From positions 1,612,001 to 1,676,000 of the forward strand of contig NZ_CP120997.1 in the NCBI RefSeq assembly GCF_030719295.1: a stretch of 64,000 nt of DNA. Reading direction: 5' to 3'. Of this stretch, positions 1 through 64,000 are shown in pieces. Under the pieces are notes generated by a model, which saw nothing but the letters and a program-made list of their open reading frames with translations, was not told where the DNA came from and did no database searches. Positions within the stretch are counted from its first letter, which is position 1, and the number at the start of each line of letters is the position of its first letter. Source of the stretch: Streptomyces sp. Mut1 (GTDB lineage Bacteria > Actinomycetota > Actinomycetes > Streptomycetales > Streptomycetaceae). The translations under genes and the position numbers were made by a program.

Positions 1-179
1 ATCGTGCGCGTGCGCGGGTGGAGGCCGGAGAGGTCCTGGAAGTAGCTGGCCAGGCGCTGGCGCAGGCTCTTGGCCTTCCCGACGTAGATCACCCGGCGGT
101 GTTCGTCGCGGAATTTGTAGACCCCCGGGGAGTCGGGGATCTGTCCCGGCTTGGGGCGGTAGCTGGAGGGGTCTGCCAT
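1..179 (-). CDS. uvrC: UvrABC excinuclease subunit C, N-terminal part (cut by window start)
   Basis: Only the first 59 codons are present. The protein opens [20 protein letters not shown] and continues with VYKFRD and [14 protein letters not shown], the GIY-YIG nuclease motif that makes the 3' incision in nucleotide excision repair. UvrC acts in the cytoplasm after UvrA and UvrB have located the lesion; both partners are encoded further along this window. The ATG lies 7 nt downstream of a TAGGGT -10 box that belongs to a damage-type promoter, so the mRNA is probably leaderless, although GGGAG just before the ATG could also serve as a ribosome site. The family assignment is certain from the motif. 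Confidence 0.95.
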
Positions 180-186
180 GTCTCCC

Positions 187-209
187 ACCCTACTTGCGGG
201 CAGTGACAG
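187..209 (-). promoter_or_regulatory. DNA-damage (PafBC/RecA-NDp type) promoter of uvrC
   Basis: Reading toward uvrC, CTGTCACTG is followed by 8 nt and then TAGGGT. The actinobacterial consensus is TTGTCRGTG-N8-TANNNT; the upstream box matches at 7 of 9 positions and both spacing and -10 box fit. Seven nucleotides separate the -10 box from the ATG. Assignment rests on pattern match only. Confidence 0.65.
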
Positions 210-231
210 TGCGGGGTGCCCGGATGTCGCC

Positions 232-271
232 GCGCCCCGGGACAGGGGTGGGGTCACCTGTCCCGGAGCGC
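232..271 (-). terminator. Hairpin terminator of the protease/anchored-protein operon
   Basis: A 10-bp perfect stem, CCGGGACAGG with CCTGTCCCGG, encloses a 10-nt loop, with further partial pairing outside. It lies about 20 nt past the stop codon of the anchored protein gene and ahead of the uvrC promoter, so it would insulate uvrC. There is no U-run, as is usual in Streptomyces. Confidence 0.6.
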
Positions 272-289
272 GGGGTCATGGGGTGCGCG

Positions 290-1156
290 TCATCCGGTCC
301 TGCGCCGGCCGCGCAGCCGCAGGGCGGTGACGCCGCAGAGGGCGAGGACGGCGACGGCTCCCCCGGCGGCCGCGGTGGAGCCCGCGGTCAGGGCCGTGTC
401 CCTGCCGCTGCCCGCGGCGATGGCGGGCCCGGACGGCTTCGCCGGGGCGGATTTCGCCTCGGCGGGCCCGTAGCCGCCGGCCTCGCCCTTGCGGGCGTAG
501 GCGGAGCCGGGGAGCTTGTCGGCGTAGGCGGCCCGCACCCGGGTGCGGTAGGCGGAGACGGTCGTCCCCTCCTTGCCGACCGCCCGGACGGCGTCCTGGT
601 CGAGCGGGAGTACCTTGCTCCCCTTCTGGACGTACCAGGCGTCGATCTGAGGCTCGTGGAAGACGATGCCGCCGGGCAGCTTGCGGGCGCCCGCCGCGGC
701 GTACCGGGCCTCGTCGTCCCCGGTGGCGATGTTCACCACCTGGTAGCCGCCGTCCCTGCCCGGCTCGGGCAGCGTCCACAGCGACGCCTTCTGTCCGTCC
801 GACGAGACGGCGGTGCTGGCCAGGTAGTCCAGGGAGGCGATGGGTGCCCCGGGTTCCCCCGCGACGAAGCCGGCGGACAGGGTGCGTACGGGCACGGCGG
901 CGCCCTGGATGCGGGGTGCGGCCGCCGTCTCGCTGACGGCGCCCTCCCGGGCGAAGAACCGGGACAGGGTGTCCAGGGTGGTGGCGTCGGTGGCCGCGTC
1001 GTGGGCGGCGGCCAGGGCGGCGGGGGTGGTGGAGGGTCCGGTGGCGGCGGCCGCCTGCGGGGCGGCGGTGAGCAGGGCGGCGCCGGCCAGTACGCCCGCG
1101 GCGGCCAGGGCGGCGGCGACGGGGCGGGGGCCGCGCGCGTTACGGGTGGAGGTCAT
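290..1156 (-). CDS. Secreted protein with C-terminal membrane anchor, unknown function
   Basis: 288 residues with an N-terminal signal peptide (hydrophobic run at about 12-35, ending AAPQAAA), a soluble domain of about 200 residues, and one C-terminal membrane helix (about 257-280) followed by RLRGRRRTG. The arrangement predicts an extracytoplasmic domain held to the membrane, without an LPXTG motif. I recognise no enzymatic motif. The start codon lies 4 nt after the stop codon of the papain-like protease gene, so the two are almost certainly co-translated. The protein could be an inhibitor, chaperone, tether or substrate of that protease; this is inference from position only. Confidence 0.7.
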   Translation of the reverse strand: MTSTRNARGPRPVAAALAAAGVLAGAALLTAAPQAAAATGPSTTPAALAAAHDAATDATTLDTLSRFFAREGAVSETAAAPRIQGAAVPVRTLSAGFVAGEPGAPIASLDYLASTAVSSDGQKASLWTLPEPGRDGGYQVVNIATGDDEARYAAAGARKLPGGIVFHEPQIDAWYVQKGSKVLPLDQDAVRAVGKEGTTVSAYRTRVRAAYADKLPGSAYARKGEAGGYGPAEAKSAPAKPSGPAIAAGSGRDTALTAGSTAAAGGAVAVLALCGVTALRLRGRRRTG

Positions 1157-1160
1157 GCCG

Positions 1161-1832
1161 TCACGCCCCGATCCGGTAGAGCGAGTGGGTCCAGGAGAAC
1201 TCGTTGTTGTTCACGTACCAGGCGTGCGAGGCCCAGTTGTAGCGATTGCTGGACGGCCAGGGGTCGCCCCAGTAGACGAGGCTGTTCGCGTCGTCGTACC
1301 CGTACAGCACGTGCATGTGGCCGCCGCCCGACGACCACTGGATGCGGGTCTCCACCGGCCGTCCGGCGGCTATCTCGGCCTGCACGGTGGGGTAGCGCAG
1401 CCAGCCGCTGACGTACGAGCCGGGGTTGATGCCGGCCCAGTACAGGGCGTTCTGGACGTTGTCGAGCGCGGCCTGCGAGTTGGGGCACTCGTAGCCCTGG
1501 GCACGGCCGAAGGCCGCGTTGCAGAACTCGTTCTGGCTGTAGTTGCGGCCGTACCAGGTGGCGATGGTGTTGCCGGAGGCGGCCCAGCACCAGTTGGTCT
1601 TCTGCTGCGCCTGCATGGTGATGTTCAGCCGCCGGGTGGCGGCGAGGGCGGCCGTCGGGGCGGCGGCGGCCCGGTCCGGGGCCGCGGCGGCAGCCCGGTG
1701 GTCCAGGACCGCGGCGGTGGCGGCGCGGGGCTGGTCGGCGGCGGTGGCGGTCGCCGTGGGCGCGGCGAGCAGGACGGCGGCGAGAACGGCTGTCACCGAC
1801 AGCCGTGCCGGCCGGATTCTTCGGTTGCGCAT
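1161..1832 (-). CDS. Secreted papain-like cysteine protease (C39/C70-like)
   Basis: 223 residues. A signal peptide (RLSVTAVLAAVLLAAPTATA) is followed by an Ala-rich stretch that may be a short propeptide, then the peptidase domain from about residue 70. Catalytic features visible are NWCWAAS (nucleophilic Cys), GGGHMHVLYGY (His) and YWGDPW (Asp). These are typical of secreted papain-fold peptidases of the C39_2/AvrRpt2-like type. GGGAGG lies 6 nt before the ATG. The product should act outside the cell on an unknown substrate. It is the first gene of a two-gene operon with the anchored protein, and is divergent from an HTH regulator. Confidence 0.85.
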   Translation of the reverse strand: MRNRRIRPARLSVTAVLAAVLLAAPTATATAADQPRAATAAVLDHRAAAAAPDRAAAAPTAALAATRRLNITMQAQQKTNWCWAASGNTIATWYGRNYSQNEFCNAAFGRAQGYECPNSQAALDNVQNALYWAGINPGSYVSGWLRYPTVQAEIAAGRPVETRIQWSSGGGHMHVLYGYDDANSLVYWGDPWPSSNRYNWASHAWYVNNNEFSWTHSLYRIGA

Positions 1833-2035
1833 GGCGTTCCTCCCGGGGCGGGGGGTGGGGGTCCAAGGAGCGCGTCCGGACGCTGTGGAGGAGCATCAAC
1901 CGTTGTCGGGAACGGGTCAACACGCTTCAATGCGGGTGAACACCGCGGTGTGAATGCCCGGGGCCCCGGCGTGAACGCGCCCCCCTGACCACCTGCGGTC
2001 CGGCACCTGCCGGCGCGGCCCCGTGCCCGGCCGGC

Positions 2036-2047
2036 GTGAACGTTCAC
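2036..2047. promoter_or_regulatory. Perfect 12-bp palindrome GTGAACGTTCAC, candidate operator
   Basis: The palindrome ends 3 nt before the GGAGGA ribosome site of the HTH regulator gene. Further GTGAAC half-sites lie at 1936 and 1971 in the same divergent gap, and a second palindrome, ACACCGCGGTGT, at 1940-1951. This suggests autoregulation or control of the divergent protease operon; unproven. Confidence 0.45.
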
Positions 2048-2058
2048 CTGGAGGACCC

Positions 2059-2985
2059 ATGCAGCACACCGAGGCCGAACTGGCGCAGGTGCTGCACACC
2101 GGACCGTTCCATCTGGCGCTGCGCACGGCGCTCTCGGTGCGCGGGCTGCCGCTCCAGCGGGTCCAGCACCATCTGGCGCACCGCGGGATCAAGGTCGGGG
2201 TGACCAGCCTGAGTTACTGGCAGCAGGGCGCCCGCCGCCCGCAGCGCCCGGAGTCGCTGCGGGCCGTGAAGGCGCTGGAGGAGGTGCTCGGCCTGCCGGT
2301 GAACTCGCTGCTCGGGCTGCTGGACGCCGCGGAGTCCCGCCCGGACACCGACCGCCCGCCGGCCAGGACGTACCGCTCGCTGATGGACGCCTCCGGGGCG
2401 GTGGAGCGGCTGCTCGCGGACCTGGAGTCACCCGCCGACGGCGGGCTGCACACGGTGGGCCACCAGGAGCGGGTACGGATCGGGCCCGGCCGCCAGATGC
2501 AGCACCGCGACTCCCAGCACGTCGTGCGCGCCCACCGGGACGGGATCGACCGTTACCTCGCCGTGTACATCGGTGATCCGGGCTGCGATCCGGGGCAGGT
2601 CGTGGTGAGCGCCCGGGAGAACTGCCGCACGGGCCGGGTCCGCTGGGACCGGGAGACGGGGGTGCTGGTCGCCGAGCTGCTCTTCGACACCCGGCTGCGG
2701 GCGGGCGACACGTACCTGTTCGGCTACGGCTTCGAGGACGGTACGGGAGGGCCCTGCGGCGAGTACCTGCGGGGTTTCACCTTCGGCGGCGGGCAGTACG
2801 TGCTCCAGGTCGGCTTCGACGAGGAGGCGCTGCCGGTGCGGTGCCGCAGTTTCGCCCAGGTGTCGGCGGGCGCGCCCCGGGGCGCGCGGGCGGATCTCAC
2901 GCTCACCGGCCGGCACCGGACCGTGCATCTGGTGGAGCAGGGTGTGCGGCCGGGGCTGGTCGGGATCGACTGGGACTGGGATTAG
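2059..2985 (+). CDS. HTH (XRE-like) transcriptional regulator with beta-rich C-terminal domain
   Basis: 308 residues from the ATG that follows GGAGGA; a longer frame upstream lacks a ribosome site. Residues about 10-80 resemble an XRE-type helix-turn-helix: LSVRGLPLQRVQHHLAHRG, then VTSLSYWQQGARRPQR, then an ALEEVLGLP helix. The C-terminal 170 residues are rich in beta strands and aromatic residues and end IDWDWD; I do not recognise them. Proteins of this build are common in Streptomyces. It is divergent from the secreted protease operon, with palindromic sites between them, so that operon is the likely target. The ligand, if any, is unknown. Confidence 0.65.
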   Translation: MQHTEAELAQVLHTGPFHLALRTALSVRGLPLQRVQHHLAHRGIKVGVTSLSYWQQGARRPQRPESLRAVKALEEVLGLPVNSLLGLLDAAESRPDTDRPPARTYRSLMDASGAVERLLADLESPADGGLHTVGHQERVRIGPGRQMQHRDSQHVVRAHRDGIDRYLAVYIGDPGCDPGQVVVSARENCRTGRVRWDRETGVLVAELLFDTRLRAGDTYLFGYGFEDGTGGPCGEYLRGFTFGGGQYVLQVGFDEEALPVRCRSFAQVSAGAPRGARADLTLTGRHRTVHLVEQGVRPGLVGIDWDWD

Positions 2986-3006
2986 ACCGGCCCGCCGGGG
3001 CCGGTC
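2985..3006. terminator. Bidirectional hairpin between the HTH regulator and the Rieske gene
   Basis: GACCGGCCC pairs with GGGCCGGTC (9 bp) around a 4-nt loop, lying between two convergent genes and overlapping the TAG of the regulator gene. Confidence 0.55.
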
Positions 3007-3015
3007 CCGGCGGGG

Positions 3016-3444
3016 TCAGGCGTTGGGGCCCGCGATCAGTTTTCCGCCCTCGACGCGGACCGGGACGGAGGGCAGCGGCACGGTCGCGGGGCCGTGCACG
3101 GCCTTTCCGGTCGTCGTGTCGAAGAGGCTGCCGTGGCAGGGGCAGTGGCCCTCGTTCTTCTCGACCTTGTCCAGCAGGCAGCCTGCGTGGGTGCACTGGG
3201 CGCTGAAGGCCTTGTACTGCCCCTTGGCCGGGCAGCTGACGATGACGCGCTGCTCGCGGAAGAGCTTGGACTCGCCGACCGGGATCTCGTCCGGCGCGCC
3301 GAGTTCGACGGGGGCGGTGGGGGTGGGCGTCTCGGCGTGGCCGAGCTTCGAGTCGGTCGAGCAGGCGGCCGCTCCGAGCCCGGCGACGCCCGCGAGGGCG
3401 GCGCCCTTCAGCACGGTGCGGCGGGCGGCGGGCTGGCCGGACAT
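3016..3444 (-). CDS. Tat-exported Rieske [2Fe-2S] protein
   Basis: 142 residues from ATG; longer upstream starts only add low-complexity sequence. The N-terminus carries a twin-arginine signal (ARRTVLKG, hydrophobic run, GLGAAAC) whose Cys could also be a lipobox. The Rieske ligands are present as CTHAGC and CPCHGS, giving the Cys-X-His / Cys-X2-His set, and the distal Cys residues of the two motifs could form the usual disulfide. The protein is therefore a small extracytoplasmic electron-transfer or oxidoreductase subunit. No partner enzyme lies next to it, so its electron donor and acceptor cannot be told from the window. Confidence 0.88.
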   Translation of the reverse strand: MSGQPAARRTVLKGAALAGVAGLGAAACSTDSKLGHAETPTPTAPVELGAPDEIPVGESKLFREQRVIVSCPAKGQYKAFSAQCTHAGCLLDKVEKNEGHCPCHGSLFDTTTGKAVHGPATVPLPSVPVRVEGGKLIAGPNA

Positions 3445-3611
3445 GCGGTCTCCACGGGTCGAAGCGACAGATGGGGCAGGGTGCGAGGCCGTGCCGGAGC
3501 TGCCCGGGGCGGCGGCGGCATCGGTGCGGTAACCGACGATACCGGCGGAGAAGGACGTGTCTGCGCGCGGGCCGGTCCCGCCCGGTCGTGCCTGGTCAGG
3601 GTCGGGGTACG

Positions 3612-3649
3612 GCGAGGCGGCGACCCCCGGGAGGGGGCCGCCGCCTCGC
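3612..3649 (-). terminator. Terminator downstream of uvrA
   Basis: GCGAGGCGGCG pairs with CGCCGCCTCGC, and an inner CCCCC/GGGGG extends the stem. The hairpin begins about 18 nt past the uvrA stop codon. Confidence 0.7.
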
Positions 3650-3666
3650 ACTGCTTCGCTCCGGTG

Positions 3667-6600
3667 TCAGGCCTTGCGGGCGCGGGCCGTCTTCTTGGCC
3701 GCGGGCTTCTTCGCCGCCGCCTTGGCCGACGCGGTCTTCGCCGGTGTCTTCGCGGCGGCCGTCTTCCGGGCCGCCGTCTTCCGGGCGGGCTTGCGGGCCG
3801 TCGGGACGGCCGCCTCGCTGACCCGGTCCGAGTCCAGGATGTCCTGGAGGAACTTGCCGGTGTGGCTGGCGGGGACGCCCGCCACGTACTCCGGGGTGCC
3901 CTCGGCGATGACCAGGCCGCCGCCGTTGCCCCCCTCGGGGCCCATGTCCACGACCCAGTCGGCGGTCTTGATGACATCGAGGTTGTGCTCGATGACGATC
4001 ACCGAGTTGCCCTTGTCGACCAGACCGGAGAGCACCTTGATCAGCTTGGAGATGTCCTCGAAGTGCAGACCGGTGGTCGGCTCGTCCAGGACGTAGACCG
4101 TACGGCCGGTGGAGCGCTTCTGGAGCTCGCTGGCGAGCTTGACCCGCTGGGCCTCACCGCCGGAGAGCGTCGGCGCGGACTGGCCGAGCCGCACGTATCC
4201 GAGGCCGACCTCGTTGAGCGTGCGCAGGTGGCGGGCGATGGTCGGGACGGCCTCGAAGAACTCCAGGCCCTCCTCGATCGGCATGTCCAGCACCTCGGCG
4301 ATGGACTTGCCCTTGTAGTGGACCTCCAGGGTCTCCCGGTTGTAGCGCGCTCCGTGGCAGACCTCGCACGGGACGTACACATCGGGCAGGAAGTTCATCT
4401 CGATCTTGATGGTGCCGTCGCCTGAGCAGTTCTCGCAGCGGCCGCCCTTGACGTTGAAGGAGAACCGGCCCGGCAGATAGCCGCGGACCTTGGCCTCCAT
4501 CGTCTCGGCGAACAGCCTGCGGACGTGGTCGAAGACGCCGGTGTACGTGGCCGGGTTGGACCGGGGCGTACGGCCGATGGGCGACTGGTCGACGTGCACC
4601 ACCTTGTCGACGAGGTCGTCCCCGTCGACCCGGGTGTGCCGGCCGGGCACCGACTTGGCGCCGTTCAGCTCGCGGGCCAGGTGGGTGTAGAGGATGTCGT
4701 TGACCAGCGTCGACTTGCCCGAGCCGGAGACGCCGGTGACGGCGGTGAGCACGCCGAGCGGGAAGGAGACGTCGATGTCCTGGAGGTTGTTCTCCCGGGC
4801 GCCGTGCACCGTGAGCAGCCGGGAGGGGTCCACGGGACGCCGGACGTCGGGCACCGGGATCGACCTCTTGCCGGTCAGGTACTGCCCGGTGACCGACTTG
4901 TCGTTGGCCAGCAGCTCCTTCAGCGATCCGGAGTGGACCACCTTGCCGCCGTGCTCGCCGGCGCCGGGGCCGATGTCGACCACCCAGTCGGCGACCTTGA
5001 TGGTGTCCTCGTCGTGCTCCACGACGATGAGCGTGTTGCCCATGTCGCGCAGGCGCACCAGGGTCTCGATCAGCCGGTGGTTGTCGCGCTGGTGCAGCCC
5101 GATGGAGGGCTCGTCCAGCACATACAGCACGCCGACGAGGCCGGAGCCGATCTGGGTGGCGAGCCGGATGCGCTGGGCCTCGCCGCCGGACAGGGTGCCC
5201 GCGGCGCGGTTCAGCGAGAGGTAGTCCAGGCCCACGTCGACCAGGAACCTCAGCCGCTCGTTGACCTCCTTGAGCACCCGCTCGGCGATCTTCTTGTCGC
5301 GGGCGTTCAGCTTGAGGCGGCCGAGGAATTCGGCGCACTCGCTGATCGACATCGCGGCGACCTGGGCGATGGACCTGTCCATCACGGTGACCGCGAGGAC
5401 GATCGGCTTGAGCCGGGTGCCCTCACAGGTCGGGCAGGGGACCTCGCGCATGTAGCCCTCGAAGCGCTCCCTGCTGGAGTCGCTCTCGGCCTCGGAGTGC
5501 CGCCGCTTGACGAACTGGACGGCGCCTTCGAAGGACGGCGTGGTGTAGGCGCGCTCGCGCCCGTAGCGGTTGCGGTAGCGGACCTCGGTCTGGATCTTGT
5601 GGCCGTGCAGCAGGGCCTTCTTGGCGCGCTGCGGCAGCCCCGCCCAGGGGATGTCCGTACGGAAGCCGAGGGCGTCGGCCAGCGCGTTGATCTGGCGGCC
5701 GAAGTACTCCTTGGTGTGGCCGTGCGACCAGGGGTGGATCGCGCCCTCGTCGAGGGACTTCTCCTCGTCGGGGACGATCAGCTCCGGGTCGACCTCCATC
5801 CGCGTACCGATACCGGTGCAGTCGGGGCAGGCGCCGAAGGGCGAGTTGAAGGAGAAGGAGCGCGGCTCCAGCTCCTCGAAGGAGAGGTCGTCGTACGGGC
5901 AGTACAGATGCTCGGAGTACATCCGCTCGCGCTCGGGGTCGTCCTCGGGGAGGTCGACGAAGTCCAGCACGACCATGCCGCCGGAGAGGCCCAGCGCGGT
6001 CTCGACGGAGTCCGTCAGCCGGCGCTTGGCGCTGTCCTTCACGGTGAGGCGGTCGATGACCACCTCGATGGTGTGCTTCTCCTGCTTCTTGAGCGTGGGC
6101 GGCTCGGAGAGCTGGATGGTCGCGCCGTCGACCCTCGCCCTGCTGTACCCCTTGGTCTGGAGATCGGAGAAGAGGTCGACGAACTCGCCCTTGCGCTCGC
6201 GCACCAGCGGCGAGAGCACCTGGAAGCGGCTGCCCTCGGGCAGGCCGAGGACCTTGTCCACGATGGCCTGCGGCGACTGGCGCGAGATCGGGCGGTGGCA
6301 CTCGGGGCAGTGCGGCTTGCCGATCCTGGCGAAGAGCAGCCGCAGGTAGTCGTAGACCTCGGTGATGGTGCCGACCGTCGAGCGGGGATTGCGCGAGGTC
6401 GACTTCTGGTCGATGGAGACGGCGGGCGACAGGCCCTCGATGAAATCGACGTCCGGCTTGTCCATCTGGCCGAGGAACTGCCGGGCGTACGAGGAGAGGG
6501 ACTCCACGTAACGCCGCTGGCCCTCGGCGAAGATCGTGTCGAACGCGAGCGACGACTTGCCCGACCCGGAGAGCCCGGTGAAGACGATGAGGGAGTCGCG

Positions 6601-6669
6601 GGGGAGGTCGAGCGAGACGTTCTTGAGGTTGTGCTCGCGAGCGCCACGGACGATGAGACGGTCGGTCAC
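3667..6669 (-). CDS. uvrA: UvrABC excinuclease subunit A
   Basis: 1000 residues from a GTG ([18 protein letters not shown]), where UvrA alignments normally begin. UvrA dimers scan DNA for lesions and load UvrB. Two ABC modules are visible: Walker [13 protein letters not shown] near residue 30 and [13 protein letters not shown] in the second half, each with LSGGEAQR signatures. Zinc-finger cysteines occur as CPECH, CPDC and CENC...CEVC. The last 45 or so residues are an unusual Lys/Ala tail ([12 protein letters not shown] and similar), histone-H1-like, beyond the conserved core. The upstream region on this strand contains GCTATACC as a possible -10 box but no good match to the damage element seen at uvrB, uvrC and polA. 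Confidence 0.98.
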
Positions 6670-6808
6670 GCCGGTCCGCACCTTTCTGGAGAGAAGCGGG
6701 GGAACTGAGCCCCTGGCCCAGGTTATGGGGGGCGCCACAGCGGTGTACGGAGCTTTCGACTCCGAGGGTATAGCACGCACATTCGAATTGCGGACGGCTG
6801 ATGACTCC

Positions 6809-6838
6809 TTCACCCGAACGAGTGGCCGGGGCTAGGCT
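6809..6838 (+). promoter_or_regulatory. Promoter giving a leaderless transcript of the isomerase-family gene
   Basis: TTCACC, 18-nt spacer, TAGGCT, and then exactly 7 nt to the ATG. No Shine-Dalgarno sequence is present. The geometry places transcription start at the start codon. Confidence 0.55.
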
Positions 6839-6845
6839 CGGCCCC

Positions 6846-7535
6846 ATGACTGACCATGCGCACGACCTGGCAGCACTCCGTGAAGCGACCGATCGACTGC
6901 TCAGCGCCACCGAGAAACTGGACGACGCGGCCCTGGCCGAAGCGTCACGACTGCCGGGCTGGAGCCGCGGTCATGTCGTCGCGCACCTCTCTCTTAACGC
7001 CGACGCGCTCGTAAATGTTCTCCAGGGCCGGCCGATGTACGCAGACAGCGAAACCCGCGACCGCGACATCGAGCGGGACGCCCCCCGTCCACAGGCGGAG
7101 CAGCTGGCCGACCTGACGGCGAGCGCGGCCCGCTTCGTGGCGGCGGCGGCCGAGCCCGCGGACTGGTCGCGCACGGTGACCCTGCGCAACGGTGTGACGG
7201 ACTCGGCCTCCCAGATCCCCTTCCGGCGCCGCGCCGAGGTCGAGCTGCACCACGTCGACCTGAACGCCGGCTACGAGCTGGAGGACCTGCCTGACGAGTT
7301 CACCGCGCGGGAGATCGACTTCCTGGCCGAGCGGTTCACCGGGCACCCGGATGTCGTGTCGACGGGGCTGGCCGACGACACCGGGCGCGCGTGGACGACC
7401 GGCGGCGGCGCGGAGGGCGGCGCGGTCTCCGTACGCGGCAACGCCTCCGAGCTGCTGGGCTGGCTCAGCGGGCGGCGCGACGGATCGGCGCTGACGGTGG
7501 AAGGCGGAGCCCTTCCGGCGCTGCCCCCGCTCTAG
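6846..7535 (+). CDS. Maleylpyruvate isomerase-family, mycothiol-dependent enzyme
   Basis: 229 residues. The N-terminal part has the DinB-like four-helix fold of this family: LREATDRLLSATEKLDD, then LPGWSRGHVVAHLSLNADAL, whose His is a likely metal ligand, and later RRRAEVELHHVDLNAGY with further His ligands. A C-terminal domain (GAEGGAVSVRGNASELLGWL) is of the MDMPI_C type. Family members transfer or isomerise substrates with mycothiol, the actinobacterial thiol, in the cytoplasm. The exact substrate is not predictable. The start is set by a leaderless promoter. The MBL hydrolase gene follows 26 nt downstream with its own -10 box. Confidence 0.85.
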   Translation: MTDHAHDLAALREATDRLLSATEKLDDAALAEASRLPGWSRGHVVAHLSLNADALVNVLQGRPMYADSETRDRDIERDAPRPQAEQLADLTASAARFVAAAAEPADWSRTVTLRNGVTDSASQIPFRRRAEVELHHVDLNAGYELEDLPDEFTAREIDFLAERFTGHPDVVSTGLADDTGRAWTTGGGAEGGAVSVRGNASELLGWLSGRRDGSALTVEGGALPALPPL

Positions 7536-7548
7536 GCCGCCCCCGCTA

Positions 7549-7554
7549 TAGGCT
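7549..7554 (+). promoter_or_regulatory. -10 box of the leaderless MBL hydrolase gene
   Basis: TAGGCT ends 7 nt before the ATG, the same hexamer and distance as at the preceding gene. No ribosome site is present. A -35 box is not obvious. Confidence 0.45.
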
Positions 7555-7561
7555 GAGAGAC

Positions 7562-8218
7562 ATGACGTACAGCGGAGCGGTCAGGGTCGGCGGGCCTGCG
7601 GATGTGCACGAACTGACGGATCTGATGATCTCCAAGGTCGCCGTCGGCCCGATGGACAACAACGCCTATCTGCTGCGCTGCCGGACCACCGGCGAGCAGC
7701 TCCTGATCGACGCGGCCAACGACGCCGGGACTCTGCTGCGACTCATCGGTGACGACTCGATCATCGCGGTCGTCACCACCCACCGGCACCGCGACCACTG
7801 GCAGGCACTGGCCGAGGTGGTCGCGGCGACCGGGGCACGCACCTGTGCCGGGCGGTTCGACGCCGAGGGCATCGAGGTGCCGACGGAGGTGCTCGTCGAG
7901 GACGGCGACACGATCCGGGTCGGTCAGGTGGCGCTCACCGCCCGCCACCTGACCGGCCACACCCCGGGCTCGATCGCCCTCCTGTACGACGACCCGCACG
8001 GGGCGCCGCACCTGTTCACCGGGGACTGCCTCTTCCCCGGCGGAGTCGGTAACACGCACAAGGACCCCGAGGCGTTCGCGAGCCTGCTGCACGACGTGGA
8101 GACCAAGCTCTTCGCCCCGCTGCCGGACGAGACCTGGGTCTACCCGGGCCACGGGCGCGACACCACGCTGGGCGACGAGCGGCCCCACCTGCCCGAGTGG
8201 CGCGCCCGGGGCTGGTGA
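7562..8218 (+). CDS. Metallo-beta-lactamase-fold hydrolase (glyoxalase II-like)
   Basis: 218 residues. The metal site is complete: THRHRDHW (HxHxDH), TGHTPGS (His), FTGDCLF (Asp) and YPGHGRDT (His). These fit the glyoxalase II-like branch that hydrolyses thioesters. Because the gene directly follows a mycothiol-type isomerase, a role in cleaving a mycothiol conjugate is plausible, though this is inference. It ends 13 nt before the stop codon of the convergent TerC gene. The protein has no signal peptide and should be cytoplasmic. Confidence 0.88.
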   Translation: MTYSGAVRVGGPADVHELTDLMISKVAVGPMDNNAYLLRCRTTGEQLLIDAANDAGTLLRLIGDDSIIAVVTTHRHRDHWQALAEVVAATGARTCAGRFDAEGIEVPTEVLVEDGDTIRVGQVALTARHLTGHTPGSIALLYDDPHGAPHLFTGDCLFPGGVGNTHKDPEAFASLLHDVETKLFAPLPDETWVYPGHGRDTTLGDERPHLPEWRARGW

Positions 8219-8230
8219 ACCAACGCCCCC

Positions 8231-9211
8231 CTAGGAAGCGTGGCTCTTCTCGGCCCGCTCCTCGGCCTCGGCCTGTTTCCTGTTGGCGATCAGACTGGTG
8301 ACCGTGGTGATCACCAGCACCCCGCAGATGACGCCGAGCGAGACCGGGATGGAGATCTCGGGGACGTGCACCCCGGACTCGTGCAGGGCGTGCAGCACGA
8401 GCTTGACGCCGATGAAGCCGAGGATCACCGACAGCCCGTAGCTGAGGTGGACCAGCTTCTTGAGCAGTCCGCCGATCAGGAAGTACAGCTGGCGCAGCCC
8501 CATCAGGGCGAAGGCGTTGGCGGTGAAGACGATGTACGGGTCCTGGGTCAGGCCGAAGATCGCGGGGATGGAGTCCAGCGCGAACAGCACGTCGGTGGTG
8601 CCGATGGCGAGCATGACGACCATCAACGGGGTCAGGACCCGCTTGCCGTTGTTGCGGATGAACAGCTTGGTGCCGTGGTACCGGTCGGCGACGCCGAAGC
8701 GGCGCTCGATGTTCTTGAGGAGACGGTTCTCCTCGAACTCCTCTTCCTCCTCGTCACCCCGCGCCTCCTGGATGAGCTTCCAGGCGGTGTAGATCAGGAA
8801 CGCGCCGAAGATGTAGAAGACCCACGAGAAGTTGGCGATGACCGCGGCACCGGCGGCGATGAAGCCCGCCCGCAGCACCAGCGCGATCAGCACGCCGACG
8901 AGCAGCACCCGCTGCTGGAGGTGGGAGGGCACCGAGAACTTCGCCATGATCAGCACGAAGACGAAGAGGTTGTCGACGCTCAGCGACTTCTCGGTGATGA
9001 AGCCCGCGAAGAACTCGCCCGATGCCTGGCTCTCGCCGAAGACGAGCAGGCCGAGGCCGAAGAGGACGGCCAGCGCGACCCAGACGATCGTCCAGATCCC
9101 GGCTTCCTTGGTCGACACGTCATGGGGCTTGCGCCCGATGAAGAAGTCGACGGCGATGAGGGCGCAGAGACCGATGATGGTCAGCGCCCAGAGGGTCCAT
9201 GAAACGTCCAC
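8231..9211 (-). CDS. TerC/Alx-family integral membrane protein
   Basis: 326 residues from a GTG 6 nt after GGAGG. About eight to nine membrane segments are visible, including the TerC hallmarks EKSLSVDNLFVFVLI and GTTDVLFALDSIPAIFG with acidic residues inside the membrane. A charged cytoplasmic loop contains RGDEEEEEFEENR. Alx/TerC proteins are linked to manganese export or metal homeostasis and to tellurite resistance. The leader carries a yybP-ykoY-type Mn(II) riboswitch, which fits a manganese role. TerD genes follow on the same strand further upstream, but belong to separate transcripts. Confidence 0.93.
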   Translation of the reverse strand: MDVSWTLWALTIIGLCALIAVDFFIGRKPHDVSTKEAGIWTIVWVALAVLFGLGLLVFGESQASGEFFAGFITEKSLSVDNLFVFVLIMAKFSVPSHLQQRVLLVGVLIALVLRAGFIAAGAAVIANFSWVFYIFGAFLIYTAWKLIQEARGDEEEEEFEENRLLKNIERRFGVADRYHGTKLFIRNNGKRVLTPLMVVMLAIGTTDVLFALDSIPAIFGLTQDPYIVFTANAFALMGLRQLYFLIGGLLKKLVHLSYGLSVILGFIGVKLVLHALHESGVHVPEISIPVSLGVICGVLVITTVTSLIANRKQAEAEERAEKSHAS

Positions 9212-9257
9212 TGCGCCTCCGGCAGTTCGCTACGTGCTACTGATCAGCGTCGTCGCT

Positions 9258-9370
9258 GCCGGAGGTCTCTTCCACCCGGGCGCACGGGACGCGCGTCCGG
9301 GCCGGCGCCCCGGGACCGGTCACGGTCCGTACTGACGGGAACGCCGCGTATGGGAGTACTCCCCTCCGCC
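9258..9370 (-). ncRNA. yybP-ykoY-type manganese riboswitch in the terC leader
   Basis: On the transcript strand the region starts GGAGGGGAGTACTCCC, passes through GCGGCG and GTCAGTACGG, then a long GC hairpin, and closes with GGTGGAAGAGACCTCC. GGGGAGTA at the 5' end and the AAGA(G)ACC element at the 3' end are the two conserved loops of the yybP-ykoY class, which senses Mn2+ and often controls terC/alx genes. It ends about 45 nt before the gene. The flank upstream (9380-9425) is unusually A/purine-rich and probably carries the promoter (TTTACC-N18-TACCGT). I could not run a covariance model. Confidence 0.75.
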
Positions 9371-9484
9371 CGATGAACGGTACAGGAAACCCCAAGAAAA
9401 GGTAAAGAGAAGGCTAAAGAATCTCCAAAAGCCCAGGTGGGTGAGGTGCGAAGGGCGCGCGGGCACGCATCCCGAGGTGTGGGC

Positions 9485-11473
9485 TCAGCGGTGTCCGGTG
9501 CGGCGGGCGTTCGCCACCCGGGCCAGCACCTGGTCCAGAACCGCGCTGCCCGGCGGCGTCCGCAGCGGTTCGTACGTCCACGCGTGACCGACCCAGGGGT
9601 CGGCCAGATGGTCGTCGGCGACCGGGGTGACGCGCAGCAGCGAACGCCACAGGGGGTCGAGGACCGGCCCGTACCCGGAGGCCTCCTCCCGGTCGGCGAC
9701 CATCATGAGGTGGACGCCGACGGAGGGCCCCTCGTCGGCGAGGTAGCGCAGCTGGGTGACCGCGCGGTCGTCGAAACCGTGCGGGAAGTCGTTGACGATC
9801 AGCAGCTGCTCGGCCGGGTCCAGATCCGGCGGCAGCGAGTCGGCGGCACCGGCCCGGATCGCCATCTGCACCAGGTCGACGCGCCGGGTCAGGTGGGCGA
9901 GGACCGAGGAGACCCCCTGGGCCCCGGAAGCGGGCGGAGCCGGGAGAACCCCGGAGCGGACCAGCGGGGCGAGCGCCCCGGCGGCCGAACCGGCCGGGTC
10001 GATCACATGGACCGAGAACTCGTTCGGCGGGTAGACGGCCAGCAGCCGGGCGGCGTGCAGCACCGCGCTCTCCATCGCGAGCCGGCGCAGGTGCTCCGGG
10101 TCGGCCTGCGCATCGGCCCCGGACGCCGTACGCCCGCTGTCGATCCACATGCCCCGCTCCAGCGGCAGCCGGACGAGCAGCGGGATGCGCAGCCCGGTGC
10201 TCTCCGGCAGGCGGAGGTCCCCGATCCGCAGGGCCATGGGTATCTCCATCGGCACGCGGTAGCCGTGCCAGACGGGGTTGTCCCAGCCCGCGTAGGCGGC
10301 GGGGAGCGCGGGCTCCACGACGGCGGACTCGGCGGCGAGCTGGGCCAGGTCGCGGTCCAGCGACTCGCGGGCCCGGCCGGTCAGCTCGTCGCGCTTGGCG
10401 CGGGCCGCCTCGCGGGCCCGGTCCCCCGCACCGCCGATGCGGCTGCGCGGGTCGGACAGGGTCCGCTCCAGCTCCTGGTCCATCCGGGACTCGGCGAAGT
10501 CGACGGCGCTGCGGTACGCGGCGACGGTCCGGGCCATGTCCTCGAACATGCCCCACACCTGGTTGTAGAGGCGCTCGTCCATGGACCAGCCGGTCGCGTC
10601 CCCGGCGACGGGCTGGGCGGGCCGCCCCGGCTCGGCGGGCGGCGCGGCCGGAGGGGGCGGCGGGGGCGCGGTGGACTGGCGGCGCGGGTGCGCGTAGTCG
10701 ACGGGCCCGCCCTGGGGCGCCGGGGCCGCCGGCTGGGCCAGGGGCTCGGGCTGCGGGGCCGGCGAGGGCGCGCCCGGCGGCGGGACGGAGGGCTGCCCGT
10801 TACCCGGGGCGGTGGGCTGCCCGTTGCCCGGGGCGGGGGCCGGCGCGGGGGCCTGGGCCGGGGTGTGTCTGACGCGGTCGCCCTCCGGGGTGCGGGGCGG
10901 GGGCGGGGCCACGGAGCGGGCCAGTCCTCGGGCGACCGCCTCCTGGATCGATCCGGCCAGTTCGGCGGCCCGGTCCACACCCTGGTCGGTGAGCATCGCG
11001 GCGAGACCGCCCGCGTAGCCCTGGCCGACCGCCCGGACCTTCCAGCCGCCCTGGCGCCGGTACAGCTCCAGCGCGGCGACCGCGGACTCGCTGTCGAGCC
11101 CGGTCAGGGTGAACGTGGCGATCTCGTCGCCTTCGAGGCCGGTGACCGCGACGAAGGGCGCGGCGACGGCCCCGAACCGGGTCGGGCCGCCCACGCCCAG
11201 CGGCAGGGCCAGCAGCACCGTGACCCGGTGGACCCCGCCGGGCAGGGCGTCGAGGTCGACGGCGAGCCGGTGGTCGGCGGCGGCCTGCCGGGAGACTTCG
11301 AGGCCGTGCAGCTGCGGCGATCCCGGGTGGGCGACCCACTCCACGCCGTGCACCCTGCCGTGCTCGTCGCCGAGCGTGGCACCGGCCACGACGGGCGCCC
11401 CGGCCGATATCCGGATCTCCAGACGGGTCTGGGGCAAGGTGTGGTTCTGCCCCCGGACCAGCTCGGCCGTCAT
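9485..11473 (-). CDS. TerD-domain protein fused to an FtsK/HerA-like domain lacking a P-loop
   Basis: 662 residues. Residues 1 to about 180 form a TerD-type domain, but the acidic GDDE calcium-site motif of true TerD is missing. A Pro/Ala-rich linker of about 100 residues follows, then a helical segment (FEDMARTVAAYRS onward). The C-terminal part resembles the FtsK ATPase core: FSVHVIDPAG (compare LIDPK), AHLTRRVDLVQMA, LLIVNDFP in the Walker B place and GVHLMMVAD in the sensor place. The expected Walker A is replaced by PLERGMWIDSG, so ATP binding is doubtful. GAGGGG lies before the ATG. It sits downstream of terD, separated by a hairpin. A role in Ter-type stress or membrane complexes is inferred. 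Confidence 0.7.
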   Translation of the reverse strand: MTAELVRGQNHTLPQTRLEIRISAGAPVVAGATLGDEHGRVHGVEWVAHPGSPQLHGLEVSRQAAADHRLAVDLDALPGGVHRVTVLLALPLGVGGPTRFGAVAAPFVAVTGLEGDEIATFTLTGLDSESAVAALELYRRQGGWKVRAVGQGYAGGLAAMLTDQGVDRAAELAGSIQEAVARGLARSVAPPPPRTPEGDRVRHTPAQAPAPAPAPGNGQPTAPGNGQPSVPPPGAPSPAPQPEPLAQPAAPAPQGGPVDYAHPRRQSTAPPPPPPAAPPAEPGRPAQPVAGDATGWSMDERLYNQVWGMFEDMARTVAAYRSAVDFAESRMDQELERTLSDPRSRIGGAGDRAREAARAKRDELTGRARESLDRDLAQLAAESAVVEPALPAAYAGWDNPVWHGYRVPMEIPMALRIGDLRLPESTGLRIPLLVRLPLERGMWIDSGRTASGADAQADPEHLRRLAMESAVLHAARLLAVYPPNEFSVHVIDPAGSAAGALAPLVRSGVLPAPPASGAQGVSSVLAHLTRRVDLVQMAIRAGAADSLPPDLDPAEQLLIVNDFPHGFDDRAVTQLRYLADEGPSVGVHLMMVADREEASGYGPVLDPLWRSLLRVTPVADDHLADPWVGHAWTYEPLRTPPGSAVLDQVLARVANARRTGHR

Positions 11474-11563
11474 TGCCCTGTCCCCTCGACGAGTTTCTGC
11501 TGCGTGGTGCGGGTCTGTGCCGGATGCGCGCGCCCGGTGGCACGCGGGGTGCTGTGATGCGGT

Positions 11564-11597
11564 GCAGCTCCCGGCGGCCGATGCCTCCGGGAGCTGC
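11564..11597 (-). terminator. Hairpin between terD and the TerD-fusion gene
   Basis: GCAGCTCCCGG pairs with CCGGGAGCTGC (11 bp, 12-nt loop), starting about 36 nt past the terD stop codon. It would end or attenuate terD transcription before the fusion gene. Confidence 0.6.
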
Positions 11598-11632
11598 GCG
11601 TACCGCGAGCGGACCTGTCGGTCCGGTGCCGT

Positions 11633-12211
11633 CTACAGGTGCGGCAGGATCGCCGGCATGAGGTCCTGGAACGTGCGGCCGTTGGCCGGGTTGCCGATGG
11701 CGGTCATCTTCCAGGCGTTCCCCGAGCGGTGCACCTTCGCCATGATCTGCGCCGTGTACTGCCCGCCGCCGTCCAGCGTGTAGCGGGCGAGCTCCTGGCC
11801 GTTGGTCTCGTCCACGATGCGGCAGAACGCGTTCTGCACCTCCTGGAACGTCTGGCCGGTGAAGGAGTTCACCGTGAAGACGATCTGGTCGATGTGGACC
11901 GGGACCCGCTGGAGGTCCACGAGGATCGCCTCGTCGTCGCCGCCGGAGCCGGCGCCGCCCACCAGGTTGTCCCCGGTGTGCTTGACCGATCCGTCGTCGC
12001 TGGTGAGGTGCCGGAAGAAGACGACGTCGACCGGCTGCTTGTCGGCGAACAGGACCGCCGAGGCGTCCAGGTCGATCTCCCGGGTGCGCGAACCGAACAG
12101 ACCGCGGCGCGGTGCCGCCTGCCAGCCGAGCCCCATCCGTACCGCGGTCAGGGTCCCCCCGTCGCTCTTCTGCAGGCTGATGGCCTGACCCTTGGTCATA
12201 TTGACCGTCAC
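11633..12211 (-). CDS. terD: TerD-family calcium-binding stress protein
   Basis: 192 residues from GTG (VTVNMTKGQAISLQK), preceded by GAGGGG at a good distance; an internal ATG four codons later is an alternative. Hallmarks of TerD are MTKGQAISL, DGGTLTAVRMGLGW, DLDASAVLF, and the acidic stretch GGDDEAILVDLQRVP that binds Ca2+ in the family. TerD proteins are cytosolic or peripheral membrane proteins tied to tellurite and oxidative stress resistance and, in Streptomyces, to development. The upstream region contains TAGGGT as a possible -10 box. The TerD-fusion gene lies downstream on the same strand. Confidence 0.93.
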   Translation of the reverse strand: MTVNMTKGQAISLQKSDGGTLTAVRMGLGWQAAPRRGLFGSRTREIDLDASAVLFADKQPVDVVFFRHLTSDDGSVKHTGDNLVGGAGSGGDDEAILVDLQRVPVHIDQIVFTVNSFTGQTFQEVQNAFCRIVDETNGQELARYTLDGGGQYTAQIMAKVHRSGNAWKMTAIGNPANGRTFQDLMPAILPHL

Positions 12212-12339
12212 GCGCTGTCCCCTCTCCGCTGTCCCCGCAACCGTCCTTGTGCGGTTTCCCCGCACCCTACGCAGTGGTGTCACCCGCGCCGAGGGCCCGG
12301 GGTGTTTTGTGTCGGTCCTGCAACACACCGGCCGGCACG

Positions 12340-14487
12340 TCAGGCCAGACCGGCCTCACGCATCTGGCGCAGCTCCTTCTTCAACTCCCCCACCTCGTCG
12401 CGCAGTCGGGCGGCGACCTCGAACTGGAGGTCGGCCGCGGCGGCGCGCATCCGGTCGGTCATCTCCTCGATGATCCCGGCGAGCTCGGTCGCCGGGCGGT
12501 CGGTGACCGCCGCCGCGTCCCGGCCGGCCTTCCCCTTCCCGCCCTTCGCCGCCTTCCCGTCGCCCGGGACGGCGTGCTTCCCGAGCGTGGGCACGGGCGC
12601 CTTGCCCTCCTTGGCCTGGCGGTAGCCGGTGCCGAGCAGCTGCTCGGTGTCGACCTCCTCGCGCGCGATCGTGGCGACGATGTCGTTGATCTTCTTGCGC
12701 AGCGGCTGCGGGTCGATTCCGCGCTCGGTGTTGTAGGCGATCTGCTTCTCGCGGCGGCGGTTGGTCTCGTCGATGGCCTGCGCCATCGCCGGGGTGACCT
12801 TGTCCGCGTACATATGGACCTGGCCCGAGACGTTGCGCGCCGCGCGGCCGATGGTCTGGATCAGGGAGGTGCCGGAGCGCAGGAAGCCCTGCTTGTCGGC
12901 GTCGAGGATGGCCACGAGGGACACCTCGGGCAGGTCGAGGCCCTCACGCAGGAGGTTGATGCCGACCAGGACGTCGTACTCGCCGGAGCGCAGCTCCCGC
13001 AGCAGCTCGATGCGGCGCAGCGTGTCGACGTCGCTGTGGAGGTAGCGGACCTGGATGCCGAGCTCCAGGAAGTAGTCGGTCAGGTCCTCGGCCATCTTCT
13101 TGGTGAGGGTGGTGACCAGGACCCTCTCGTCCTTCTCGGCGCGCTCGCGGATCTCGTGCACCAGGTCGTCGATCTGGCCCTCGGTGGGCTTGACGACGAC
13201 CTCCGGGTCGATGAGGCCGGTGGGGCGGATGATCTGCTCCACGAAGCCGTCGCCCCGGGACAGCTCGTAGTTTCCGGGGGTCGCGGAGAGGTAGACCGTC
13301 TGGTTGATCCGTTCGAGGAACTCCTCCCACTTCAGCGGGCGGTTGTCCAGGGCGGACGGCAGCCGGAAGCCGTGGTCGACCAGGGTCCGCTTGCGGGAGG
13401 CGTCGCCCTCGTACATGGCGCCGATCTGCGGCACGGTGACGTGGGACTCGTCCAGGACCAGGAGGAAGTCCTCCGGGAAGTAGTCAAGGAGGGTGTTGGG
13501 GGCGGTGCCGGGGGAACGGTCGTCGAAGTGCATCGAGTAGTTCTCGACGCCGGAGCAGGTGCCGATCTGGCGGAGCATCTCGATGTCGTACGTCGTGCGC
13601 ATGCGCAGCCGCTGGGCCTCCAGCATCTTGCCCTGCTTCTCCAGCTCGGCCAGGCGCTGCTCCAGCTCCTGCTCGATGCCGGTGACGGCCTTCTCCATGC
13701 GCTCGGGCCCCGCCACGTAGTGGCTGGCGGGGAAGACGTGGAGGGACTGGTCCTCGCTGATGACCTCGCCGGTGAGCGGATGCAGGGTGGACAGGGCCTC
13801 GATCTCGTCGCCGAACATCTCGATGCGGACGGCGAGCTCCTCGTAGACCGGGAAGATCTCGATGGTGTCGCCGCGCACCCGGAAGGTGCCGCGGGTGAAG
13901 GCCAGGTCGTTCCTCGTGTACTGGATCTCCACGAAGCGGCGCAGCAGCTGCTCGCGGTCGATCTCCTGGCCCACCTTGAGCTGGACCATCCGGTCGACGT
14001 ACTCCTGCGGCGTACCCAGGCCGTAGATGCAGGAGACGGAGGCGACCACGACGACGTCGCGCCGGGTGAGCAGCGAGTTGGTCGCGGAGTGGCGCAGCCG
14101 CTCGACCTCCTCGTTGATCGAGGAGTCCTTCTCGATGTAGGTGTCCGACTGCGGGACGTACGCCTCGGGCTGGTAGTAGTCGTAGTACGAGACGAAGTAC
14201 TCGACGGCGTTGTTGGGCAGGAGCTCGCGGAATTCGTTGGCGAGCTGGGCGGCGAGGGTCTTGTTCGGCGCCATGACCAGGGTGGGGCGCTGCAGCTTCT
14301 CGATCATCCAGGCGGTGGTGGCGGACTTGCCGGTGCCGGTCGCGCCGAGGAGCACGACGTCCTTCTCACCCGCCCGGACGCGCTTCTCCAGCTCGGCGAT
14401 GGCCGTGGGCTGGTCGCCGCTGGGCTGGTAGGGACTGATGACCTCGAAAGGCGCCACCGTACGTTCGATCTTCGAGACTGGCCGCAT
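12340..14487 (-). CDS. uvrB: UvrABC excinuclease subunit B
   Basis: 715 residues. UvrB is the damage-verifying helicase that receives DNA from UvrA and recruits UvrC. Visible motifs are Walker [12 protein letters not shown] near residue 48, the beta-hairpin [12 protein letters not shown], helicase motifs [12 protein letters not shown] and SATPGNYE, motif [11 protein letters not shown], and a C-terminal UVR domain [20 protein letters not shown] that contacts UvrC. A Gly/Lys/Ala insert of about 40 residues precedes the UVR domain. There is no Shine-Dalgarno site: the ATG lies 6 nt behind a perfect damage-type promoter, so a leaderless, damage-inducible mRNA is expected. Confidence 0.98.
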
Positions 14488-14493
14488 GAATCC

Positions 14494-14516
14494 ACCGTAC
14501 GACCCCCCACTGACAA
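14494..14516 (-). promoter_or_regulatory. DNA-damage (PafBC/RecA-NDp type) promoter of uvrB
   Basis: Reading toward uvrB: TTGTCAGTG, 8 nt, TACGGT, then 6 nt to the ATG. This fully matches TTGTCRGTG-N8-TANNNT, the LexA-independent damage promoter recognised through PafBC in mycobacteria. Confidence 0.85.
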
Positions 14517-14560
14517 CGGGGTCGGTCAGCGGTCGCGCAGGGCCCCGTTCACGAGTCCCC

Positions 14561-15445
14561 TCACCAGTCCCCGGGCTGTACGGCGTCGCGCGGACGGGAG
14601 TGGAAGGACGCCGGGTCGGCGTGCGTACCGAAGCGCGGGACCTGGCGCTGGGCCGGGATTCCGCGGGCCGGGCGGTGCGTGGTGGCGGGGCCGTCCCAGT
14701 CCGGCGTGCCCATGACGACCAGCGGGTCGAACATGACCACGACCCCGGCCAGCAGCAGGAAGCAGGCGGGTCCGAGCAGCATGGGCACCAGCAGCGACGT
14801 GGCGCTGTCCCCCGGGGCGTGCCCCGTGCCGGTGGCGGACGTGTGCAGGTGGACCCGGAGGGCGGCCATGCCCGTGTAGTGCATGCCGCTCACCGCGACG
14901 GCCATCACGACGCTCGCGCCGAGGCTGGGCAGGAAGCCGTGGATGGAGACCGCGGTCCACAGCGCGGCGGTCGAGGCCACCACGGCGATCACGACGGAGA
15001 GGGCCACGGTCACCGTGTCGTACTCGAACTGCCCATCAAGCCGCATTCCGGCCATGCCGAGATAATGCATGGAGGCCACACCGAGCCCGGTGACCGTGCC
15101 TCCCGTCACCAGGGCCATACGGGTGGCGCCCCGGTACCCGACCAGGAAGATCCCGACGCCGACCATGACGATCGCGACGGCAAGGCTGGCGAAGGTGATC
15201 GTTCTGTCGTATCCGACCGGCACCTCGTCGACGGAGAAGCCCACCATCGCGATGAAGTGCATGGTCCAGATGCCCGAACCTATGGAGGTCGCCCCGAGAG
15301 CCAGCCACCCGGCCTTGAAGGAACGCTCGGTACGCAGCGACCGCGTGGTGCAGCGCAGGCCCAGTGCCGCGCCGAGGCACGCCATGAGGAACGCCGCCGC
15401 CGGGGTCACCGCCCCATAGCTGAAGCCGTCGATTGTGCCCTGCAT
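14561..15445 (-). CDS. MHYT-domain integral membrane sensor protein
   Basis: 294 residues from the ATG of [11 protein letters not shown]. Seven membrane helices carry the three MHYT signatures MHFIAM, MHYLGM and MHYTGM, each placing Met and His near the outer membrane face. MHYT domains are proposed to bind copper and sense O2, CO or NO; here there is no attached GGDEF, EAL or kinase domain, only a soluble tail of about 50 residues rich in Pro, Arg and Asp. Output would need a partner not seen here. A possible promoter is TTGTTT-N16-TAGGGT about 45 nt upstream. Confidence 0.88.
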
Positions 15446-15660
15446 CCTTGTACGCCCTTCGCAGCAGCAAGCCCGGGTCCGGACGACCCTAAGGCGCAAG
15501 GCCCGGCAAACAAACAGAGGAACTGCATTTTATCGGCGGGGCCACCGGCGCATGAGGCGGTACCCCGGGGCGTTCACACGGTGGCCATCCTTCGCCTGTT
15601 CCCCGTTCGGGGGCGCCTGGGACGCTCGGGCCGTCCGCAACTCTGACGCTAGGAGTCCAC

Positions 15661-16605
15661 GTGTACGCAGGCACCGCTACCGCCTCCGTCGCCGCTGCCG
15701 CCCTGATGGGCGCCGGCACGTTGCTGATGCCGGGCACCGGCACGCCGGTCACGGACACCCCCGCGGCCCGGCGGCCCGCGCCCCAGCTCGCCCCGGTCCG
15801 TCATGCCACCGACGCCACGGCCCGGGGCCCGCGCGTCTTCGCGCACCGAGGGGCCTCCGCGTACGCCCCCGAGAACACCCTCGCCGCCGTGGACAGGGCC
15901 GACGCGCTCGGCTTCGACTGGGTGGAGAACGACGTCCAGCTCACCAAGGACGGGGTGCTGGTCGTCATCCACGACACGGACCTCAAGCGGACGACGAACG
16001 CCGAGGAGGTGTTCCCGGACCGGGCGCCCTGGGCGGTCAAGGACTTCACGGCCGCCGAGATCTCCCGGCTGGACGCGGGCAGCTGGTTCGGTGCGAAGTA
16101 CACCGGTACCCGGGTGCCCACCCTCCACCAGTACCTGAAGCGGATCACCCGCAACCGGCAGAACCTCCTGCTGGAGATCAAGAGCCCCGAGATCTACCCG
16201 GGGATCGAGCGGGCCACCCTCCAGGTGCTGAACCAGGAGGGCTGGCTGGACCGCAGCCACGTCAGGGACCGCCTCGTGATCCAGAGCTTCGGGGCCGACA
16301 GCGTGCGCACGGTGCACGCACTGCGCCCGGACGTGATCACGGGCTTCCTCGGCACCCCGGCCGTCGCGGAGCTGCCCTCGTACGCCGCGTTCACCGACCA
16401 GATCAACCCGTCCTACACCACCCTGTCGGGCGACTACGTGGCGGCGGTGCACGCGCTGAAGGGGCCGCACGACAAGAAGCTCCAGGTGAACACGTGGACG
16501 GTCAATGACGCGACGCACGCGCTCCAGGTGAACGGCATGGGCGTGGACGGCATCATCAGCAACACCCCCGACGTGGTGCGCGCGGCGACCCGCCCGGGTT
16601 CCTGA
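15661..16605 (+). CDS. Secreted glycerophosphodiester phosphodiesterase
   Basis: 314 residues from a GTG preceded by AGGAG at 6 nt. A short N-terminal hydrophobic segment (ASVAAAALMGAGTLLM) predicts export. The GDPD fold is clear: FAHRGASAYAPENT (catalytic His-Arg), WVENDVQLTKDG (Glu and Asp metal ligands), VVIHDTDLKRTT (second His), and LLLEIKSP. These enzymes release glycerol-3-phosphate from deacylated phospholipids, supplying phosphate and carbon. Sequence such as SWFGAKYTGTRVPTLHQYL is typical of the actinobacterial group. The orphan damage promoter lies 28 nt past its stop codon. Confidence 0.92.
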   Translation: MYAGTATASVAAAALMGAGTLLMPGTGTPVTDTPAARRPAPQLAPVRHATDATARGPRVFAHRGASAYAPENTLAAVDRADALGFDWVENDVQLTKDGVLVVIHDTDLKRTTNAEEVFPDRAPWAVKDFTAAEISRLDAGSWFGAKYTGTRVPTLHQYLKRITRNRQNLLLEIKSPEIYPGIERATLQVLNQEGWLDRSHVRDRLVIQSFGADSVRTVHALRPDVITGFLGTPAVAELPSYAAFTDQINPSYTTLSGDYVAAVHALKGPHDKKLQVNTWTVNDATHALQVNGMGVDGIISNTPDVVRAATRPGS

Positions 16606-16632
16606 CCTCCCGGGACCGGCCGCCGCCGTCCG

Positions 16633-16655
16633 TTGTCAGTGGCCGGTCGTACGGT
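16633..16655 (+). promoter_or_regulatory. Orphan DNA-damage type promoter
   Basis: TTGTCAGTG, 8 nt, TACGGT, followed by 7 nt and an ATG at 16663. It is as good as the uvrB element and shares additional bases with it (GGTCGTACGGTGG). The reading frame behind it (MNSNGVVTWA, open for 50 codons) runs antisense into the 3' end of a methyltransferase gene and does not look like a protein beyond the first ten or so codons. Confidence 0.7.
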
Positions 16656-16681
16656 GGTTCCCATGAACAGCAACGGGGTCG

Positions 16682-17530
16682 TCACGTGGGCCGGGGCGGC
16701 CCTTCGCCGTCCGCCCCGGGCCCGCGTGCCACCAGTACCGGCTGGAAGAAGCCCGACTCCTCCGGCTCGTGCCAGGCGGGCTCCGTCAACCCGGCCCGCC
16801 GTGCGAACGCGGTGAGCTGTGCCTGCGACAGCGCCCAGTACGAGGTGCGGCGCGTACGCACCTCGTACGCGGCGTCCCCGGCCTCCCCCGCACCGCCGGG
16901 CAGCAGCTGGAAGTGCTCCAGGTCGTAGCGCTCGCCGTCCGGCCTCCAGTGCCAGAGCTGGAAGGTGACGACCCGGCCGCCGGTGTCCTGCCTGACCTGC
17001 GGCGGTGTGGACGCGGGCCGTTCGCGGCGCAGCCGGTCGTACGGCCGGGTGGACAGCAGCAGCACGCCGCCGGGCCGCAGCACCCTGCGCATCTCGCCGA
17101 GCGCGGCCTCCACCGCCTCCGGTGTGAGCAGGTGCGGCAGCGAGTTGTCCGCGCACACGACGACGTCGAACAAGCCGTCACCGAACGGCAGCCGCGTCAT
17201 GTCGGCGGCCAGGGTGCGCAGGCCCAGCCCGCGCGCGGCCGCCTCCCTCGCGGCGCGGCCCGCGGCCACGGGGCTCAGGTCGCTGCCCGTGACCCGGTGT
17301 CCGCGCGCGGCGAGGCCCAGCGCCTGGGTTCCGATGCCGCAGGCGCAGTCCAGCACGTCGTGGGCGACGCCCTCGCCGCTCCCGAGGGCCGCGTCGATCA
17401 GGGTGGAGAGCGCGGTCGCCTGGCGGTCGATGCTCGCCTGCCAGTCGGCGTACATGAGGTCGTAGCCGGCGGCCAGGCCGTCGTAGAAGTGACGCACGGT
17501 GGCGAGGGCGGGAGTCGTCGCGTGCCGCAT
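16682..17530 (-). CDS. Class I SAM-dependent methyltransferase
   Basis: 282 residues. A Rossmann methyltransferase domain is shown by VLDCACGIGTQALGLAARG (SAM motif I), VTGSDLSPVAAGRA (motif post I), ADMTRLPFGDGLFDVVVCADNSLPHL (motifs II-III) and MRRVLRPGGVLLLS. The N-terminal AAGYDLMYADW resembles glycine/sarcosine N-methyltransferase-type enzymes, but the substrate cannot be fixed. The last residues (GADGEGPPRPT) overlap the orphan reading frame behind the damage promoter. It is divergent from psuG, with 126 nt between. Confidence 0.85.
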   Translation of the reverse strand: MRHATTPALATVRHFYDGLAAGYDLMYADWQASIDRQATALSTLIDAALGSGEGVAHDVLDCACGIGTQALGLAARGHRVTGSDLSPVAAGRAAREAAARGLGLRTLAADMTRLPFGDGLFDVVVCADNSLPHLLTPEAVEAALGEMRRVLRPGGVLLLSTRPYDRLRRERPASTPPQVRQDTGGRVVTFQLWHWRPDGERYDLEHFQLLPGGAGEAGDAAYEVRTRRTSYWALSQAQLTAFARRAGLTEPAWHEPEESGFFQPVLVARGPGADGEGPPRPT

Positions 17531-17656
17531 GCGCTGACCCTAACGCGCTTGGGTGCACGGGGTGGTGGGACTTTTCGCGCCATCGCCCCGTCCGCGCGCG
17601 GGCGCACGCCGTCACCGCACGTTTGAGCCCCGCCCGCCCGCGACAGGGATGTGGAC

Positions 17657-18598
17657 ATGTCACTAACTGCGCGCTCCGACGCCGGCCCGTACGCCCCCGC
17701 GCTCTCCGCCGAGGTGCGGGACGCCCTCGCCGCACACCGGCCCGTCGTCGCCCTGGAATCGACGATCATCGCCCACGGTCTGCCCCGCCCCCGTAATCTG
17801 CGGGTCGCCGAGGAGCTGGAGGGGCTCGTGCGGTCGGCCGGGGCCGTCCCCGCCACCATCGCCGTGCTGGACGGCCGGGCCAGGGTCGGCCTGGACAAGG
17901 CCGAGCTGGAGCGGGTGGCCGAGGACCCGGCGATGCGCAAGCTGGGCCACCGCGACCTCGCCCCGGCCCTGGCGGCGGGCGCGAGCGGGGCGACGACGGT
18001 GTCCGCGACCGCCTTCCTCGCCGCCCGGACGGGGCTGCGGATCTTCGCGACCGGCGGGCTCGGCGGGGTGCACCGGGGCTGGACGGAGACCCAGGACGAG
18101 TCGGCGGACCTGCGGCTGCTGGCGCGGACCGGAATGACCGTGGTCTGCGCGGGCGTGAAGTCGATCCTGGACGTGCCGGCCACGCTGCAACGCCTGGAGA
18201 CGCTGGGGGTCGGGGTGCTGGGCTACGGCACCGACCGGTTCCCCGGCTTCTACCTGAGCAGTTCGGGCGAGCCGGTCGACTGGACGGTGGAATCGCCGGA
18301 GGAGGTCGCCGAGGTGATGCGGGCCCAGGACGCGCTCGGCGGCCCGGACGCGGCGCTGATCGTGGCCAACCCCGTACCGCGTGCGCGGCAGCTGGACCCC
18401 GCCCTGCACGACCGGGTGCTCGCCGAGGCGCTGGCGGCGTGCCGGGAGCGGGGGGTCGTGGGGCAGGCCGTCACGCCGTTCCTGCTCGACCATCTGACGC
18501 GGCACACGAAGGGCGCGTCCCTGGAGGCCAACCTCGCGGCCGTCCGCGGCAATGTGACGCTCGCCGCCCGCATCGCCACCGCCTGGACGGCCCGGTGA
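17657..18598 (+). CDS. psuG: Pseudouridine-5'-phosphate glycosidase
   Basis: 313 residues from ATG; a GTG two codons earlier is possible. PsuG cleaves the C-C glycosidic bond of pseudouridine 5'-phosphate to uracil and ribose 5-phosphate. Family sequence is visible throughout: RPVVALESTIIAHGLPRP, ATIAVLDGRARVGL, KLGHRDL, GATTVSATAFLA, FATGGLGGVHRG and VVCAGVKSILDV, including the Lys and Asp/Glu residues of the active site. The next gene, a PfkB kinase, overlaps by 4 nt and supplies the phosphorylated substrate, so the pair forms a pseudouridine-catabolism operon. Confidence 0.95.
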   Translation: MSLTARSDAGPYAPALSAEVRDALAAHRPVVALESTIIAHGLPRPRNLRVAEELEGLVRSAGAVPATIAVLDGRARVGLDKAELERVAEDPAMRKLGHRDLAPALAAGASGATTVSATAFLAARTGLRIFATGGLGGVHRGWTETQDESADLRLLARTGMTVVCAGVKSILDVPATLQRLETLGVGVLGYGTDRFPGFYLSSSGEPVDWTVESPEEVAEVMRAQDALGGPDAALIVANPVPRARQLDPALHDRVLAEALAACRERGVVGQAVTPFLLDHLTRHTKGASLEANLAAVRGNVTLAARIATAWTAR

Positions 18599-19509
18599 CC
18601 GGCGCCCTGCTCGTCGTCGGGGACGTGGTCACCGATGTGGTGGCCCGGCACGGTTCGGCGCTGGTCCACGGCACGGACACGATGGCCGCGATCCGGACGC
18701 GGGCGGGCGGCGCGGGGGCCAACGTGGCGTGCTGGGCGGTGCGGGCCGGCTGCCGTGACGTACGGCTGCTGGCCCGGGTCGGCGCCGACTCGGCCGGCTG
18801 GCACCGGGAGCTGCTGCGCCGGGCGGGGGTGCGCGGGCTGCTGGCGGTGGACGAGGAGGCGCCGACCGCGACCGTCGTGGCCCTGGTCGACTCCGCCGCC
18901 GAGCGCACGTTCCTCACCGACAGCGGTGCGGTGCTGCGGCTGTCCCCCGACGACTGGTCGCCCTCGCTGCTCGACGGGGTCGCCCACCTCCACCTCTCCG
19001 GCTACCTGCTGTTCGCCGCGACGAGCCGGGAGACGGCCCTGCTCGCGCTGCGGGAGGCCCGGCGGCGGAACATCCCGGTCAGCGTCGACCCCGCTTCGGC
19101 CGGCTTCCTCACCGGTCTCGGCGTCGACCGGTTCCTGGCCCTGACCGAGGAGGCGGACCTCCTGCTGCCCAACGCGGACGAGGCGCTGCTCCTGACCGGA
19201 CTGCCCGAGGCCGCTGACGCGGCGGCCAAGCTGAGCATGCCCGCCCGCCAGGTCGTCGTCACACTCGGCGGGGACGGGGCGCTGCTCGCCGCCGGGGGCG
19301 TGGTGACCGGGCGCGTTCCGGCCGGTCCGGTGCGGGTGGCCGTGGACTCCACCGGGGCGGGCGACGCGTTCACCGGCGGCTTCCTCGCGGCGCGGCTGGC
19401 GGGGGCGGGCGACACGGAGGCCGCGGCGGCGGGGTGCCGGGCGGGTGCCGAGGCCGTCGGGACGGTGGGCGGGCGGCCGCCGTTGCCGGGCGAGCGGGAC
19501 GTGCCGTGA
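18595..19509 (+). CDS. psuK: PfkB-family carbohydrate kinase, probable pseudouridine kinase
   Basis: 304 residues from GTG in a GTGA overlap with the stop codon of psuG, a translational-coupling arrangement. Ribokinase-fold marks are AGGAGANVACWAVRAG (substrate-binding diglycine) and VDSTGAGDAFTGGFLAARL, with the catalytic Asp of the GAGD motif. Coupling with psuG points to phosphorylation of pseudouridine at the 5' position. The family itself covers many sugars and nucleosides, so the substrate call depends on the neighbour. Confidence 0.85.
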   Translation: MTGALLVVGDVVTDVVARHGSALVHGTDTMAAIRTRAGGAGANVACWAVRAGCRDVRLLARVGADSAGWHRELLRRAGVRGLLAVDEEAPTATVVALVDSAAERTFLTDSGAVLRLSPDDWSPSLLDGVAHLHLSGYLLFAATSRETALLALREARRRNIPVSVDPASAGFLTGLGVDRFLALTEEADLLLPNADEALLLTGLPEAADAAAKLSMPARQVVVTLGGDGALLAAGGVVTGRVPAGPVRVAVDSTGAGDAFTGGFLAARLAGAGDTEAAAAGCRAGAEAVGTVGGRPPLPGERDVP

Positions 19510-19590
19510 AAGCACCGTGGCTGCCGTCCCGTGAACGTCCGGCCCCTCTCGCGGCGTGGCCCGTACCTCCTGCGGAGCGCGGCGGCCGGT

Positions 19591-20844
19591 TCACGCCAGG
19601 CCGGCCGGTTTCGCGGACACCGCCTCGCCGGTCCCCCGGTCCTCGGTGGTGCCGCCCAGGGTCATGACCCCGGGTATGCGCAGGACGGCGACCACGGTCA
19701 CCGGCAGGGCGCAGGCGGCGACGACCGCGATGGCGGACGTGGAGAGCACGGCCAGCAGGAGCCCGGCCGCGGCCATGCACAGCGGCATGAGGGCCTGGGT
19801 GAGCAGCGCGTCCAGGGCGTAGACCCGGCCGAGCATGGCGTCCGGGGTCCGCTCCTGCAACGCCGCTCCCCACAGGACGGCGAACACCGAGGCCCCCGCT
19901 CCGGTGAGGGCGCTGAAGGCGACCACCAGCACGGTCGGCGCGTCCACCGCCACGGCGACGATCTGGGGCAGTTCGCACATCAGGGCGAGCATGGCGACCG
20001 CGCCGGGCTGCCTGGCGCGGATCCGGGAGGCGGTGAGGGACGCCGCGAGCGCACCGCACGCGGTGGCGCTCGTGACGAGGCCGAGGGCGGCGGGCCCGCG
20101 TCCGCCCATCACGAGCGGCAGGATCACCGCCATCGGGGCGATGACCAGGGCCGCCTGCGCCGTGCCCTGGAGCATGACGCCGAGCATCCACTTCCGGCGC
20201 CGGACATACCGCAGGCCGTCCTGGGCCTCGCGCAGTATTCCGGCCTTCTCCTCCTTCTTGTCCTCGTCCCCGCGGACGTGCGGTTCGTCCAGCCTCGCGA
20301 GCGTGGCGAGGCTGAACACGAAGGTGAGGATGTTGATCAGGAGGCCCCAGCGAGGTGACGAGGCGGCCGCGACGGCCCCGCCGACGACGGGACCGACGAT
20401 CCCGGTGAATCGGCTGGTGGCCGAACGCAGGGCCGAGGTCTCCCGGCGCTTCTCCCGTCCGGCGAGCTGGGCGATGAGCGCCGTGTACGCGGGCCGGTGG
20501 ATACCGGCGCCGCAGCCGAACACCACCCCGAGGACGACCAGCACCCCGATGTGCGCGTCCTGGCCCGCGAGCAGCAGGGCGACGACCCCGAGGATCCGCA
20601 GCAGGTCGGCGGCACAGATCACCAGGGACCTGCGGACCCGGTCGGCGACGGCTCCGCCGACGACGAGCGTGGCGATGCTGCCGAGCGCGGTGGCGGCCAG
20701 CAGACTGCCCAGCGCCTGCGCGGCGTCGGCCCGGGGCAGCAGGTACAGGGAGACGGTGACGGTGTAGACCCCGTCGCCGAGCATGCTGACGAGCTGACCG
20801 GACCACACGCGGCCGACCTTGGGAGTCCGCAGTACGGAGAACAT
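19591..20844 (-). CDS. Major facilitator superfamily transporter (efflux type)
   Basis: 417 residues from the ATG 5 nt after AGAGG; a GTG two codons upstream sits too close to that site. About 12 membrane helices can be counted, with the MFS loop motif GGAVADRVRRSLVI between helices 2 and 3, and a long charged central loop (RGDEDKKEEKAG). The sequence belongs to the MFS_3/enterobactin-exporter-like group of drug and siderophore exporters. The substrate is unknown. It is convergent with psuK. Confidence 0.88.
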   Translation of the reverse strand: MFSVLRTPKVGRVWSGQLVSMLGDGVYTVTVSLYLLPRADAAQALGSLLAATALGSIATLVVGGAVADRVRRSLVICAADLLRILGVVALLLAGQDAHIGVLVVLGVVFGCGAGIHRPAYTALIAQLAGREKRRETSALRSATSRFTGIVGPVVGGAVAAASSPRWGLLINILTFVFSLATLARLDEPHVRGDEDKKEEKAGILREAQDGLRYVRRRKWMLGVMLQGTAQAALVIAPMAVILPLVMGGRGPAALGLVTSATACGALAASLTASRIRARQPGAVAMLALMCELPQIVAVAVDAPTVLVVAFSALTGAGASVFAVLWGAALQERTPDAMLGRVYALDALLTQALMPLCMAAAGLLLAVLSTSAIAVVAACALPVTVVAVLRIPGVMTLGGTTEDRGTGEAVSAKPAGLA

Positions 20845-20880
20845 CGTCACCTCTTACTGATCACCGGGCGTTTTCGTGGC

Positions 20881-21519
20881 TCACCGCAGCCCGGTCCAGG
20901 CGGGGTGGTGCGGGTCGTCGGCGCGCACCACCGCGTCCGCGTTCTCGCTGGGCGCCGCCTCGTCCTCGTACCGCTCGAAGGCGGGGAGGGTCCAGTGCTC
21001 GTCCTGCGCCGTACGGCGCCGCAGTGCGCCGGGGGACAGGCGCAGATGGACGGTCAGGTCGAACGGGAACCAGTGCCCGAGCAGCATCGGCCCGTGCAGG
21101 ATCAGCACCCCGCCGTCCGGCAGGTGCGCGTACGGGCTGCGGGTGGCCCGGTCCGTCGCCGGGTCCCACAGGTCGGGCAGCACGCGTCCGCTGCCGCCCG
21201 GTTCCAGAGGCCCGAACACCTCACGCCACAGGGCCCCGGTGTCGAACCAGCTGCCGTAGTACGAGTCCGGGTCCCGTTTGCCGTACTCGTACCGCAGGCT
21301 GGCCGGCCGCAGGAAACCGGCGGTGGATACGGGCAGTACGGCGCGGCCCCGGAGTCGCAGGGCGTCGGCGACCGACTCCGCCAGGCCGCCGGGGCGGGCG
21401 GCCGGTGCGCCGTCCACGGCGACTTTGAGCCAGGCCGAGCCGTCGGCCGGCTCCCGCGCGTCGGCGTGCTCGGCCAGCGCGTCCGTGAGCCGTTCCCAGG
21501 TGATCGCTTCGAATCGCAC
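20881..21519 (-). CDS. Uridine kinase-like protein with degenerate P-loop
   Basis: 212 residues from a GTG. The overall layout follows nucleoside kinases of the uridine kinase type: strand VAVDGAP, later SYYGSWFDTGAL, a lid-like GGVLILHGPMLLGHWFPFDLTVHL and SPGALRRRTAQDEHW. In place of a Walker A lysine the loop reads GAPAARPGGLAESV, so ATP binding in the usual way is doubtful. Homologues with this APAARP loop are widespread in Streptomyces as far as I recall, so the change is probably a family feature. The function is unknown. Confidence 0.65.
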   Translation of the reverse strand: MRFEAITWERLTDALAEHADAREPADGSAWLKVAVDGAPAARPGGLAESVADALRLRGRAVLPVSTAGFLRPASLRYEYGKRDPDSYYGSWFDTGALWREVFGPLEPGGSGRVLPDLWDPATDRATRSPYAHLPDGGVLILHGPMLLGHWFPFDLTVHLRLSPGALRRRTAQDEHWTLPAFERYEDEAAPSENADAVVRADDPHHPAWTGLR

Positions 21520-21605
21520 GCGTCCATCATGTCCCCCGGCCGGCGGCCCGGGACCGGGGGAGGCACTCGGTGCGAAAACCCGCGGTCACGGCCCGCTCGG
21601 CCGAT

Positions 21606-21611
21606 TACGGT
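21606..21611 (+). promoter_or_regulatory. -10 box of a leaderless NTF2-like gene
   Basis: TACGGT ends 7 nt before the ATG and no ribosome site is present. The -35 region is weak (GGTCAC, 16-nt spacer). Confidence 0.4.
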
Positions 21612-21618
21612 CGTACTC

Positions 21619-21984
21619 ATGGATCTCGCATTCGCCCGTAAGTTCGCCGCCGAGTGGCAGGACGACTGGAACTCCCACGACCTGGAACGCGTCCTGACGC
21701 ACTATCACGAGGACGTGACGTTCAGCTCCCCGATGATCGCCCGGTTCACCGGGGACGCCTCGGGAACCGTACGCGGCAAGGACGCGCTGCGGGCGTACTG
21801 GGCGCGCGGCCTCGAACTCATCCCCGACCTGGAGTTCGAGGTGATGGACGTCCGGGCGGGCGTCGACACGCTGGTCATCGACTACCGCAACCAGATCGGC
21901 GGCCGGGTCTACGAGGTGCTGACCTTCCGCGACGGCCTGGTGAGCGCCGGTCTCGGCGCGTACGGGGAGACACTCGCCCGCTGA
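21619..21984 (+). CDS. NTF2-like (SnoaL-type) small protein
   Basis: 121 residues, the standard size of the NTF2-like cone fold. The sequence has the family pattern: WNSHDLERVLTHYHEDVTFSSPMI, a central charged helix VRGKDALRAYWARGLELIPDLEFEV, and terminal strands VDTLVIDYRN and YEVLTFRDGLV. Members act as small isomerases, cyclases or binding proteins; His and Asp residues lie in the expected pocket (HYHED) but no specific reaction can be assigned. The gene stands alone, between a kinase-like gene and a cupin gene. Confidence 0.78.
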   Translation: MDLAFARKFAAEWQDDWNSHDLERVLTHYHEDVTFSSPMIARFTGDASGTVRGKDALRAYWARGLELIPDLEFEVMDVRAGVDTLVIDYRNQIGGRVYEVLTFRDGLVSAGLGAYGETLAR

Positions 21985-22016
21985 CATCCGGCGCCCGGCG
22001 GCGCGGTGGCCGGCGA

Positions 22017-22046
22017 CGCGGTGGCACGCGGGCGGGTGCCGCCGCG
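22017..22046. terminator. Bidirectional hairpin between the NTF2-like and cupin genes
   Basis: CGCGGTGGCAC pairs with GTGCCGCCGCG (11 bp with one G-U pair) around 8 nt, in the 64-nt gap between two convergent genes. Confidence 0.55.
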
Positions 22047-22048
22047 CG

Positions 22049-22561
22049 TCACTTGCCCGGTCCGCAGTCCACCGCGTCGGCGTCGTCGGAGAGTTCGCTG
22101 CCCTCGGGCAGCAGATAGGTCACCCAGAGCACGACGGGCTCGCTGCCCAGATTGCGCCCGATGTGGCGGTGCTTCTTGCCGGACGGCTCGATGAACGAGG
22201 TCCCCGCCGGTGACACCTCGACCGAGCAGTCGTCCAGCGTGCGGGTGAGCGTCCCGGCCTTGACGACGGCGATCAGCTGACCGCGGTGGGTGTGCCAGCC
22301 GGTGGAGCCGCCCGGTTCGATGGTGATCCTGCGGAAGGTGACATCGGTGCGCCCCTTGGGCGTCTTCACCTTCAGCTTGCCCGCCGAGGTGCCCTCGGCC
22401 ACGACGGTGGCGCTCACCCCGCTGCCGGGGGTGGCGCCGGCCGCCGTCGGTACGAAGGCGAGCGCGGCCACGCATCCCGCGATGACGAGCGACTTTCCCA
22501 GCCGCCCCTGTCGTCCCGGTAGCCCCTGCTGCTCCTGGTATCTGCCGATCCTCACGGGCAT
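22049..22561 (-). CDS. Exported or membrane-anchored cupin-domain protein
   Basis: 170 residues; GGAG lies 5 nt before the ATG. A hydrophobic segment at about 23-42 (SLVIAGCVAALAFVPTAAGA) acts as signal or anchor. The rest is a single cupin barrel: GGSTGWHTHRGQLIAVVKAGTLT gives the first metal motif with two His, and SGKKHRHIG the second His cluster. The extracytoplasmic cupin may bind a metal ion; a catalytic role is unproven. Confidence 0.8.
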   Translation of the reverse strand: MPVRIGRYQEQQGLPGRQGRLGKSLVIAGCVAALAFVPTAAGATPGSGVSATVVAEGTSAGKLKVKTPKGRTDVTFRRITIEPGGSTGWHTHRGQLIAVVKAGTLTRTLDDCSVEVSPAGTSFIEPSGKKHRHIGRNLGSEPVVLWVTYLLPEGSELSDDADAVDCGPGK

Positions 22562-22671
22562 CCCCTCTCCACAGGTGTCACGGACATCCCAAATGCCCCG
22601 ACGCTACCCGGATGCAGGCCGCAGGAACCCCGTCACCGCCATCGGCCCGCTCCGCCCCGTGCTCCCGCCGG

Positions 22672-23349
22672 TCACTCGCCGCGCAGCTCCGCGGCCAGCG
22701 CGCCGTCGCCCGACACCTCGATCCGGCCGTCCTTGACCGCCTCGGCGAACGTCGGCTCGCCGCGCCCCAGCGCGAGGCACAGCTCCGCGTCGAGGGCGAT
22801 GCGCGCGTCGGCGCGGGCGGCGGGCCCGTCCCCGTACACCGGGCCCCCGGCGGCCGTCACTCCCGTACGCACATGGAACTCGCCCTCGTCCAGGTGGACG
22901 TCGAGCACGCCCGTGGCGATCGGGCCGCCCGGTCCCTCCAGCGCGCGCAGCAGCGGGAGCGCGAACCAGTGTGCCCGGACCGCGTCCGTCGGCCGGCGCT
23001 CGGCCAGTGCCGGGGCGCCCCACTCGGCGAGGGCGGCGAGGACCGGCAGCAGTCCGTGGCCGCGCGCGGTGAGTTCGTACACCGAGGCGGCGGCCGGCGG
23101 CGGCAGCTTGCGGCGGGTGACGAGGCCGCCCTGCTCCATGTCCTTGAGCCGGGAGGCCAGGACGTCCGTGCTGACGCCGGGCAGGTCGGCGTGCAGATCG
23201 GTGTAGCGGCGGGGACCGGCCAGCAGTTCACGGACGATCAGCAGGGTCCACCGGTCGCCGACCGCGTCCAGCGCGCGGGCACTGGCGCAGAACTGGTCGT
23301 AACTCCGGCGGCGGACCGGGCGGGTTGCGGGCTGTTGCTGACGTGGCAT
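22672..23349 (-). CDS. HxlR-type winged-helix transcriptional regulator
   Basis: 225 residues from ATG; an ATG six codons earlier (at 23367) is possible, and neither has a ribosome site. The HxlR domain covers about residues 15-110: SYDQFCASARALDAVGDRWTLL, RELLAGPRRYTDL, LASRLKDMEQGGLVTRR, then the wing SVYELTARGHGL. A further 100 residues (HWFALPLLRALEG onward) form an SCP2-like C-terminal domain that could bind a ligand. It is divergent from an AlaA-type aminotransferase, and the gap holds two matching inverted repeats, so it probably controls itself and that gene. Confidence 0.85.
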   Translation of the reverse strand: MPRQQQPATRPVRRRSYDQFCASARALDAVGDRWTLLIVRELLAGPRRYTDLHADLPGVSTDVLASRLKDMEQGGLVTRRKLPPPAAASVYELTARGHGLLPVLAALAEWGAPALAERRPTDAVRAHWFALPLLRALEGPGGPIATGVLDVHLDEGEFHVRTGVTAAGGPVYGDGPAARADARIALDAELCLALGRGEPTFAEAVKDGRIEVSGDGALAAELRGE

Positions 23350-23371
23350 GCGACGCAGTCTAGACATGTTG

Positions 23372-23406
23372 TTGGACTTTCCAAGCCCGAGCTTGGTAAA
23401 ACCAAG
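23372..23406. promoter_or_regulatory. Twin operators TTGG-N5-CCAA in the hxlR/aminotransferase gap
   Basis: TTGGACTTTCCAA (23372-23384) and CTTGGTAAAACCAAG (23392-23406) are inverted repeats of the same type. Their centres are 21 bp apart, two turns of the helix. An overlapping repeat, CCAAGC-N4-GCTTGG, links them. The position near both starts suits a dimeric regulator bound side by side. Confidence 0.6.
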
Positions 23407-23433
23407 TATCGCAATCGGGTCGGGAGGCACCGC

Positions 23434-24648
23434 ATGGAATTCCGCCAGTCCAGCAAGCTCAACGAGGTCTGTTACGAGATCCGGGGCCCGGTCATCGAGC
23501 ACGCCAACGCCCTGGAGGAGGCGGGCCACAGCGTGCTCCGGCTCAACACGGGCAACCCGGCGCTGTTCGGCTTCGAGGCGCCGGAGGAGATCGTCCAGGA
23601 CATGATCCGGATGCTCCCGCAGGCCCACGGCTACACCGACTCACGGGGCATCCTGTCCGCCCGCCGCGCCGTGGCCCAGCGCTACCAGGCGATGGGCCTG
23701 ACGGAGATCGGCGTGGACGACGTCTTCCTCGGCAACGGCGTCTCCGAGCTGATCTCGATGGCCGTGCAGGGGCTGCTGGAGGACGGCGACGAGGTCCTGA
23801 TCCCGTCCCCCGACTATCCGCTGTGGACCGCGGTGACGACACTGGCCGGCGGGAAGGCCGTGCACTACACGTGCGACGAGGCCTCGGACTGGAACCCCGA
23901 TGTCGCCGACATGGCGTCGAAGATCACCGACCGCACCCGGGCCGTCGTGATCATCAACCCCAACAACCCGACCGGCGCCGTCTATCCGCGCGAGGTCCTG
24001 GAGGACATCCTCGACCTGGCCCGCAGGCACGGCCTGATGGTGTTCGCGGACGAGATCTACGACCAGATCCTGTACGACGACGCCGAGCACCACAGCGTGG
24101 CGGTGCTCGCCCCCGACCTGGTCTGCCTCACCTTCAGCGGGCTCTCGAAGACGTACCGGGTGGCCGGGTTCCGCTCGGGCTGGATGGTGGTCTCGGGACC
24201 GAAGCAGCACGCCCGCAGCTATCTGGAGGGGCTGACCATGCTCGCCTCCATGCGGCTGTGCCCCAACGCCCCCGCCCAGTACGCGATTCAGGCCGCGCTC
24301 GGCGGCCGGCAGTCGATCCGGGAGCTGGTGGTGCCCGGGGGCAGACTGTACGAGCAGCGCAACCGCGCCTGGCAGAAGCTGAACGAGATTCCCGGCGTCT
24401 CCTGCGTGAAGCCCAAGGGCGCGCTGTACGCCTTCCCGCGCATCGACCCGAAGGTGCACCCGATCGTGGACGACGAGAAGTTCGTCCTGGACCTGCTGCT
24501 GCGCGAGAAGATCCAGGTGGTCCAGGGCACCGGCTTCAACTGGCCGCGCCCCGACCACTTCCGCATCCTGACCCTGCCCTACGTCGACGACCTGGACGCG
24601 GCGATCAGCCGCATCGGCCGGTTCCTTGCCGGGTACCGGCAGCGGTGA
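23434..24648 (+). CDS. PLP-dependent aminotransferase, AlaA type
   Basis: 404 residues; GGGAGG lies 6 nt before the ATG. It is a fold-type I, class I/II aminotransferase: RLNTGNPALFGF, HGYTDSRGILSARRAVA, INPNNPTGAVYP, FADEIYDQILYD, and the PLP lysine in FSGLSKTYRVAGFRSGW. The sequence is closest in feel to E. coli AlaA, which makes alanine from pyruvate and glutamate. Action is cytoplasmic. Divergence from the HxlR regulator with paired operators suggests regulated expression. Imperfect 23-24 bp repeats start right at its stop codon. Confidence 0.9.
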   Translation: MEFRQSSKLNEVCYEIRGPVIEHANALEEAGHSVLRLNTGNPALFGFEAPEEIVQDMIRMLPQAHGYTDSRGILSARRAVAQRYQAMGLTEIGVDDVFLGNGVSELISMAVQGLLEDGDEVLIPSPDYPLWTAVTTLAGGKAVHYTCDEASDWNPDVADMASKITDRTRAVVIINPNNPTGAVYPREVLEDILDLARRHGLMVFADEIYDQILYDDAEHHSVAVLAPDLVCLTFSGLSKTYRVAGFRSGWMVVSGPKQHARSYLEGLTMLASMRLCPNAPAQYAIQAALGGRQSIRELVVPGGRLYEQRNRAWQKLNEIPGVSCVKPKGALYAFPRIDPKVHPIVDDEKFVLDLLLREKIQVVQGTGFNWPRPDHFRILTLPYVDDLDAAISRIGRFLAGYRQR

Positions 24649-24738
24649 CGGGGCGGGCCTCCGGGCGTGTGACGGGGACGCCCCTCTCCGCATGACGGGA
24701 GCGAGCCACTCCGTGTGACGGGAGCGAGCCCGGGTGTG
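24646..24738. repeat. Imperfect tandem repeat, four units of 23-24 bp
   Basis: Units begin with TGACGGG at 24646, 24670, 24693 and 24716; units three and four share TGACGGGAGCGAGCC. The first unit includes the stop codon of the aminotransferase gene. Apart from this array the 227-nt gap to the next gene shows nothing I recognise. Confidence 0.7.
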
Positions 24739-24875
24739 CCCCTGTGCGCTCCCGCCCGTTCGGGTGGTTTCCCGGTGACGCCTCCCGTCCGCCCCCGTCG
24801 GCCGGGGGGCGCTTGCGACAGTGAGCCCGGCGCGCGTCAGCGCACTCCCCCGCATCCGGAACGAAGGGCTCCGTC

Positions 24876-25421
24876 ATGCCTCTCCTCCCCCGCCCGACCG
24901 GCAACGAGACCCGGGCCACCGCCCCCCGCGACTGCCCGGACGACCGTCGCCGCCCGCGACGGCGTGCCGCGCTCGTCGCCGCCACGACGGGCATCGCCGT
25001 CCTGGCGGCGGGCGCCCCCGTCGCCTACGCCACGCTCGGCTCGGCCGCCACGCCGGAGCCGCGGCCCGCGGTCGCGAGCGCCGTGCGGGGCAAGGACTAC
25101 ATCGAGACGCGGCTGCTGTTCGGCACCGAACGCCCGGACGGCGGGCCCGATGTGACTGACCGACAGTTCCTGGACTTCATCGACTCCGAGGTCACCCCGC
25201 GCTTCCCCAACGGGCTGACCATCCAGAACGGCCGCGGACAGTGGCGCGACTCCAACGGGGTGATCGAGCGGGAGCGGAGCTACGAGCTGACCCTGCTCTA
25301 CCCGGCGTCCGAGGCCCGGGTCCGCGGCCCGCAGATCGAGCGCATCCGCGACGCCTACGAGAAGGCGTACGCCCAGGACTCGGTGGCACGGCTGGAGGAG
25401 CGGCTGAACGCCGACTTCTGA
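24876..25421 (+). CDS. Exported DUF3574 protein
   Basis: 181 residues. Basic residues (DDRRRPRRRAA) precede a hydrophobic segment (LVAATTGIAVLAAGAPVAYA), giving a signal or anchor. The domain after residue 70 matches the DUF3574 pattern: YIETRLLFGTERPDGG, VTDRQFLDFIDSEVTPRFPNGLTI, GQWRDSNGVIERERSYELTLLYP. The fold and function of this family are unknown to me. The gene is flanked on both sides by short tandem repeats with a period of 23-24 bp. Confidence 0.8.
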   Translation: MPLLPRPTGNETRATAPRDCPDDRRRPRRRAALVAATTGIAVLAAGAPVAYATLGSAATPEPRPAVASAVRGKDYIETRLLFGTERPDGGPDVTDRQFLDFIDSEVTPRFPNGLTIQNGRGQWRDSNGVIERERSYELTLLYPASEARVRGPQIERIRDAYEKAYAQDSVARLEERLNADF

Positions 25422-25447
25422 CACCGCGCGACCCGCCGGGAGCCGCG

Positions 25448-25512
25448 CGCGGTACGCACGACGGCGAGCGACGCGGTACGTCCACCGGCGAGCGGCGCGG
25501 TACGTCTGACGG
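25448..25512. repeat. Tandem repeat, about 2.7 units of 24 bp
   Basis: CGCGGTACG recurs at 25448, 25472 and 25496, each followed by a similar spacer containing GGCGAGCG. It lies between the convergent DUF3574 and HXXEE genes. Confidence 0.65.
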
Positions 25513-25545
25513 TTCGGCAGGCCGTCGCCGCCCCGGGTGTTCGGC

Positions 25546-26091
25546 TCACGCGTCCGCCGTACGCGGCCCGGCCAGGACGCGGGCCGCCGCGTGCACCCCC
25601 GCCACGGCCACCGGCAGGAACATCAGCCCGGTGGCCGCCGCGCGCCCCCCGCCCGCCCCGATCCCCGCCGCCCGCAGCCGGCGCAGCGCCCAGAGCGAGT
25701 ACGGGATGACGACGGTCGGCGAGGTGGCGACGCCCGGGGTGTAGCCGCCGTACGCGGCCGACTGCGCGATGTGCGCCACCCCGTGGAGCCCGAATCCGGC
25801 CAGGACGGTACGGAAGAAGGGGCTGCGCCCGCCGGTGCGCGCCCCGTCGGCGGCGGCAGCGGCAACGATCCCGCCCATGAGGCCGATGGCCGCGTTCACC
25901 TCGCGCTGCGAGAGGTCCGTGCGCTCCCACACCCGGCCGGGCACCCACGGCAACCGCTCCTTGAGCTTCGGCCGGGCGGTGCGGAGCCAGCCCGCCATGG
26001 TGACGATCTCCTCCAGGTCGTTGGCGGCCCAGGCTGCCAGCAGTCCCCAGGTCACCGCTCCGGAAACCCCGGAGGTCCTGTCGCTCCTCAT
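25546..26091 (-). CDS. HXXEE-domain membrane protein
   Basis: 181 residues from the ATG 5 nt after AGAGGGG. The sequence has WAANDLEEIVTMAGW, about four membrane segments, and a second His cluster GLHGVAHIAQS, matching the HXXEE family whose conserved His and Glu residues lie at the membrane. The biochemical role of the family is not known. It is divergent from a TetR regulator gene, and the shared 86-nt gap holds a long palindrome, so it is the likely repressed target. Confidence 0.75.
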   Translation of the reverse strand: MRSDRTSGVSGAVTWGLLAAWAANDLEEIVTMAGWLRTARPKLKERLPWVPGRVWERTDLSQREVNAAIGLMGGIVAAAAADGARTGGRSPFFRTVLAGFGLHGVAHIAQSAAYGGYTPGVATSPTVVIPYSLWALRRLRAAGIGAGGGRAAATGLMFLPVAVAGVHAAARVLAGPRTADA

Positions 26092-26134
26092 GAGCACCCC
26101 TCTGCGTGTCGTGCGCCGCCAGTCGGCCGCAGCA

Positions 26135-26163
26135 TATAATGCAACGCAACGTTGCGTTGCATT
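26135..26163. promoter_or_regulatory. 26-bp perfect palindrome overlapping a TATAAT box (TetR operator)
   Basis: The half-site AATGCAACGCAAC (26138-26150) is followed directly by its exact reverse complement (26151-26163). A consensus TATAAT at 26135-26140 on the plus strand overlaps its left end, so transcription of tetR would start inside the palindrome. The -35 region (TGCGCC) is weak. The arrangement is typical of repression by the adjacent TetR protein. Confidence 0.85.
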
Positions 26164-26177
26164 TCTCTGGAGCCGCC

Positions 26178-26768
26178 ATGTCAGTCCCGTCCCCGCAGCC
26201 CCGCCCCGGCAAGGGCCCCCGCGCCGCCGGGGCGATCTTCGACGCCACGCTGCGTCTGCTCGCCGAGCGCGGATACGACGGGCTCACCATCGAGGCCGTC
26301 GCCCTGGCGGCCGGGGTCAACAAGACGACGATCTACCGCTGGTGGCCGTCCAAGGCGGCGCTGCTGCACGCCGCCCTGCTCCGGGCCCGGGTCCTGGACA
26401 TCGAGATCCCCGACACCGGCTCCCTGCGCGGGGACCTGATCGCCCTGGCGGACCAGGTGATCGACCTGGTCACGGGCGTACGCAGTCGGGCGATCGTGCG
26501 GGCCGTCGCCTCGGGTCCCGGTCTGCCGGACGACGGTCTCGCCTCCCTGGCCAGGGACTTCTTCGCCGACCGGTTCTCCCGTGAGCAGCCCGTGTTCACC
26601 CGGGCCTTCGCACGCGGTGAACTGCCCCCGGACACCGACCCGATGCTGCTGCTCGACCTGATCGCCGGAGCCGTCTGGGTGCGGGCGCTGCTCCGGAACG
26701 AGCCGGTTCCGCCCGGCTTCGCGGCCGCCGTCGTCGACGCGGTGCTGCCCGCCCGGCGCACGGCCTGA
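26178..26768 (+). CDS. TetR-family transcriptional regulator
   Basis: 196 residues from ATG, 6 nt after GGAG. The DNA-binding domain is at residues 15-62: AIFDATLRLLAERGYDGLTIEAVALAAGVNKTTIYRWWPSKAALL. The C-terminal ligand domain (TetR_C_11-like, DFFADRFSREQPVFTRAFARGEL) is normal in length. The 26-bp palindrome in front of the gene is the expected operator, so the protein should repress itself and the divergent HXXEE gene. The inducer is unknown. Confidence 0.92.
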   Translation: MSVPSPQPRPGKGPRAAGAIFDATLRLLAERGYDGLTIEAVALAAGVNKTTIYRWWPSKAALLHAALLRARVLDIEIPDTGSLRGDLIALADQVIDLVTGVRSRAIVRAVASGPGLPDDGLASLARDFFADRFSREQPVFTRAFARGELPPDTDPMLLLDLIAGAVWVRALLRNEPVPPGFAAAVVDAVLPARRTA

Positions 26769-26794
26769 ACCGCCGGACGTGGTGCGGGAGCCCT

Positions 26795-28125
26795 TCAGCC
26801 GCCGGTCAGCTCCAGGAGCGTGGTCACCGGGTCGCGGCCCGGGGCGGCGCGGGGCCACCAGTCGTCCTCGCCGGGGTCGGACTCGTAGCCGTACCAGCGG
26901 CCGTCGCGGCCGAAGCGGAGCTGGAAGGCGTGGCCCGGGTGGGTGAGGTGGTTGCGCCAGGGCTGGAAGCGGGGGAAGCCGGCGGCGGCGAGGGCCGGGC
27001 GGGCGCGGTCGAAGGGGCCCGCCGGGGGGTCCCACGGCGTTTCCAGGACCGCCAGTCCCTCGGCCTCGCCCTGGCGCCAGGCGGCCACGGCGCGAGCCAG
27101 GTCCGTGGTGTTGCGGCCGGTGGCGGAGGCCAGCTCCCGGTAGAGGGCGCGGGTGGTGGCGGTGAGCCCGGCGGTGGGGCCTGCCGCTGCCAGCCGGACG
27201 GCGTCCTGCCAGGCGGTGAGTCCGGCGAGCGGGTCGCGGCCGGTGGTGAGCAGCGCGTGGGCGCGGGCCGCCGCGTCGGTGGCGAGCTGGTCGAGGGCGA
27301 GCGGGTCCCGGGCGCCGGGGAGCGCCGGACAGGCGGGCGGGCGGCCGGGGTGCGGCTCCACCGGGAAGGGCGCGGGCAGCGGCGGCAGGAAGCGGCCGGC
27401 GAGTGCCTCCTTCGCCGGTACGGACGGGGTGTCGGGGGCGGCGGGCCGCTCCCGGGCGGAGTGCGCGGCGTTGCGCCGGCCCAGCTCCTCCAGGAGGGCC
27501 CGCTCGCCCCGGCCGCGCAGCAGGAGCAGGACGAACGGGTCGGTGTCCAGGAGGAGGGCCATCTGGTAGCAGAGGGCCGCCACGTGCTTGCAGGGCCGGC
27601 CCCGGTCGGGGCAGGTGCAGGCGGGATCGAGGTCGCCGGGGGCGGGCAGCAGGGTGATCCCGGCGGTGGTGGCGGTCTCGGCCAGGGAGTGCGGCATCTC
27701 CTTGGCGAGCAGCGCGGCGAGGTGGCCGGGGCGGGCGGCGACCGCGTCGAGCAGGGTGTCCCAGTCGGCGTCGGCGAAGGTGCGCAGCCGCAGCTCGGCG
27801 CGGTAGGGGCGGGGGCGGCTGCCGTGCACATAGGCGACGACGTGCCCCGGGGTGACGGTAATCGCGGCGACGTGCCCGCCGTCCGCGTACGCCCGGCCCC
27901 GGGCGAGCCTCGGCGCGTCCATCGACAGGGACTCCAGGGCGGCCACCCAGGCGCGGCCCCACCAGCTCTCCGCGAACGGCCCGTCCTCGCCGGAGGTGCG
28001 CGCGGGCACGGCCTCGAAGGTGCGCCGCAGATCGTCGGGGCCGGGGCGGGAGCGGGCGGCGGGCCGTGCGTCGCGCCGGGCGGCGAGCGGCCCGGAGGCG
28101 GGGCGGGCGGCGCCGGGTGCGGGGC

Positions 28126-28129
<4 letters not shown>
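26795..28129 (-). CDS. SWIM zinc-finger protein, partner of SNF2 helicase
   Basis: 444 residues. The SWIM motif CTCPDRGRPCKH (CxC-x6-CxH) lies near residue 175. The N-terminal part (FAESWWGRAWVAALESL) is the usual start of this family. The C-terminal half is Ala/Pro-rich and ends DPVTTLLELTGG. SWIM proteins bind DNA or protein partners and are commonly paired with SWI2/SNF2 helicases. The ATG overlaps the helicase stop codon by 4 nt (ATGA), so the two are coupled. Confidence 0.88.
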
Positions 28130-31029
<2,900 letters not shown>

Positions 31030-31128
31030 CCGTCCCTCCCCTCCCGTCCTGGCGGCCCGGGTGCCGCGTCCTCGCGCTCCGTGCCAGGTCAGCACGGGAT
31101 TCCCCGGAATCGAATCCTCTGACTCGCG

Positions 31129-31151
31129 AGTCTAGGCGGGGGGTACGACAA
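31129..31151 (-). promoter_or_regulatory. Candidate promoter of the SNF2/SWIM operon, partly damage-like
   Basis: TTGTCGTAC, 8 nt, TAGACT: the first six bases, the spacing and the -10 box fit the damage consensus, the GTG part does not. The leader of about 95 nt can fold GGATTC with GAATCC around 9 nt. The whole 330-nt gap to the SPFH gene otherwise shows short TCCGG repeats (31326-31358) and no gene. Confidence 0.35.
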
Positions 31152-31359
31152 CGGACCGGCCGCCGCCGTTCCCGCAGCTCGTACGGGGTCGGGCGACGGC
31201 CGGGGAAGGCGCCGCGCGGTCGCGGGCCGCGGGGCCGGTACGCCTGCCCGGGAACCTCCTCGCGCCCTCCGCGCCGCGCGGTCGCCGGGCCGGTCCGGTG
31301 TCCCGGACGCCCGGCCGGTGCCGGGCTCCGGTGTCCGGCGTCCGATGTCCGGTGTCCGG

Positions 31360-32394
31360 TCAGTGCCGGGCGAAGTGTCGCGACGCGCCCAGGTCGTCGG
31401 ACGCCTCCGCGTCGGGGCCGGGCGCGGGCGGCTGCTCAGGCGATCGGGGCTCCTGACCGGCCGGTGCGGGCTCCTGACCGGCCGATGCGGCCGATGCGGG
31501 CTCCTGGCCGGTCGGTGCGGCCGGTGCGGGCTCCTGCCCGGCCGAATTGGGCTCCTGGCCCGCCGGTGCGGGCGATCCGGGTTCCTGCCCGGTGCCCGGC
31601 GTCACCTGCGGTGTGCCCTGGTCCGGTGCCTGCCCCAGCTGGGCCCGTTCCAGGAAGCGCAGCAGCTCCACCGGGAACGGCAGCACCAGCGTCGAGTTCT
31701 TCTCCGCCGCGACGGCCACCATGGTCTGGAGCAGTCGCAGCTGGAGCGCCGCGGGCTGGGCGGACATCTGCGACGCCGCCTCGGCCAGCTTCTTGGACGC
31801 CTGGAGTTCCGCGTCCGCGTTGATGACCCGGGCCCGCCGCTCACGGTCCGCCTCGGCCTGCCGGGCCATGGACCGCTTCATCGTCTCCGGCAGCGAGACG
31901 TCCTTGATCTCGACCCGGTCGATCTGGACGCCCCAGCCCACCGCCGGGCTGTCGATCATGATTTCGAGGCCCTCGTTCAGCTTCTCCCGGTTGGAAAGGA
32001 GGTCGTCCAGGTCGCTCTTACCAATGATGGAACGGAGCGACGTCTGCGCCATCTGCGAGACCGCGAAGCGGTAGTCCTCCACCCGGACGACCGCGCTCGC
32101 CGCGTCGACCACCTTGAAGTAGATGACGGCGTCCACCCGGACCGTGACGTTGTCCCGAGTGATCCCGTCCTGCGACGGGACGGGCATGGTCACGATCTGC
32201 ATGTTGACCTTGCGCAGCCGGTCGACGACCGGCAGCACCATCGTGAAACCTGGTCCGCGCACGTCGTCGCGGAGCCGCCCCAGTCTGAGGACCACACCCC
32301 GCTCGTACTGTTTGATGATCCGGGCGGCGGCCATCATGTACACGGCGCCCGCCGCCACCACCGCGATCAACGCGATCAAGAGGTCCTGAACCAT
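31360..32394 (-). CDS. SPFH/band-7 (slipin-like) membrane protein with GQEP-repeat tail
   Basis: 344 residues from ATG. One N-terminal helix (LLIALIAVVAAGAVYMMAA) anchors the SPFH domain: QYERGVVLRLGRL, GPGFTMVLPVVDRLRKVNMQ, SQDGITRDNVTVRVDAVIYFKVVD, SLRSIIGKSDLDDLLSNREKLN. This is the slipin/stomatin group that forms membrane scaffolds. A coiled coil rich in Ala and Glu follows. The last 90 or so residues are a Pro/Ala tail with six copies of GQEP, encoded by imperfect DNA repeats at about 31440-31600. The usual NfeD protease partner is not adjacent. Confidence 0.9.
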   Translation of the reverse strand: MVQDLLIALIAVVAAGAVYMMAAARIIKQYERGVVLRLGRLRDDVRGPGFTMVLPVVDRLRKVNMQIVTMPVPSQDGITRDNVTVRVDAVIYFKVVDAASAVVRVEDYRFAVSQMAQTSLRSIIGKSDLDDLLSNREKLNEGLEIMIDSPAVGWGVQIDRVEIKDVSLPETMKRSMARQAEADRERRARVINADAELQASKKLAEAASQMSAQPAALQLRLLQTMVAVAAEKNSTLVLPFPVELLRFLERAQLGQAPDQGTPQVTPGTGQEPGSPAPAGQEPNSAGQEPAPAAPTGQEPASAASAGQEPAPAGQEPRSPEQPPAPGPDAEASDDLGASRHFARH

Positions 32395-32640
32395 GACGGC
32401 CCCCTGCCGGCCGGAAGTACCGTACTCACTGCTCGTACCACTCACACCCCATTGGGCGCTAATACCACGGTATGCCCGGTCGAGCCGTGGGGCGAACGTC
32501 TCCCCGCACTCCCCCCGTACGCCCTACTCCCCCACCCGGCCGCGTCCCGGATGCCGGGGCCCGGGGAAGCGGGCAGGGTGACCAGCACCGGCACGTGCAC
32601 CGCGGGTGTGCGTGGTGACGAGACAGACGAGGACCCGCCC

Positions 32641-32988
32641 ATGCCCGTGATCGAACGCCGACGCCGCCGGCTCGGCATCGCCGCCCAGGCCGTGTTCCTG
32701 ACCCTGACCGTCGCGGGCTGTTCGGGCCTCGGCCGGACCGCGGTCGGACCGGTCATCTACACGACCGAGCAGGACGCCGTGGTCGAGGTGAACAGCCCTT
32801 CGGTCAAGGGCTGCCACCGGCTCGTACCCGAGGGTGCCAAAGAGGTCTCCAACAACACCCTGATCGACATCATCCTGTACCCGACACCGGACTGCACCGG
32901 GCCGGGCACGACCTATCTGGCGACCACGTTCTCCGACGTCAACGCGGCCGACGCCAAGCCCTGGCGCAGCTTCAGCACCATCCACTGA
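32641..32988 (+). CDS. Small secreted lipoprotein, unknown function
   Basis: 115 residues. Basic residues (ERRRRRLG), a hydrophobic run and the lipobox LTVAGC predict lipid anchoring at the Cys. The mature part of about 85 residues has two further Cys (KGCHRL, PDCTGPG) that could form a disulfide, and strands typical of a small beta domain. GAGGA lies 8 nt before the ATG. I do not recognise a family. It stands alone, facing a methyltransferase gene on the other strand. Confidence 0.72.
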   Translation: MPVIERRRRRLGIAAQAVFLTLTVAGCSGLGRTAVGPVIYTTEQDAVVEVNSPSVKGCHRLVPEGAKEVSNNTLIDIILYPTPDCTGPGTTYLATTFSDVNAADAKPWRSFSTIH

Positions 32989-33002
32989 CCGCCGTACGGA
33001 CC

Positions 33003-33695
33003 CTAGAACGGCACGGCCCGTACCCAGATGCCGTCGTCCGTGAGGCAGCGGTCCACCCTCAGCCCGGCCGCCTCCAGGTATCCCTCGAACGCCTCCTGCG
33101 ACAGCTCCCGGGACAGGAAGGTCTGCGTCCACCGCGCGTCGTCGAACACGTACTCGGCGCGCACCGAGCGCACCCCGTCCCCGACCGGCTCCGACGAGAC
33201 GATGCGCACGGTGTAGCCGGCGGGGTGGACGCGCTCGCGCGGGACCTCGTGGTAGTCAGCGCCCTCGCGCTGGATGAGCACCACTCCCCCCTCGCGCACA
33301 TATCTGCGGCAGGTCCGCAGCAGCCCGTCGCGCACCCGGTGCTCGCCCGCGTGCACCAGGAACGACGCCAGCATCACCACGTCGAAGGTCTCGTCCCCGA
33401 GGTCCAGCGACTCGATGGGGCTGCGCACCGTCCGCGCCCCGCGCACGTGCTCCAGCATCTGCGCCGACTCGTCCACCGCCGTGACCGTGAAGCCGCGCTC
33501 GATCAGCGGGTGCGTCACCCGGCCCGCGCCGCAGCCCAGTTCGAGGATGCTCGCCCCGGCGGGGACCGCCGCCTCGATCACGTCCGGCTCGTCGCCCACC
33601 GCCAGCCGCGTGTACAGCTCGACCGCGCAGCCGTCCGGGGTGATGGCGCCCGGCCCCGTCCCTGAATAACCCTCACGTACCAGTTGTCCTCCCAT
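33003..33695 (-). CDS. SAM-dependent methyltransferase
   Basis: 230 residues from the ATG of MGGQLVREGYSG. A GTG 14 codons earlier overlaps the stop codon of the upstream PucR gene as GTGA and may be the true, coupled start. SAM motifs are SILELGCGAGRVTHPLIERG, VTAVDESAQMLEHV and FDVVMLASFLVHAG. The opening GYSGTGPGAITPDGCAVELY is shared by a group of small actinobacterial methyltransferases of unknown substrate. Co-transcription with the PucR-type regulator is likely. Confidence 0.82.
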   Translation of the reverse strand: MGGQLVREGYSGTGPGAITPDGCAVELYTRLAVGDEPDVIEAAVPAGASILELGCGAGRVTHPLIERGFTVTAVDESAQMLEHVRGARTVRSPIESLDLGDETFDVVMLASFLVHAGEHRVRDGLLRTCRRYVREGGVVLIQREGADYHEVPRERVHPAGYTVRIVSSEPVGDGVRSVRAEYVFDDARWTQTFLSRELSQEAFEGYLEAAGLRVDRCLTDDGIWVRAVPF

Positions 33696-33733
33696 GCCCA
33701 CCGAACGATCGGCGGAAAGCGGCCGTTCCCCGT

Positions 33734-35038
33734 TCACACCGAGCGCCGCGCGACCAGGGCCGCGCTCAGGTGCTGGAGGTCGGCCGGGCGGCCCGGGGAG
33801 AGACCGGTGAGGCGGTCGATGCGGCGGATGCGGTAGTCGACGGTGTTGGGGTGCACATGCAGCGCCGCCGCCGCGGCCCGGCGGTCCAGCCCGTGTCCGA
33901 GATACGTCTCCAGGGTGTGCAGCAGCTCCGGTTTGGCCTCCAGCGGGTCGAGCAGGCCCGCGAGCCCGCGCAGCGCCTCGCTGGGCCTGCTCAGCTGGTA
34001 TTCGAGGAGCACGTCGGCCAGCCGGTAGAGGCCGGGGGCCCGTCCGGTACGGGCGACGAGGTCGACGATCTCGCCGTTGCGGGCCACCGCCGCCGGCACC
34101 CCCTCCGGCCGCGCGGTCTCGGCGGCGGCCGTGACGGGGACCCCCGCCGCCCGGGTCGCCTCGGCGATCAGTTCGCACAGCCCGCCGGGCCCGCTCCACG
34201 GCGGCGGCTCGGCGACCGGCAGCAGCACGGTGCCGCCGGACGCGTCCAGGGCGGTCAGCGCCGGCGTACCGGCGAACCGGTCCAGGGCCGTCCGGATGCG
34301 CCGTATCTTGCGCCGGGCGGCCACCCCCGCGCCCGGACCCTGCGGCATCACCGCCCCCGCCCCCTGCCCGCACGCCTCGTCCGGATGCGGGGCCAGCGCG
34401 AGCGTCATCGTCAGATAGCGGGCCGCCGGGCGCAGGCCGGTGCGCCGGGTGAAGCCGTCCAGGTCCTCACCGGTCAGCAGCGCGGCCATCAGCGCGTGCC
34501 GCCCGCCGTGCTCCTGGCTGTCCAGGATCGTCCGGGCCTCCAGATAGGCGCCGCTCACCGCGGAGGTCAGCTGCTGCTGGAGGACCAGGATGCGGTCCAT
34601 GATCTCCAGCACGGCGTGCAGGTCCCCGGGCCCGGCGTCCCGCGCGGTCTCCTCCCAGCACATCGCGATGCCCACCTGGTACGCGGCGAGGATGGCGTCC
34701 AGCGGCACACCCTCCTCGGCGCGCTGGGCCGCCGAGTCGCGCTGCTGGGCGAGTTCGGCGTCGGTGGCGCCCCTGCGGTGTTCCAGTACGTCCGCGAAGA
34801 GGCGCAGGTTGTGCTGGACGATGTCCGCGATGTCGCCCGCGATCTCCTCGTGCGGCAGCTCCGCGTAGACCGGCAGATCGCTCAGGAGCCGGGCGACGAC
34901 CCGGGCGGTCAGGGCGGGGACCCGGGCCCGCAGCCGGCCCGCCACGGGGCGTCCCGCGATGGAGAGCGGCCGCTGCCGGGCGGCCCCGCGGCCCGTGCGT
35001 CCGCCTCCCGCGGCGAGCCGCTCTTTGTCATGCGTCAC
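33734..35038 (-). CDS. PucR/CdaR-type transcriptional regulator
   Basis: 434 residues from a GTG (VTHDKERLAAGG). The C-terminal HTH_30 domain is typical: LLHTLETYLGHGLDRRAAAAALHVHPNTVDYRIRRIDRLTGL. The N-terminal part (RARVPALTARVVARLLSDLPVY onward, with VLEHRRGATDAEL) is the RsbT-co-antagonist-like helical region, with a GGDEF-like middle segment, as in Streptomyces regulators such as those of antibiotic or lipase genes. It is divergent from three exported enzyme genes, which are the natural targets. A candidate operator lies in the gap. Confidence 0.85.
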   Translation of the reverse strand: MTHDKERLAAGGGRTGRGAARQRPLSIAGRPVAGRLRARVPALTARVVARLLSDLPVYAELPHEEIAGDIADIVQHNLRLFADVLEHRRGATDAELAQQRDSAAQRAEEGVPLDAILAAYQVGIAMCWEETARDAGPGDLHAVLEIMDRILVLQQQLTSAVSGAYLEARTILDSQEHGGRHALMAALLTGEDLDGFTRRTGLRPAARYLTMTLALAPHPDEACGQGAGAVMPQGPGAGVAARRKIRRIRTALDRFAGTPALTALDASGGTVLLPVAEPPPWSGPGGLCELIAEATRAAGVPVTAAAETARPEGVPAAVARNGEIVDLVARTGRAPGLYRLADVLLEYQLSRPSEALRGLAGLLDPLEAKPELLHTLETYLGHGLDRRAAAAALHVHPNTVDYRIRRIDRLTGLSPGRPADLQHLSAALVARRSV

Positions 35039-35060
35039 AAAAGCCCCCGGCGAAGTCTGC

Positions 35061-35078
35061 GTTACCCACCAGTTAAAC
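35061..35078. promoter_or_regulatory. AT-rich partial inverted repeat in the PucR/lipase gap
   Basis: GTTACCCACCAGTTAAAC stands out as AT-rich in a GC-rich gap of 112 nt between divergent genes. It is only partly symmetric (GTTA/TTAAAC). It may be an operator or -10 region; weak evidence. Confidence 0.3.
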
Positions 35079-35150
35079 GACGGCGTTCGAGTCTGCATGA
35101 TGACCGGCGACACCCGCCATACCCCCACTCGCACCGCACCGGAGGTCGCC

Positions 35151-36053
35151 GTGAACTCGTCCCGAAACAAGGCATTCTGTCGGACCGTCAGAGGCGCGGC
35201 CACCGCCGTCGCACTGGCCGGCCTGGCCGTCGGCACCACCGCGTCCGGCGCCTGGGCGGCGGCCGCCGACGAACCCGTCTCGTACGTGGCGCTCGGCGAC
35301 TCCATGGCCTCGGGCCCGCTCATCCCGGACATCACAGGGCCGGTGGCCTGCGGCCGTTCCACCCACAACTACGCGCACGAACTGGCGGCGAGCATCGGCG
35401 CCTCGCTGCGCGACGTCACATGCAGCGGCGCCAAGTCCACGCACATGACGGAGAAGCAGTCGCTGTCGCTGCTCGACATCCCGATGGGTTCGGCCCCGCC
35501 CCAGTTCGACGCGCTGCGCACGGACACCGACCTGGTGACCCTGACCATCGGCGGCAACGACGCCGGTCTCGTCGGCATCGCGCAGGACTGCATGCAGCTC
35601 GACCCGACCGCCACCCCGTGCAAGGAGAAGCTGACCGAGGGCGGGGTCGACCAGGTGGCGCAGCGGATCGCGGAGTTCGCGCCGCGCCTCGGAGCCGTAC
35701 TGGACGGCATCCACCAGCGCTCGCCGCAGGCCCGGGTGCTCGTCACGGGCTACGGCCTCTACATCAAGCCGGGCGGCTGCTGGCCGCTTCAGCCCGTGCT
35801 CCCGGTGGACGCCGACTTCCTCCAGGGCAGCGTCGACCGGATGAACACGGTCATCGCCGAGCAGAGCGCCGCGCACGGCGCCGAGTACGTCGACGTCGCC
35901 ACCCCGAGCAAGGGCCACGACGCCTGCCAGGCACCGTCGGACAAGTGGGTCGAGGGGTACGTGCCGACCGCGGCGGCAGCACCGCTGCACCCGAACAAGC
36001 AGGGTGAGGCCGCCTACGCCCGCATCATCGGCGCGCACCTCCAGGGGAGCTGA
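35151..36053 (+). CDS. Secreted SGNH/GDSL lipase or esterase
   Basis: 300 residues from a GTG 5 nt after GGAGG. A signal peptide ends near WAAAADEP. The SGNH blocks are all present: VALGDSMASG (nucleophilic Ser), DVTCSGAKS (Gly), TIGGNDAG (Asn) and the C-terminal HPNKQGEAAYA (catalytic His). Several Cys pairs (CGRS, DCMQ/TPCKEK, GGCW/HDAC) indicate disulfides in an exported enzyme, as in the Streptomyces lipase of this fold. It is the first of three closely packed genes for exported hydrolases. Confidence 0.93.
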   Translation: MNSSRNKAFCRTVRGAATAVALAGLAVGTTASGAWAAAADEPVSYVALGDSMASGPLIPDITGPVACGRSTHNYAHELAASIGASLRDVTCSGAKSTHMTEKQSLSLLDIPMGSAPPQFDALRTDTDLVTLTIGGNDAGLVGIAQDCMQLDPTATPCKEKLTEGGVDQVAQRIAEFAPRLGAVLDGIHQRSPQARVLVTGYGLYIKPGGCWPLQPVLPVDADFLQGSVDRMNTVIAEQSAAHGAEYVDVATPSKGHDACQAPSDKWVEGYVPTAAAAPLHPNKQGEAAYARIIGAHLQGS

Positions 36054-36056
36054 CCC

Positions 36057-38048
36057 GTGCGGCAGCGGCTCCTTCACGGACTGCTCGCGGCGGCGCTCGG
36101 CGCCGCCGCGCTCCTCGCCCCGCCCGCCCACGCGGCACCGGCGGGACCTTCCCGGGCGGGGGGATGCGACCCGCTGGCACCCGCGGAGTGCCTGCTGCCG
36201 TTCCCCAACGACTGGTACACCCGGCCGGACCCGCGCACCGACACGGGCCGCCGGGTGGCCTTCGACGCCTCCGTCCTGCCCCGCCCCGCGACCGGGACGG
36301 CCGTCGACCCGGCCGCCTGGAACCGGGCCGACGGCTTCTCCCCCGGCTCCGCCCTGATCGCCCAGGTGCCGGGCCTCGACCTGGCCAGGACCGGCGCCGC
36401 CCCGCTCACCGACATCGGCGGCTCCCTGGACCGGGACGCCCCAATCGTCCTCCTGGACACCACGACCGGTGAGCGGTGGCCCTACTGGGCGGAGCCCGAC
36501 GCCAACGCCACCGACCCCGCCCGCCGCGCCCTGCTGATCCACCCGGCCCGCAACTTCCGCGACGGCCACCACTACGCCGTGGCGCTGCGCCGGCTCAAGG
36601 ACGGCTCCGGCCGCACGATCCCGGCCGCCGCCCCGTTCGCCGCCGTCGCCGGGAAGCGGCTGCCGGCACACGATCCGCTGCGCGCCCGCCAGGACCGGCT
36701 GCGGCCCGCACTGACCGCCCTGCGCGGAGCCGGGGTCTCCACCCGGGGCCTCAATCTGGCCTGGGACTTCACGGTCGCCTCCACCCGCGGTCTCACCGGC
36801 GACCTCTTCACCATCCGCGACGACGCGTTCCGCCGGCTCGGTGACCGCTCGCCCGACTTCACCGTCACCCAGGTCACCGACTTCACCGCGGACCAGGACC
36901 CCCGGATCGCCCGCGAGGTCACCGGACGGATCACCGTCCCCGGCTATCTGGACGAGCCGGGCGGCCCGCCCGGCGCCGTGCTGAACCGCGACCGGAACGG
37001 CACCCCGCGCAGGCTCCCGCACGGCACCCAGCTCGCCGCCTTCCGCTGCGAGATCCCGCGCGCCGCCTTCCGTACCCCCTCCCGGCCCTCGCTCTACGGG
37101 CACGGGCTGCTCGGCTCCCGCGACGAGGTGGGCGCGGGCAACGTCAAGGACATGGCCGCCGAGCACGACTTCACCTTCTGCGCGACGGACTGGATCGGCA
37201 TGGCCAAGGACGACATCCCCGTCGTACTGGCCGCGCTCGCCGACCCGACCCTCTTCCCGGCCGTCCCCGAACGCAGCGAACAGGGCATGCTGGGCGCCCT
37301 GTTCCTCGGCCGCGCCCTGATCCACGCCAAGGGCCTGACCACCGACCCGGCGTTCCGCACCGCCGCCGGACGCCCGCTCGTCGACATCCGGCACGGCCTG
37401 GCCTACGACGGGAACAGCCAGGGCGGCATCCTCGGCGGGGCCCTCGTCGCCGCCTCGTCCGACATCCGGCGCGCCGTGCTCGGCGTCACCGGCATGAACT
37501 ACGGGCTGCTCCTCAACCGCAGCGCCGACTTCGCCCCGTTCCAGCAGGTCCTGGACGCCGCCTACCCGGACAAGCTGCGCCAGCAACTGGTCCTCCAGCT
37601 GTTCCAGATGGTCTGGGACCGGGGCGAGACCGACGCGTACGCGAACCACCTCACCGACCACCACCAGGTCCTGATGCACATCGCGTACGGCGACCACCAG
37701 GTCGCGAACGCGGCGGCCGACGTCCAGGCCCGGACCATCGGCGCCCGGCTCCTCTCCCCCGCGCTCGCCGCCGGCCGGAGCCCGGACACCGTCCCGTACT
37801 GGGGCATCCGCCGCATCGGCCCCGGCCAACCGCCCTACCGGGGCTCGGCCATGACCGTCTGGGACAGCGGCACGCCCACGCCGCCCGTCAGCAACACCCC
37901 GCCCACCGGGCCCGCCTACGGGCACGACCCGCACGAAGATCCCCGCAACTCGCCCGCCGCGCGTCAGCAGAAGGCCACCTTCCTGACCACCGGCCGTGTC
38001 ATCAATGTCTGCGGCACCACGCCGTGCACCGCCACACCGACCTCCTGA
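36057..38048 (+). CDS. Large secreted alpha/beta hydrolase
   Basis: 663 residues from a GTG behind AGGGGAG, 3 nt after the lipase stop codon. A signal peptide ends PAHAAPAG. The N-terminal third carries PFPNDWYTRPDP, typical of a large bacterial lipase-like group. An alpha/beta hydrolase core is suggested by SLYGHGLLGSRDEV (oxyanion region), the nucleophile elbow YDGNSQGGILGGAL (GxSxG), and a late HIAYGDHQV that can supply Asp and His. Substrate is unknown; ester or lipid is likely. Tight spacing to the lipase implies one mRNA. Confidence 0.8.
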   Translation: MRQRLLHGLLAAALGAAALLAPPAHAAPAGPSRAGGCDPLAPAECLLPFPNDWYTRPDPRTDTGRRVAFDASVLPRPATGTAVDPAAWNRADGFSPGSALIAQVPGLDLARTGAAPLTDIGGSLDRDAPIVLLDTTTGERWPYWAEPDANATDPARRALLIHPARNFRDGHHYAVALRRLKDGSGRTIPAAAPFAAVAGKRLPAHDPLRARQDRLRPALTALRGAGVSTRGLNLAWDFTVASTRGLTGDLFTIRDDAFRRLGDRSPDFTVTQVTDFTADQDPRIAREVTGRITVPGYLDEPGGPPGAVLNRDRNGTPRRLPHGTQLAAFRCEIPRAAFRTPSRPSLYGHGLLGSRDEVGAGNVKDMAAEHDFTFCATDWIGMAKDDIPVVLAALADPTLFPAVPERSEQGMLGALFLGRALIHAKGLTTDPAFRTAAGRPLVDIRHGLAYDGNSQGGILGGALVAASSDIRRAVLGVTGMNYGLLLNRSADFAPFQQVLDAAYPDKLRQQLVLQLFQMVWDRGETDAYANHLTDHHQVLMHIAYGDHQVANAAADVQARTIGARLLSPALAAGRSPDTVPYWGIRRIGPGQPPYRGSAMTVWDSGTPTPPVSNTPPTGPAYGHDPHEDPRNSPAARQQKATFLTTGRVINVCGTTPCTATPTS

Positions 38049-38085
38049 CGCCTCCCCTGTCCGCAGGGACCAGACAAGGAGCACC

Positions 38086-39165
38086 ATGCGTACGCACCGC
38101 ACAGCCGGAGCCGTCCTCGCGGCCGCCCTCCTCACCGGTACGGCCATGGCGCCGGCCGCGTTCGCCGCGCCGCCCGCGGCCGCGTCGGCCGTCGCGCAGG
38201 CCGCCGTACCGTTCACCGCCGCCACCGCCGCGCGCGCCGCCGACGGGGGTTACGCCCTGTCCTGGGCCTCGCCCGCCGGATCGGTGACCGTCACCGCCGT
38301 GACCTCGCCCGACGCCACCACCGGCACCGCGCTCGGCACGGCGGCGGGCACCGGCTCGCTGACCGTCGCGCCGGGGACGCTCCCGGAGGCGGGGCGCTGG
38401 TACTTCCGGCTGGTCCCGGACAGCGGGAGCCCCCTGGTCGTCGCCGACCGGTCGCTCGGCCTGGAGTCGGCCCGCAACTTCCGGGACATCGGCGGCTACC
38501 GCACCACGGACGGGCACTGGGTCCGCCCCGGTCTCGTCTACCGCTCCAACAAGCTGAGCGGTCTCACCGACGCCGACCAGCAGCGGCTGGTCTCCCAGAA
38601 CCTCACGCTCGACGTGGACCTGCGCAACGCCATGGAGCGCCACGACGACCCCGACCGGCTGCCCGCGGGCGTCACCTACCAGGTCGCCGACGTCGTCTCG
38701 CTCGCCCACGGCATCCGCTTCCACGACTCGGCCCTCATGACCCTGGCCGAGGCCATCGCCGCCGGTCTCTTCTCCGGCTCCTCCAACCTGGGCCAGTCCA
38801 TCGGCTACCCGTTCATGGTCAACTTCGTGGGCGCGGACTACGCCTTCCACGACCTGGTCACGGCCGTCACCACGAACACCTCGGGTGCCACGGTCTTCCA
38901 CTGCAGCGCCGGCAAGGACCGCACCGGCTGGGGCACCGCCGTCCTGCTGACCCTGCTCGGGGTCCCCCGGGAGACGGTCGAGGCGGACTTCCTCGCCAGC
39001 AACGAGTACACCGGCAACCCGAAGGCCGTCGAACTGGACTGGCTGCGCGCCGCGTTCGCGGAGGTGGACCACATCTACGGCGACTTCGACACGTACGTAC
39101 GCGAGGGGCTGAGGCTCGACGCGGCGACCGTGGAGACGCTGCGGGCCAGGATGCTGACCGCCTGA
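38086..39165 (+). CDS. Secreted tyrosine-protein phosphatase (PtpB/LipA-like)
   Basis: 359 residues; AAGGAG lies 4 nt before the ATG. A signal peptide ends AAFAAPPAA. An N-terminal Ig-like beta segment of about 90 residues precedes the catalytic domain, which starts ESARNFRDIGGY and contains the Cys-X5-Arg loop HCSAGKDRTGWG. The pattern is that of M. tuberculosis PtpB and Listeria LipA, exported phosphatases acting on phosphotyrosine and phosphoinositides. It is the third gene of the exported-hydrolase cluster, 37 nt after the previous stop codon. Confidence 0.92.
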   Translation: MRTHRTAGAVLAAALLTGTAMAPAAFAAPPAAASAVAQAAVPFTAATAARAADGGYALSWASPAGSVTVTAVTSPDATTGTALGTAAGTGSLTVAPGTLPEAGRWYFRLVPDSGSPLVVADRSLGLESARNFRDIGGYRTTDGHWVRPGLVYRSNKLSGLTDADQQRLVSQNLTLDVDLRNAMERHDDPDRLPAGVTYQVADVVSLAHGIRFHDSALMTLAEAIAAGLFSGSSNLGQSIGYPFMVNFVGADYAFHDLVTAVTTNTSGATVFHCSAGKDRTGWGTAVLLTLLGVPRETVEADFLASNEYTGNPKAVELDWLRAAFAEVDHIYGDFDTYVREGLRLDAATVETLRARMLTA

Positions 39166-39174
39166 ACCCTCCGG

Positions 39175-39203
39175 CCGGCCCCCGGCGGCGAGCCGGGGGC
39201 CGG
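39175..39203 (+). terminator. Terminator of the exported-enzyme cluster
   Basis: CCGGCCCCCGGC pairs with GCCGGGGGCCGG (12 bp, 5-nt loop), 9 nt after the phosphatase stop codon. Confidence 0.75.
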
Positions 39204-39257
39204 TCCCTTGCTGCACATACGCCGCCACGGGTCCATGCTGGTAGGTGAGGCGATGCC

Positions 39258-39506
39258 ATGCGTACCGGCAAGGAACCGACGACCGCCCGCAGCCCCCTGC
39301 GGATGCGGCTCTGGCTCAGTCTGTGGGGACTGGCCTGGGCCGTCTTCGGCGTGACCGCCTTCGCGGTGAACGGCCGCACCGGCTGGGCCGTCGCCTGCGG
39401 GGTGCTGCTCGCACTGATCCTCGTGGACCTGTGCGTGGTGGTGTACCGCCTGCGCAGAGGCGGCCAGCCGGGCCGCTCGGGCCCTGATCCGCCGGACAGG
39501 CCCTAA
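39258..39506 (+). CDS. Small membrane protein (DUF6343-like)
   Basis: 82 residues with two membrane helices (LSLWGLAWAVFGVTAFAV and GWAVACGVLLALILVDLCVVVY) joined by a short NGRTG turn, and a Pro/Gly/Arg-rich tail. GAGG lies 8 nt upstream of the ATG. It resembles the DUF6343 proteins of Streptomyces, of unknown role. It ends 7 nt before the stop codon of the convergent TPR gene. Confidence 0.72.
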   Translation: MRTGKEPTTARSPLRMRLWLSLWGLAWAVFGVTAFAVNGRTGWAVACGVLLALILVDLCVVVYRLRRGGQPGRSGPDPPDRP

Positions 39507-39513
39507 GGGCGCC

Positions 39514-39879
39514 CTAAGGGCTGTCGAAGCGGGCCGCTCGCAGGTACTCCGGCTTCGGGTCGAGCGCGGCGGCCAGCCGGAAATGGCGGACGGCCCGCTC
39601 CGGGTGGCCGGAGCGCTCGAAGGTGCGGGCGAGGGCGAAGTGCGCGAAGGCGTTGTCCGGCTCCCGCTCCAGCACCAGCTCGAATTCCAGCTCGGCGGGG
39701 CGCAGCTGCGCGGCGGCGAAGAACGCGCGGGCGCGCAGCAGCCGGGCCGCGGTGTTCTCGGGGTGGGCGGCGATCACCGAGTCGAGCAGCCGCACGGCGC
39801 CCCGGGGGTCGCGCGCGGCGAGCAGCTGCTCGGCCGCGCGGAAGTCGATGACGTCGGTCTCCGGGTTCCTCTCGGGCAC
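39514..39879 (-). CDS. Tetratricopeptide-repeat protein
   Basis: 121 residues from a GTG preceded by GAAGGA. About three TPR units can be read: ARDPRGAVRLLDSVIAAHP, TAARLLRARAFFAAAQLRPAE, and NAFAHFALARTFERSGHPER ending in ALDPKP. The family is a protein-protein adaptor; the partner is unknown. It lies downstream of coaE on the same strand. Confidence 0.82.
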   Translation of the reverse strand: MPERNPETDVIDFRAAEQLLAARDPRGAVRLLDSVIAAHPENTAARLLRARAFFAAAQLRPAELEFELVLEREPDNAFAHFALARTFERSGHPERAVRHFRLAAALDPKPEYLRAARFDSP

Positions 39880-39962
39880 GGTCGCATCCTTCCGTCGTCC
39901 TCGCGGGACTCGTCCGTTCCGGGGTCAACATCGGCCCGCCCGCCGGTATTCCGGCCCCGGGG

Positions 39963-40565
39963 TCAGGCGGCCGCGGCCCGCCGTTCCAGCTCCGCCCAGA
40001 CCGTACGCACCTGAGCCTCCAGCTCCTCGACCGGCCCGTCGTTGTCGATGACCAGATCCGCCACCGCGCGCCGCTGCTCGCGGGTGGCCTGGGCGGCCAT
40101 ACGGGCGCGGGCGTCCGCCTCGGTCATGCCGCGCAGCCGTACGAGCCGGTCGAGCTGGGTCTCCGGGGCGGCGTCGACCACGACGACCAGGTCGTAGAGG
40201 GGGGCGAGGCCGTTCTCGGTGAGGAGCGGCACGTCGTTGACGACGACGGACCCGGGCCCGGCGGCCTTCTCCAGCTCGGCGGAACGGGCGCCGACGAGGG
40301 GGTGGACGATCGCGTTGAGCGCGGCGAGCCGGTCGCGGTCGGCGAAGACGATGGAGCCGAGCGCGGGCCGGTCCAGGGTGCCTTCCGGGGTCAGGATGCC
40401 GGAGCCGAACTCGGCGACGACGGCGGCGAGGCCCGGGGTGCCGGGCTCGACCACCTCGCGGGCGATCCGGTCCGCGTCGATGAGGACGGCTCCATGGCCG
40501 ACGAGCAGCCGGGACACTTCGCTCTTGCCGGCGCCGATGCCACCGGTCAGGCCCACTTTCAGCAT
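39963..40565 (-). CDS. coaE: Dephospho-CoA kinase
   Basis: 200 residues. CoaE phosphorylates the 3' hydroxyl of dephospho-CoA, the last step of coenzyme A synthesis. The P-loop [14 protein letters not shown] is at the very start, followed by [16 protein letters not shown], the family's substrate motif, and [13 protein letters not shown] and [17 protein letters not shown] in the lid region. Length is that of a single-domain CoaE, without the UPF0157 extension found in some actinobacteria. It is 57 nt downstream of the PAC2 gene. Confidence 0.96.
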
Positions 40566-40622
40566 GGGCGGCAGCCTAGTGCCCGCCGCCCGGGGGACCC
40601 AGGGGCGGGGCGGCGGCGCGGC

Positions 40623-41561
40623 TCAGACGTCCCCTTCGCGTTCGGCGAGGAACTTCTCGAATTCGAGGCCGATCTCGTCGGCGGACGGCAGGTCCGCCGG
40701 TTCGGCGACCAAATTGCCCCGGGTCTCGGCGCCCGCGACCGCGTCGTACTGGTGCTCAAGGCCCTCGACCAGCGAGACCAGCTCCTCGTCCCCCTGGTCG
40801 ATCTGGCGGTCGATCTCGGTCTGGGTGCGGTGCGCCTCGGTGCGCAGTGCGTGCGCGACGGTGGGCAGGACCAGGCCGGTCGCGGCCGTGATCGTCTCCA
40901 GCGCGGTGAGCGCGGCGTCGGGGTAGGAGGAACGGGCCACGTAGTGCGGCACATGGGCGGCGACGCCCAGCACATCGTGTCCGGCCTCCATCAGGCGGAA
41001 CTCGACCAGCGCCTCGGCGGAGCCGGGCACCTGCGCCTCCTCGAAGGGGCTGCGGTGGCCGGGGGTCAGGTCGGTGCGGTTGCCGTGCGGGGTGATGCCG
41101 ACGGGGCGGGTGTGCGGCACGCCCATCGGGATGCCGTGGAAGTTGACCGCGAGGCGGACACCGAGCCGCTCCACGATCTCCTCGACGGCGGCGGCGAACC
41201 TCTCCCACTCGACGTCCGGCTCCGGCCCGGACAGCAGCAGGAACGGCGCCCCGGTGGCGTCCTGGACCACGCGGACGTCCAGGGTCGGGGTCGCGTACGA
41301 CGACCAGCGGTCGCGCTTGAAGGTCAGCAGCGGGCGCCGTGCGCGGTAGTCGACGAGACGGTCGTGGTCGAAGCGGGCCACGACCTGGTGCGGCAGCGAT
41401 TCGAGCAGGCCGTCGACGATCTGCTCACCCGTCTCACCCGCGTCGATGTATCCCTCGAAGTGGTAGAGCATGACCAGACCGGCCGACTCCTGGGCGAGCG
41501 CCATGTCGACGACAGCCAGGCCCTTCGGCTCCCATTCGTACAAACTCTGCGGATCAGGCAC
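40623..41561 (-). CDS. PAC2-family protein (proteasome assembly chaperone-like)
   Basis: 312 residues from a GTG, 8 nt after AGGAG. It opens [41 protein letters not shown], the PAC2 fold start, and keeps [35 protein letters not shown] and [20 protein letters not shown]2 proteins in archaea and eukaryotes relate to proteasome assembly chaperones; the actinobacterial function is not established. An acidic C-terminal tail ([17 protein letters not shown]) completes the protein. It precedes coaE in a probable operon. Confidence 0.85.
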
Positions 41562-41715
41562 GGTTACCGCTCCTCCTTGTGTTCCTGGGGAAGAACGTCC
41601 CGCGGATCACGGGCATTCCCGTGCGCACCCCTTTCCCGGACGGAACTTGCCGATCTTCGCCGCGGGGAAGTCTCAAGTGCCAGAACATCCGCACCCCTTC
41701 ACGGGAAGGCCCCCC

Positions 41716-42678
41716 ATGCGCACCCGCACTCTCCTCCCCGCCCTGCTGAGCACCGCACTCGCCACCGGCGGCCTGGTCCTCGGCTGCGCCGGCAGCGCCG
41801 GCGCGGCGACCGTCATCGAGGTGAGCACCGCCGCCCAGCTCAAGGCGGCGCTGACCGCCGTCGTCCCCGGCGACACGATCCACCTCGCGGACGGCACGTA
41901 CACCGGGAACTTCAAGGCGCTCGTCCCCGCGACCGCCTCCGCGCGCATCACCCTCACCGGCTCCGCCGGGGCGGTCCTGACCGCCGGCGGCGGCTACGGG
42001 CTGCACCTCAACGGCGCTTCGTACTGGACGGTGCGCGGCGTCACCGTCACCGGTGGCCAGAAGGGCATCGTGACCGACGGCGCGAACGGCGTGGTCATCG
42101 AATCGGTGACCGTGCACGACCTCGACATGGAGGGCGTCCACTTCCGTACGTCCAGCAGCGACGGCATCATCCGGGACTCGCGGATCTACGACACCGGACA
42201 CAACGGCCGCGGCATGGGTGAGGGCGTCTACGTCGGCACGGCGGGCGACCTCTCCGACAACAGCGACCGGGTGCGGATAGTGAACAACACGATCGGGCCG
42301 GACGTCGGCGGCGAGAACGTCGACATCAAGGAGGGCACCACCGGGACCCGCGTCATCGGTAACACCTTCGACGGCAGCGGCCTGACCGGCGCCAACTACG
42401 ACGACTCCTGGGTCGACGTGAAGGGCAACGACGTGCTGGTCGAGGGCAACCACGGCACCCGTACGACCAACAACGGGTACGAGACGCACACCCAGCAGAG
42501 CGGCTGGGGCTGCGGGACCGTCTTCAAGGACAACACCTCGGACCTGGCCGGCGCGAGCGGCGACAAGCGGATCGCGTTCAACGTCACCAACTACAGCGCG
42601 AGTTGCCCCACGACGGTCTACGCGAGCAACACCGTCACCGGGGGCAACGGGCTGACCAACATCCCGGTGACCCCGTAG
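41716..42678 (+). CDS. Secreted right-handed beta-helix protein, probable polysaccharide lyase
   Basis: 320 residues; GGGAAGG lies upstream of the ATG. A signal peptide ends GSAGAATV. The body is a parallel beta-helix: TAAQLKAALTAVVPGDTIHLADGTYTG is the usual first turn of pectate lyase-type and chondroitinase B-type enzymes, and later turns repeat VTVTGGQKGI, GVVIESVTVHD and VRIVNNTIGP. Two Cys near the end (GWGCGT, SASCPT) may form a disulfide. The exact polysaccharide substrate is not clear. A strong hairpin follows. Confidence 0.82.
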   Translation: MRTRTLLPALLSTALATGGLVLGCAGSAGAATVIEVSTAAQLKAALTAVVPGDTIHLADGTYTGNFKALVPATASARITLTGSAGAVLTAGGGYGLHLNGASYWTVRGVTVTGGQKGIVTDGANGVVIESVTVHDLDMEGVHFRTSSSDGIIRDSRIYDTGHNGRGMGEGVYVGTAGDLSDNSDRVRIVNNTIGPDVGGENVDIKEGTTGTRVIGNTFDGSGLTGANYDDSWVDVKGNDVLVEGNHGTRTTNNGYETHTQQSGWGCGTVFKDNTSDLAGASGDKRIAFNVTNYSASCPTTVYASNTVTGGNGLTNIPVTP

Positions 42679-42688
42679 CCGGAAACGC

Positions 42689-42722
42689 GTGAGGCCCGCT
42701 CCCCGGAGGGAGCGGGCCTCAC
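42689..42722. terminator. Strong bidirectional terminator between the beta-helix gene and rpsA
   Basis: GTGAGGCCCGCTCCC pairs perfectly with GGGAGCGGGCCTCAC (15 bp) around a 4-nt loop. It serves two convergent genes. Confidence 0.85.
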
Positions 42723-42767
42723 GGTCACCTACGACCGCAGCCGATGACCGGCCGGAAGGTCAGAGCT

Positions 42768-44279
42768 TCAGCTCTGGCCGCCCGCCAGCTTCTCGCGCAG
42801 AGCGGCAAGGGCCTCGTCCGACGCCAGGGCGCCGGAGTTGTCCGCCGACTCCGAGGAGTACGAGCCGCCACCGCTGCCGCCCGAGGCGGCCGGGGCGTTG
42901 CCGGCGGGGGCGGCAGCGCCCTCGGCGGCAGCGGCCTCGTCGGCCTCGCGGGACTTGATGACCTGGGCCTGGTGCTGCTCGAAGCGCTGCTGCGCCTCGG
43001 CGTACTGGGTCTCCCAGACCTCGCGCTGAGCCTCGAAGCCCTCGAGCCAGTCGTTGGTCTCGGGGTCGAAGCCCTCGGGGTAGATGTAGTTGCCCTGGTC
43101 GTCGTAGGACGCGGCCATGCCGTACAGGGTCGGGTCGAACTCGACCGAGGCCGGGTCGCCACCGAAGGACTCGTTGGCCTGCTTCAGCGAGAGGCTGATG
43201 CGACGGCGCTCCAGGTCGATGTCGATGACCTTGACGAAGATCTCGTCGTTGACCTGGACGACCTGCTCCGGGATCTCCACGTGGCGCTCGGCCAGCTCGG
43301 AGATGTGGACCAGGCCCTCGATGCCCTCGTCGACGCGCACGAACGCACCGAACGGAACGAGCTTGGTGACCTTACCGGGAACGACCTGCCCGATCTGGTG
43401 CGTACGGGCGAACTGCTGCCACGGGTCTTCCTGCGTCGCCTTGAGCGACAGGGACACGCGCTCGCGGTCCATGTCGACGTCGAGGACCTCGACGGTGACT
43501 TCCTGGCCGACCTCGACAACCTCGGAGGGGTGGTCGATGTGCTTCCAGGACAGCTCGGAGACGTGCACCAGACCGTCGACGCCACCCAGGTCCACGAAGG
43601 CACCGAAGTTGACGATCGAGGAGACGACGCCGGAGCGGACCTGACCCTTCTGGAGGGTCGTGAGGAACGTCTGACGGACCTCGGACTGGGTCTGCTCGAG
43701 CCAGGCACGGCGGGACAGGACCACGTTGTTGCGGTTCTTGTCCAGCTCGATGATCTTGGCTTCGAGCTCCTTGCCCACGTACGGCTGGAGGTCGCGGACG
43801 CGGCGCATCTCGACGAGCGACGCCGGCAGGAAGCCGCGGAGGCCGATGTCGAGGATGAGACCACCCTTGACGACCTCGATGACGGTACCGGTGACGATGC
43901 CGTCTTCTTCCTTGATCTTCTCGATGGTGCCCCAGGCACGCTCGTACTGAGCGCGCTTCTTCGAGAGGATCAGGCGGCCTTCCTTGTCCTCCTTCTGGAG
44001 AACCAGGGCCTCGATCTCGTCACCGACCTTGACGACCTCGTTCGGGTCGACGTCGTGCTTGATCGAGAGCTCGCGGCTCGGGATGACGCCTTCGGTCTTG
44101 TAACCGATGTCGAGGAGAACCTCGTCCCGGTCAACCTTGACGATGACACCGTCAACGATGTCGCCGTCGTTGAAGTACTTGATCGTCTCGTCGATCGCCG
44201 CGAGGAACGCGTCCGCGTCGCCGATGTCGTTGACCGCAACCTGCGGAGTGGTGGCGGTGGTCTCGGTGCTGCTCGTCAT
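42768..44279 (-). CDS. rpsA: 30S ribosomal protein S1
   Basis: 503 residues with four S1 RNA-binding repeats: GDIVDGVIVKVDRDEVLLDIGYKTEGVIP, GTVIEVVKGGLILDIGLRGFLP, GVVSSIVNFGAFVDLGGVDGLVH and GKVTKLVPFGAFVRVDEGIEGLVH. This is the four-repeat actinobacterial form, shorter than the six-repeat E. coli protein. An Ala/Gly/Ser-rich, acidic tail of about 100 residues follows. S1 binds mRNA at the ribosome. The gene has its own strong promoter and a leader of about 190 nt. Codon use is strongly biased, as in highly expressed genes. Confidence 0.98.
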   Translation of the reverse strand: MTSSTETTATTPQVAVNDIGDADAFLAAIDETIKYFNDGDIVDGVIVKVDRDEVLLDIGYKTEGVIPSRELSIKHDVDPNEVVKVGDEIEALVLQKEDKEGRLILSKKRAQYERAWGTIEKIKEEDGIVTGTVIEVVKGGLILDIGLRGFLPASLVEMRRVRDLQPYVGKELEAKIIELDKNRNNVVLSRRAWLEQTQSEVRQTFLTTLQKGQVRSGVVSSIVNFGAFVDLGGVDGLVHVSELSWKHIDHPSEVVEVGQEVTVEVLDVDMDRERVSLSLKATQEDPWQQFARTHQIGQVVPGKVTKLVPFGAFVRVDEGIEGLVHISELAERHVEIPEQVVQVNDEIFVKVIDIDLERRRISLSLKQANESFGGDPASVEFDPTLYGMAASYDDQGNYIYPEGFDPETNDWLEGFEAQREVWETQYAEAQQRFEQHQAQVIKSREADEAAAAEGAAAPAGNAPAASGGSGGGSYSSESADNSGALASDEALAALREKLAGGQS

Positions 44280-44476
44280 GTGGGAAAGGGCTCCGGTACG
44301 GACAGTGAGTCGTAGGTACTGCTACGCCGTGAACCCGTATCGCCTCTGCATAAGCCGGACAGCCTGGGAAGCACCCAGCCCGTGTCCGGGAGGCGCCTCG
44401 TGAACCGAGGGGACATACAACAGATGCGAGCGCGGCCTGCTAGGTCTGAGGCGCGCAGGCTCGCAGCGCAACTTGT

Positions 44477-44505
44477 AGCATACGGGGGCAGCAAGGCAGG
44501 GTCAA
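44477..44505 (-). promoter_or_regulatory. Strong vegetative promoter of rpsA with long leader
   Basis: TTGACC, 17-nt spacer, TATGCT: a near-consensus housekeeping promoter. Transcription would start near 44470, leaving a leader of about 190 nt that includes a GCCTGC/GCAGGC hairpin (44435-44460). The rest of the 396-nt gap up to the divergent methyltransferase shows no gene. Confidence 0.75.
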
Positions 44506-44675
44506 TGCGCGAAGGCGCACACCACGGGCGGAACGACCCATACCCGGCACAACTCGGGTTCACCGAGGCGGGATCGGCCCCGGCGAAGTCCGGACACACG
44601 GGTCCCGCACTCCACAGGCCCCCTTGGTACGTACCGCGTACGACGGGGTGAAGGCAAACTACAACGACGGACACG

Positions 44676-45488
44676 ATGAGCCAAGAGATGTACGCCGCCG
44701 AACCCGAGGCGACACGCCGGAACGCGGGCGGGACGGAGAGCAGCCGGGCCAGCCGCGGCTGGTGGGACCGCAACGCCGACGAGTACCAGAGCGACCACGG
44801 CGCCTTCCTCGGCGACGACCGCTTCGTCTGGGGCCCGGAGGGCCTGGACGAGGCGGATGCCGGACTCCTCGGCCCCGCCGCCGCGCTGAAGGACCTCGAC
44901 GTCCTGGAGATCGGCGCCGGCGCGGCGCAGTGCTCGCGCTGGCTGGCCGCGCGGGGCGCCCGCCCGGTCGCCCTGGACCTCTCCCACCGCCAGCTCCAGC
45001 ACGCCCTGCGCATCGGCGAGGACGTCCCGCTGGTCGAGGCGGACGCCGGGCGGCTGCCCTTCCGGGACAACTCCTTCGACCTGGCCTGCTCCGCCTACGG
45101 CGCGGTCCCCTTCGTCGCCGACCCGGTCCAGGTCTTCCGGGAGGTCCACCGGGTGCTGCGCCCCGGCGGCCGCTGGGTCTTCTCCGTGACGCACCCCATC
45201 CGCTGGGCGTTCCCGGACGAGCCGGGCCCCGAGGGCCTGTCGGTGGCCGCCTCCTACTTCGACCGCACCCCGTACGTCGAGCAGGACGAGCGGGGCGAGG
45301 CGGTGTACGTCGAGCACCACCGCACGCTGGGCGACCGGGTGCGGGACGTGGTGGCGGGCGGCTTCCGGCTGGCCGACCTGGTCGAGCCGGAGTGGCCCGC
45401 CTGGAACGACCAGGAGTGGGGCGGCTGGTCCCCGCTGCGCGGCAACCTGATCCCGGGCACCGCGATCTTCGTCTGCGTACGCGACTGA
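44676..45488 (+). CDS. Class I SAM-dependent methyltransferase
   Basis: 270 residues. The opening ASRGWWDRNADEYQSDHGAFLGDDRFVWGPEGL is shared by a group of actinobacterial methyltransferases. The SAM site shows DVLEIGAGAAQCSRWLAARG, VALDLSHRQLQHA, and DNSFDLACSAYGAVPFV; EVHRVLRPGGRWVFSVTHPIRWAFPD follows. Substrate is unknown. No ribosome site is clear in front of the ATG. It is divergent from rpsA and is followed 49 nt later by hrpB. Confidence 0.85.
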   Translation: MSQEMYAAEPEATRRNAGGTESSRASRGWWDRNADEYQSDHGAFLGDDRFVWGPEGLDEADAGLLGPAAALKDLDVLEIGAGAAQCSRWLAARGARPVALDLSHRQLQHALRIGEDVPLVEADAGRLPFRDNSFDLACSAYGAVPFVADPVQVFREVHRVLRPGGRWVFSVTHPIRWAFPDEPGPEGLSVAASYFDRTPYVEQDERGEAVYVEHHRTLGDRVRDVVAGGFRLADLVEPEWPAWNDQEWGGWSPLRGNLIPGTAIFVCVRD

Positions 45489-45537
45489 GAGACCGGCCGG
45501 TGCGGGGGGCGGGCGCCGGCCGTACGAGACTGGGGGC

Positions 45538-48045
45538 GTGATCCGCACCGACGCCCTCGACCTGCTGCCCGTCCGCTCCGCCGTGCCCGCGCTGCGGCGG
45601 GCGCTCGACGACCGCGGGGTCGCGGTGCTGTGCGCACCCCCGGGCACCGGCAAGACCACGCTCGTCCCGCTCGTCCTGGCCGGGCTGACCGGGGACGGCC
45701 CGGTGCGCCGGGTCGTGGTCGCCGAACCGCGCCGGATCGCCGCCCGCGCGGCGGCCCGGCGCATGGCCTGGCTGCTGGGCGAGCGGGCCGGTGAGCGGGT
45801 CGGCTTCACCGTGCGCGGCGAGCGGGTGGTGGGCCCCGGCACCGTCGTGGAGGTCGTCACCACCGGGGTCCTGCTCCAGCGGCTGCAACGCGACCAGGAG
45901 CTGGCGGGCGTGGACGCGGTGATCATCGACGAGTGCCACGAGCGCCATCTCGACGCGGACACGGTGGCCGCGTTCCTGCTGGACGTGCGCGAGGCGATCC
46001 GCCCCGATCTGCGGCTGGTGGCCGCGTCGGCGACGACGGACGCGCAGGGCTGGGCGCGGCTGCTGGGCGACGCCCCGGTGATCGAGGCGCGGGGGGTGTC
46101 GCACCCGGTGGAGGTGGTGTGGGCCCCGCCGGCCGCGCCGGTGCGGCCACCGCACGGGATGAGGGTCGATCCGGCGCTGCTGAGCCATGTCGCCTCCGTG
46201 GTGCGGCGGGCCCTGGCCGAGCGCGAAGGGGACGTGCTGTGCTTCCTGCCGGGGGTCGGCGAGATCGGCCGGGTGGCCGGCCAGCTGGCCGGGGCGGGGG
46301 CCGAGGTGCTCCAGGTGCACGGGCGGGCCCCGGCGGCGGTGCAGGACGCCGTGCTGGCCGGACCGTCCGGAGGGCGGCGCGTCGTGCTGGCGACCTCGGT
46401 CGCGGAGTCGTCGCTGACCGTGCCCGGGGTGCGGACGGTGGTCGACTCCGGGCTGGCCAGGGAGCCGCGCACCGACCACGCCCGGGGCCTGAGCGCGCTG
46501 ACGACGGTACGGGCCTCGCAGGCGGCGGGCCGCCAGCGCGCGGGCCGGGCGGGACGCGAGGCGCCCGGGACGGTCTACCGGTGCTGGGAGCAGGCGGAGG
46601 ACGGACGGCTCGCCCGGTTCCCGTCCCCGGAGATCAAGGTGGCCGACCTTGCCGCGTTCGCCCTCCAGGCGGCCTGCTGGGGCGACCCGGACGCCTCGGG
46701 GCTGGCGCTGCTGGACGCGCCGCCGGACGGGGCGATGGCCGCCGCGCGCGAGGTGCTGGCCGCGGTCGGCGCGGTGGGCCCGGACGGGCGGGTCACCGAG
46801 CGGGGGGTGCGCATGTCCCGCATCGGGCTGCACCCCCGGCTGGCCCGCGCGCTGCTGGACGGGGCGGCCGAGGCCGGCGGGCGCCGGGCCGCCGAGGTGG
46901 TGGCGCTGCTCAGCGAGGAGCCGCCGCGGGCGTACGGGGACGATCTGGCGGCCGCGCTGCGCACCGCGCGCCGGGGCCAGGACGGTTACGCGGCGCGCTG
47001 GCGCCAGGAGGTGCGGCGCCTGTCGTCCTCGGTGAAGGGCGACGGCGGCGGGCCGGGCGGGCCGGGTACCGACGATGCGGCGGTGGGGCTGGTGGCGGCC
47101 CTGGCGTTCCCGGAGCGGGTGGCGCGGGCGCGGGGCGACGGGGCGTTCCTGATGGCGTCGGGCACGGGCGCGGAGCTGGGCGAGGGCTCACGGCTGCGCA
47201 GCGCGCCCTGGCTGGCCGTCGCGGTCGCGGACCGGCCGGCGCACGCGGCGTCGGCCCGGGTGCGCCTCGCGGCCGTCATCGACGAGGACACCGCGCGCCT
47301 GGCGGCCGGGCATCTGCGGTTCGCGGGCGAGGAGGTCCGCTGGGACGGCCGGGACGTGGTGGCCCGCCGGGTGGAGCGCCTGGGGGCGGTCGAGCTGTCG
47401 GCGCGCCCGCTGAAGCGGCCCGGTCCGGCGCTGGTCCGCGAGGCCCTGGTGGAGGGGCTGCGGCGGGAGGGGCCCGGTCTGCTGCGCTGGAGCCGGGACG
47501 CGGGGCAGCTGCGGGAGCGGCTCGCGTTCCTCCACCGGGAGCTGGGCGAGCCCTGGCCCGACGTGTCGGACGAGGCGCTGCTGGAGCGCCCGGAGCAGTG
47601 GCTGGAGCCGGAGCTGTCGCGGGCCGGGCGCCGGGCGGACCTGGCCGGGATCGACGCGGGCCAGGCGCTGCGCAGGCTGCTGCCGTGGGCGACGGGTGAG
47701 GCGGTGCGGCTGGACGAGCTGGCGCCGGAGCGGATCGAGGTGCCGAGCGGTTCGCGGATCAGGGTGGAGTACGGCGGGGACCAGCCGGTGCTGGCGGTGA
47801 AGCTCCAGGAGCTGTTCGGTCTACAGGAGACCCCGAGGGTGGCCGGCGTACCGGTCCTGGTCCATCTGCTCTCCCCGGCCGGACGGCCCGCCGCGGTGAC
47901 GGCGGACCTGGCGTCGTTCTGGCGCGAGGGCTACCGGGCGGTGCGGGCGGAGCTGCGCGGCCGGTATCCGAGGCATCCGTGGCCCGAGGACCCCACGACG
48001 GTGGCGGCGACCCGGTTCACCAAGGCGCGGCTCAGGCGGGAGTAG
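45538..48045 (+). CDS. hrpB: ATP-dependent helicase HrpB
   Basis: 835 residues from a GTG. It is a DEAH-type RNA/DNA helicase: APPGTGKTTLVPL (Walker A), the box IIDECHERHLDADTVAAF, SATTDAQGWARLLG, the motif V-like VLATSVAESSLTVPGVRTVVDSG, and QRAGRAGREAPG (motif VI). The C-terminal HrpB domain ends RYPRHPWPEDPTTVAATRFTKARLR, the standard HrpB finish. The biological role of HrpB is not settled. No ribosome site is visible; GAGACT 6 nt upstream could be a weak -10 box for a leaderless mRNA. Its 3' end overlaps the next gene by 14 nt. Confidence 0.95.
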   Translation: MIRTDALDLLPVRSAVPALRRALDDRGVAVLCAPPGTGKTTLVPLVLAGLTGDGPVRRVVVAEPRRIAARAAARRMAWLLGERAGERVGFTVRGERVVGPGTVVEVVTTGVLLQRLQRDQELAGVDAVIIDECHERHLDADTVAAFLLDVREAIRPDLRLVAASATTDAQGWARLLGDAPVIEARGVSHPVEVVWAPPAAPVRPPHGMRVDPALLSHVASVVRRALAEREGDVLCFLPGVGEIGRVAGQLAGAGAEVLQVHGRAPAAVQDAVLAGPSGGRRVVLATSVAESSLTVPGVRTVVDSGLAREPRTDHARGLSALTTVRASQAAGRQRAGRAGREAPGTVYRCWEQAEDGRLARFPSPEIKVADLAAFALQAACWGDPDASGLALLDAPPDGAMAAAREVLAAVGAVGPDGRVTERGVRMSRIGLHPRLARALLDGAAEAGGRRAAEVVALLSEEPPRAYGDDLAAALRTARRGQDGYAARWRQEVRRLSSSVKGDGGGPGGPGTDDAAVGLVAALAFPERVARARGDGAFLMASGTGAELGEGSRLRSAPWLAVAVADRPAHAASARVRLAAVIDEDTARLAAGHLRFAGEEVRWDGRDVVARRVERLGAVELSARPLKRPGPALVREALVEGLRREGPGLLRWSRDAGQLRERLAFLHRELGEPWPDVSDEALLERPEQWLEPELSRAGRRADLAGIDAGQALRRLLPWATGEAVRLDELAPERIEVPSGSRIRVEYGGDQPVLAVKLQELFGLQETPRVAGVPVLVHLLSPAGRPAAVTADLASFWREGYRAVRAELRGRYPRHPWPEDPTTVAATRFTKARLRRE

Positions 48046-49009
48046 GAGGCGCCTGCGCCGGTACCGGGCGCCGGGAGCGGGCCTCCAGCCAGAGTGCGAG
48101 CGCCAGGAGCACGGCGGCCAGGGCGAGGAAGCCCCACGGCAGGTACGAGGTCAGCAGCAGGACCAGCAGCCGCTGGGACTTGACCAGGTCGACGATCGAG
48201 TCGACGTAGTCCGCGCGCATCTTCACGTGTCCGGCGAACACCGTGACGGTGTCCTGGGGCATGCCCATGGCCTTGGCGTTGCGCATCTCCTCGCGGTGGA
48301 TCTCCTCGCCGTTGACCGGTGCCCCGGTGACGGGGTCGACCCAGAACATCCGCTTGGTGGTGTACCAGCGGGTCATGCCGGTCCTGGCGATCTGCTGCGG
48401 GGTGATGCCCTTGATGGGCATGGTCTTGGGCATGGGGACCTCGGTCCACGGGACGGTCTGCTCGAAGTAGTAGACCTCCAGGCCGTGGAAGGTGCGGGTG
48501 CCCCGGTAGTGGATGGGCGAGCTGGTGCGGGTCTGCGCGTCGAAGTACTGGTAGTCGCGCTTCTCGGTGAGGAAGGGCCACTTGAACTCGATGCCGTCGC
48601 GGGTGACCGGGTCGCCGTCGACCATCTCGCCGGTGGCGTGGACGGGGTCCTGGCTGTGGGCGTCGAAGATGTAGCGCTCGGGGATCTTGGAGACCATCTT
48701 GCCGTCGGGGCCCTGGACGTAGGAGAGCGCGTCCCAGACGACGACGTCACGGCCCGCGGTGCGTTCGATCCGCTCGGACTCCTCGACGTTGCCCTTGAGC
48801 GTCTGCACGATGGTGAGCTTGTCGACCTTCTTGGCGGTGAGGGTGCTGTAGTCGAGCAGCGTGGCGGGCTTCGCCTCCAGCACGGTCTCCTGGTACTGGC
48901 TGGGCGGGATCTTCGCGAGCCTCGGGAAGGCGTACCAGCGCAGCAGCGGTGACAGCGCGGCGAAGAAGACGGCGAAGGCCAGGAGTACGAGGCCTGCTCG
49001 ACGGCGCAT
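48032..49009 (-). CDS. DUF3068 (PorA-like) membrane protein
   Basis: 325 residues with an N-terminal helix (LVLLAFAVFFAALSPLLRWYAF) and a C-terminal helix (LTSYLPWGFLALAAVLLALALWLEA), so the middle of about 260 residues lies outside the membrane. The middle carries the DUF3068 pattern: YQETVLEAKPATLLDYSTLT, VVVWDALSYVQGPDG and KRMFWVDPVTGAPVNGEE. Function is unknown. It shares a probable operon with a 45-residue membrane peptide gene directly upstream, and its 3' end overlaps hrpB. Confidence 0.88.
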   Translation of the reverse strand: MRRRAGLVLLAFAVFFAALSPLLRWYAFPRLAKIPPSQYQETVLEAKPATLLDYSTLTAKKVDKLTIVQTLKGNVEESERIERTAGRDVVVWDALSYVQGPDGKMVSKIPERYIFDAHSQDPVHATGEMVDGDPVTRDGIEFKWPFLTEKRDYQYFDAQTRTSSPIHYRGTRTFHGLEVYYFEQTVPWTEVPMPKTMPIKGITPQQIARTGMTRWYTTKRMFWVDPVTGAPVNGEEIHREEMRNAKAMGMPQDTVTVFAGHVKMRADYVDSIVDLVKSQRLLVLLLTSYLPWGFLALAAVLLALALWLEARSRRPVPAQAPPTPA

Positions 49010-49045
49010 GGGGTGTCCTCCCTCGGCGGTGCGTGGCGCGGACGG

Positions 49046-49183
49046 CTACTTCTTGGGGCCCGGGACGGTGGTCAGCAGGGGCTTGGGGGACGTCTCGCCC
49101 GGCGGGGCCCCCACCGCGCTGACGGTGAGGACGAGGGCGAGGGCGGCGGCCAGTCCGATGGCGGCGGCGACGAGGGCACGCAT
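49046..49183 (-). CDS. Small exported/membrane peptide, SPW_0924 type
   Basis: 45 residues: MRALVAAAIGLAAALALVLT, a short outer segment SAVGAPPGETSPKPLLTTVPG, and a PKK end. GGGAGG lies 6 nt before the ATG. Short proteins of this build, one N-terminal helix and a Pro/Thr tail, are annotated as the SPW_0924 family in Streptomyces. The DUF3068 gene starts 36 nt after its stop codon. Function is unknown. Confidence 0.8.
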   Translation of the reverse strand: MRALVAAAIGLAAALALVLTVSAVGAPPGETSPKPLLTTVPGPKK

Positions 49184-49260
49184 GCTCGGCCTCCCGGTGA
49201 GCTGATGGGTCGTCAGGGCTGAGGCACCGTAGCAACCGGGGCGCGAGATGAGAACACGCC

Positions 49261-49299
49261 GAACAGCCCCCCGGCCGGGTGGCGGCCGAGGGGCTGTTC
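49261..49299 (-). terminator. Terminator of the lytic transglycosylase gene
   Basis: GAACAGCCCC pairs with GGGGCTGTTC, with an inner CGGCC/GGCCG stem. It starts about 13 nt past the stop codon. Confidence 0.75.
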
Positions 49300-49311
49300 G
49301 GAGCGGACGGG

Positions 49312-51027
49312 TCAGGAGGCGGCGGAGGCCGTGCGCTCCTCGACGGTCAGCTCGATGACGAGGTCGGCGCCGCCCTCGGTGGTGAGGCGCAGCTTGTACG
49401 TGCCCGCCGGGCCGTCGGCGTAGACCTTCGGGAGGGTGAGCTTCCCGTCGGCGTCCGTGGTCAGGACGATGCTGCGGACGGGGTCGCCGTTGTCGTCGGT
49501 GAGGTAGGGGCCCTTGTCGTTCTCGACCGGCAGCAGCCCGCCGGTGATCATGGTGGCGGTGACGGCGACCCGGTCGGCCGTCTCGCCCTTGTAGGTGGCG
49601 GCGACCGCGATGTCCTCGAACGTCTCGCCGGCCAGGGCGGTCAGCTCCTCGGTGCCGGTCCTGGCGAGGGCGTCCGCCTGGCGGGCGGTGACGGTCGCGG
49701 TGTACGTGACGGGCGCCAGCGAGGTGCCCGTGGCGGTGGCGAGCACGGTGAACCCGCCGGTCTTCTCGCCCGCTTCGAGCACGGGGGCGGTGGCGGTGCC
49801 GTCGGTCCCGGTGGCGACGGTCGCCGTCTTCCCGCCGCCGGCGAACGTGGCGTCGGTGTCGCCGGTGACCTTGAAGGTCACCGACGTCTTGGCGACCGCG
49901 CCGCCGAGGCCGTTGTGCGCCCGCACCTTGATCCGCTCGGCGAACGGGTCGCCCGCCGTGGCGGTGAGCGCGCCGGTACCGGCGTTCCGCAGCCCGGTCA
50001 CGGTCTCGGACGGGGTGGGGGCCGGTGTCGGGGTGGGCGACGTGGGCTTGCCGAGGTCGCCCGGCGCCGACGGCTCGGGGCTCGGCTCCGAGGGGGGCTT
50101 CGGCTTGGTGGAGCCGCCCGGCTTCGGGGAGGGCGTCGGGGACGGCGACTTCGAGGGGCCGCCGCCCACATGGCTGCTTCCCGAGCCCGGGTCACGGCTC
50201 GTGGGGCCGGACGGCAGGACGCCGGTGCCGTCGGGGACCTCGTGCGTGCCCCGGTTGTAGTACTCGAACCAGGAGCGGACCGTACGCAGGTACTCGTCCG
50301 AATGGTTGTAGCTCAGGACCGCCCGGTCCAGGTCCGTGGCGGTCGACAGGTCGCGGGAGCCGGCGCAGAGGTAGCGTCCGGCGGCGAGCGCCGCGTCGTA
50401 GATGTTGTTCGGGTCCTTGCGGCCGTCGCCGTTGCCGTCCTGGCCCCAGACCTCCCACGTGGACGGGATGAACTGCATCGGGCCGACCGCCCGGTCGTGC
50501 TCCCGGTCCCCGTCGTAGGCGCCGTTGTCGGTGTCCTTGATCAGGGCGAAACCCTGGCCGTTGAGGGCGGGACCGAGGATCGGCGTGAGCGTGGTGCCCT
50601 GCGCGTCGACCTTGCCGCCCCGGGCCTGCCCGGACTCGACCTTGCCGATCGCGGCGAGCAGCTGCCACGGCAGCCGGCAGGCCGCGTCGGTGCCCGCGAC
50701 GGTCCGCTCGGCCTTCTTGTAGGCCGCCAGCACGGAGGCCGGTATCCCCGACTCCGCACTGCCGGTCACCGGCAGAACGGCCGAAGTGTCCGTCTTCTCC
50801 GGCGTGTTCAGCGGCGGCAGGTCCGTGTAGTACGGCGAGTCGCCGGAGACGCTGCCGTCCCCGCTCCCCGCGCCGGGCGTCGTCGCCCCGGCGGCCGGCT
50901 GCTCGCCGTCCGCCGCGACCAGCGGAGATCCCGGGGCCTGCGAGGCGGAGAGTGCCGCCACCGCGGCGGCTGCCACGGCGGTGGTGGCCGCCCCTCTGTA
51001 CAGTCGGCGACCGAATTGCGCTGCCAT
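49312..51027 (-). CDS. Secreted lytic transglycosylase with Ig-like C-terminal domains
   Basis: 571 residues. A signal peptide (RGAATTAVAAAAVAALSASQA) is followed by a low-complexity stretch, then an SLT domain (about residues 95-240): AIGKVESGQARGG with the catalytic Glu, AVGPMQFIPSTWEVWGQDGNGDG, NIYDAALAAGRYLCAG and AVLSYNHSDEYLRTV. These enzymes cleave peptidoglycan with formation of anhydro-muramic ends. A Pro/Ser/Lys linker and about 200 residues of invasin-like Ig repeats (AGDPFAERIKVRAHNGLGGAV and AGETFEDIAVAATYKGETAD) follow, which may bind the wall. Confidence 0.9.
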   Translation of the reverse strand: MAAQFGRRLYRGAATTAVAAAAVAALSASQAPGSPLVAADGEQPAAGATTPGAGSGDGSVSGDSPYYTDLPPLNTPEKTDTSAVLPVTGSAESGIPASVLAAYKKAERTVAGTDAACRLPWQLLAAIGKVESGQARGGKVDAQGTTLTPILGPALNGQGFALIKDTDNGAYDGDREHDRAVGPMQFIPSTWEVWGQDGNGDGRKDPNNIYDAALAAGRYLCAGSRDLSTATDLDRAVLSYNHSDEYLRTVRSWFEYYNRGTHEVPDGTGVLPSGPTSRDPGSGSSHVGGGPSKSPSPTPSPKPGGSTKPKPPSEPSPEPSAPGDLGKPTSPTPTPAPTPSETVTGLRNAGTGALTATAGDPFAERIKVRAHNGLGGAVAKTSVTFKVTGDTDATFAGGGKTATVATGTDGTATAPVLEAGEKTGGFTVLATATGTSLAPVTYTATVTARQADALARTGTEELTALAGETFEDIAVAATYKGETADRVAVTATMITGGLLPVENDKGPYLTDDNGDPVRSIVLTTDADGKLTLPKVYADGPAGTYKLRLTTEGGADLVIELTVEERTASAAS

Positions 51028-51249
51028 GACGTGTGGGCCCTCCCCGTCGTCGCTGTCGGCGCTCCCCTGCGCCTGGACTCAGGCGACCCTACGGCAACTC
51101 ATCTCGCCCGCACACAGCGGACGGACCGGTTCTTACCGCTTTCTCACCTTCCCGAACACATGTTGTCCACGGGAGGGCGGGCGGATGACGGCCGCTCAGG
51201 CCCGATAGGCCACCCTTCACTGTCCCCCCGGTGCACGCATACTGCCCGC

Positions 51250-52143
51250 ATGCCCTTCACTCTCAGCCATGCCGCCGCCGTACTGCCGGGAATCCGGCGC
51301 GACGGCAGAGGCCGCGGCCCGCTCGTCGCCTCGGCCCTGGTCGCCGGTTCGTTCGCCCCCGACCTGACGTACTTCGCGGACACGGCGATCCCGGGCGCGA
51401 TGGCGTTCGGCGAGGTCACCCACGCGGCGTGGGGCGTCGTCACGGTGGACGTCCTGATCACCGGGCTCGCGGTCGCCGTGTGGCTGCTGCTGCGCGAACC
51501 CCTGGTGGCCCTGCTGCCGCAACGCGCGCGGGGGCGGGTGTACGCGTGTCTGGGCGGGCCCCGCTCCGCAACAGGCGCCGGGCGCGGCGCACTTCACCTG
51601 CGGGGCGCGGCGTGGTTCGCCGTGTCGGCGGTCATCGGCTCGGCCACGCACGTCGTCTGGGACGCCTTCACCCACCACGACCGCTGGGGCGTACGGCTGG
51701 TGCCGGGGCTCGACGGCAGCGTCGGCGGGCTCCCCGTCTTCACCCTCGTCCAGTACGGCACGTCGGCACCCGCCCTACTCGTCCTCGCCTGGTTCACGAC
51801 GTCGGCGCTGCGACGGGCCGGGGAGCGGCCGGTGCCCGCCTCCGTACCGGTCCTGGACCGGCGGACCCGGCGCTGGGCGCTCACCGGCATCGGGCTGTGC
51901 GTCCTGCTGGGCATCGCCCACCGGTGCGCCCGCTGGTACGCCTACTTCGGGCACATCGACACCCCGCTGGACATCATTCCTACGGCCTGCTTCGGCGCGG
52001 GCGCCGGCCTCGCGGCCGGACTCCTGCTCTACGGGGCGGCGATCCGGCTCACCCACCGCCGCCCCGGCCCGCCGCCCAAGCGGCCCGGGACCGGTGCCGG
52101 GGCCTCCGCGCGCCCCGGCACATCGCGGTCAGTGCGCCGCTGA
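51250..52143 (+). CDS. DUF4184-family membrane protein
   Basis: 297 residues beginning MPFTLSHAAAVLPG, the family's hallmark, with SFAPDLTYF and SATHVVWDAFTHHDRWG supplying conserved Asp and His residues that could hold a metal ion. About six to seven membrane segments can be counted. Function is unknown. No ribosome site is visible; CATACT ends 6 nt before the ATG, so the mRNA may be leaderless. The last 15 nt overlap the 3' end of polA on the other strand. Confidence 0.85.
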   Translation: MPFTLSHAAAVLPGIRRDGRGRGPLVASALVAGSFAPDLTYFADTAIPGAMAFGEVTHAAWGVVTVDVLITGLAVAVWLLLREPLVALLPQRARGRVYACLGGPRSATGAGRGALHLRGAAWFAVSAVIGSATHVVWDAFTHHDRWGVRLVPGLDGSVGGLPVFTLVQYGTSAPALLVLAWFTTSALRRAGERPVPASVPVLDRRTRRWALTGIGLCVLLGIAHRCARWYAYFGHIDTPLDIIPTACFGAGAGLAAGLLLYGAAIRLTHRRPGPPPKRPGTGAGASARPGTSRSVRR

Positions 52144-54840
52144 CTCCCAGTCGCCGCCGACGCCCACCGACACATCCAGCGGGGCCCGCAGACGCACCGC
52201 CGTGGACATCTCGTGACGCAGGATCCGCTCGACCTGCTCCCGCTCGCCCGCCGCGATCTCCAGCACGATTTCGTCGTGCACCTGGAGCAGCATCCGCGAC
52301 TTCAGCTCCGCCCCGGTCAGCGCCCGGTCGACATGCAGCATGGCGACCTTGACGATGTCGGCGGCGGTGCCCTGGATCGGGGCGTTGAGCGCCATCCGCT
52401 CGGCGGTCTCACGGCGCTGGCGGTTGTCGCTGTTCAGGTCCGGCAGATAGCGGCGGCGGCCGAAGACCGTCTCGGTGTATCCGGTGGCCCTGGCCTCCTC
52501 CACCACCCGGCGCAGGTAGTCGCGGACACCACCGAACCGCTCGAAGTAGGTGTCCATCAGGCCCCGGGCCTCACCCGCCTCGATGTTCAGCTGCTGGGAG
52601 AGACCGAACGCGGAGAGGCCGTACGCGAGCCCGTAGCTCATGGCCTTGATCTTGCGGCGCATCTCCGGGTCGACCGCCGACTTCTCGACGCCGAAGACCT
52701 GCGAGGCGACCGTGGTGTGCAGATCCTCGCCGGAGGTGAACGCCTCGATCAGGCCCGCGTCCTCGGAGAGGTGGGCCATCACCCGCAGTTCGATCTGGCT
52801 GTAGTCCGCCGTCATCAGCGTCTCGAAACCCTCACCGACGACGAAGCCCCGGCGGATCGCCCGGCCCTCGTCCGTGCGGACGGGGATGTTCTGCAGGTTG
52901 GGGTCGGTGGACGAGAGCCGGCCGGTCGCCGCCACGGTCTGGTTGAACGTGGTGTGGATGCGGCCGTCCGCGGCGATCGACTTCACCAGGCCCTCGACGG
53001 TGACCCGCAGCTTCGCCTGCTCGCGGTGGCGCAGCATGAGGACGGGCAGCTCGTGCTCGGTCTGCGCGGCCAGCCAGGCCAGCGCGTCCGCGTCCGTCGT
53101 GTAACCGGTCTTGGTCTTCTTCGTCTTCGGCAGGCCCAGCTCACCGAACAGGACCTCCTGGAGCTGCTTGGGCGAACCCAGGTTGAACTCCCGGCCCACC
53201 GCCGCGTGCGCCTCCTTCACCGCCTGCTGGACGGCCCCGGCGAACTGCTGCTCCATGCCCTCCAGGTGCGCCCGGTCCGCCGCGATGCCGTGCCGCTCCA
53301 GGCGGGCCAGCAGAATCGACGTCGGCAGCTCCATGTCGTGCAGCAGCTCGGCCGCGCCGACCTCCTTCAGCCGCTCCGTGAACGCGTCGCCCAGGTCCAG
53401 GACGGCGCGGGCCTGCGCCATCAGGGCATCGGCCTCGGCCTGGTCCTCGGCGCCGAAGGCCAGCTGCCCGTCCGCGGCGGCGGCGGGGGCCAGCTCCCGG
53501 CCCAGGTACTCCACGGCCAGGGCGTCCAGCGCGAAGGAACGCCGGCCGGGCTTGACGAGGTAGGCGGCGAGCGCGGTGTCCATCGAGACGCCCTCGATCC
53601 GCCAGCCGTGCTCCGGGAAGACCCGCATCGCGCTCTTGGCGTTGTGCATGACCTTGGGACGGGCCGGGTCCGCGATCCAGGCCGCGAACGCCTGCTCGTC
53701 GGGCTCGTCGAGCAGCGCCGGGTCGAACCAGGCCGCCGCCCCGTCCGCCGCGGCGAGCGCGATCTCCGTGACCGTGCCGATGCCCAGCGCCCAGGTGTCC
53801 ACCGTGGCGACACCGAGCGGCTGCGCGCCGTGCGCCTCCAGCCACGGGGTGAGCTCGCCCGCGCCGAGCACCGCACCGTCCAGCGCGACGCCCGCGGCGG
53901 GCGCCGGGGCCTCGTCCTCGGCCGCGCCCGGGTCCACCGCGAGCAGCCGCTCGCGCAGGCTCGGGTTGCGGATCTCCAGCACGTCCAGGACACCAGTGAC
54001 CGCCGTACGGTCGTAGGGGGCGCGCTCCAGGTCGGCCGGGGTCTTCGGCAGCTCCACGTCCCGGACCATCTCGGTCAGCACGCGGTTCATCTTCACCGCG
54101 TCCAGGTGGTCGCGGAAATTCTGGCCCGCCTTGCCCTTGACCTCATCGGCCCGCTCCACCAGCTCGTCGAACGAACCGAACTGGTTGATCCACTTGGCGG
54201 CCGTCTTCTCACCGACCCCGGGAATGCCCGGAAGGTTGTCCGACGGGTCACCGCGCAGCGCCGCGAAGTCCGGATACTGCCGGGGGGTGAGGCCGTACTT
54301 CTCAACGACCTTCTCCGGTGTGAACCGGGTCAGCTCGGAGACACCCTTGGTCGGGTAGAGCACCGTCACGTTGTCCGTGATCAGCTGGAACGAATCGCGG
54401 TCACCGGTGACGATCAGCACCTCGAAGCCGGCCGCCTCCGCCTGCGTGGCCAGCGTGGCGATGACATCGTCCGCCTCGAAGCCCTCGACCGCGAAACGGT
54501 CCGCGTGCATCGCGTCGAGCAGCTCCCCGATCAGCTCGACCTGCCCCTTGAACTCGTCGGGGGTCTTCGACCGGTTCGCCTTGTACTCCGGGAACTCCGC
54601 CGCCCGCCACGTCTTGCGGGACACGTCGAACGCCACCGCGAAGTGCGTGGGCGCCTCGTCACGCAACGTGTTCGCGAGCATCGACATGAAGCCGTACACC
54701 GCGTTGGTCGGCTGGCCCGCCCCCGTCGTGAAATTCTCCGCAGGCAGCGCAAAGAACGCCCGGTACGCCAGGGAGTGCCCGTCCATCAGGAGCAGGCGCG
54801 GTCGGTTGTCTGCCGTCTTCTTCGATGCCGTCTCAGCCAC
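52129..54840 (-). CDS. polA: DNA polymerase I
   Basis: 903 residues from a GTG (VAETASKKTADNRPRLLLMDGHSLAYRAFFAL). Three domains are visible. The 5' nuclease (1 to about 300) has GDRDSFQLI and FAALRGDPSDNLPGIPGVGEKTA. A 3'-5' exonuclease-like middle has lost the acidic residues of the proofreading site. The polymerase has DYSQIELRVMAHLSED (motif A), RRKIKAMSYGLAYG (O helix) and QVHDEIVLE (motif C). PolA fills repair gaps and removes RNA primers. It starts 6 nt behind a damage-type promoter. Confidence 0.98.
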   Translation of the reverse strand: MAETASKKTADNRPRLLLMDGHSLAYRAFFALPAENFTTGAGQPTNAVYGFMSMLANTLRDEAPTHFAVAFDVSRKTWRAAEFPEYKANRSKTPDEFKGQVELIGELLDAMHADRFAVEGFEADDVIATLATQAEAAGFEVLIVTGDRDSFQLITDNVTVLYPTKGVSELTRFTPEKVVEKYGLTPRQYPDFAALRGDPSDNLPGIPGVGEKTAAKWINQFGSFDELVERADEVKGKAGQNFRDHLDAVKMNRVLTEMVRDVELPKTPADLERAPYDRTAVTGVLDVLEIRNPSLRERLLAVDPGAAEDEAPAPAAGVALDGAVLGAGELTPWLEAHGAQPLGVATVDTWALGIGTVTEIALAAADGAAAWFDPALLDEPDEQAFAAWIADPARPKVMHNAKSAMRVFPEHGWRIEGVSMDTALAAYLVKPGRRSFALDALAVEYLGRELAPAAAADGQLAFGAEDQAEADALMAQARAVLDLGDAFTERLKEVGAAELLHDMELPTSILLARLERHGIAADRAHLEGMEQQFAGAVQQAVKEAHAAVGREFNLGSPKQLQEVLFGELGLPKTKKTKTGYTTDADALAWLAAQTEHELPVLMLRHREQAKLRVTVEGLVKSIAADGRIHTTFNQTVAATGRLSSTDPNLQNIPVRTDEGRAIRRGFVVGEGFETLMTADYSQIELRVMAHLSEDAGLIEAFTSGEDLHTTVASQVFGVEKSAVDPEMRRKIKAMSYGLAYGLSAFGLSQQLNIEAGEARGLMDTYFERFGGVRDYLRRVVEEARATGYTETVFGRRRYLPDLNSDNRQRRETAERMALNAPIQGTAADIVKVAMLHVDRALTGAELKSRMLLQVHDEIVLEIAAGEREQVERILRHEMSTAVRLRAPLDVSVGVGGDWESAAH

Positions 54841-54846
54841 ACCCCG

Positions 54847-54869
54847 ATCCTGCCACGTACCACTGACAA
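54847..54869 (-). promoter_or_regulatory. DNA-damage (PafBC/RecA-NDp type) promoter of polA
   Basis: Reading toward polA: TTGTCAGTG, 8 nt, CAGGAT, then 6 nt to the GTG. The upstream box is perfect; the -10 box has C for T at its first position. Confidence 0.75.
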
Positions 54870-54972
54870 TCCGGACCGGCCACCGCCCGCGACGCCTCAC
54901 CGGGCGCCCCGCCCGCCCCGCGTGCCAGGATCGAAGGCAAGGAGACACCCAGCAGGACCGAAGGGGAGCACC

Positions 54973-57246
54973 ATGGCCAGCAAGCCGCCCGCAGGAGACC
55001 CCGTCCAGGACGCCCCGCAGGTCGAACCGGCCAAGCACGCCGCCGCCGGGCTGCCCGCCGTCGCCCGGAGCCTGCGCATCGCCCAGCAGCAGATGGGGCT
55101 GCGCCGCACCGCGCAGACCCTCCTCAAGGTCAACCAGAAGGACGGCTTCGACTGCCCCGGCTGCGCCTGGCCCGAGGGCGACCAGCGGCACACCGCCGAA
55201 TTCTGCGAGAACGGCGCCAAGGCCGTCGCCGAGGAGGCGACCCTGCGCCGGGTCACCCCGGACTTCTTCGCCGCCCACCCCGTCGCCGACCTCGCCGGCC
55301 GCAGCGGCTACTGGCTCGGCCAGCAGGGACGCATCACCCAGCCCATGTACCTGCCCGAGGGCGCCGACCGCTACGAGGCCGTGACCTGGGAGCGCGCCTT
55401 CGGGATCATCGCCGAGGAACTGGGCGCGCTCGGCTCGCCCGACGAGGCGCTGTTCTACACCTCCGGGCGCACCAGCAACGAGGCCGCGTTCCTGCTCCAG
55501 CTGTTCGCCCGCGAATTCGGCACCAACAACCTGCCCGACTGCTCCAACATGTGCCACGAGTCCTCGGGCTCCGCGCTCACCGAGACGATCGGCGTCGGCA
55601 AGGGCTCCGTGTCCCTCGAAGACCTCCACCACTCCGACCTGATCATCATCGCCGGGCAGAACCCCGGCACCAACCACCCCCGGATGCTCTCCGCCCTGGA
55701 GAAGGCCAAGGCCGCCGGGGCGAAGATCATCTCGGTGAACCCGCTGCCCGAGGCCGGCCTCGAACGGTTCAAGAACCCGCAGACCCCCCTCGGCCTGGTC
55801 AGGGGCGCCGCGCTGAACGACCTCTTCCTCCAGATCCGCATCGGCGGCGACCAGGCACTCTTCCGGCTCCTGAACAGGCTGATCCTTCAGACCGAGGGCG
55901 CCGTCGACGAGACGTTCGTCGCCGAACACACCCACGGCTACGAGGAGTTCGCCGCCACCGCGGCCGAAGCCGACTGGGACACCACACTCGCCGCGACCGG
56001 ACTCGACCGCGCCGCCATCGAACAGGCCCTCGACCTGATCCTCGCCTCGCGGCGCACCGTCGTGTGCTGGGCCATGGGCCTCACCCAGCACAAGCACTCC
56101 GTCCCGACCATCCGCGAGATCGTCAACTTCCTCCTGCTGCGCGGCAACATCGGCCGCCCCGGCGCCGGCGTCTGCCCCGTCCGCGGACACTCCAACGTCC
56201 AGGGCGACCGCACCATGGGCATCTTCGAACGGCCCTCACCCGCCTTCCTCGACGCCCTCGACAAGGAATTCGCGATCACCTCACCGCGCCACCACGGCTA
56301 CGACGTGGTCCGCGCGATCCGAGCCCTGCGCGACGGCGACGCCAAGGTCTTCTTCGCCATGGGCGGCAACTTCGTCGCCGCCACCCCCGACACCGCCGTC
56401 ACCGAGGCCGCGATGCGCAACGCCCGTCTCACCGTCCACGTCTCCACCAAACTCAACCGCTCCCACGCCGTCACCGGAACCCGGGCGCTGATCCTGCCCA
56501 CCCTCGGCCGCACCGACAAGGACGTCCAGGCGGGCGGCAAGCAGTTCGTCACCGTCGAGGACTCCATGAGCAAGGTCCACGCCTCACGCGGCAACCTCAC
56601 CCCCGCGAGCCCCCACCTGCTCTCCGAACCCGCCATCGTCGCCCGCCTCGCCCGCGCCGTGCTCGGCCCCGGATCCGCGACACCCTGGGAGGAGTTCGAG
56701 AAGGACTACGCGACGATCCGCGACCGCATCTCCCGCGTCGTGCCCGGCTTCGAGAACTTCAACGCGCGCATCGCCCACCCCGGCGGCTTCACCCTCCCGC
56801 ACGCCCCCCGCGACTCCCGCCGCTTCCCCACCGCCACCGGGAAGGCCAACTTCACCGCCGCCCCCGTCGAGTTCCCCGAACTCCCCGAAGGCCGGCTGCT
56901 GCTCCAGACCCTGCGCTCCCACGACCAGTACAACACCACCATCTACGGCCTCGACGACCACTACCGCGGCATCAAGGGCGGCCGCCGCGTCGTCCTCGTA
57001 CACCCCGACGACGGCGCCGCCCTCGGACTCGCCGACGGCGCCTACACCGACCTCGTCAGCGAGTGGAAGGACGGCGTCGAACGCCGCGCCCCCGGCTTCC
57101 GCGTCGTCCACTACCCCACCGCCCGGGGCTGCGCCGCCGCCTACTACCCCGAGACCAACGTGCTGGTCCCCCTCGACTCCACCGCCGACACCAGCAACAC
57201 CCCCGCCAGCAAGTCCGTCGTGGTGCGCTTCGAGCCCGCGGGCTGA
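54973..57246 (+). CDS. FdhF/YdeP-family molybdopterin oxidoreductase
   Basis: 757 residues; AAGGGGAG lies upstream of the ATG. It is a large catalytic subunit of the formate dehydrogenase H/YdeP type. FDCPGCAWPEGD with later EFCENGAKA gives Cys residues for an iron-sulfur cluster. TSGRTSNEAAFLLQLFAREFGTNNLPDCSNMCHESSG is the molybdopterin region, with Cys in the metal-ligand place. GQNPGTNHPRML, MGLTQHKH and GNIGRPGAGVCPVRGHSNVQGDRTMGI follow, and the C-terminal molydop-binding domain has HDQYNTTIYGLDD. No Tat signal, so it should be cytoplasmic. No partner subunit is adjacent; the substrate is unknown. Confidence 0.93.
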   Translation: MASKPPAGDPVQDAPQVEPAKHAAAGLPAVARSLRIAQQQMGLRRTAQTLLKVNQKDGFDCPGCAWPEGDQRHTAEFCENGAKAVAEEATLRRVTPDFFAAHPVADLAGRSGYWLGQQGRITQPMYLPEGADRYEAVTWERAFGIIAEELGALGSPDEALFYTSGRTSNEAAFLLQLFAREFGTNNLPDCSNMCHESSGSALTETIGVGKGSVSLEDLHHSDLIIIAGQNPGTNHPRMLSALEKAKAAGAKIISVNPLPEAGLERFKNPQTPLGLVRGAALNDLFLQIRIGGDQALFRLLNRLILQTEGAVDETFVAEHTHGYEEFAATAAEADWDTTLAATGLDRAAIEQALDLILASRRTVVCWAMGLTQHKHSVPTIREIVNFLLLRGNIGRPGAGVCPVRGHSNVQGDRTMGIFERPSPAFLDALDKEFAITSPRHHGYDVVRAIRALRDGDAKVFFAMGGNFVAATPDTAVTEAAMRNARLTVHVSTKLNRSHAVTGTRALILPTLGRTDKDVQAGGKQFVTVEDSMSKVHASRGNLTPASPHLLSEPAIVARLARAVLGPGSATPWEEFEKDYATIRDRISRVVPGFENFNARIAHPGGFTLPHAPRDSRRFPTATGKANFTAAPVEFPELPEGRLLLQTLRSHDQYNTTIYGLDDHYRGIKGGRRVVLVHPDDGAALGLADGAYTDLVSEWKDGVERRAPGFRVVHYPTARGCAAAYYPETNVLVPLDSTADTSNTPASKSVVVRFEPAG

Positions 57247-57343
57247 GCCGCGCGGGAGCCCCCGCCGGACAGGGCCTAAGCGCCCGCTCAGCCGTCTGAT
57301 AAGAACGACGCACACAGACACGCACCAGACGGAAGGCGGCCCC

Positions 57344-57814
57344 ATGGGCGAGCACACCGCACCCACGTTCCCCCAGGAGATCATCGACGAGTACGCCGCG
57401 CTCGGCGTCGACCTGCCCGCCCTGTTCTCCGCCGGCCACCTCGGCGAGCGCATGGGCGTACGGATCACCGAGGCCTCCGCGGAGCGCGTCGTGGGCACCA
57501 TGCCCGTCGAGGGCAACACCCAGCCCTACGGCCTCCTGCACGGCGGCGCCTCCGCCGTCCTCGCCGAGACCCTCGGCTCCGTCGGCTCCATGCTCCACGG
57601 CGGCCCCTCCAAGCTCGCCGTCGGCGTCGACCTGAACTGCACCCATCACCGAGGGGTACGAAGCGGCCTCGTCACCGGGGTCGCCACCCCCGTACACCGC
57701 GGCCGCACCACCGCCACGTACGAGATCGCCATCACCGACGAGCACGACAAGCGCGTCTGCACCGCCCGCCTCACCTGCCTCCTGCGTGACACCCCCACCC
57801 CCACGGCCTCCTGA
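57344..57814 (+). CDS. PaaI-family hotdog thioesterase
   Basis: 156 residues. The hotdog fold of the PaaI/YdiI type is shown by GERMGVRITEASAERVVGTMPVEGNTQPYGLLHGGASAVLAET; HGG with the following Glu forms the active site. Then VGVDLNCTHHRGVRSGLVTGVATPVHRGRTTATYEI completes the domain. It hydrolyses acyl-CoA thioesters in the cytoplasm; the acyl group is unknown. GGAAGG lies 7 nt before the ATG. Confidence 0.9.
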   Translation: MGEHTAPTFPQEIIDEYAALGVDLPALFSAGHLGERMGVRITEASAERVVGTMPVEGNTQPYGLLHGGASAVLAETLGSVGSMLHGGPSKLAVGVDLNCTHHRGVRSGLVTGVATPVHRGRTTATYEIAITDEHDKRVCTARLTCLLRDTPTPTAS

Positions 57815-57839
57815 CCCGCACCGACACGCGTCACCACAC

Positions 57840-57875
57840 CCCTGCCCGGCCGCACCCCAAAGCGGCCGGGCAGGG
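57840..57875 (+). terminator. Terminator of the thioesterase gene
   Basis: CCCTGCCCGGCCGC pairs with GCGGCCGGGCAGGG (14 bp, 8-nt loop), 26 nt after the stop codon. Confidence 0.85.
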
Positions 57876-58450
57876 CCATATCCGGACACAACCAGCGCCA
57901 CACATAAGGCACTTGCCGGGCACACCGCGTCAACCCCCTTGACCCCACGCCTCGTTCCATGGCCCACTCGGCTCCCACACCCGGCCCGCCCCACCGCCAC
58001 ACCGCGTCGCCGCACCCCCACCGAAGTAACACTGCGTAATCAACGACCGGGGTGAGAAACCCCGCCGCGACGCCACCAGCCCGGCCCCCACCGCCGCCGG
58101 GCCCCGCGGCCTGCCCACGCACACCCCCGCGCAACCCTCATCGGGCGACAGCAGCAAGATCACTCCAAGCCCCTTAGCAGAGCTGGGGGTTCTCAGAATG
58201 CGGTCACTTTACGATCCGGTAAAAAGCCGTACATGTCCGCACAGCCACCTCAAGCCTTGCTCAAGGGCATAACAAGACAGTCACATCCTGAGCCACCACC
58301 ATCCCCGACCCCCACCACTGCCCTTAGAGTCACCGCCAGTCACCGCGCCGCCGGGCGCGTCTGCAGCACGGCCCTGTACCAACCCAGTACGGCCCGGCGA
58401 ACGACACGGCACCTCAAGCAGAGGAGGCCGCGCCAGGGAAAGGACCTTTC
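57876..58450 (+). promoter_or_regulatory. Long non-coding region upstream of the liv operon
   Basis: 575 nt without a gene I can support. It contains an inverted repeat TTTAC-N6-GTAAA at 58208-58223, a TAGAGT hexamer at 58325-58330 that may be a -10 box, and a GTAC-N7-GTAC repeat at about 58377-58393. The base composition is C-rich on the plus strand. It probably carries the promoter and control sites of the importer operon, but no site can be assigned with certainty. Confidence 0.4.
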
Positions 58451-59683
58451 GTGCGACACCGTTCTTTGCTCATCCTCACCACAGTGCTCACCACAGGCGC
58501 ACTGACGCTCACCGCCTGCGGGTCGCGCGACGACGACAACAAGAGCGACGGCAACAGCGGCAGCGGCAACCAGACCGTCGTCATCGGTCTCGACGCACCC
58601 CTCACCGGCGACCTCTCCGCCCTCGGCCTCGGCATCAAGAACTCCGCCGACCTCGCCGCCAAAACGGCGAACAAGGAGAAGACCGTCCCGGGCATCACCT
58701 TCGAGATCCAGCCGCTCGACGACCAGGCCCAGCCCTCCGTCGGCCAGCAGAACGCCACGAAGTTCATCGACAACAAGAAGGTCGTCGGCGTCGTCGGCCC
58801 GCTGAACTCCGGCGTCTCCCAGTCGATGCAGAAGCCGCTCAACGACGCGGGCCTCACCCAGGTCTCCCCCGCCAACACCGGCACCGAGCTGACCCAGGGC
58901 AACGACTGGAAGACCGGCGACAAGAAGCGCCCCTTCAAGACCTACTTCCGCACCGCCACCACGGACCAGATCCAGGGCGCCTTCGCAGCGAAGTACCTGT
59001 ACAACGACGCGAAGATCAAGCAGGTCTACCTCATCGACGACCAGAAGCCCTACGGCGCCGGTCTCGCGGCCTCCTTCAAGGCCACCTTCACCGACCTCGG
59101 CGGCAAGATCGCCGGCTCCGACCACGTCAACCCCGAGGACCGCGACTTCAACGCCGTCGTCACCAAGGTCAAGAAGTCCGGCGCCAAGGCCGTCTACTAC
59201 GGCGGCGAATACCCCGCCGGCGCCCCCCTGAGCCAGCAGCTCAAGGACAGCGTCCAGATCCCCCTCATGGGCGGCGACGGCATGTACAGCGCCGACTTCA
59301 TCAAGCTCAACAAGAAGGCCCAGGGCGACATCGCCACCTCCGTCGGCAAGCCCGTCGAGGAACTCGACTCCGCCAAGAAGTTCATCGAGGACTACAAGAC
59401 GGCCGGCTACAAGGACGCCTACGAGGCCTACGGGGGCGGCACCTACGACGCCACCTGGTCGATCATCGAGGCCGTCAAGCTCGCCGTCTCCGAGAACGAC
59501 GGCAAGCTCCCCGACGACGCCCGCGCCAAGGTCCTCGACGCCATGAGCAAGGTCAAGTTCGACGGCGTCACCGGCCCCGTCTCGTTCGACGAGTACGGCG
59601 ACACCACCAACACCATGATGACCGCCTACCAGGTCGACGGCGGCAAGTGGGTCTCCAAGCTCAGCGAGGCCTACAAGCCGTAA
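58451..59683 (+). CDS. livK: Branched-chain amino acid ABC transporter, substrate-binding lipoprotein
   Basis: 410 residues from a GTG 7 nt after AAAGGA. A lipoprotein signal (LLILTTVLTTGALTLTAC) anchors it to the outer face of the membrane. The mature protein is a periplasmic-binding type I fold: VVIGLDAPLTGDLSALGLGIKN, ITFEIQPLDDQAQPSVG, VVGVVGPLNSGVSQSM, VYLIDDQKPYGAGLAASFK and GGDGMYSADFI. It captures leucine, isoleucine, valine or similar amino acids for the LivHMGF importer encoded downstream. Confidence 0.93.
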   Translation: MRHRSLLILTTVLTTGALTLTACGSRDDDNKSDGNSGSGNQTVVIGLDAPLTGDLSALGLGIKNSADLAAKTANKEKTVPGITFEIQPLDDQAQPSVGQQNATKFIDNKKVVGVVGPLNSGVSQSMQKPLNDAGLTQVSPANTGTELTQGNDWKTGDKKRPFKTYFRTATTDQIQGAFAAKYLYNDAKIKQVYLIDDQKPYGAGLAASFKATFTDLGGKIAGSDHVNPEDRDFNAVVTKVKKSGAKAVYYGGEYPAGAPLSQQLKDSVQIPLMGGDGMYSADFIKLNKKAQGDIATSVGKPVEELDSAKKFIEDYKTAGYKDAYEAYGGGTYDATWSIIEAVKLAVSENDGKLPDDARAKVLDAMSKVKFDGVTGPVSFDEYGDTTNTMMTAYQVDGGKWVSKLSEAYKP

Positions 59684-59714
59684 CAAGCTCCCGGTCACGC
59701 CCGACTGACCCCAG

Positions 59715-59749
59715 ACCGCGCGGGAGCGCTACCAGCACTCCCGCGCGGT
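59715..59749 (+). terminator. Hairpin between livK and livH (attenuator)
   Basis: ACCGCGCGGGAG pairs with CTCCCGCGCGGT (12 bp, 11-nt loop), 31 nt after the livK stop codon and 33 nt before livH. It can stop part of the transcripts or protect the livK mRNA end, giving more binding protein than permease. Confidence 0.75.
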
Positions 59750-59782
59750 GCCATATCCGAACCACTCCACGGAGGCCCTGCG

Positions 59783-60712
59783 GTGCACGAACTGCCGCAA
59801 CAGCTGGCCAATGGACTCATCCTCGGCGCGATGTACGGACTCATCGCGATCGGCTACACGATGGTCTACGGAATCATCCAGCTCATCAACTTCGCCCACG
59901 GCGAGATCTTCATGATCGGAGGCTTCGGAGCTCTCACCGTGTACCTCTGGATGCCGGCCGGCTCCAACCTCCTCGCAATCGTCCCCCTCATGATCATCGG
60001 CGGCGTCATATGCTCCGTCGCCGTCAGCGTCGCCGCCGAACGCTTCGCCTACCGGCCGCTGCGCAACGCCCCCCGGCTCGCCCCGCTGATCACCGCGATC
60101 GGGCTCTCCCTCGCCCTCCAGCAGGCCATCTGGAAGTGGTACCCCAACGCCACCAAGGACCGCCCCTTCCCCCAGTTCAAGGGCGAGGCCTTCGACATCT
60201 TCGGCGCCCACGTCCAGCGCGGTGACCTCTTCGTCCTCATCTCCGCCCCCGTCTGCATGATCGCCCTCGGCCTCTTCGTCTCCAAGACCCGCGCCGGCCG
60301 CGGCATGCAGGCCACCTCGCAGGACCCCGACACCGCCAAGCTCATGGGCATCAACACCGACCGCATCATCGTCATGGCCTTCGCCATCGGTGCCGCGTTC
60401 GCCGCCGTCGCCGCCGTCGCCTACGGGCTCAAGAACGGCCAGATCGGCTTCAAAATGGGCTTCCTCATGGGCCTCAAGGCCTTCACCGCGGCCGTACTCG
60501 GCGGCATCGGCAACATCTACGGCGCCATGCTCGGCGGCGTCGTACTCGGCGTCGCCGAATCCCTCGCCACCGGCTACATGAGCGACGTCCCCGGTATGGA
60601 CCTCTTCGGCGGCGGCGCCTGGAAGGACGTATGGGCCTTCGTCCTCCTCATCGTCGTCCTGCTGCTGCGGCCACAAGGCCTGCTCGGCGAACGCGTCGCG
60701 GACAGGGCGTGA
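59783..60712 (+). CDS. livH: Branched-chain amino acid ABC transporter permease LivH
   Basis: 309 residues from a GTG, 7 nt after GGAGG. About eight membrane helices carry the LivH pattern: LANGLILGAMYGLIAIGYTMVYGIIQLINFAHGEIFMIGG at the start, AAERFAYRPLRNAPRLAPLITAIGLSLALQ, a cytoplasmic loop GRGMQATSQDPDTAKLMGINTDR that contacts the ATPases, and FTAAVLGGIGNIYGAMLGGVVLGV. It forms the channel with LivM, whose gene starts 6 nt downstream. Confidence 0.95.
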   Translation: MHELPQQLANGLILGAMYGLIAIGYTMVYGIIQLINFAHGEIFMIGGFGALTVYLWMPAGSNLLAIVPLMIIGGVICSVAVSVAAERFAYRPLRNAPRLAPLITAIGLSLALQQAIWKWYPNATKDRPFPQFKGEAFDIFGAHVQRGDLFVLISAPVCMIALGLFVSKTRAGRGMQATSQDPDTAKLMGINTDRIIVMAFAIGAAFAAVAAVAYGLKNGQIGFKMGFLMGLKAFTAAVLGGIGNIYGAMLGGVVLGVAESLATGYMSDVPGMDLFGGGAWKDVWAFVLLIVVLLLRPQGLLGERVADRA

Positions 60713-60717
60713 TACGG

Positions 60718-62502
60718 ATGACCACCCAGAACCCGCTCGTCCCGCTCCCCGCACCCATCGCCCGGATCGCCACCCTCGCCGGCGCCGCGGCCGCACTCGC
60801 CGGAACCTTCCTCCCCTGGACCTGGACCTCCGAATTCCCCGGCGACCTCACCGTCACCGGCTACCCCGGCGGCCTCCAGGTCCTCACCCTCACCGGCGCC
60901 GTCCTCACCCTGCTGTTCACCCTCACCGGATACGGCATCCCCGGACTGCGCTGGCTCATCCCCGGCGGCACCAACAGCCCCGTCCGCCTCCTGGCCCTCG
61001 CCGTCCTCGGCACCACCGGCTACGCCATGGGCGCCATCTCCTACGAGCTCGGCGGCGTCGTCAACCTCGAACCCGGGGCCTGGGTCAGCGGCATCGGCGC
61101 ACTCGTCGCCGTCATCGCCTCCCTCGCACTCCCCAGCGACGTGGCACTCCCCGCCGAAGGACCCGAACCGACCGGGTGGCAGCGCTTCCGCAACAGCCTC
61201 GCCGCCCCCTCGGCACCCCGCGCCAGGGCCCTCCCCGGCTGGGCCGAGATCCTCGTCATCGCCGGAGCCTTCGGCCTGGCGCTGTACCTCTTCACCTACG
61301 GGATCGACATCCCCACCGAGGACTCCGAGCAGTTCATCGGCTTCCTCATCACCGCGGTCCTCGCGTTCACCGCGCTCACCCGGGCCGGACTCATCGCCCG
61401 CATCACCGCGCTGACCTCCAAGCACCGCAACGTCACCCTCACCGCGGCCCTGGTCGCGGCGTTCTGCTTCCCCTTCACCCAGAACACCGCGGAATACGCC
61501 CTCATCGGCGCGAACATCCTCATCTTCGCCACCGTCGCACTCGGCCTGAACGTCGTCGTCGGCCTCGCCGGCCTCCTCGACCTCGGCTACGTCGCCTTCC
61601 TCGGCGTCGGCGCCTACACCGCCGCACTCGTCTCCGGCGCACCGCTCTCCGCGATCGGCGTCCAGTTCCCCTTCTGGGCCGCCGTCCTCACCGGAGCCGT
61701 GGTCTCCCTGATCTTCGGCGTCCTCATCGGCGCCCCGACCCTGCGCCTGCGCGGCGACTACCTCGCCATCGTCACGCTCGGCTTCGGAGAGATCTTCCGC
61801 GTCACCGTCAACAACCTCAACGGCAACAGCGGACCCGACCTCACCAACGGCTCCCAGGGCATCCCCAGCATCCCCGACCTCAACCTGTTCGGGATCGACT
61901 TCGGGCTCACCCACGAACTCGGCCCCTTCACCCTCAGCAGGCCGGCCAACTACTACCTGCTGATGCTCGTCGTCACCGCCGTCGTCGTCCTCGTCTTCCG
62001 CCGCTCCGGCGACTCCCGCATCGGCCGCGCCTGGGTCGCCATCCGCGAGGACGAGACCGCCGCCACCGCCATGGGCATCAACGCCTTCCGGCTCAAGCTG
62101 CTCGCCTTCGCCCTCGGCGCCACCCTCGCCGGCCTCGCCGGCACGGTCCAGGCACACGTCAACTACACCGTGACGCCCGAGCAGTACCAGTTCGCCGGCT
62201 CCGTTCCCCCGAACTCCGCGTTCCTCCTCGCCGCCGTCATCCTCGGCGGCATGGGAACCCTCAGCGGACCCTTCGTCGGCGCCGCGCTGCTCTACCTGAT
62301 CCCGGCCAAGCTGCAGTTCATGCAGGACTACCAGCTCTTCCTCTTCGGCATCGCGCTCGTCCTCCTCATGCGCTTCCGCCCCGAGGGCCTGGTCGCCGAC
62401 CGCAGGAAGCAGCTCGAATTCCACGAGACCGACCAGCTCGACGTGCCCAAACCCCGGAAGCCCGACGAGACAGACGCCGGCATCGCCAAGGCGGGGGCGT
62501 AA
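60718..62502 (+). CDS. livM: Branched-chain amino acid ABC transporter permease LivM, N-terminally extended
   Basis: 594 residues from ATG; a GTG at 60709 overlapping the livH stop codon as GTGA is an alternative. The C-terminal 330 residues are the standard LivM: ALGLNVVVGLAGLLDLGYVAFLGVGAYTAAL, LRGDYLAIVTLGFGEIFRV, REDETAATAMGINAFRLKLLAF and ILGGMGTLSGPFVGAALLY. In front lies an additional region of about 250 residues with extra helices (ATLAGAAAALAGTFLPWTW, LTLTGAVLTLLFTLTGYG, LLALAVLGTTGYAMGAI, GIGALVAVIASLAL). LivM proteins are usually 300-420 residues, so this is a long form. Confidence 0.93.
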   Translation: MTTQNPLVPLPAPIARIATLAGAAAALAGTFLPWTWTSEFPGDLTVTGYPGGLQVLTLTGAVLTLLFTLTGYGIPGLRWLIPGGTNSPVRLLALAVLGTTGYAMGAISYELGGVVNLEPGAWVSGIGALVAVIASLALPSDVALPAEGPEPTGWQRFRNSLAAPSAPRARALPGWAEILVIAGAFGLALYLFTYGIDIPTEDSEQFIGFLITAVLAFTALTRAGLIARITALTSKHRNVTLTAALVAAFCFPFTQNTAEYALIGANILIFATVALGLNVVVGLAGLLDLGYVAFLGVGAYTAALVSGAPLSAIGVQFPFWAAVLTGAVVSLIFGVLIGAPTLRLRGDYLAIVTLGFGEIFRVTVNNLNGNSGPDLTNGSQGIPSIPDLNLFGIDFGLTHELGPFTLSRPANYYLLMLVVTAVVVLVFRRSGDSRIGRAWVAIREDETAATAMGINAFRLKLLAFALGATLAGLAGTVQAHVNYTVTPEQYQFAGSVPPNSAFLLAAVILGGMGTLSGPFVGAALLYLIPAKLQFMQDYQLFLFGIALVLLMRFRPEGLVADRRKQLEFHETDQLDVPKPRKPDETDAGIAKAGA

Positions 62503-62507
62503 CCACC

Positions 62508-63439
<932 letters not shown>

Positions 63440-63443
<4 letters not shown>

Positions 63444-64000
63444 CCGCACTGCTGGAGGTCGAGGACCTCCGCGTCGCCTACGGCAAGATCGAAGCCGTCA
63501 AGGGCATCTCGTTCACCGTCGAGACCGGCCAGGTGGTCACCCTCATCGGCACCAACGGCGCCGGCAAGACCACCACCCTGCGCACCCTCTCCGGGCTGCT
63601 CAAACCCCTCGGCGGCCGCATCCTCTTCGAGGGCAAACCGCTCACCAACATCCCCGCACACAAGATCGTCTCCCTGGGCCTCGCCCACTCCCCCGAGGGC
63701 CGCCACATCTTCCCCCGGCTGACGATCACGGAGAACCTCCTCCTCGGCGCCTACCTCCGCAGCGACAAGGCAGGCATCGAGAAGGACGTCCAGCGCGCCT
63801 ACGACCTCTTCCCCATCCTCGGGGAACGCCGCAAGCAGGCCGCCGGAACGCTCTCCGGCGGCGAACAGCAGATGCTCGCCATGGGCCGCGCGCTCATGTC
63901 CCAGCCGAAGCTCCTCATGCTGGACGAGCCGTCCATGGGCCTCTCCCCGATCATGATGCAGAAGATCATGGAGACCATCGTCGAACTGCGGGCCTCCGGC
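63440..64000 (+). CDS. livF: Branched-chain amino acid ABC transporter ATPase LivF (cut by window end)
   Basis: 187 codons are present. The ATG overlaps the livG stop codon (ATGA) and follows GAGGAGG. Sequence reads MTALLEVEDLRVAYGKIEAV, Walker A GTNGAGKTTTLRTLSG, GLAHSPEGRHIFPRLTITENL, the signature LSGGEQQMLAMGRALMSQP, and Walker B LLMLDEPSMGLSP, typical of LivF. It pairs with LivG to power the LivHM channel. About 50 residues of the usual 235-240 are missing beyond the window edge. Confidence 0.96.

Follow-up and report, generated by a model that had tools for sequence, protein, structure and literature searches.

A RecA-NDp/PafBC-type promoter in Streptomyces sp. Mut1 that very probably outlived its DNA-repair gene, ogt

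Introduction

RecA-NDp promoters of actinobacteria reportedly were the subject of work by Gamulin in 2004. In the passages that bear on this subject, such promoters are placed before S. coelicolor recA and SCO6735 (PMC5087735), a PafBC motif variant is given as TGTCAG-N10-TA-N3-T (PMC8151990), and a PafBC-type motif also appears in PMC6789036. Reviews and structures of PafBC are available (PMC8223512, PMC11804915, PMC6789036). According to one section of PMC8151990, the M. tuberculosis alkA-ogt operon carries a putative SOS box and is still induced when recA is deleted and pafBC is knocked down. For S. venezuelae, a passage of a 2022 paper mentions a first search, by which the M. smegmatis PafBC motif did not seem to be conserved (PMC9380542), and this goes against a conserved PafBC regulon in Streptomyces; in that passage, the question of a RecA/LexA-independent damage response in Streptomyces is left open. 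Among the literature titles found, none dealt with ogt under a RecA-NDp/PafBC-type promoter in Streptomyces.

The locus described here lies in a 64,000-nt stretch of the Streptomyces sp. Mut1 genome (contig NZ_CP120997.1), called the window below, and coordinates refer to this stretch unless stated otherwise. A first-pass annotation, made from the sequence alone, proposed that an orphan damage promoter in the window is the remnant of a lost repair gene. Synteny and alignment support this proposal, and the promoter with the first codons behind it can with high confidence be read as the scar of a deleted DNA-repair gene, ogt. The features of the locus are collected in Table 1.

Table 1. Features of the ogt-remnant locus and of the uvrB site in the window
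Feature	Coordinates	Strand	Basis
uvrB (assumed name)	12340..14487	-	ATG at 14487, 6 nt after promoter
Second exact promoter copy, before uvrB	14494..14516	-	pattern match
Glycerophosphodiester phosphodiesterase (PF03009), syntenic anchor	15661..16605	+	Pfam, synteny
Predicted RecA-NDp/PafBC-type promoter, now orphan	16633..16655	+	pattern match; relatives have it upstream of intact ogt
5' remnant of ogt, 7 to about 10 codons with ATG	16663..16693	+	alignment, blastn
Chimeric leaderless reading frame, 50 codons (ogt start plus methyltransferase antisense)	16663..16815	+	ORF, alignment
Probable deletion scar: ogt body, ogt stop and short gap to methyltransferase missing	16681..16709		blastn against seven relatives; G116 arrangement
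SAM-dependent methyltransferase (Methyltransf_25/11), open	16682..17530	-	Pfam, ORF, blastn
Next gene on promoter strand	17651..18598	+	ORF; closely behind ogt in L082, L083, L101

The orphan promoter and the gene start behind it

The element TTGTCAGTGGCCGGTCGTACGGT follows the pattern TTGTCAGTG-N8-TACGGT and, exactly as first described, is followed after a gap of 7 nt by an ATG at 16663. It also has the TGTCAG-N10-TA-N3-T layout of the PafBC motif variant. The 8.0-Mb genome (4 contigs) contains two exact matches to the pattern, one here and one before uvrB, and both lie in the window. When up to two mismatches are allowed, 30 genome matches are found and none for the pattern read backwards; at up to three mismatches, the window holds 4 matches where shuffled sequences predict 0.57. 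The gene in Table 1 that we take to be uvrB was named by recognizing its sequence, without a family search. The geometry had been described as the same at both sites, which holds for the motif, though the gap at uvrB (motif at 14516-14494, minus strand) is 6 nt rather than 7; both spacings are usual.

The genome also carries pafB and pafC (2626-3579 and 1655-2611 of locus L179, minus strand, the start of the second being our choice) one gene away from pafA, and their products match the PafBC structures 7p5x, 6sj9 and 9fnd in the PDB. The same element stands before DNA-repair genes elsewhere in this genome. From these sequence features, the element is predicted to be a promoter of the actinobacterial RecA-NDp/PafBC kind. 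A promoter and terminator scan gave no match, with 0.1 of each expected by chance, and is thus of little weight.

The frame that opens at 16663 begins with MNSNGVVTWAG and ends with a stop at 16813-16815. From about 16694 onward it runs antisense to the methyltransferase gene; the initial description of MNSNGVVTWA followed by a shadow of the methyltransferase 3' end was accurate. The suspected resemblance of its start to O6-methylguanine-DNA methyltransferases was also borne out, as up to 29 of its first 31 nt, ATG included, are identical to those of intact ogt genes. The six best intact starts listed each agree at 29/31, and the next-best placement within a locus gives 18-21 of 31 in the 15 loci listed. 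The right end of the remnant is ambiguous, between about 16681 and 16693. The predicted 50-residue product matches no Pfam family at E 0.001 and so does not combine a PCHR active site with the PF01035 domain, as a functional Ogt would. What is found is what an ogt pseudogene should look like: homologous sequence in the syntenic position, and a coding capacity that has been destroyed, with ogt homology ending by 16693 (16696 with two relatives).

The ogt locus across Streptomyces

The first-pass annotation had tentatively put an O6-methylguanine-DNA methyltransferase gene beside this phosphodiesterase in other Streptomyces, and comparison with related genomes, the check that it had proposed, does place ogt there. 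A DNA search with positions 16560-16800 matched 168 of 199 genomes of the genus, the best match after the genome itself coming from a conspecific (G155, 93%). In G116, about 0.55 kb separates the two halves of the query, and in G070 about 2.5 kb; in these and other genomes, a DNA-level reading shows an intact ogt of some 180 codons, with PCHRVV, whose start is 6 or 7 nt behind the promoter. When named genomes were scanned with the phosphodiesterase, 165 relatives were found, of which the best 80 were kept. Among these best 80 of 165, a full-length ogt follows the same glycerophosphodiesterase, with the same promoter, in 74 loci, and an open ogt begins 6-7 nt after the promoter in 72. With starts allowed from 5 to 9 nt after the motif, the gap is 6 or 7 nt in all 72 open frames. 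Near the end of the phosphodiesterase gene, the best motif match has 0-2 mismatches in 74 of the 80 loci and 3 or 4 in four, and no motif was found in two.

Eight loci are exceptions to the combination of ogt and promoter. The gene is broken in L077, L079 and L108 (the last with a weak promoter), broken at a C run that might be a sequencing error in L140, interrupted by a run of N at a contig end in L145, and intact from a second start in L112. In L117, neither ogt nor promoter was found behind the phosphodiesterase. The ogt of L094 is otherwise intact and has the active site ACHRVV instead of PCHRVV. No different short gene was noticed in the place of ogt in the 80 loci, which were checked for ogt, the methyltransferase and psuG only.

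The sequence beyond ogt is more variable. The convergent methyltransferase comes next in G116, L081 and L084, its stop 9 nt from that of ogt. In L080, L085, L086 and L089, the distance from the phosphodiesterase to the methyltransferase is 2-2.6 kb, and other sequence separates the latter from ogt. In L082, L083 and L101, the next gene on the promoter strand begins about 120-140 nt after ogt and there is no methyltransferase match. The methyltransferase is patchy in the genus (83/392 genomes at E 1e-60).

The Mut1 genome has two ogt matches, the best at 8.4e-29, compared with 3e-47 or better in 374 of 392 genomes of the genus (by eye), a count of matches wherever they lie in the genome. Eighteen of the 392, this genome included, are without an ogt match better than 1e-40 (counted by eye). 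The phosphodiesterase is present in 13 of the 18; the other five (G017, G079, G112, G359, G379) gave no phosphodiesterase match at E 1e-40. Among the 13, a promoter beside a lost or broken ogt is found only in the window genome and its conspecific. G121 has the promoter and a diverged ogt-like frame behind the phosphodiesterase, and G288 has a 3' piece of ogt (by eye) and no promoter. The motif lies 111 and 173 nt on in G051 and G258, before another frame, and only 4-mismatch matches about 0.9 kb on are seen in G135 and G113. In G100, G192, G272, G345 and G330, no motif with up to four mismatches was found within the 1.5 kb scanned behind the phosphodiesterase.

An ogt that had moved elsewhere was also considered and rejected. 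No ortholog was found in the rest of the genome, where the match of 8.4e-29 is the best and three other PF01035 proteins are encoded. Two of these (L061, L062) have both MGMT domains and PCHR; the third reads PWWRV and presumably resembles the alkyltransferase-like proteins. With two other Ogt-type genes remaining, the loss of ogt is probably buffered and therefore tolerable.

The deletion junction and the closest relatives

The junction was mapped by blastn of the window against seven relatives (L077, L078, L079, L080, L081, L084, L085). Homology on the left is unbroken from the phosphodiesterase gene through 16693 in L077, L078, L080 and L085 and through 16696 in L081 and L084; it ends at 16622 in L079, which has no promoter. 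Methyltransferase homology resumes at 16709 (L080, L084, L085) or 16719 (L081). In L077, L078 and L079, where the gene is broken, it does not resume before 17370, 17074 and 17229, respectively. The last codons and the stop (16682-16684) of the window methyltransferase lie in or against the ogt remnant, and two mismatched remnant positions adjoin this stop. Because the methyltransferase stops of L080, L081, L084, L085 and G116 read TCAGGCG, the stop in the window could be the original one, which would put the junction closer to 16681. The methyltransferase 3' ends of relatives are partly similar to the end of the remnant, which leaves the exact junction ambiguous and fixable no closer than 16681-16693, a span of about 12 nt. 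The tail of the window methyltransferase differs from the relatives' tails listed.

A phosphodiesterase gene tree (19 rows) pairs the window with the conspecific ATexAB-D23 (100/99), which is L077 and has the same sequence as G155. A1277 (L079) and A0958 are next by path, in either order. In ATexAB-D23, the start codon of ogt has been lost and codons up to about 39 are kept, plus an end piece (by eye); most of the methyltransferase is gone, the promoter copy has two changes, and the sequence differs from the window where the chimeric frame lies. All that is left of the two genes in A1277 is ogt residues 105-179 and methyltransferase residues 2-86. In A0958, ogt is intact behind a perfect promoter, and the methyltransferase match is partial (residues 1-180). 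Thus, three different broken ogt loci occur among these four genomes, and the window alone has a perfect promoter without the gene. Relatives with the same promoter and no gene had been named as the pattern that would speak against a lost repair gene; such a case was seen only in ATexAB-D23, whose promoter copy is altered at two positions and whose ogt is broken rather than missing. The sequences are compatible with either a living or a dead ogt in the common ancestor with ATexAB-D23. Reduction of the convergent methyltransferase to a fragment in ATexAB-D23 and A1277 indicates that decay extends to the entire ogt-methyltransferase junction in this clade.

These observations can be joined into a simple history. 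The ancestral order very probably was the glycerophosphodiesterase gene, the RecA-NDp/PafBC-type promoter, an ogt of 180 codons starting 6-7 nt after the promoter, and the convergent methyltransferase gene. One or more deletions in this strain very probably then took away ogt, from about codon 7-10 up to and including the stop, together with the short gap to the methyltransferase, such that the intact promoter and the first ogt codons now abut the methyltransferase 3' end. The promoter might still fire after damage. If so, the resulting leaderless RNA would encode the 50-residue chimeric peptide and then extend into sequence antisense to the methyltransferase gene, and it would probably have no function.

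Alternative roles for the promoter and the chimeric frame

An orphan promoter might also be kept or re-used, either as the source of a damage-induced antisense RNA that reduces methyltransferase expression or for read-through into the next gene along its own strand. The promoter does point into the convergent methyltransferase gene, and the scan of 16550-17700 showed no terminator-like site, a result that says little when only 0.1 would arise by chance and a T run is required. The position of the downstream gene in L082, L083 and L101, closely behind ogt, also would suit read-through, as would a promoter that is letter-perfect here and has two changes in ATexAB-D23. However, the loss of ogt is recent. 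The phosphodiesterase gene differs from that of ATexAB-D23 at 7 of 194 four-fold sites, so that about 0.4 changes would be expected in 23 nt on the window branch without selection; at so small a divergence, the zero observed is uninformative and the perfect promoter is no evidence of selection. The putative antisense target is mostly gone in ATexAB-D23 and patchy in the genus. Furthermore, untranslated RNA is exposed to Rho, which would apply to any transcript past 16815. Retention or re-use of the promoter is therefore improbable. A bolder version is, by a little, harder still to credit: the loss of ogt would have rewired the damage promoter, such that a PafBC-driven antisense or read-through RNA shuts off the methyltransferase, or turns on the downstream gene, upon DNA damage. 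That gene we take to be a pseudouridine-5'-phosphate glycosidase gene (psuG), which would probably make the target pseudouridine catabolism.

It is very unlikely that the chimeric frame has become a new functional small gene. It stays open for 50 codons and has the start geometry of other sites, but it belongs to no Pfam family, its body is antisense to the methyltransferase gene, and ATexAB-D23 has different sequence there. A chance motif combined with a chance resemblance to ogt, for which nothing but the shortness of the remnant might be cited, is rejected as next to impossible given the excess of the pattern over shuffled and reversed controls in window and genome, the synteny, the blastn continuity through 16693 and the 29/31 identity.

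RecA-NDp/PafBC-type sites in the genome and the genus

Frames behind 22 of the 30 genome sites (up to two mismatches) were scanned with Pfam; six sites (L013, L014, L018, L019, L023, L030) were judged by eye, without a Pfam scan, to be chance matches. Repair-type families behind the sites include RecA, uracil-DNA glycosylase, MgsA, PD-(D/E)XK, DnaN, Lhr-type helicase, DEAD helicase and exonuclease. Others are PrsW protease, a pentapeptide protein, DUF2797, a transport permease, SWIM, HEPN, MoxR-like AAA, a methyltransferase-NUDIX fusion and a TnpB-type protein, and several of the families found have no known repair role. Four or five of the scanned frames (L006, L015, L027 and L029 included) have no Pfam family. 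Among the starts that lie 6-7 nt after the motif are those of uvrB, the MgsA-type ATPase, the PD-(D/E)XK nuclease and the Lhr-type helicase; the DEAD helicase starts at 9 nt, and dnaN, uracil-DNA glycosylase and the exonuclease at 38-49 nt. For recA, a GTG lies 7 nt after the motif and shares its frame with an ATG at 43.

Several individual sites deserve mention. The TnpB-type protein (OrfB_IS605, Cas12f1-like TNB; L022:270-1493) starts 7 nt after the site at 5223969-5223947 (minus strand) of G000:C1. The L011 frame, with methyltransferase, NUDIX and glyoxalase-like domains, starts 6 nt after the site at 1374129-1374107 (minus strand) of G000:C1, whose last hexamer, CACGAT, is off consensus. 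Two divergent sites 25 nt apart (L007, L021; G000:C1:4887018-4887088) precede SWIM zinc-finger and MoxR-like AAA proteins, and similar divergent pairs are present in G017 and G112. G095 has three similar RecA-NDp-type sites with GTG starts.

Strict leaderless sites, TTGTCAGTG-N8-TANNNT-N6/7-RTG, are found in all 101 Streptomyces genomes drawn (2 to 21 in each), and the reversed pattern gives 0 matches in each. A looser pattern (2 mismatches) gives 8-45 sites in 18 genomes, compared with 0-4 reversed-control matches. As predicted sites, these appear to be in tension with the remark on S. venezuelae in the passage cited above (PMC9380542).

Comparison with known systems

The orphan element resembles the RecA-NDp/PafBC promoters of actinobacteria in its TGTCAG-N10-TA-N3-T layout, in the presence of the same element before DNA-repair genes and in a genome that has both pafB and pafC. 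It differs from them in that no functional gene stands behind it. An ogt behind a conserved RecA-NDp-type promoter, as in 72 of the 80 named loci (best 80 of 165), is unlike the mycobacterial arrangement as given in the section of PMC8151990 on the M. tuberculosis alkA-ogt operon. RecA-NDp-type sites can be read from sequence in Streptomyces, and the list of sites makes the question of a RecA/LexA-independent response there directly testable.

The remnant aligns with the start of the gene for Ogt, the O6-methylguanine-DNA methyltransferase (PF02870 and PF01035, TIGR00589), in the syntenic position, and differs from that gene in consisting of 7-10 codons only, without the catalytic domain. Overall, the loss of ogt here is an ordinary gene-loss event that left a well-preserved scar, not a new system. 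As in other gene-loss pseudogenes with surviving promoters, there is a deletion scar with an intact element upstream, and the present case is unusually clean, as both the start codon and a perfect promoter have been kept.
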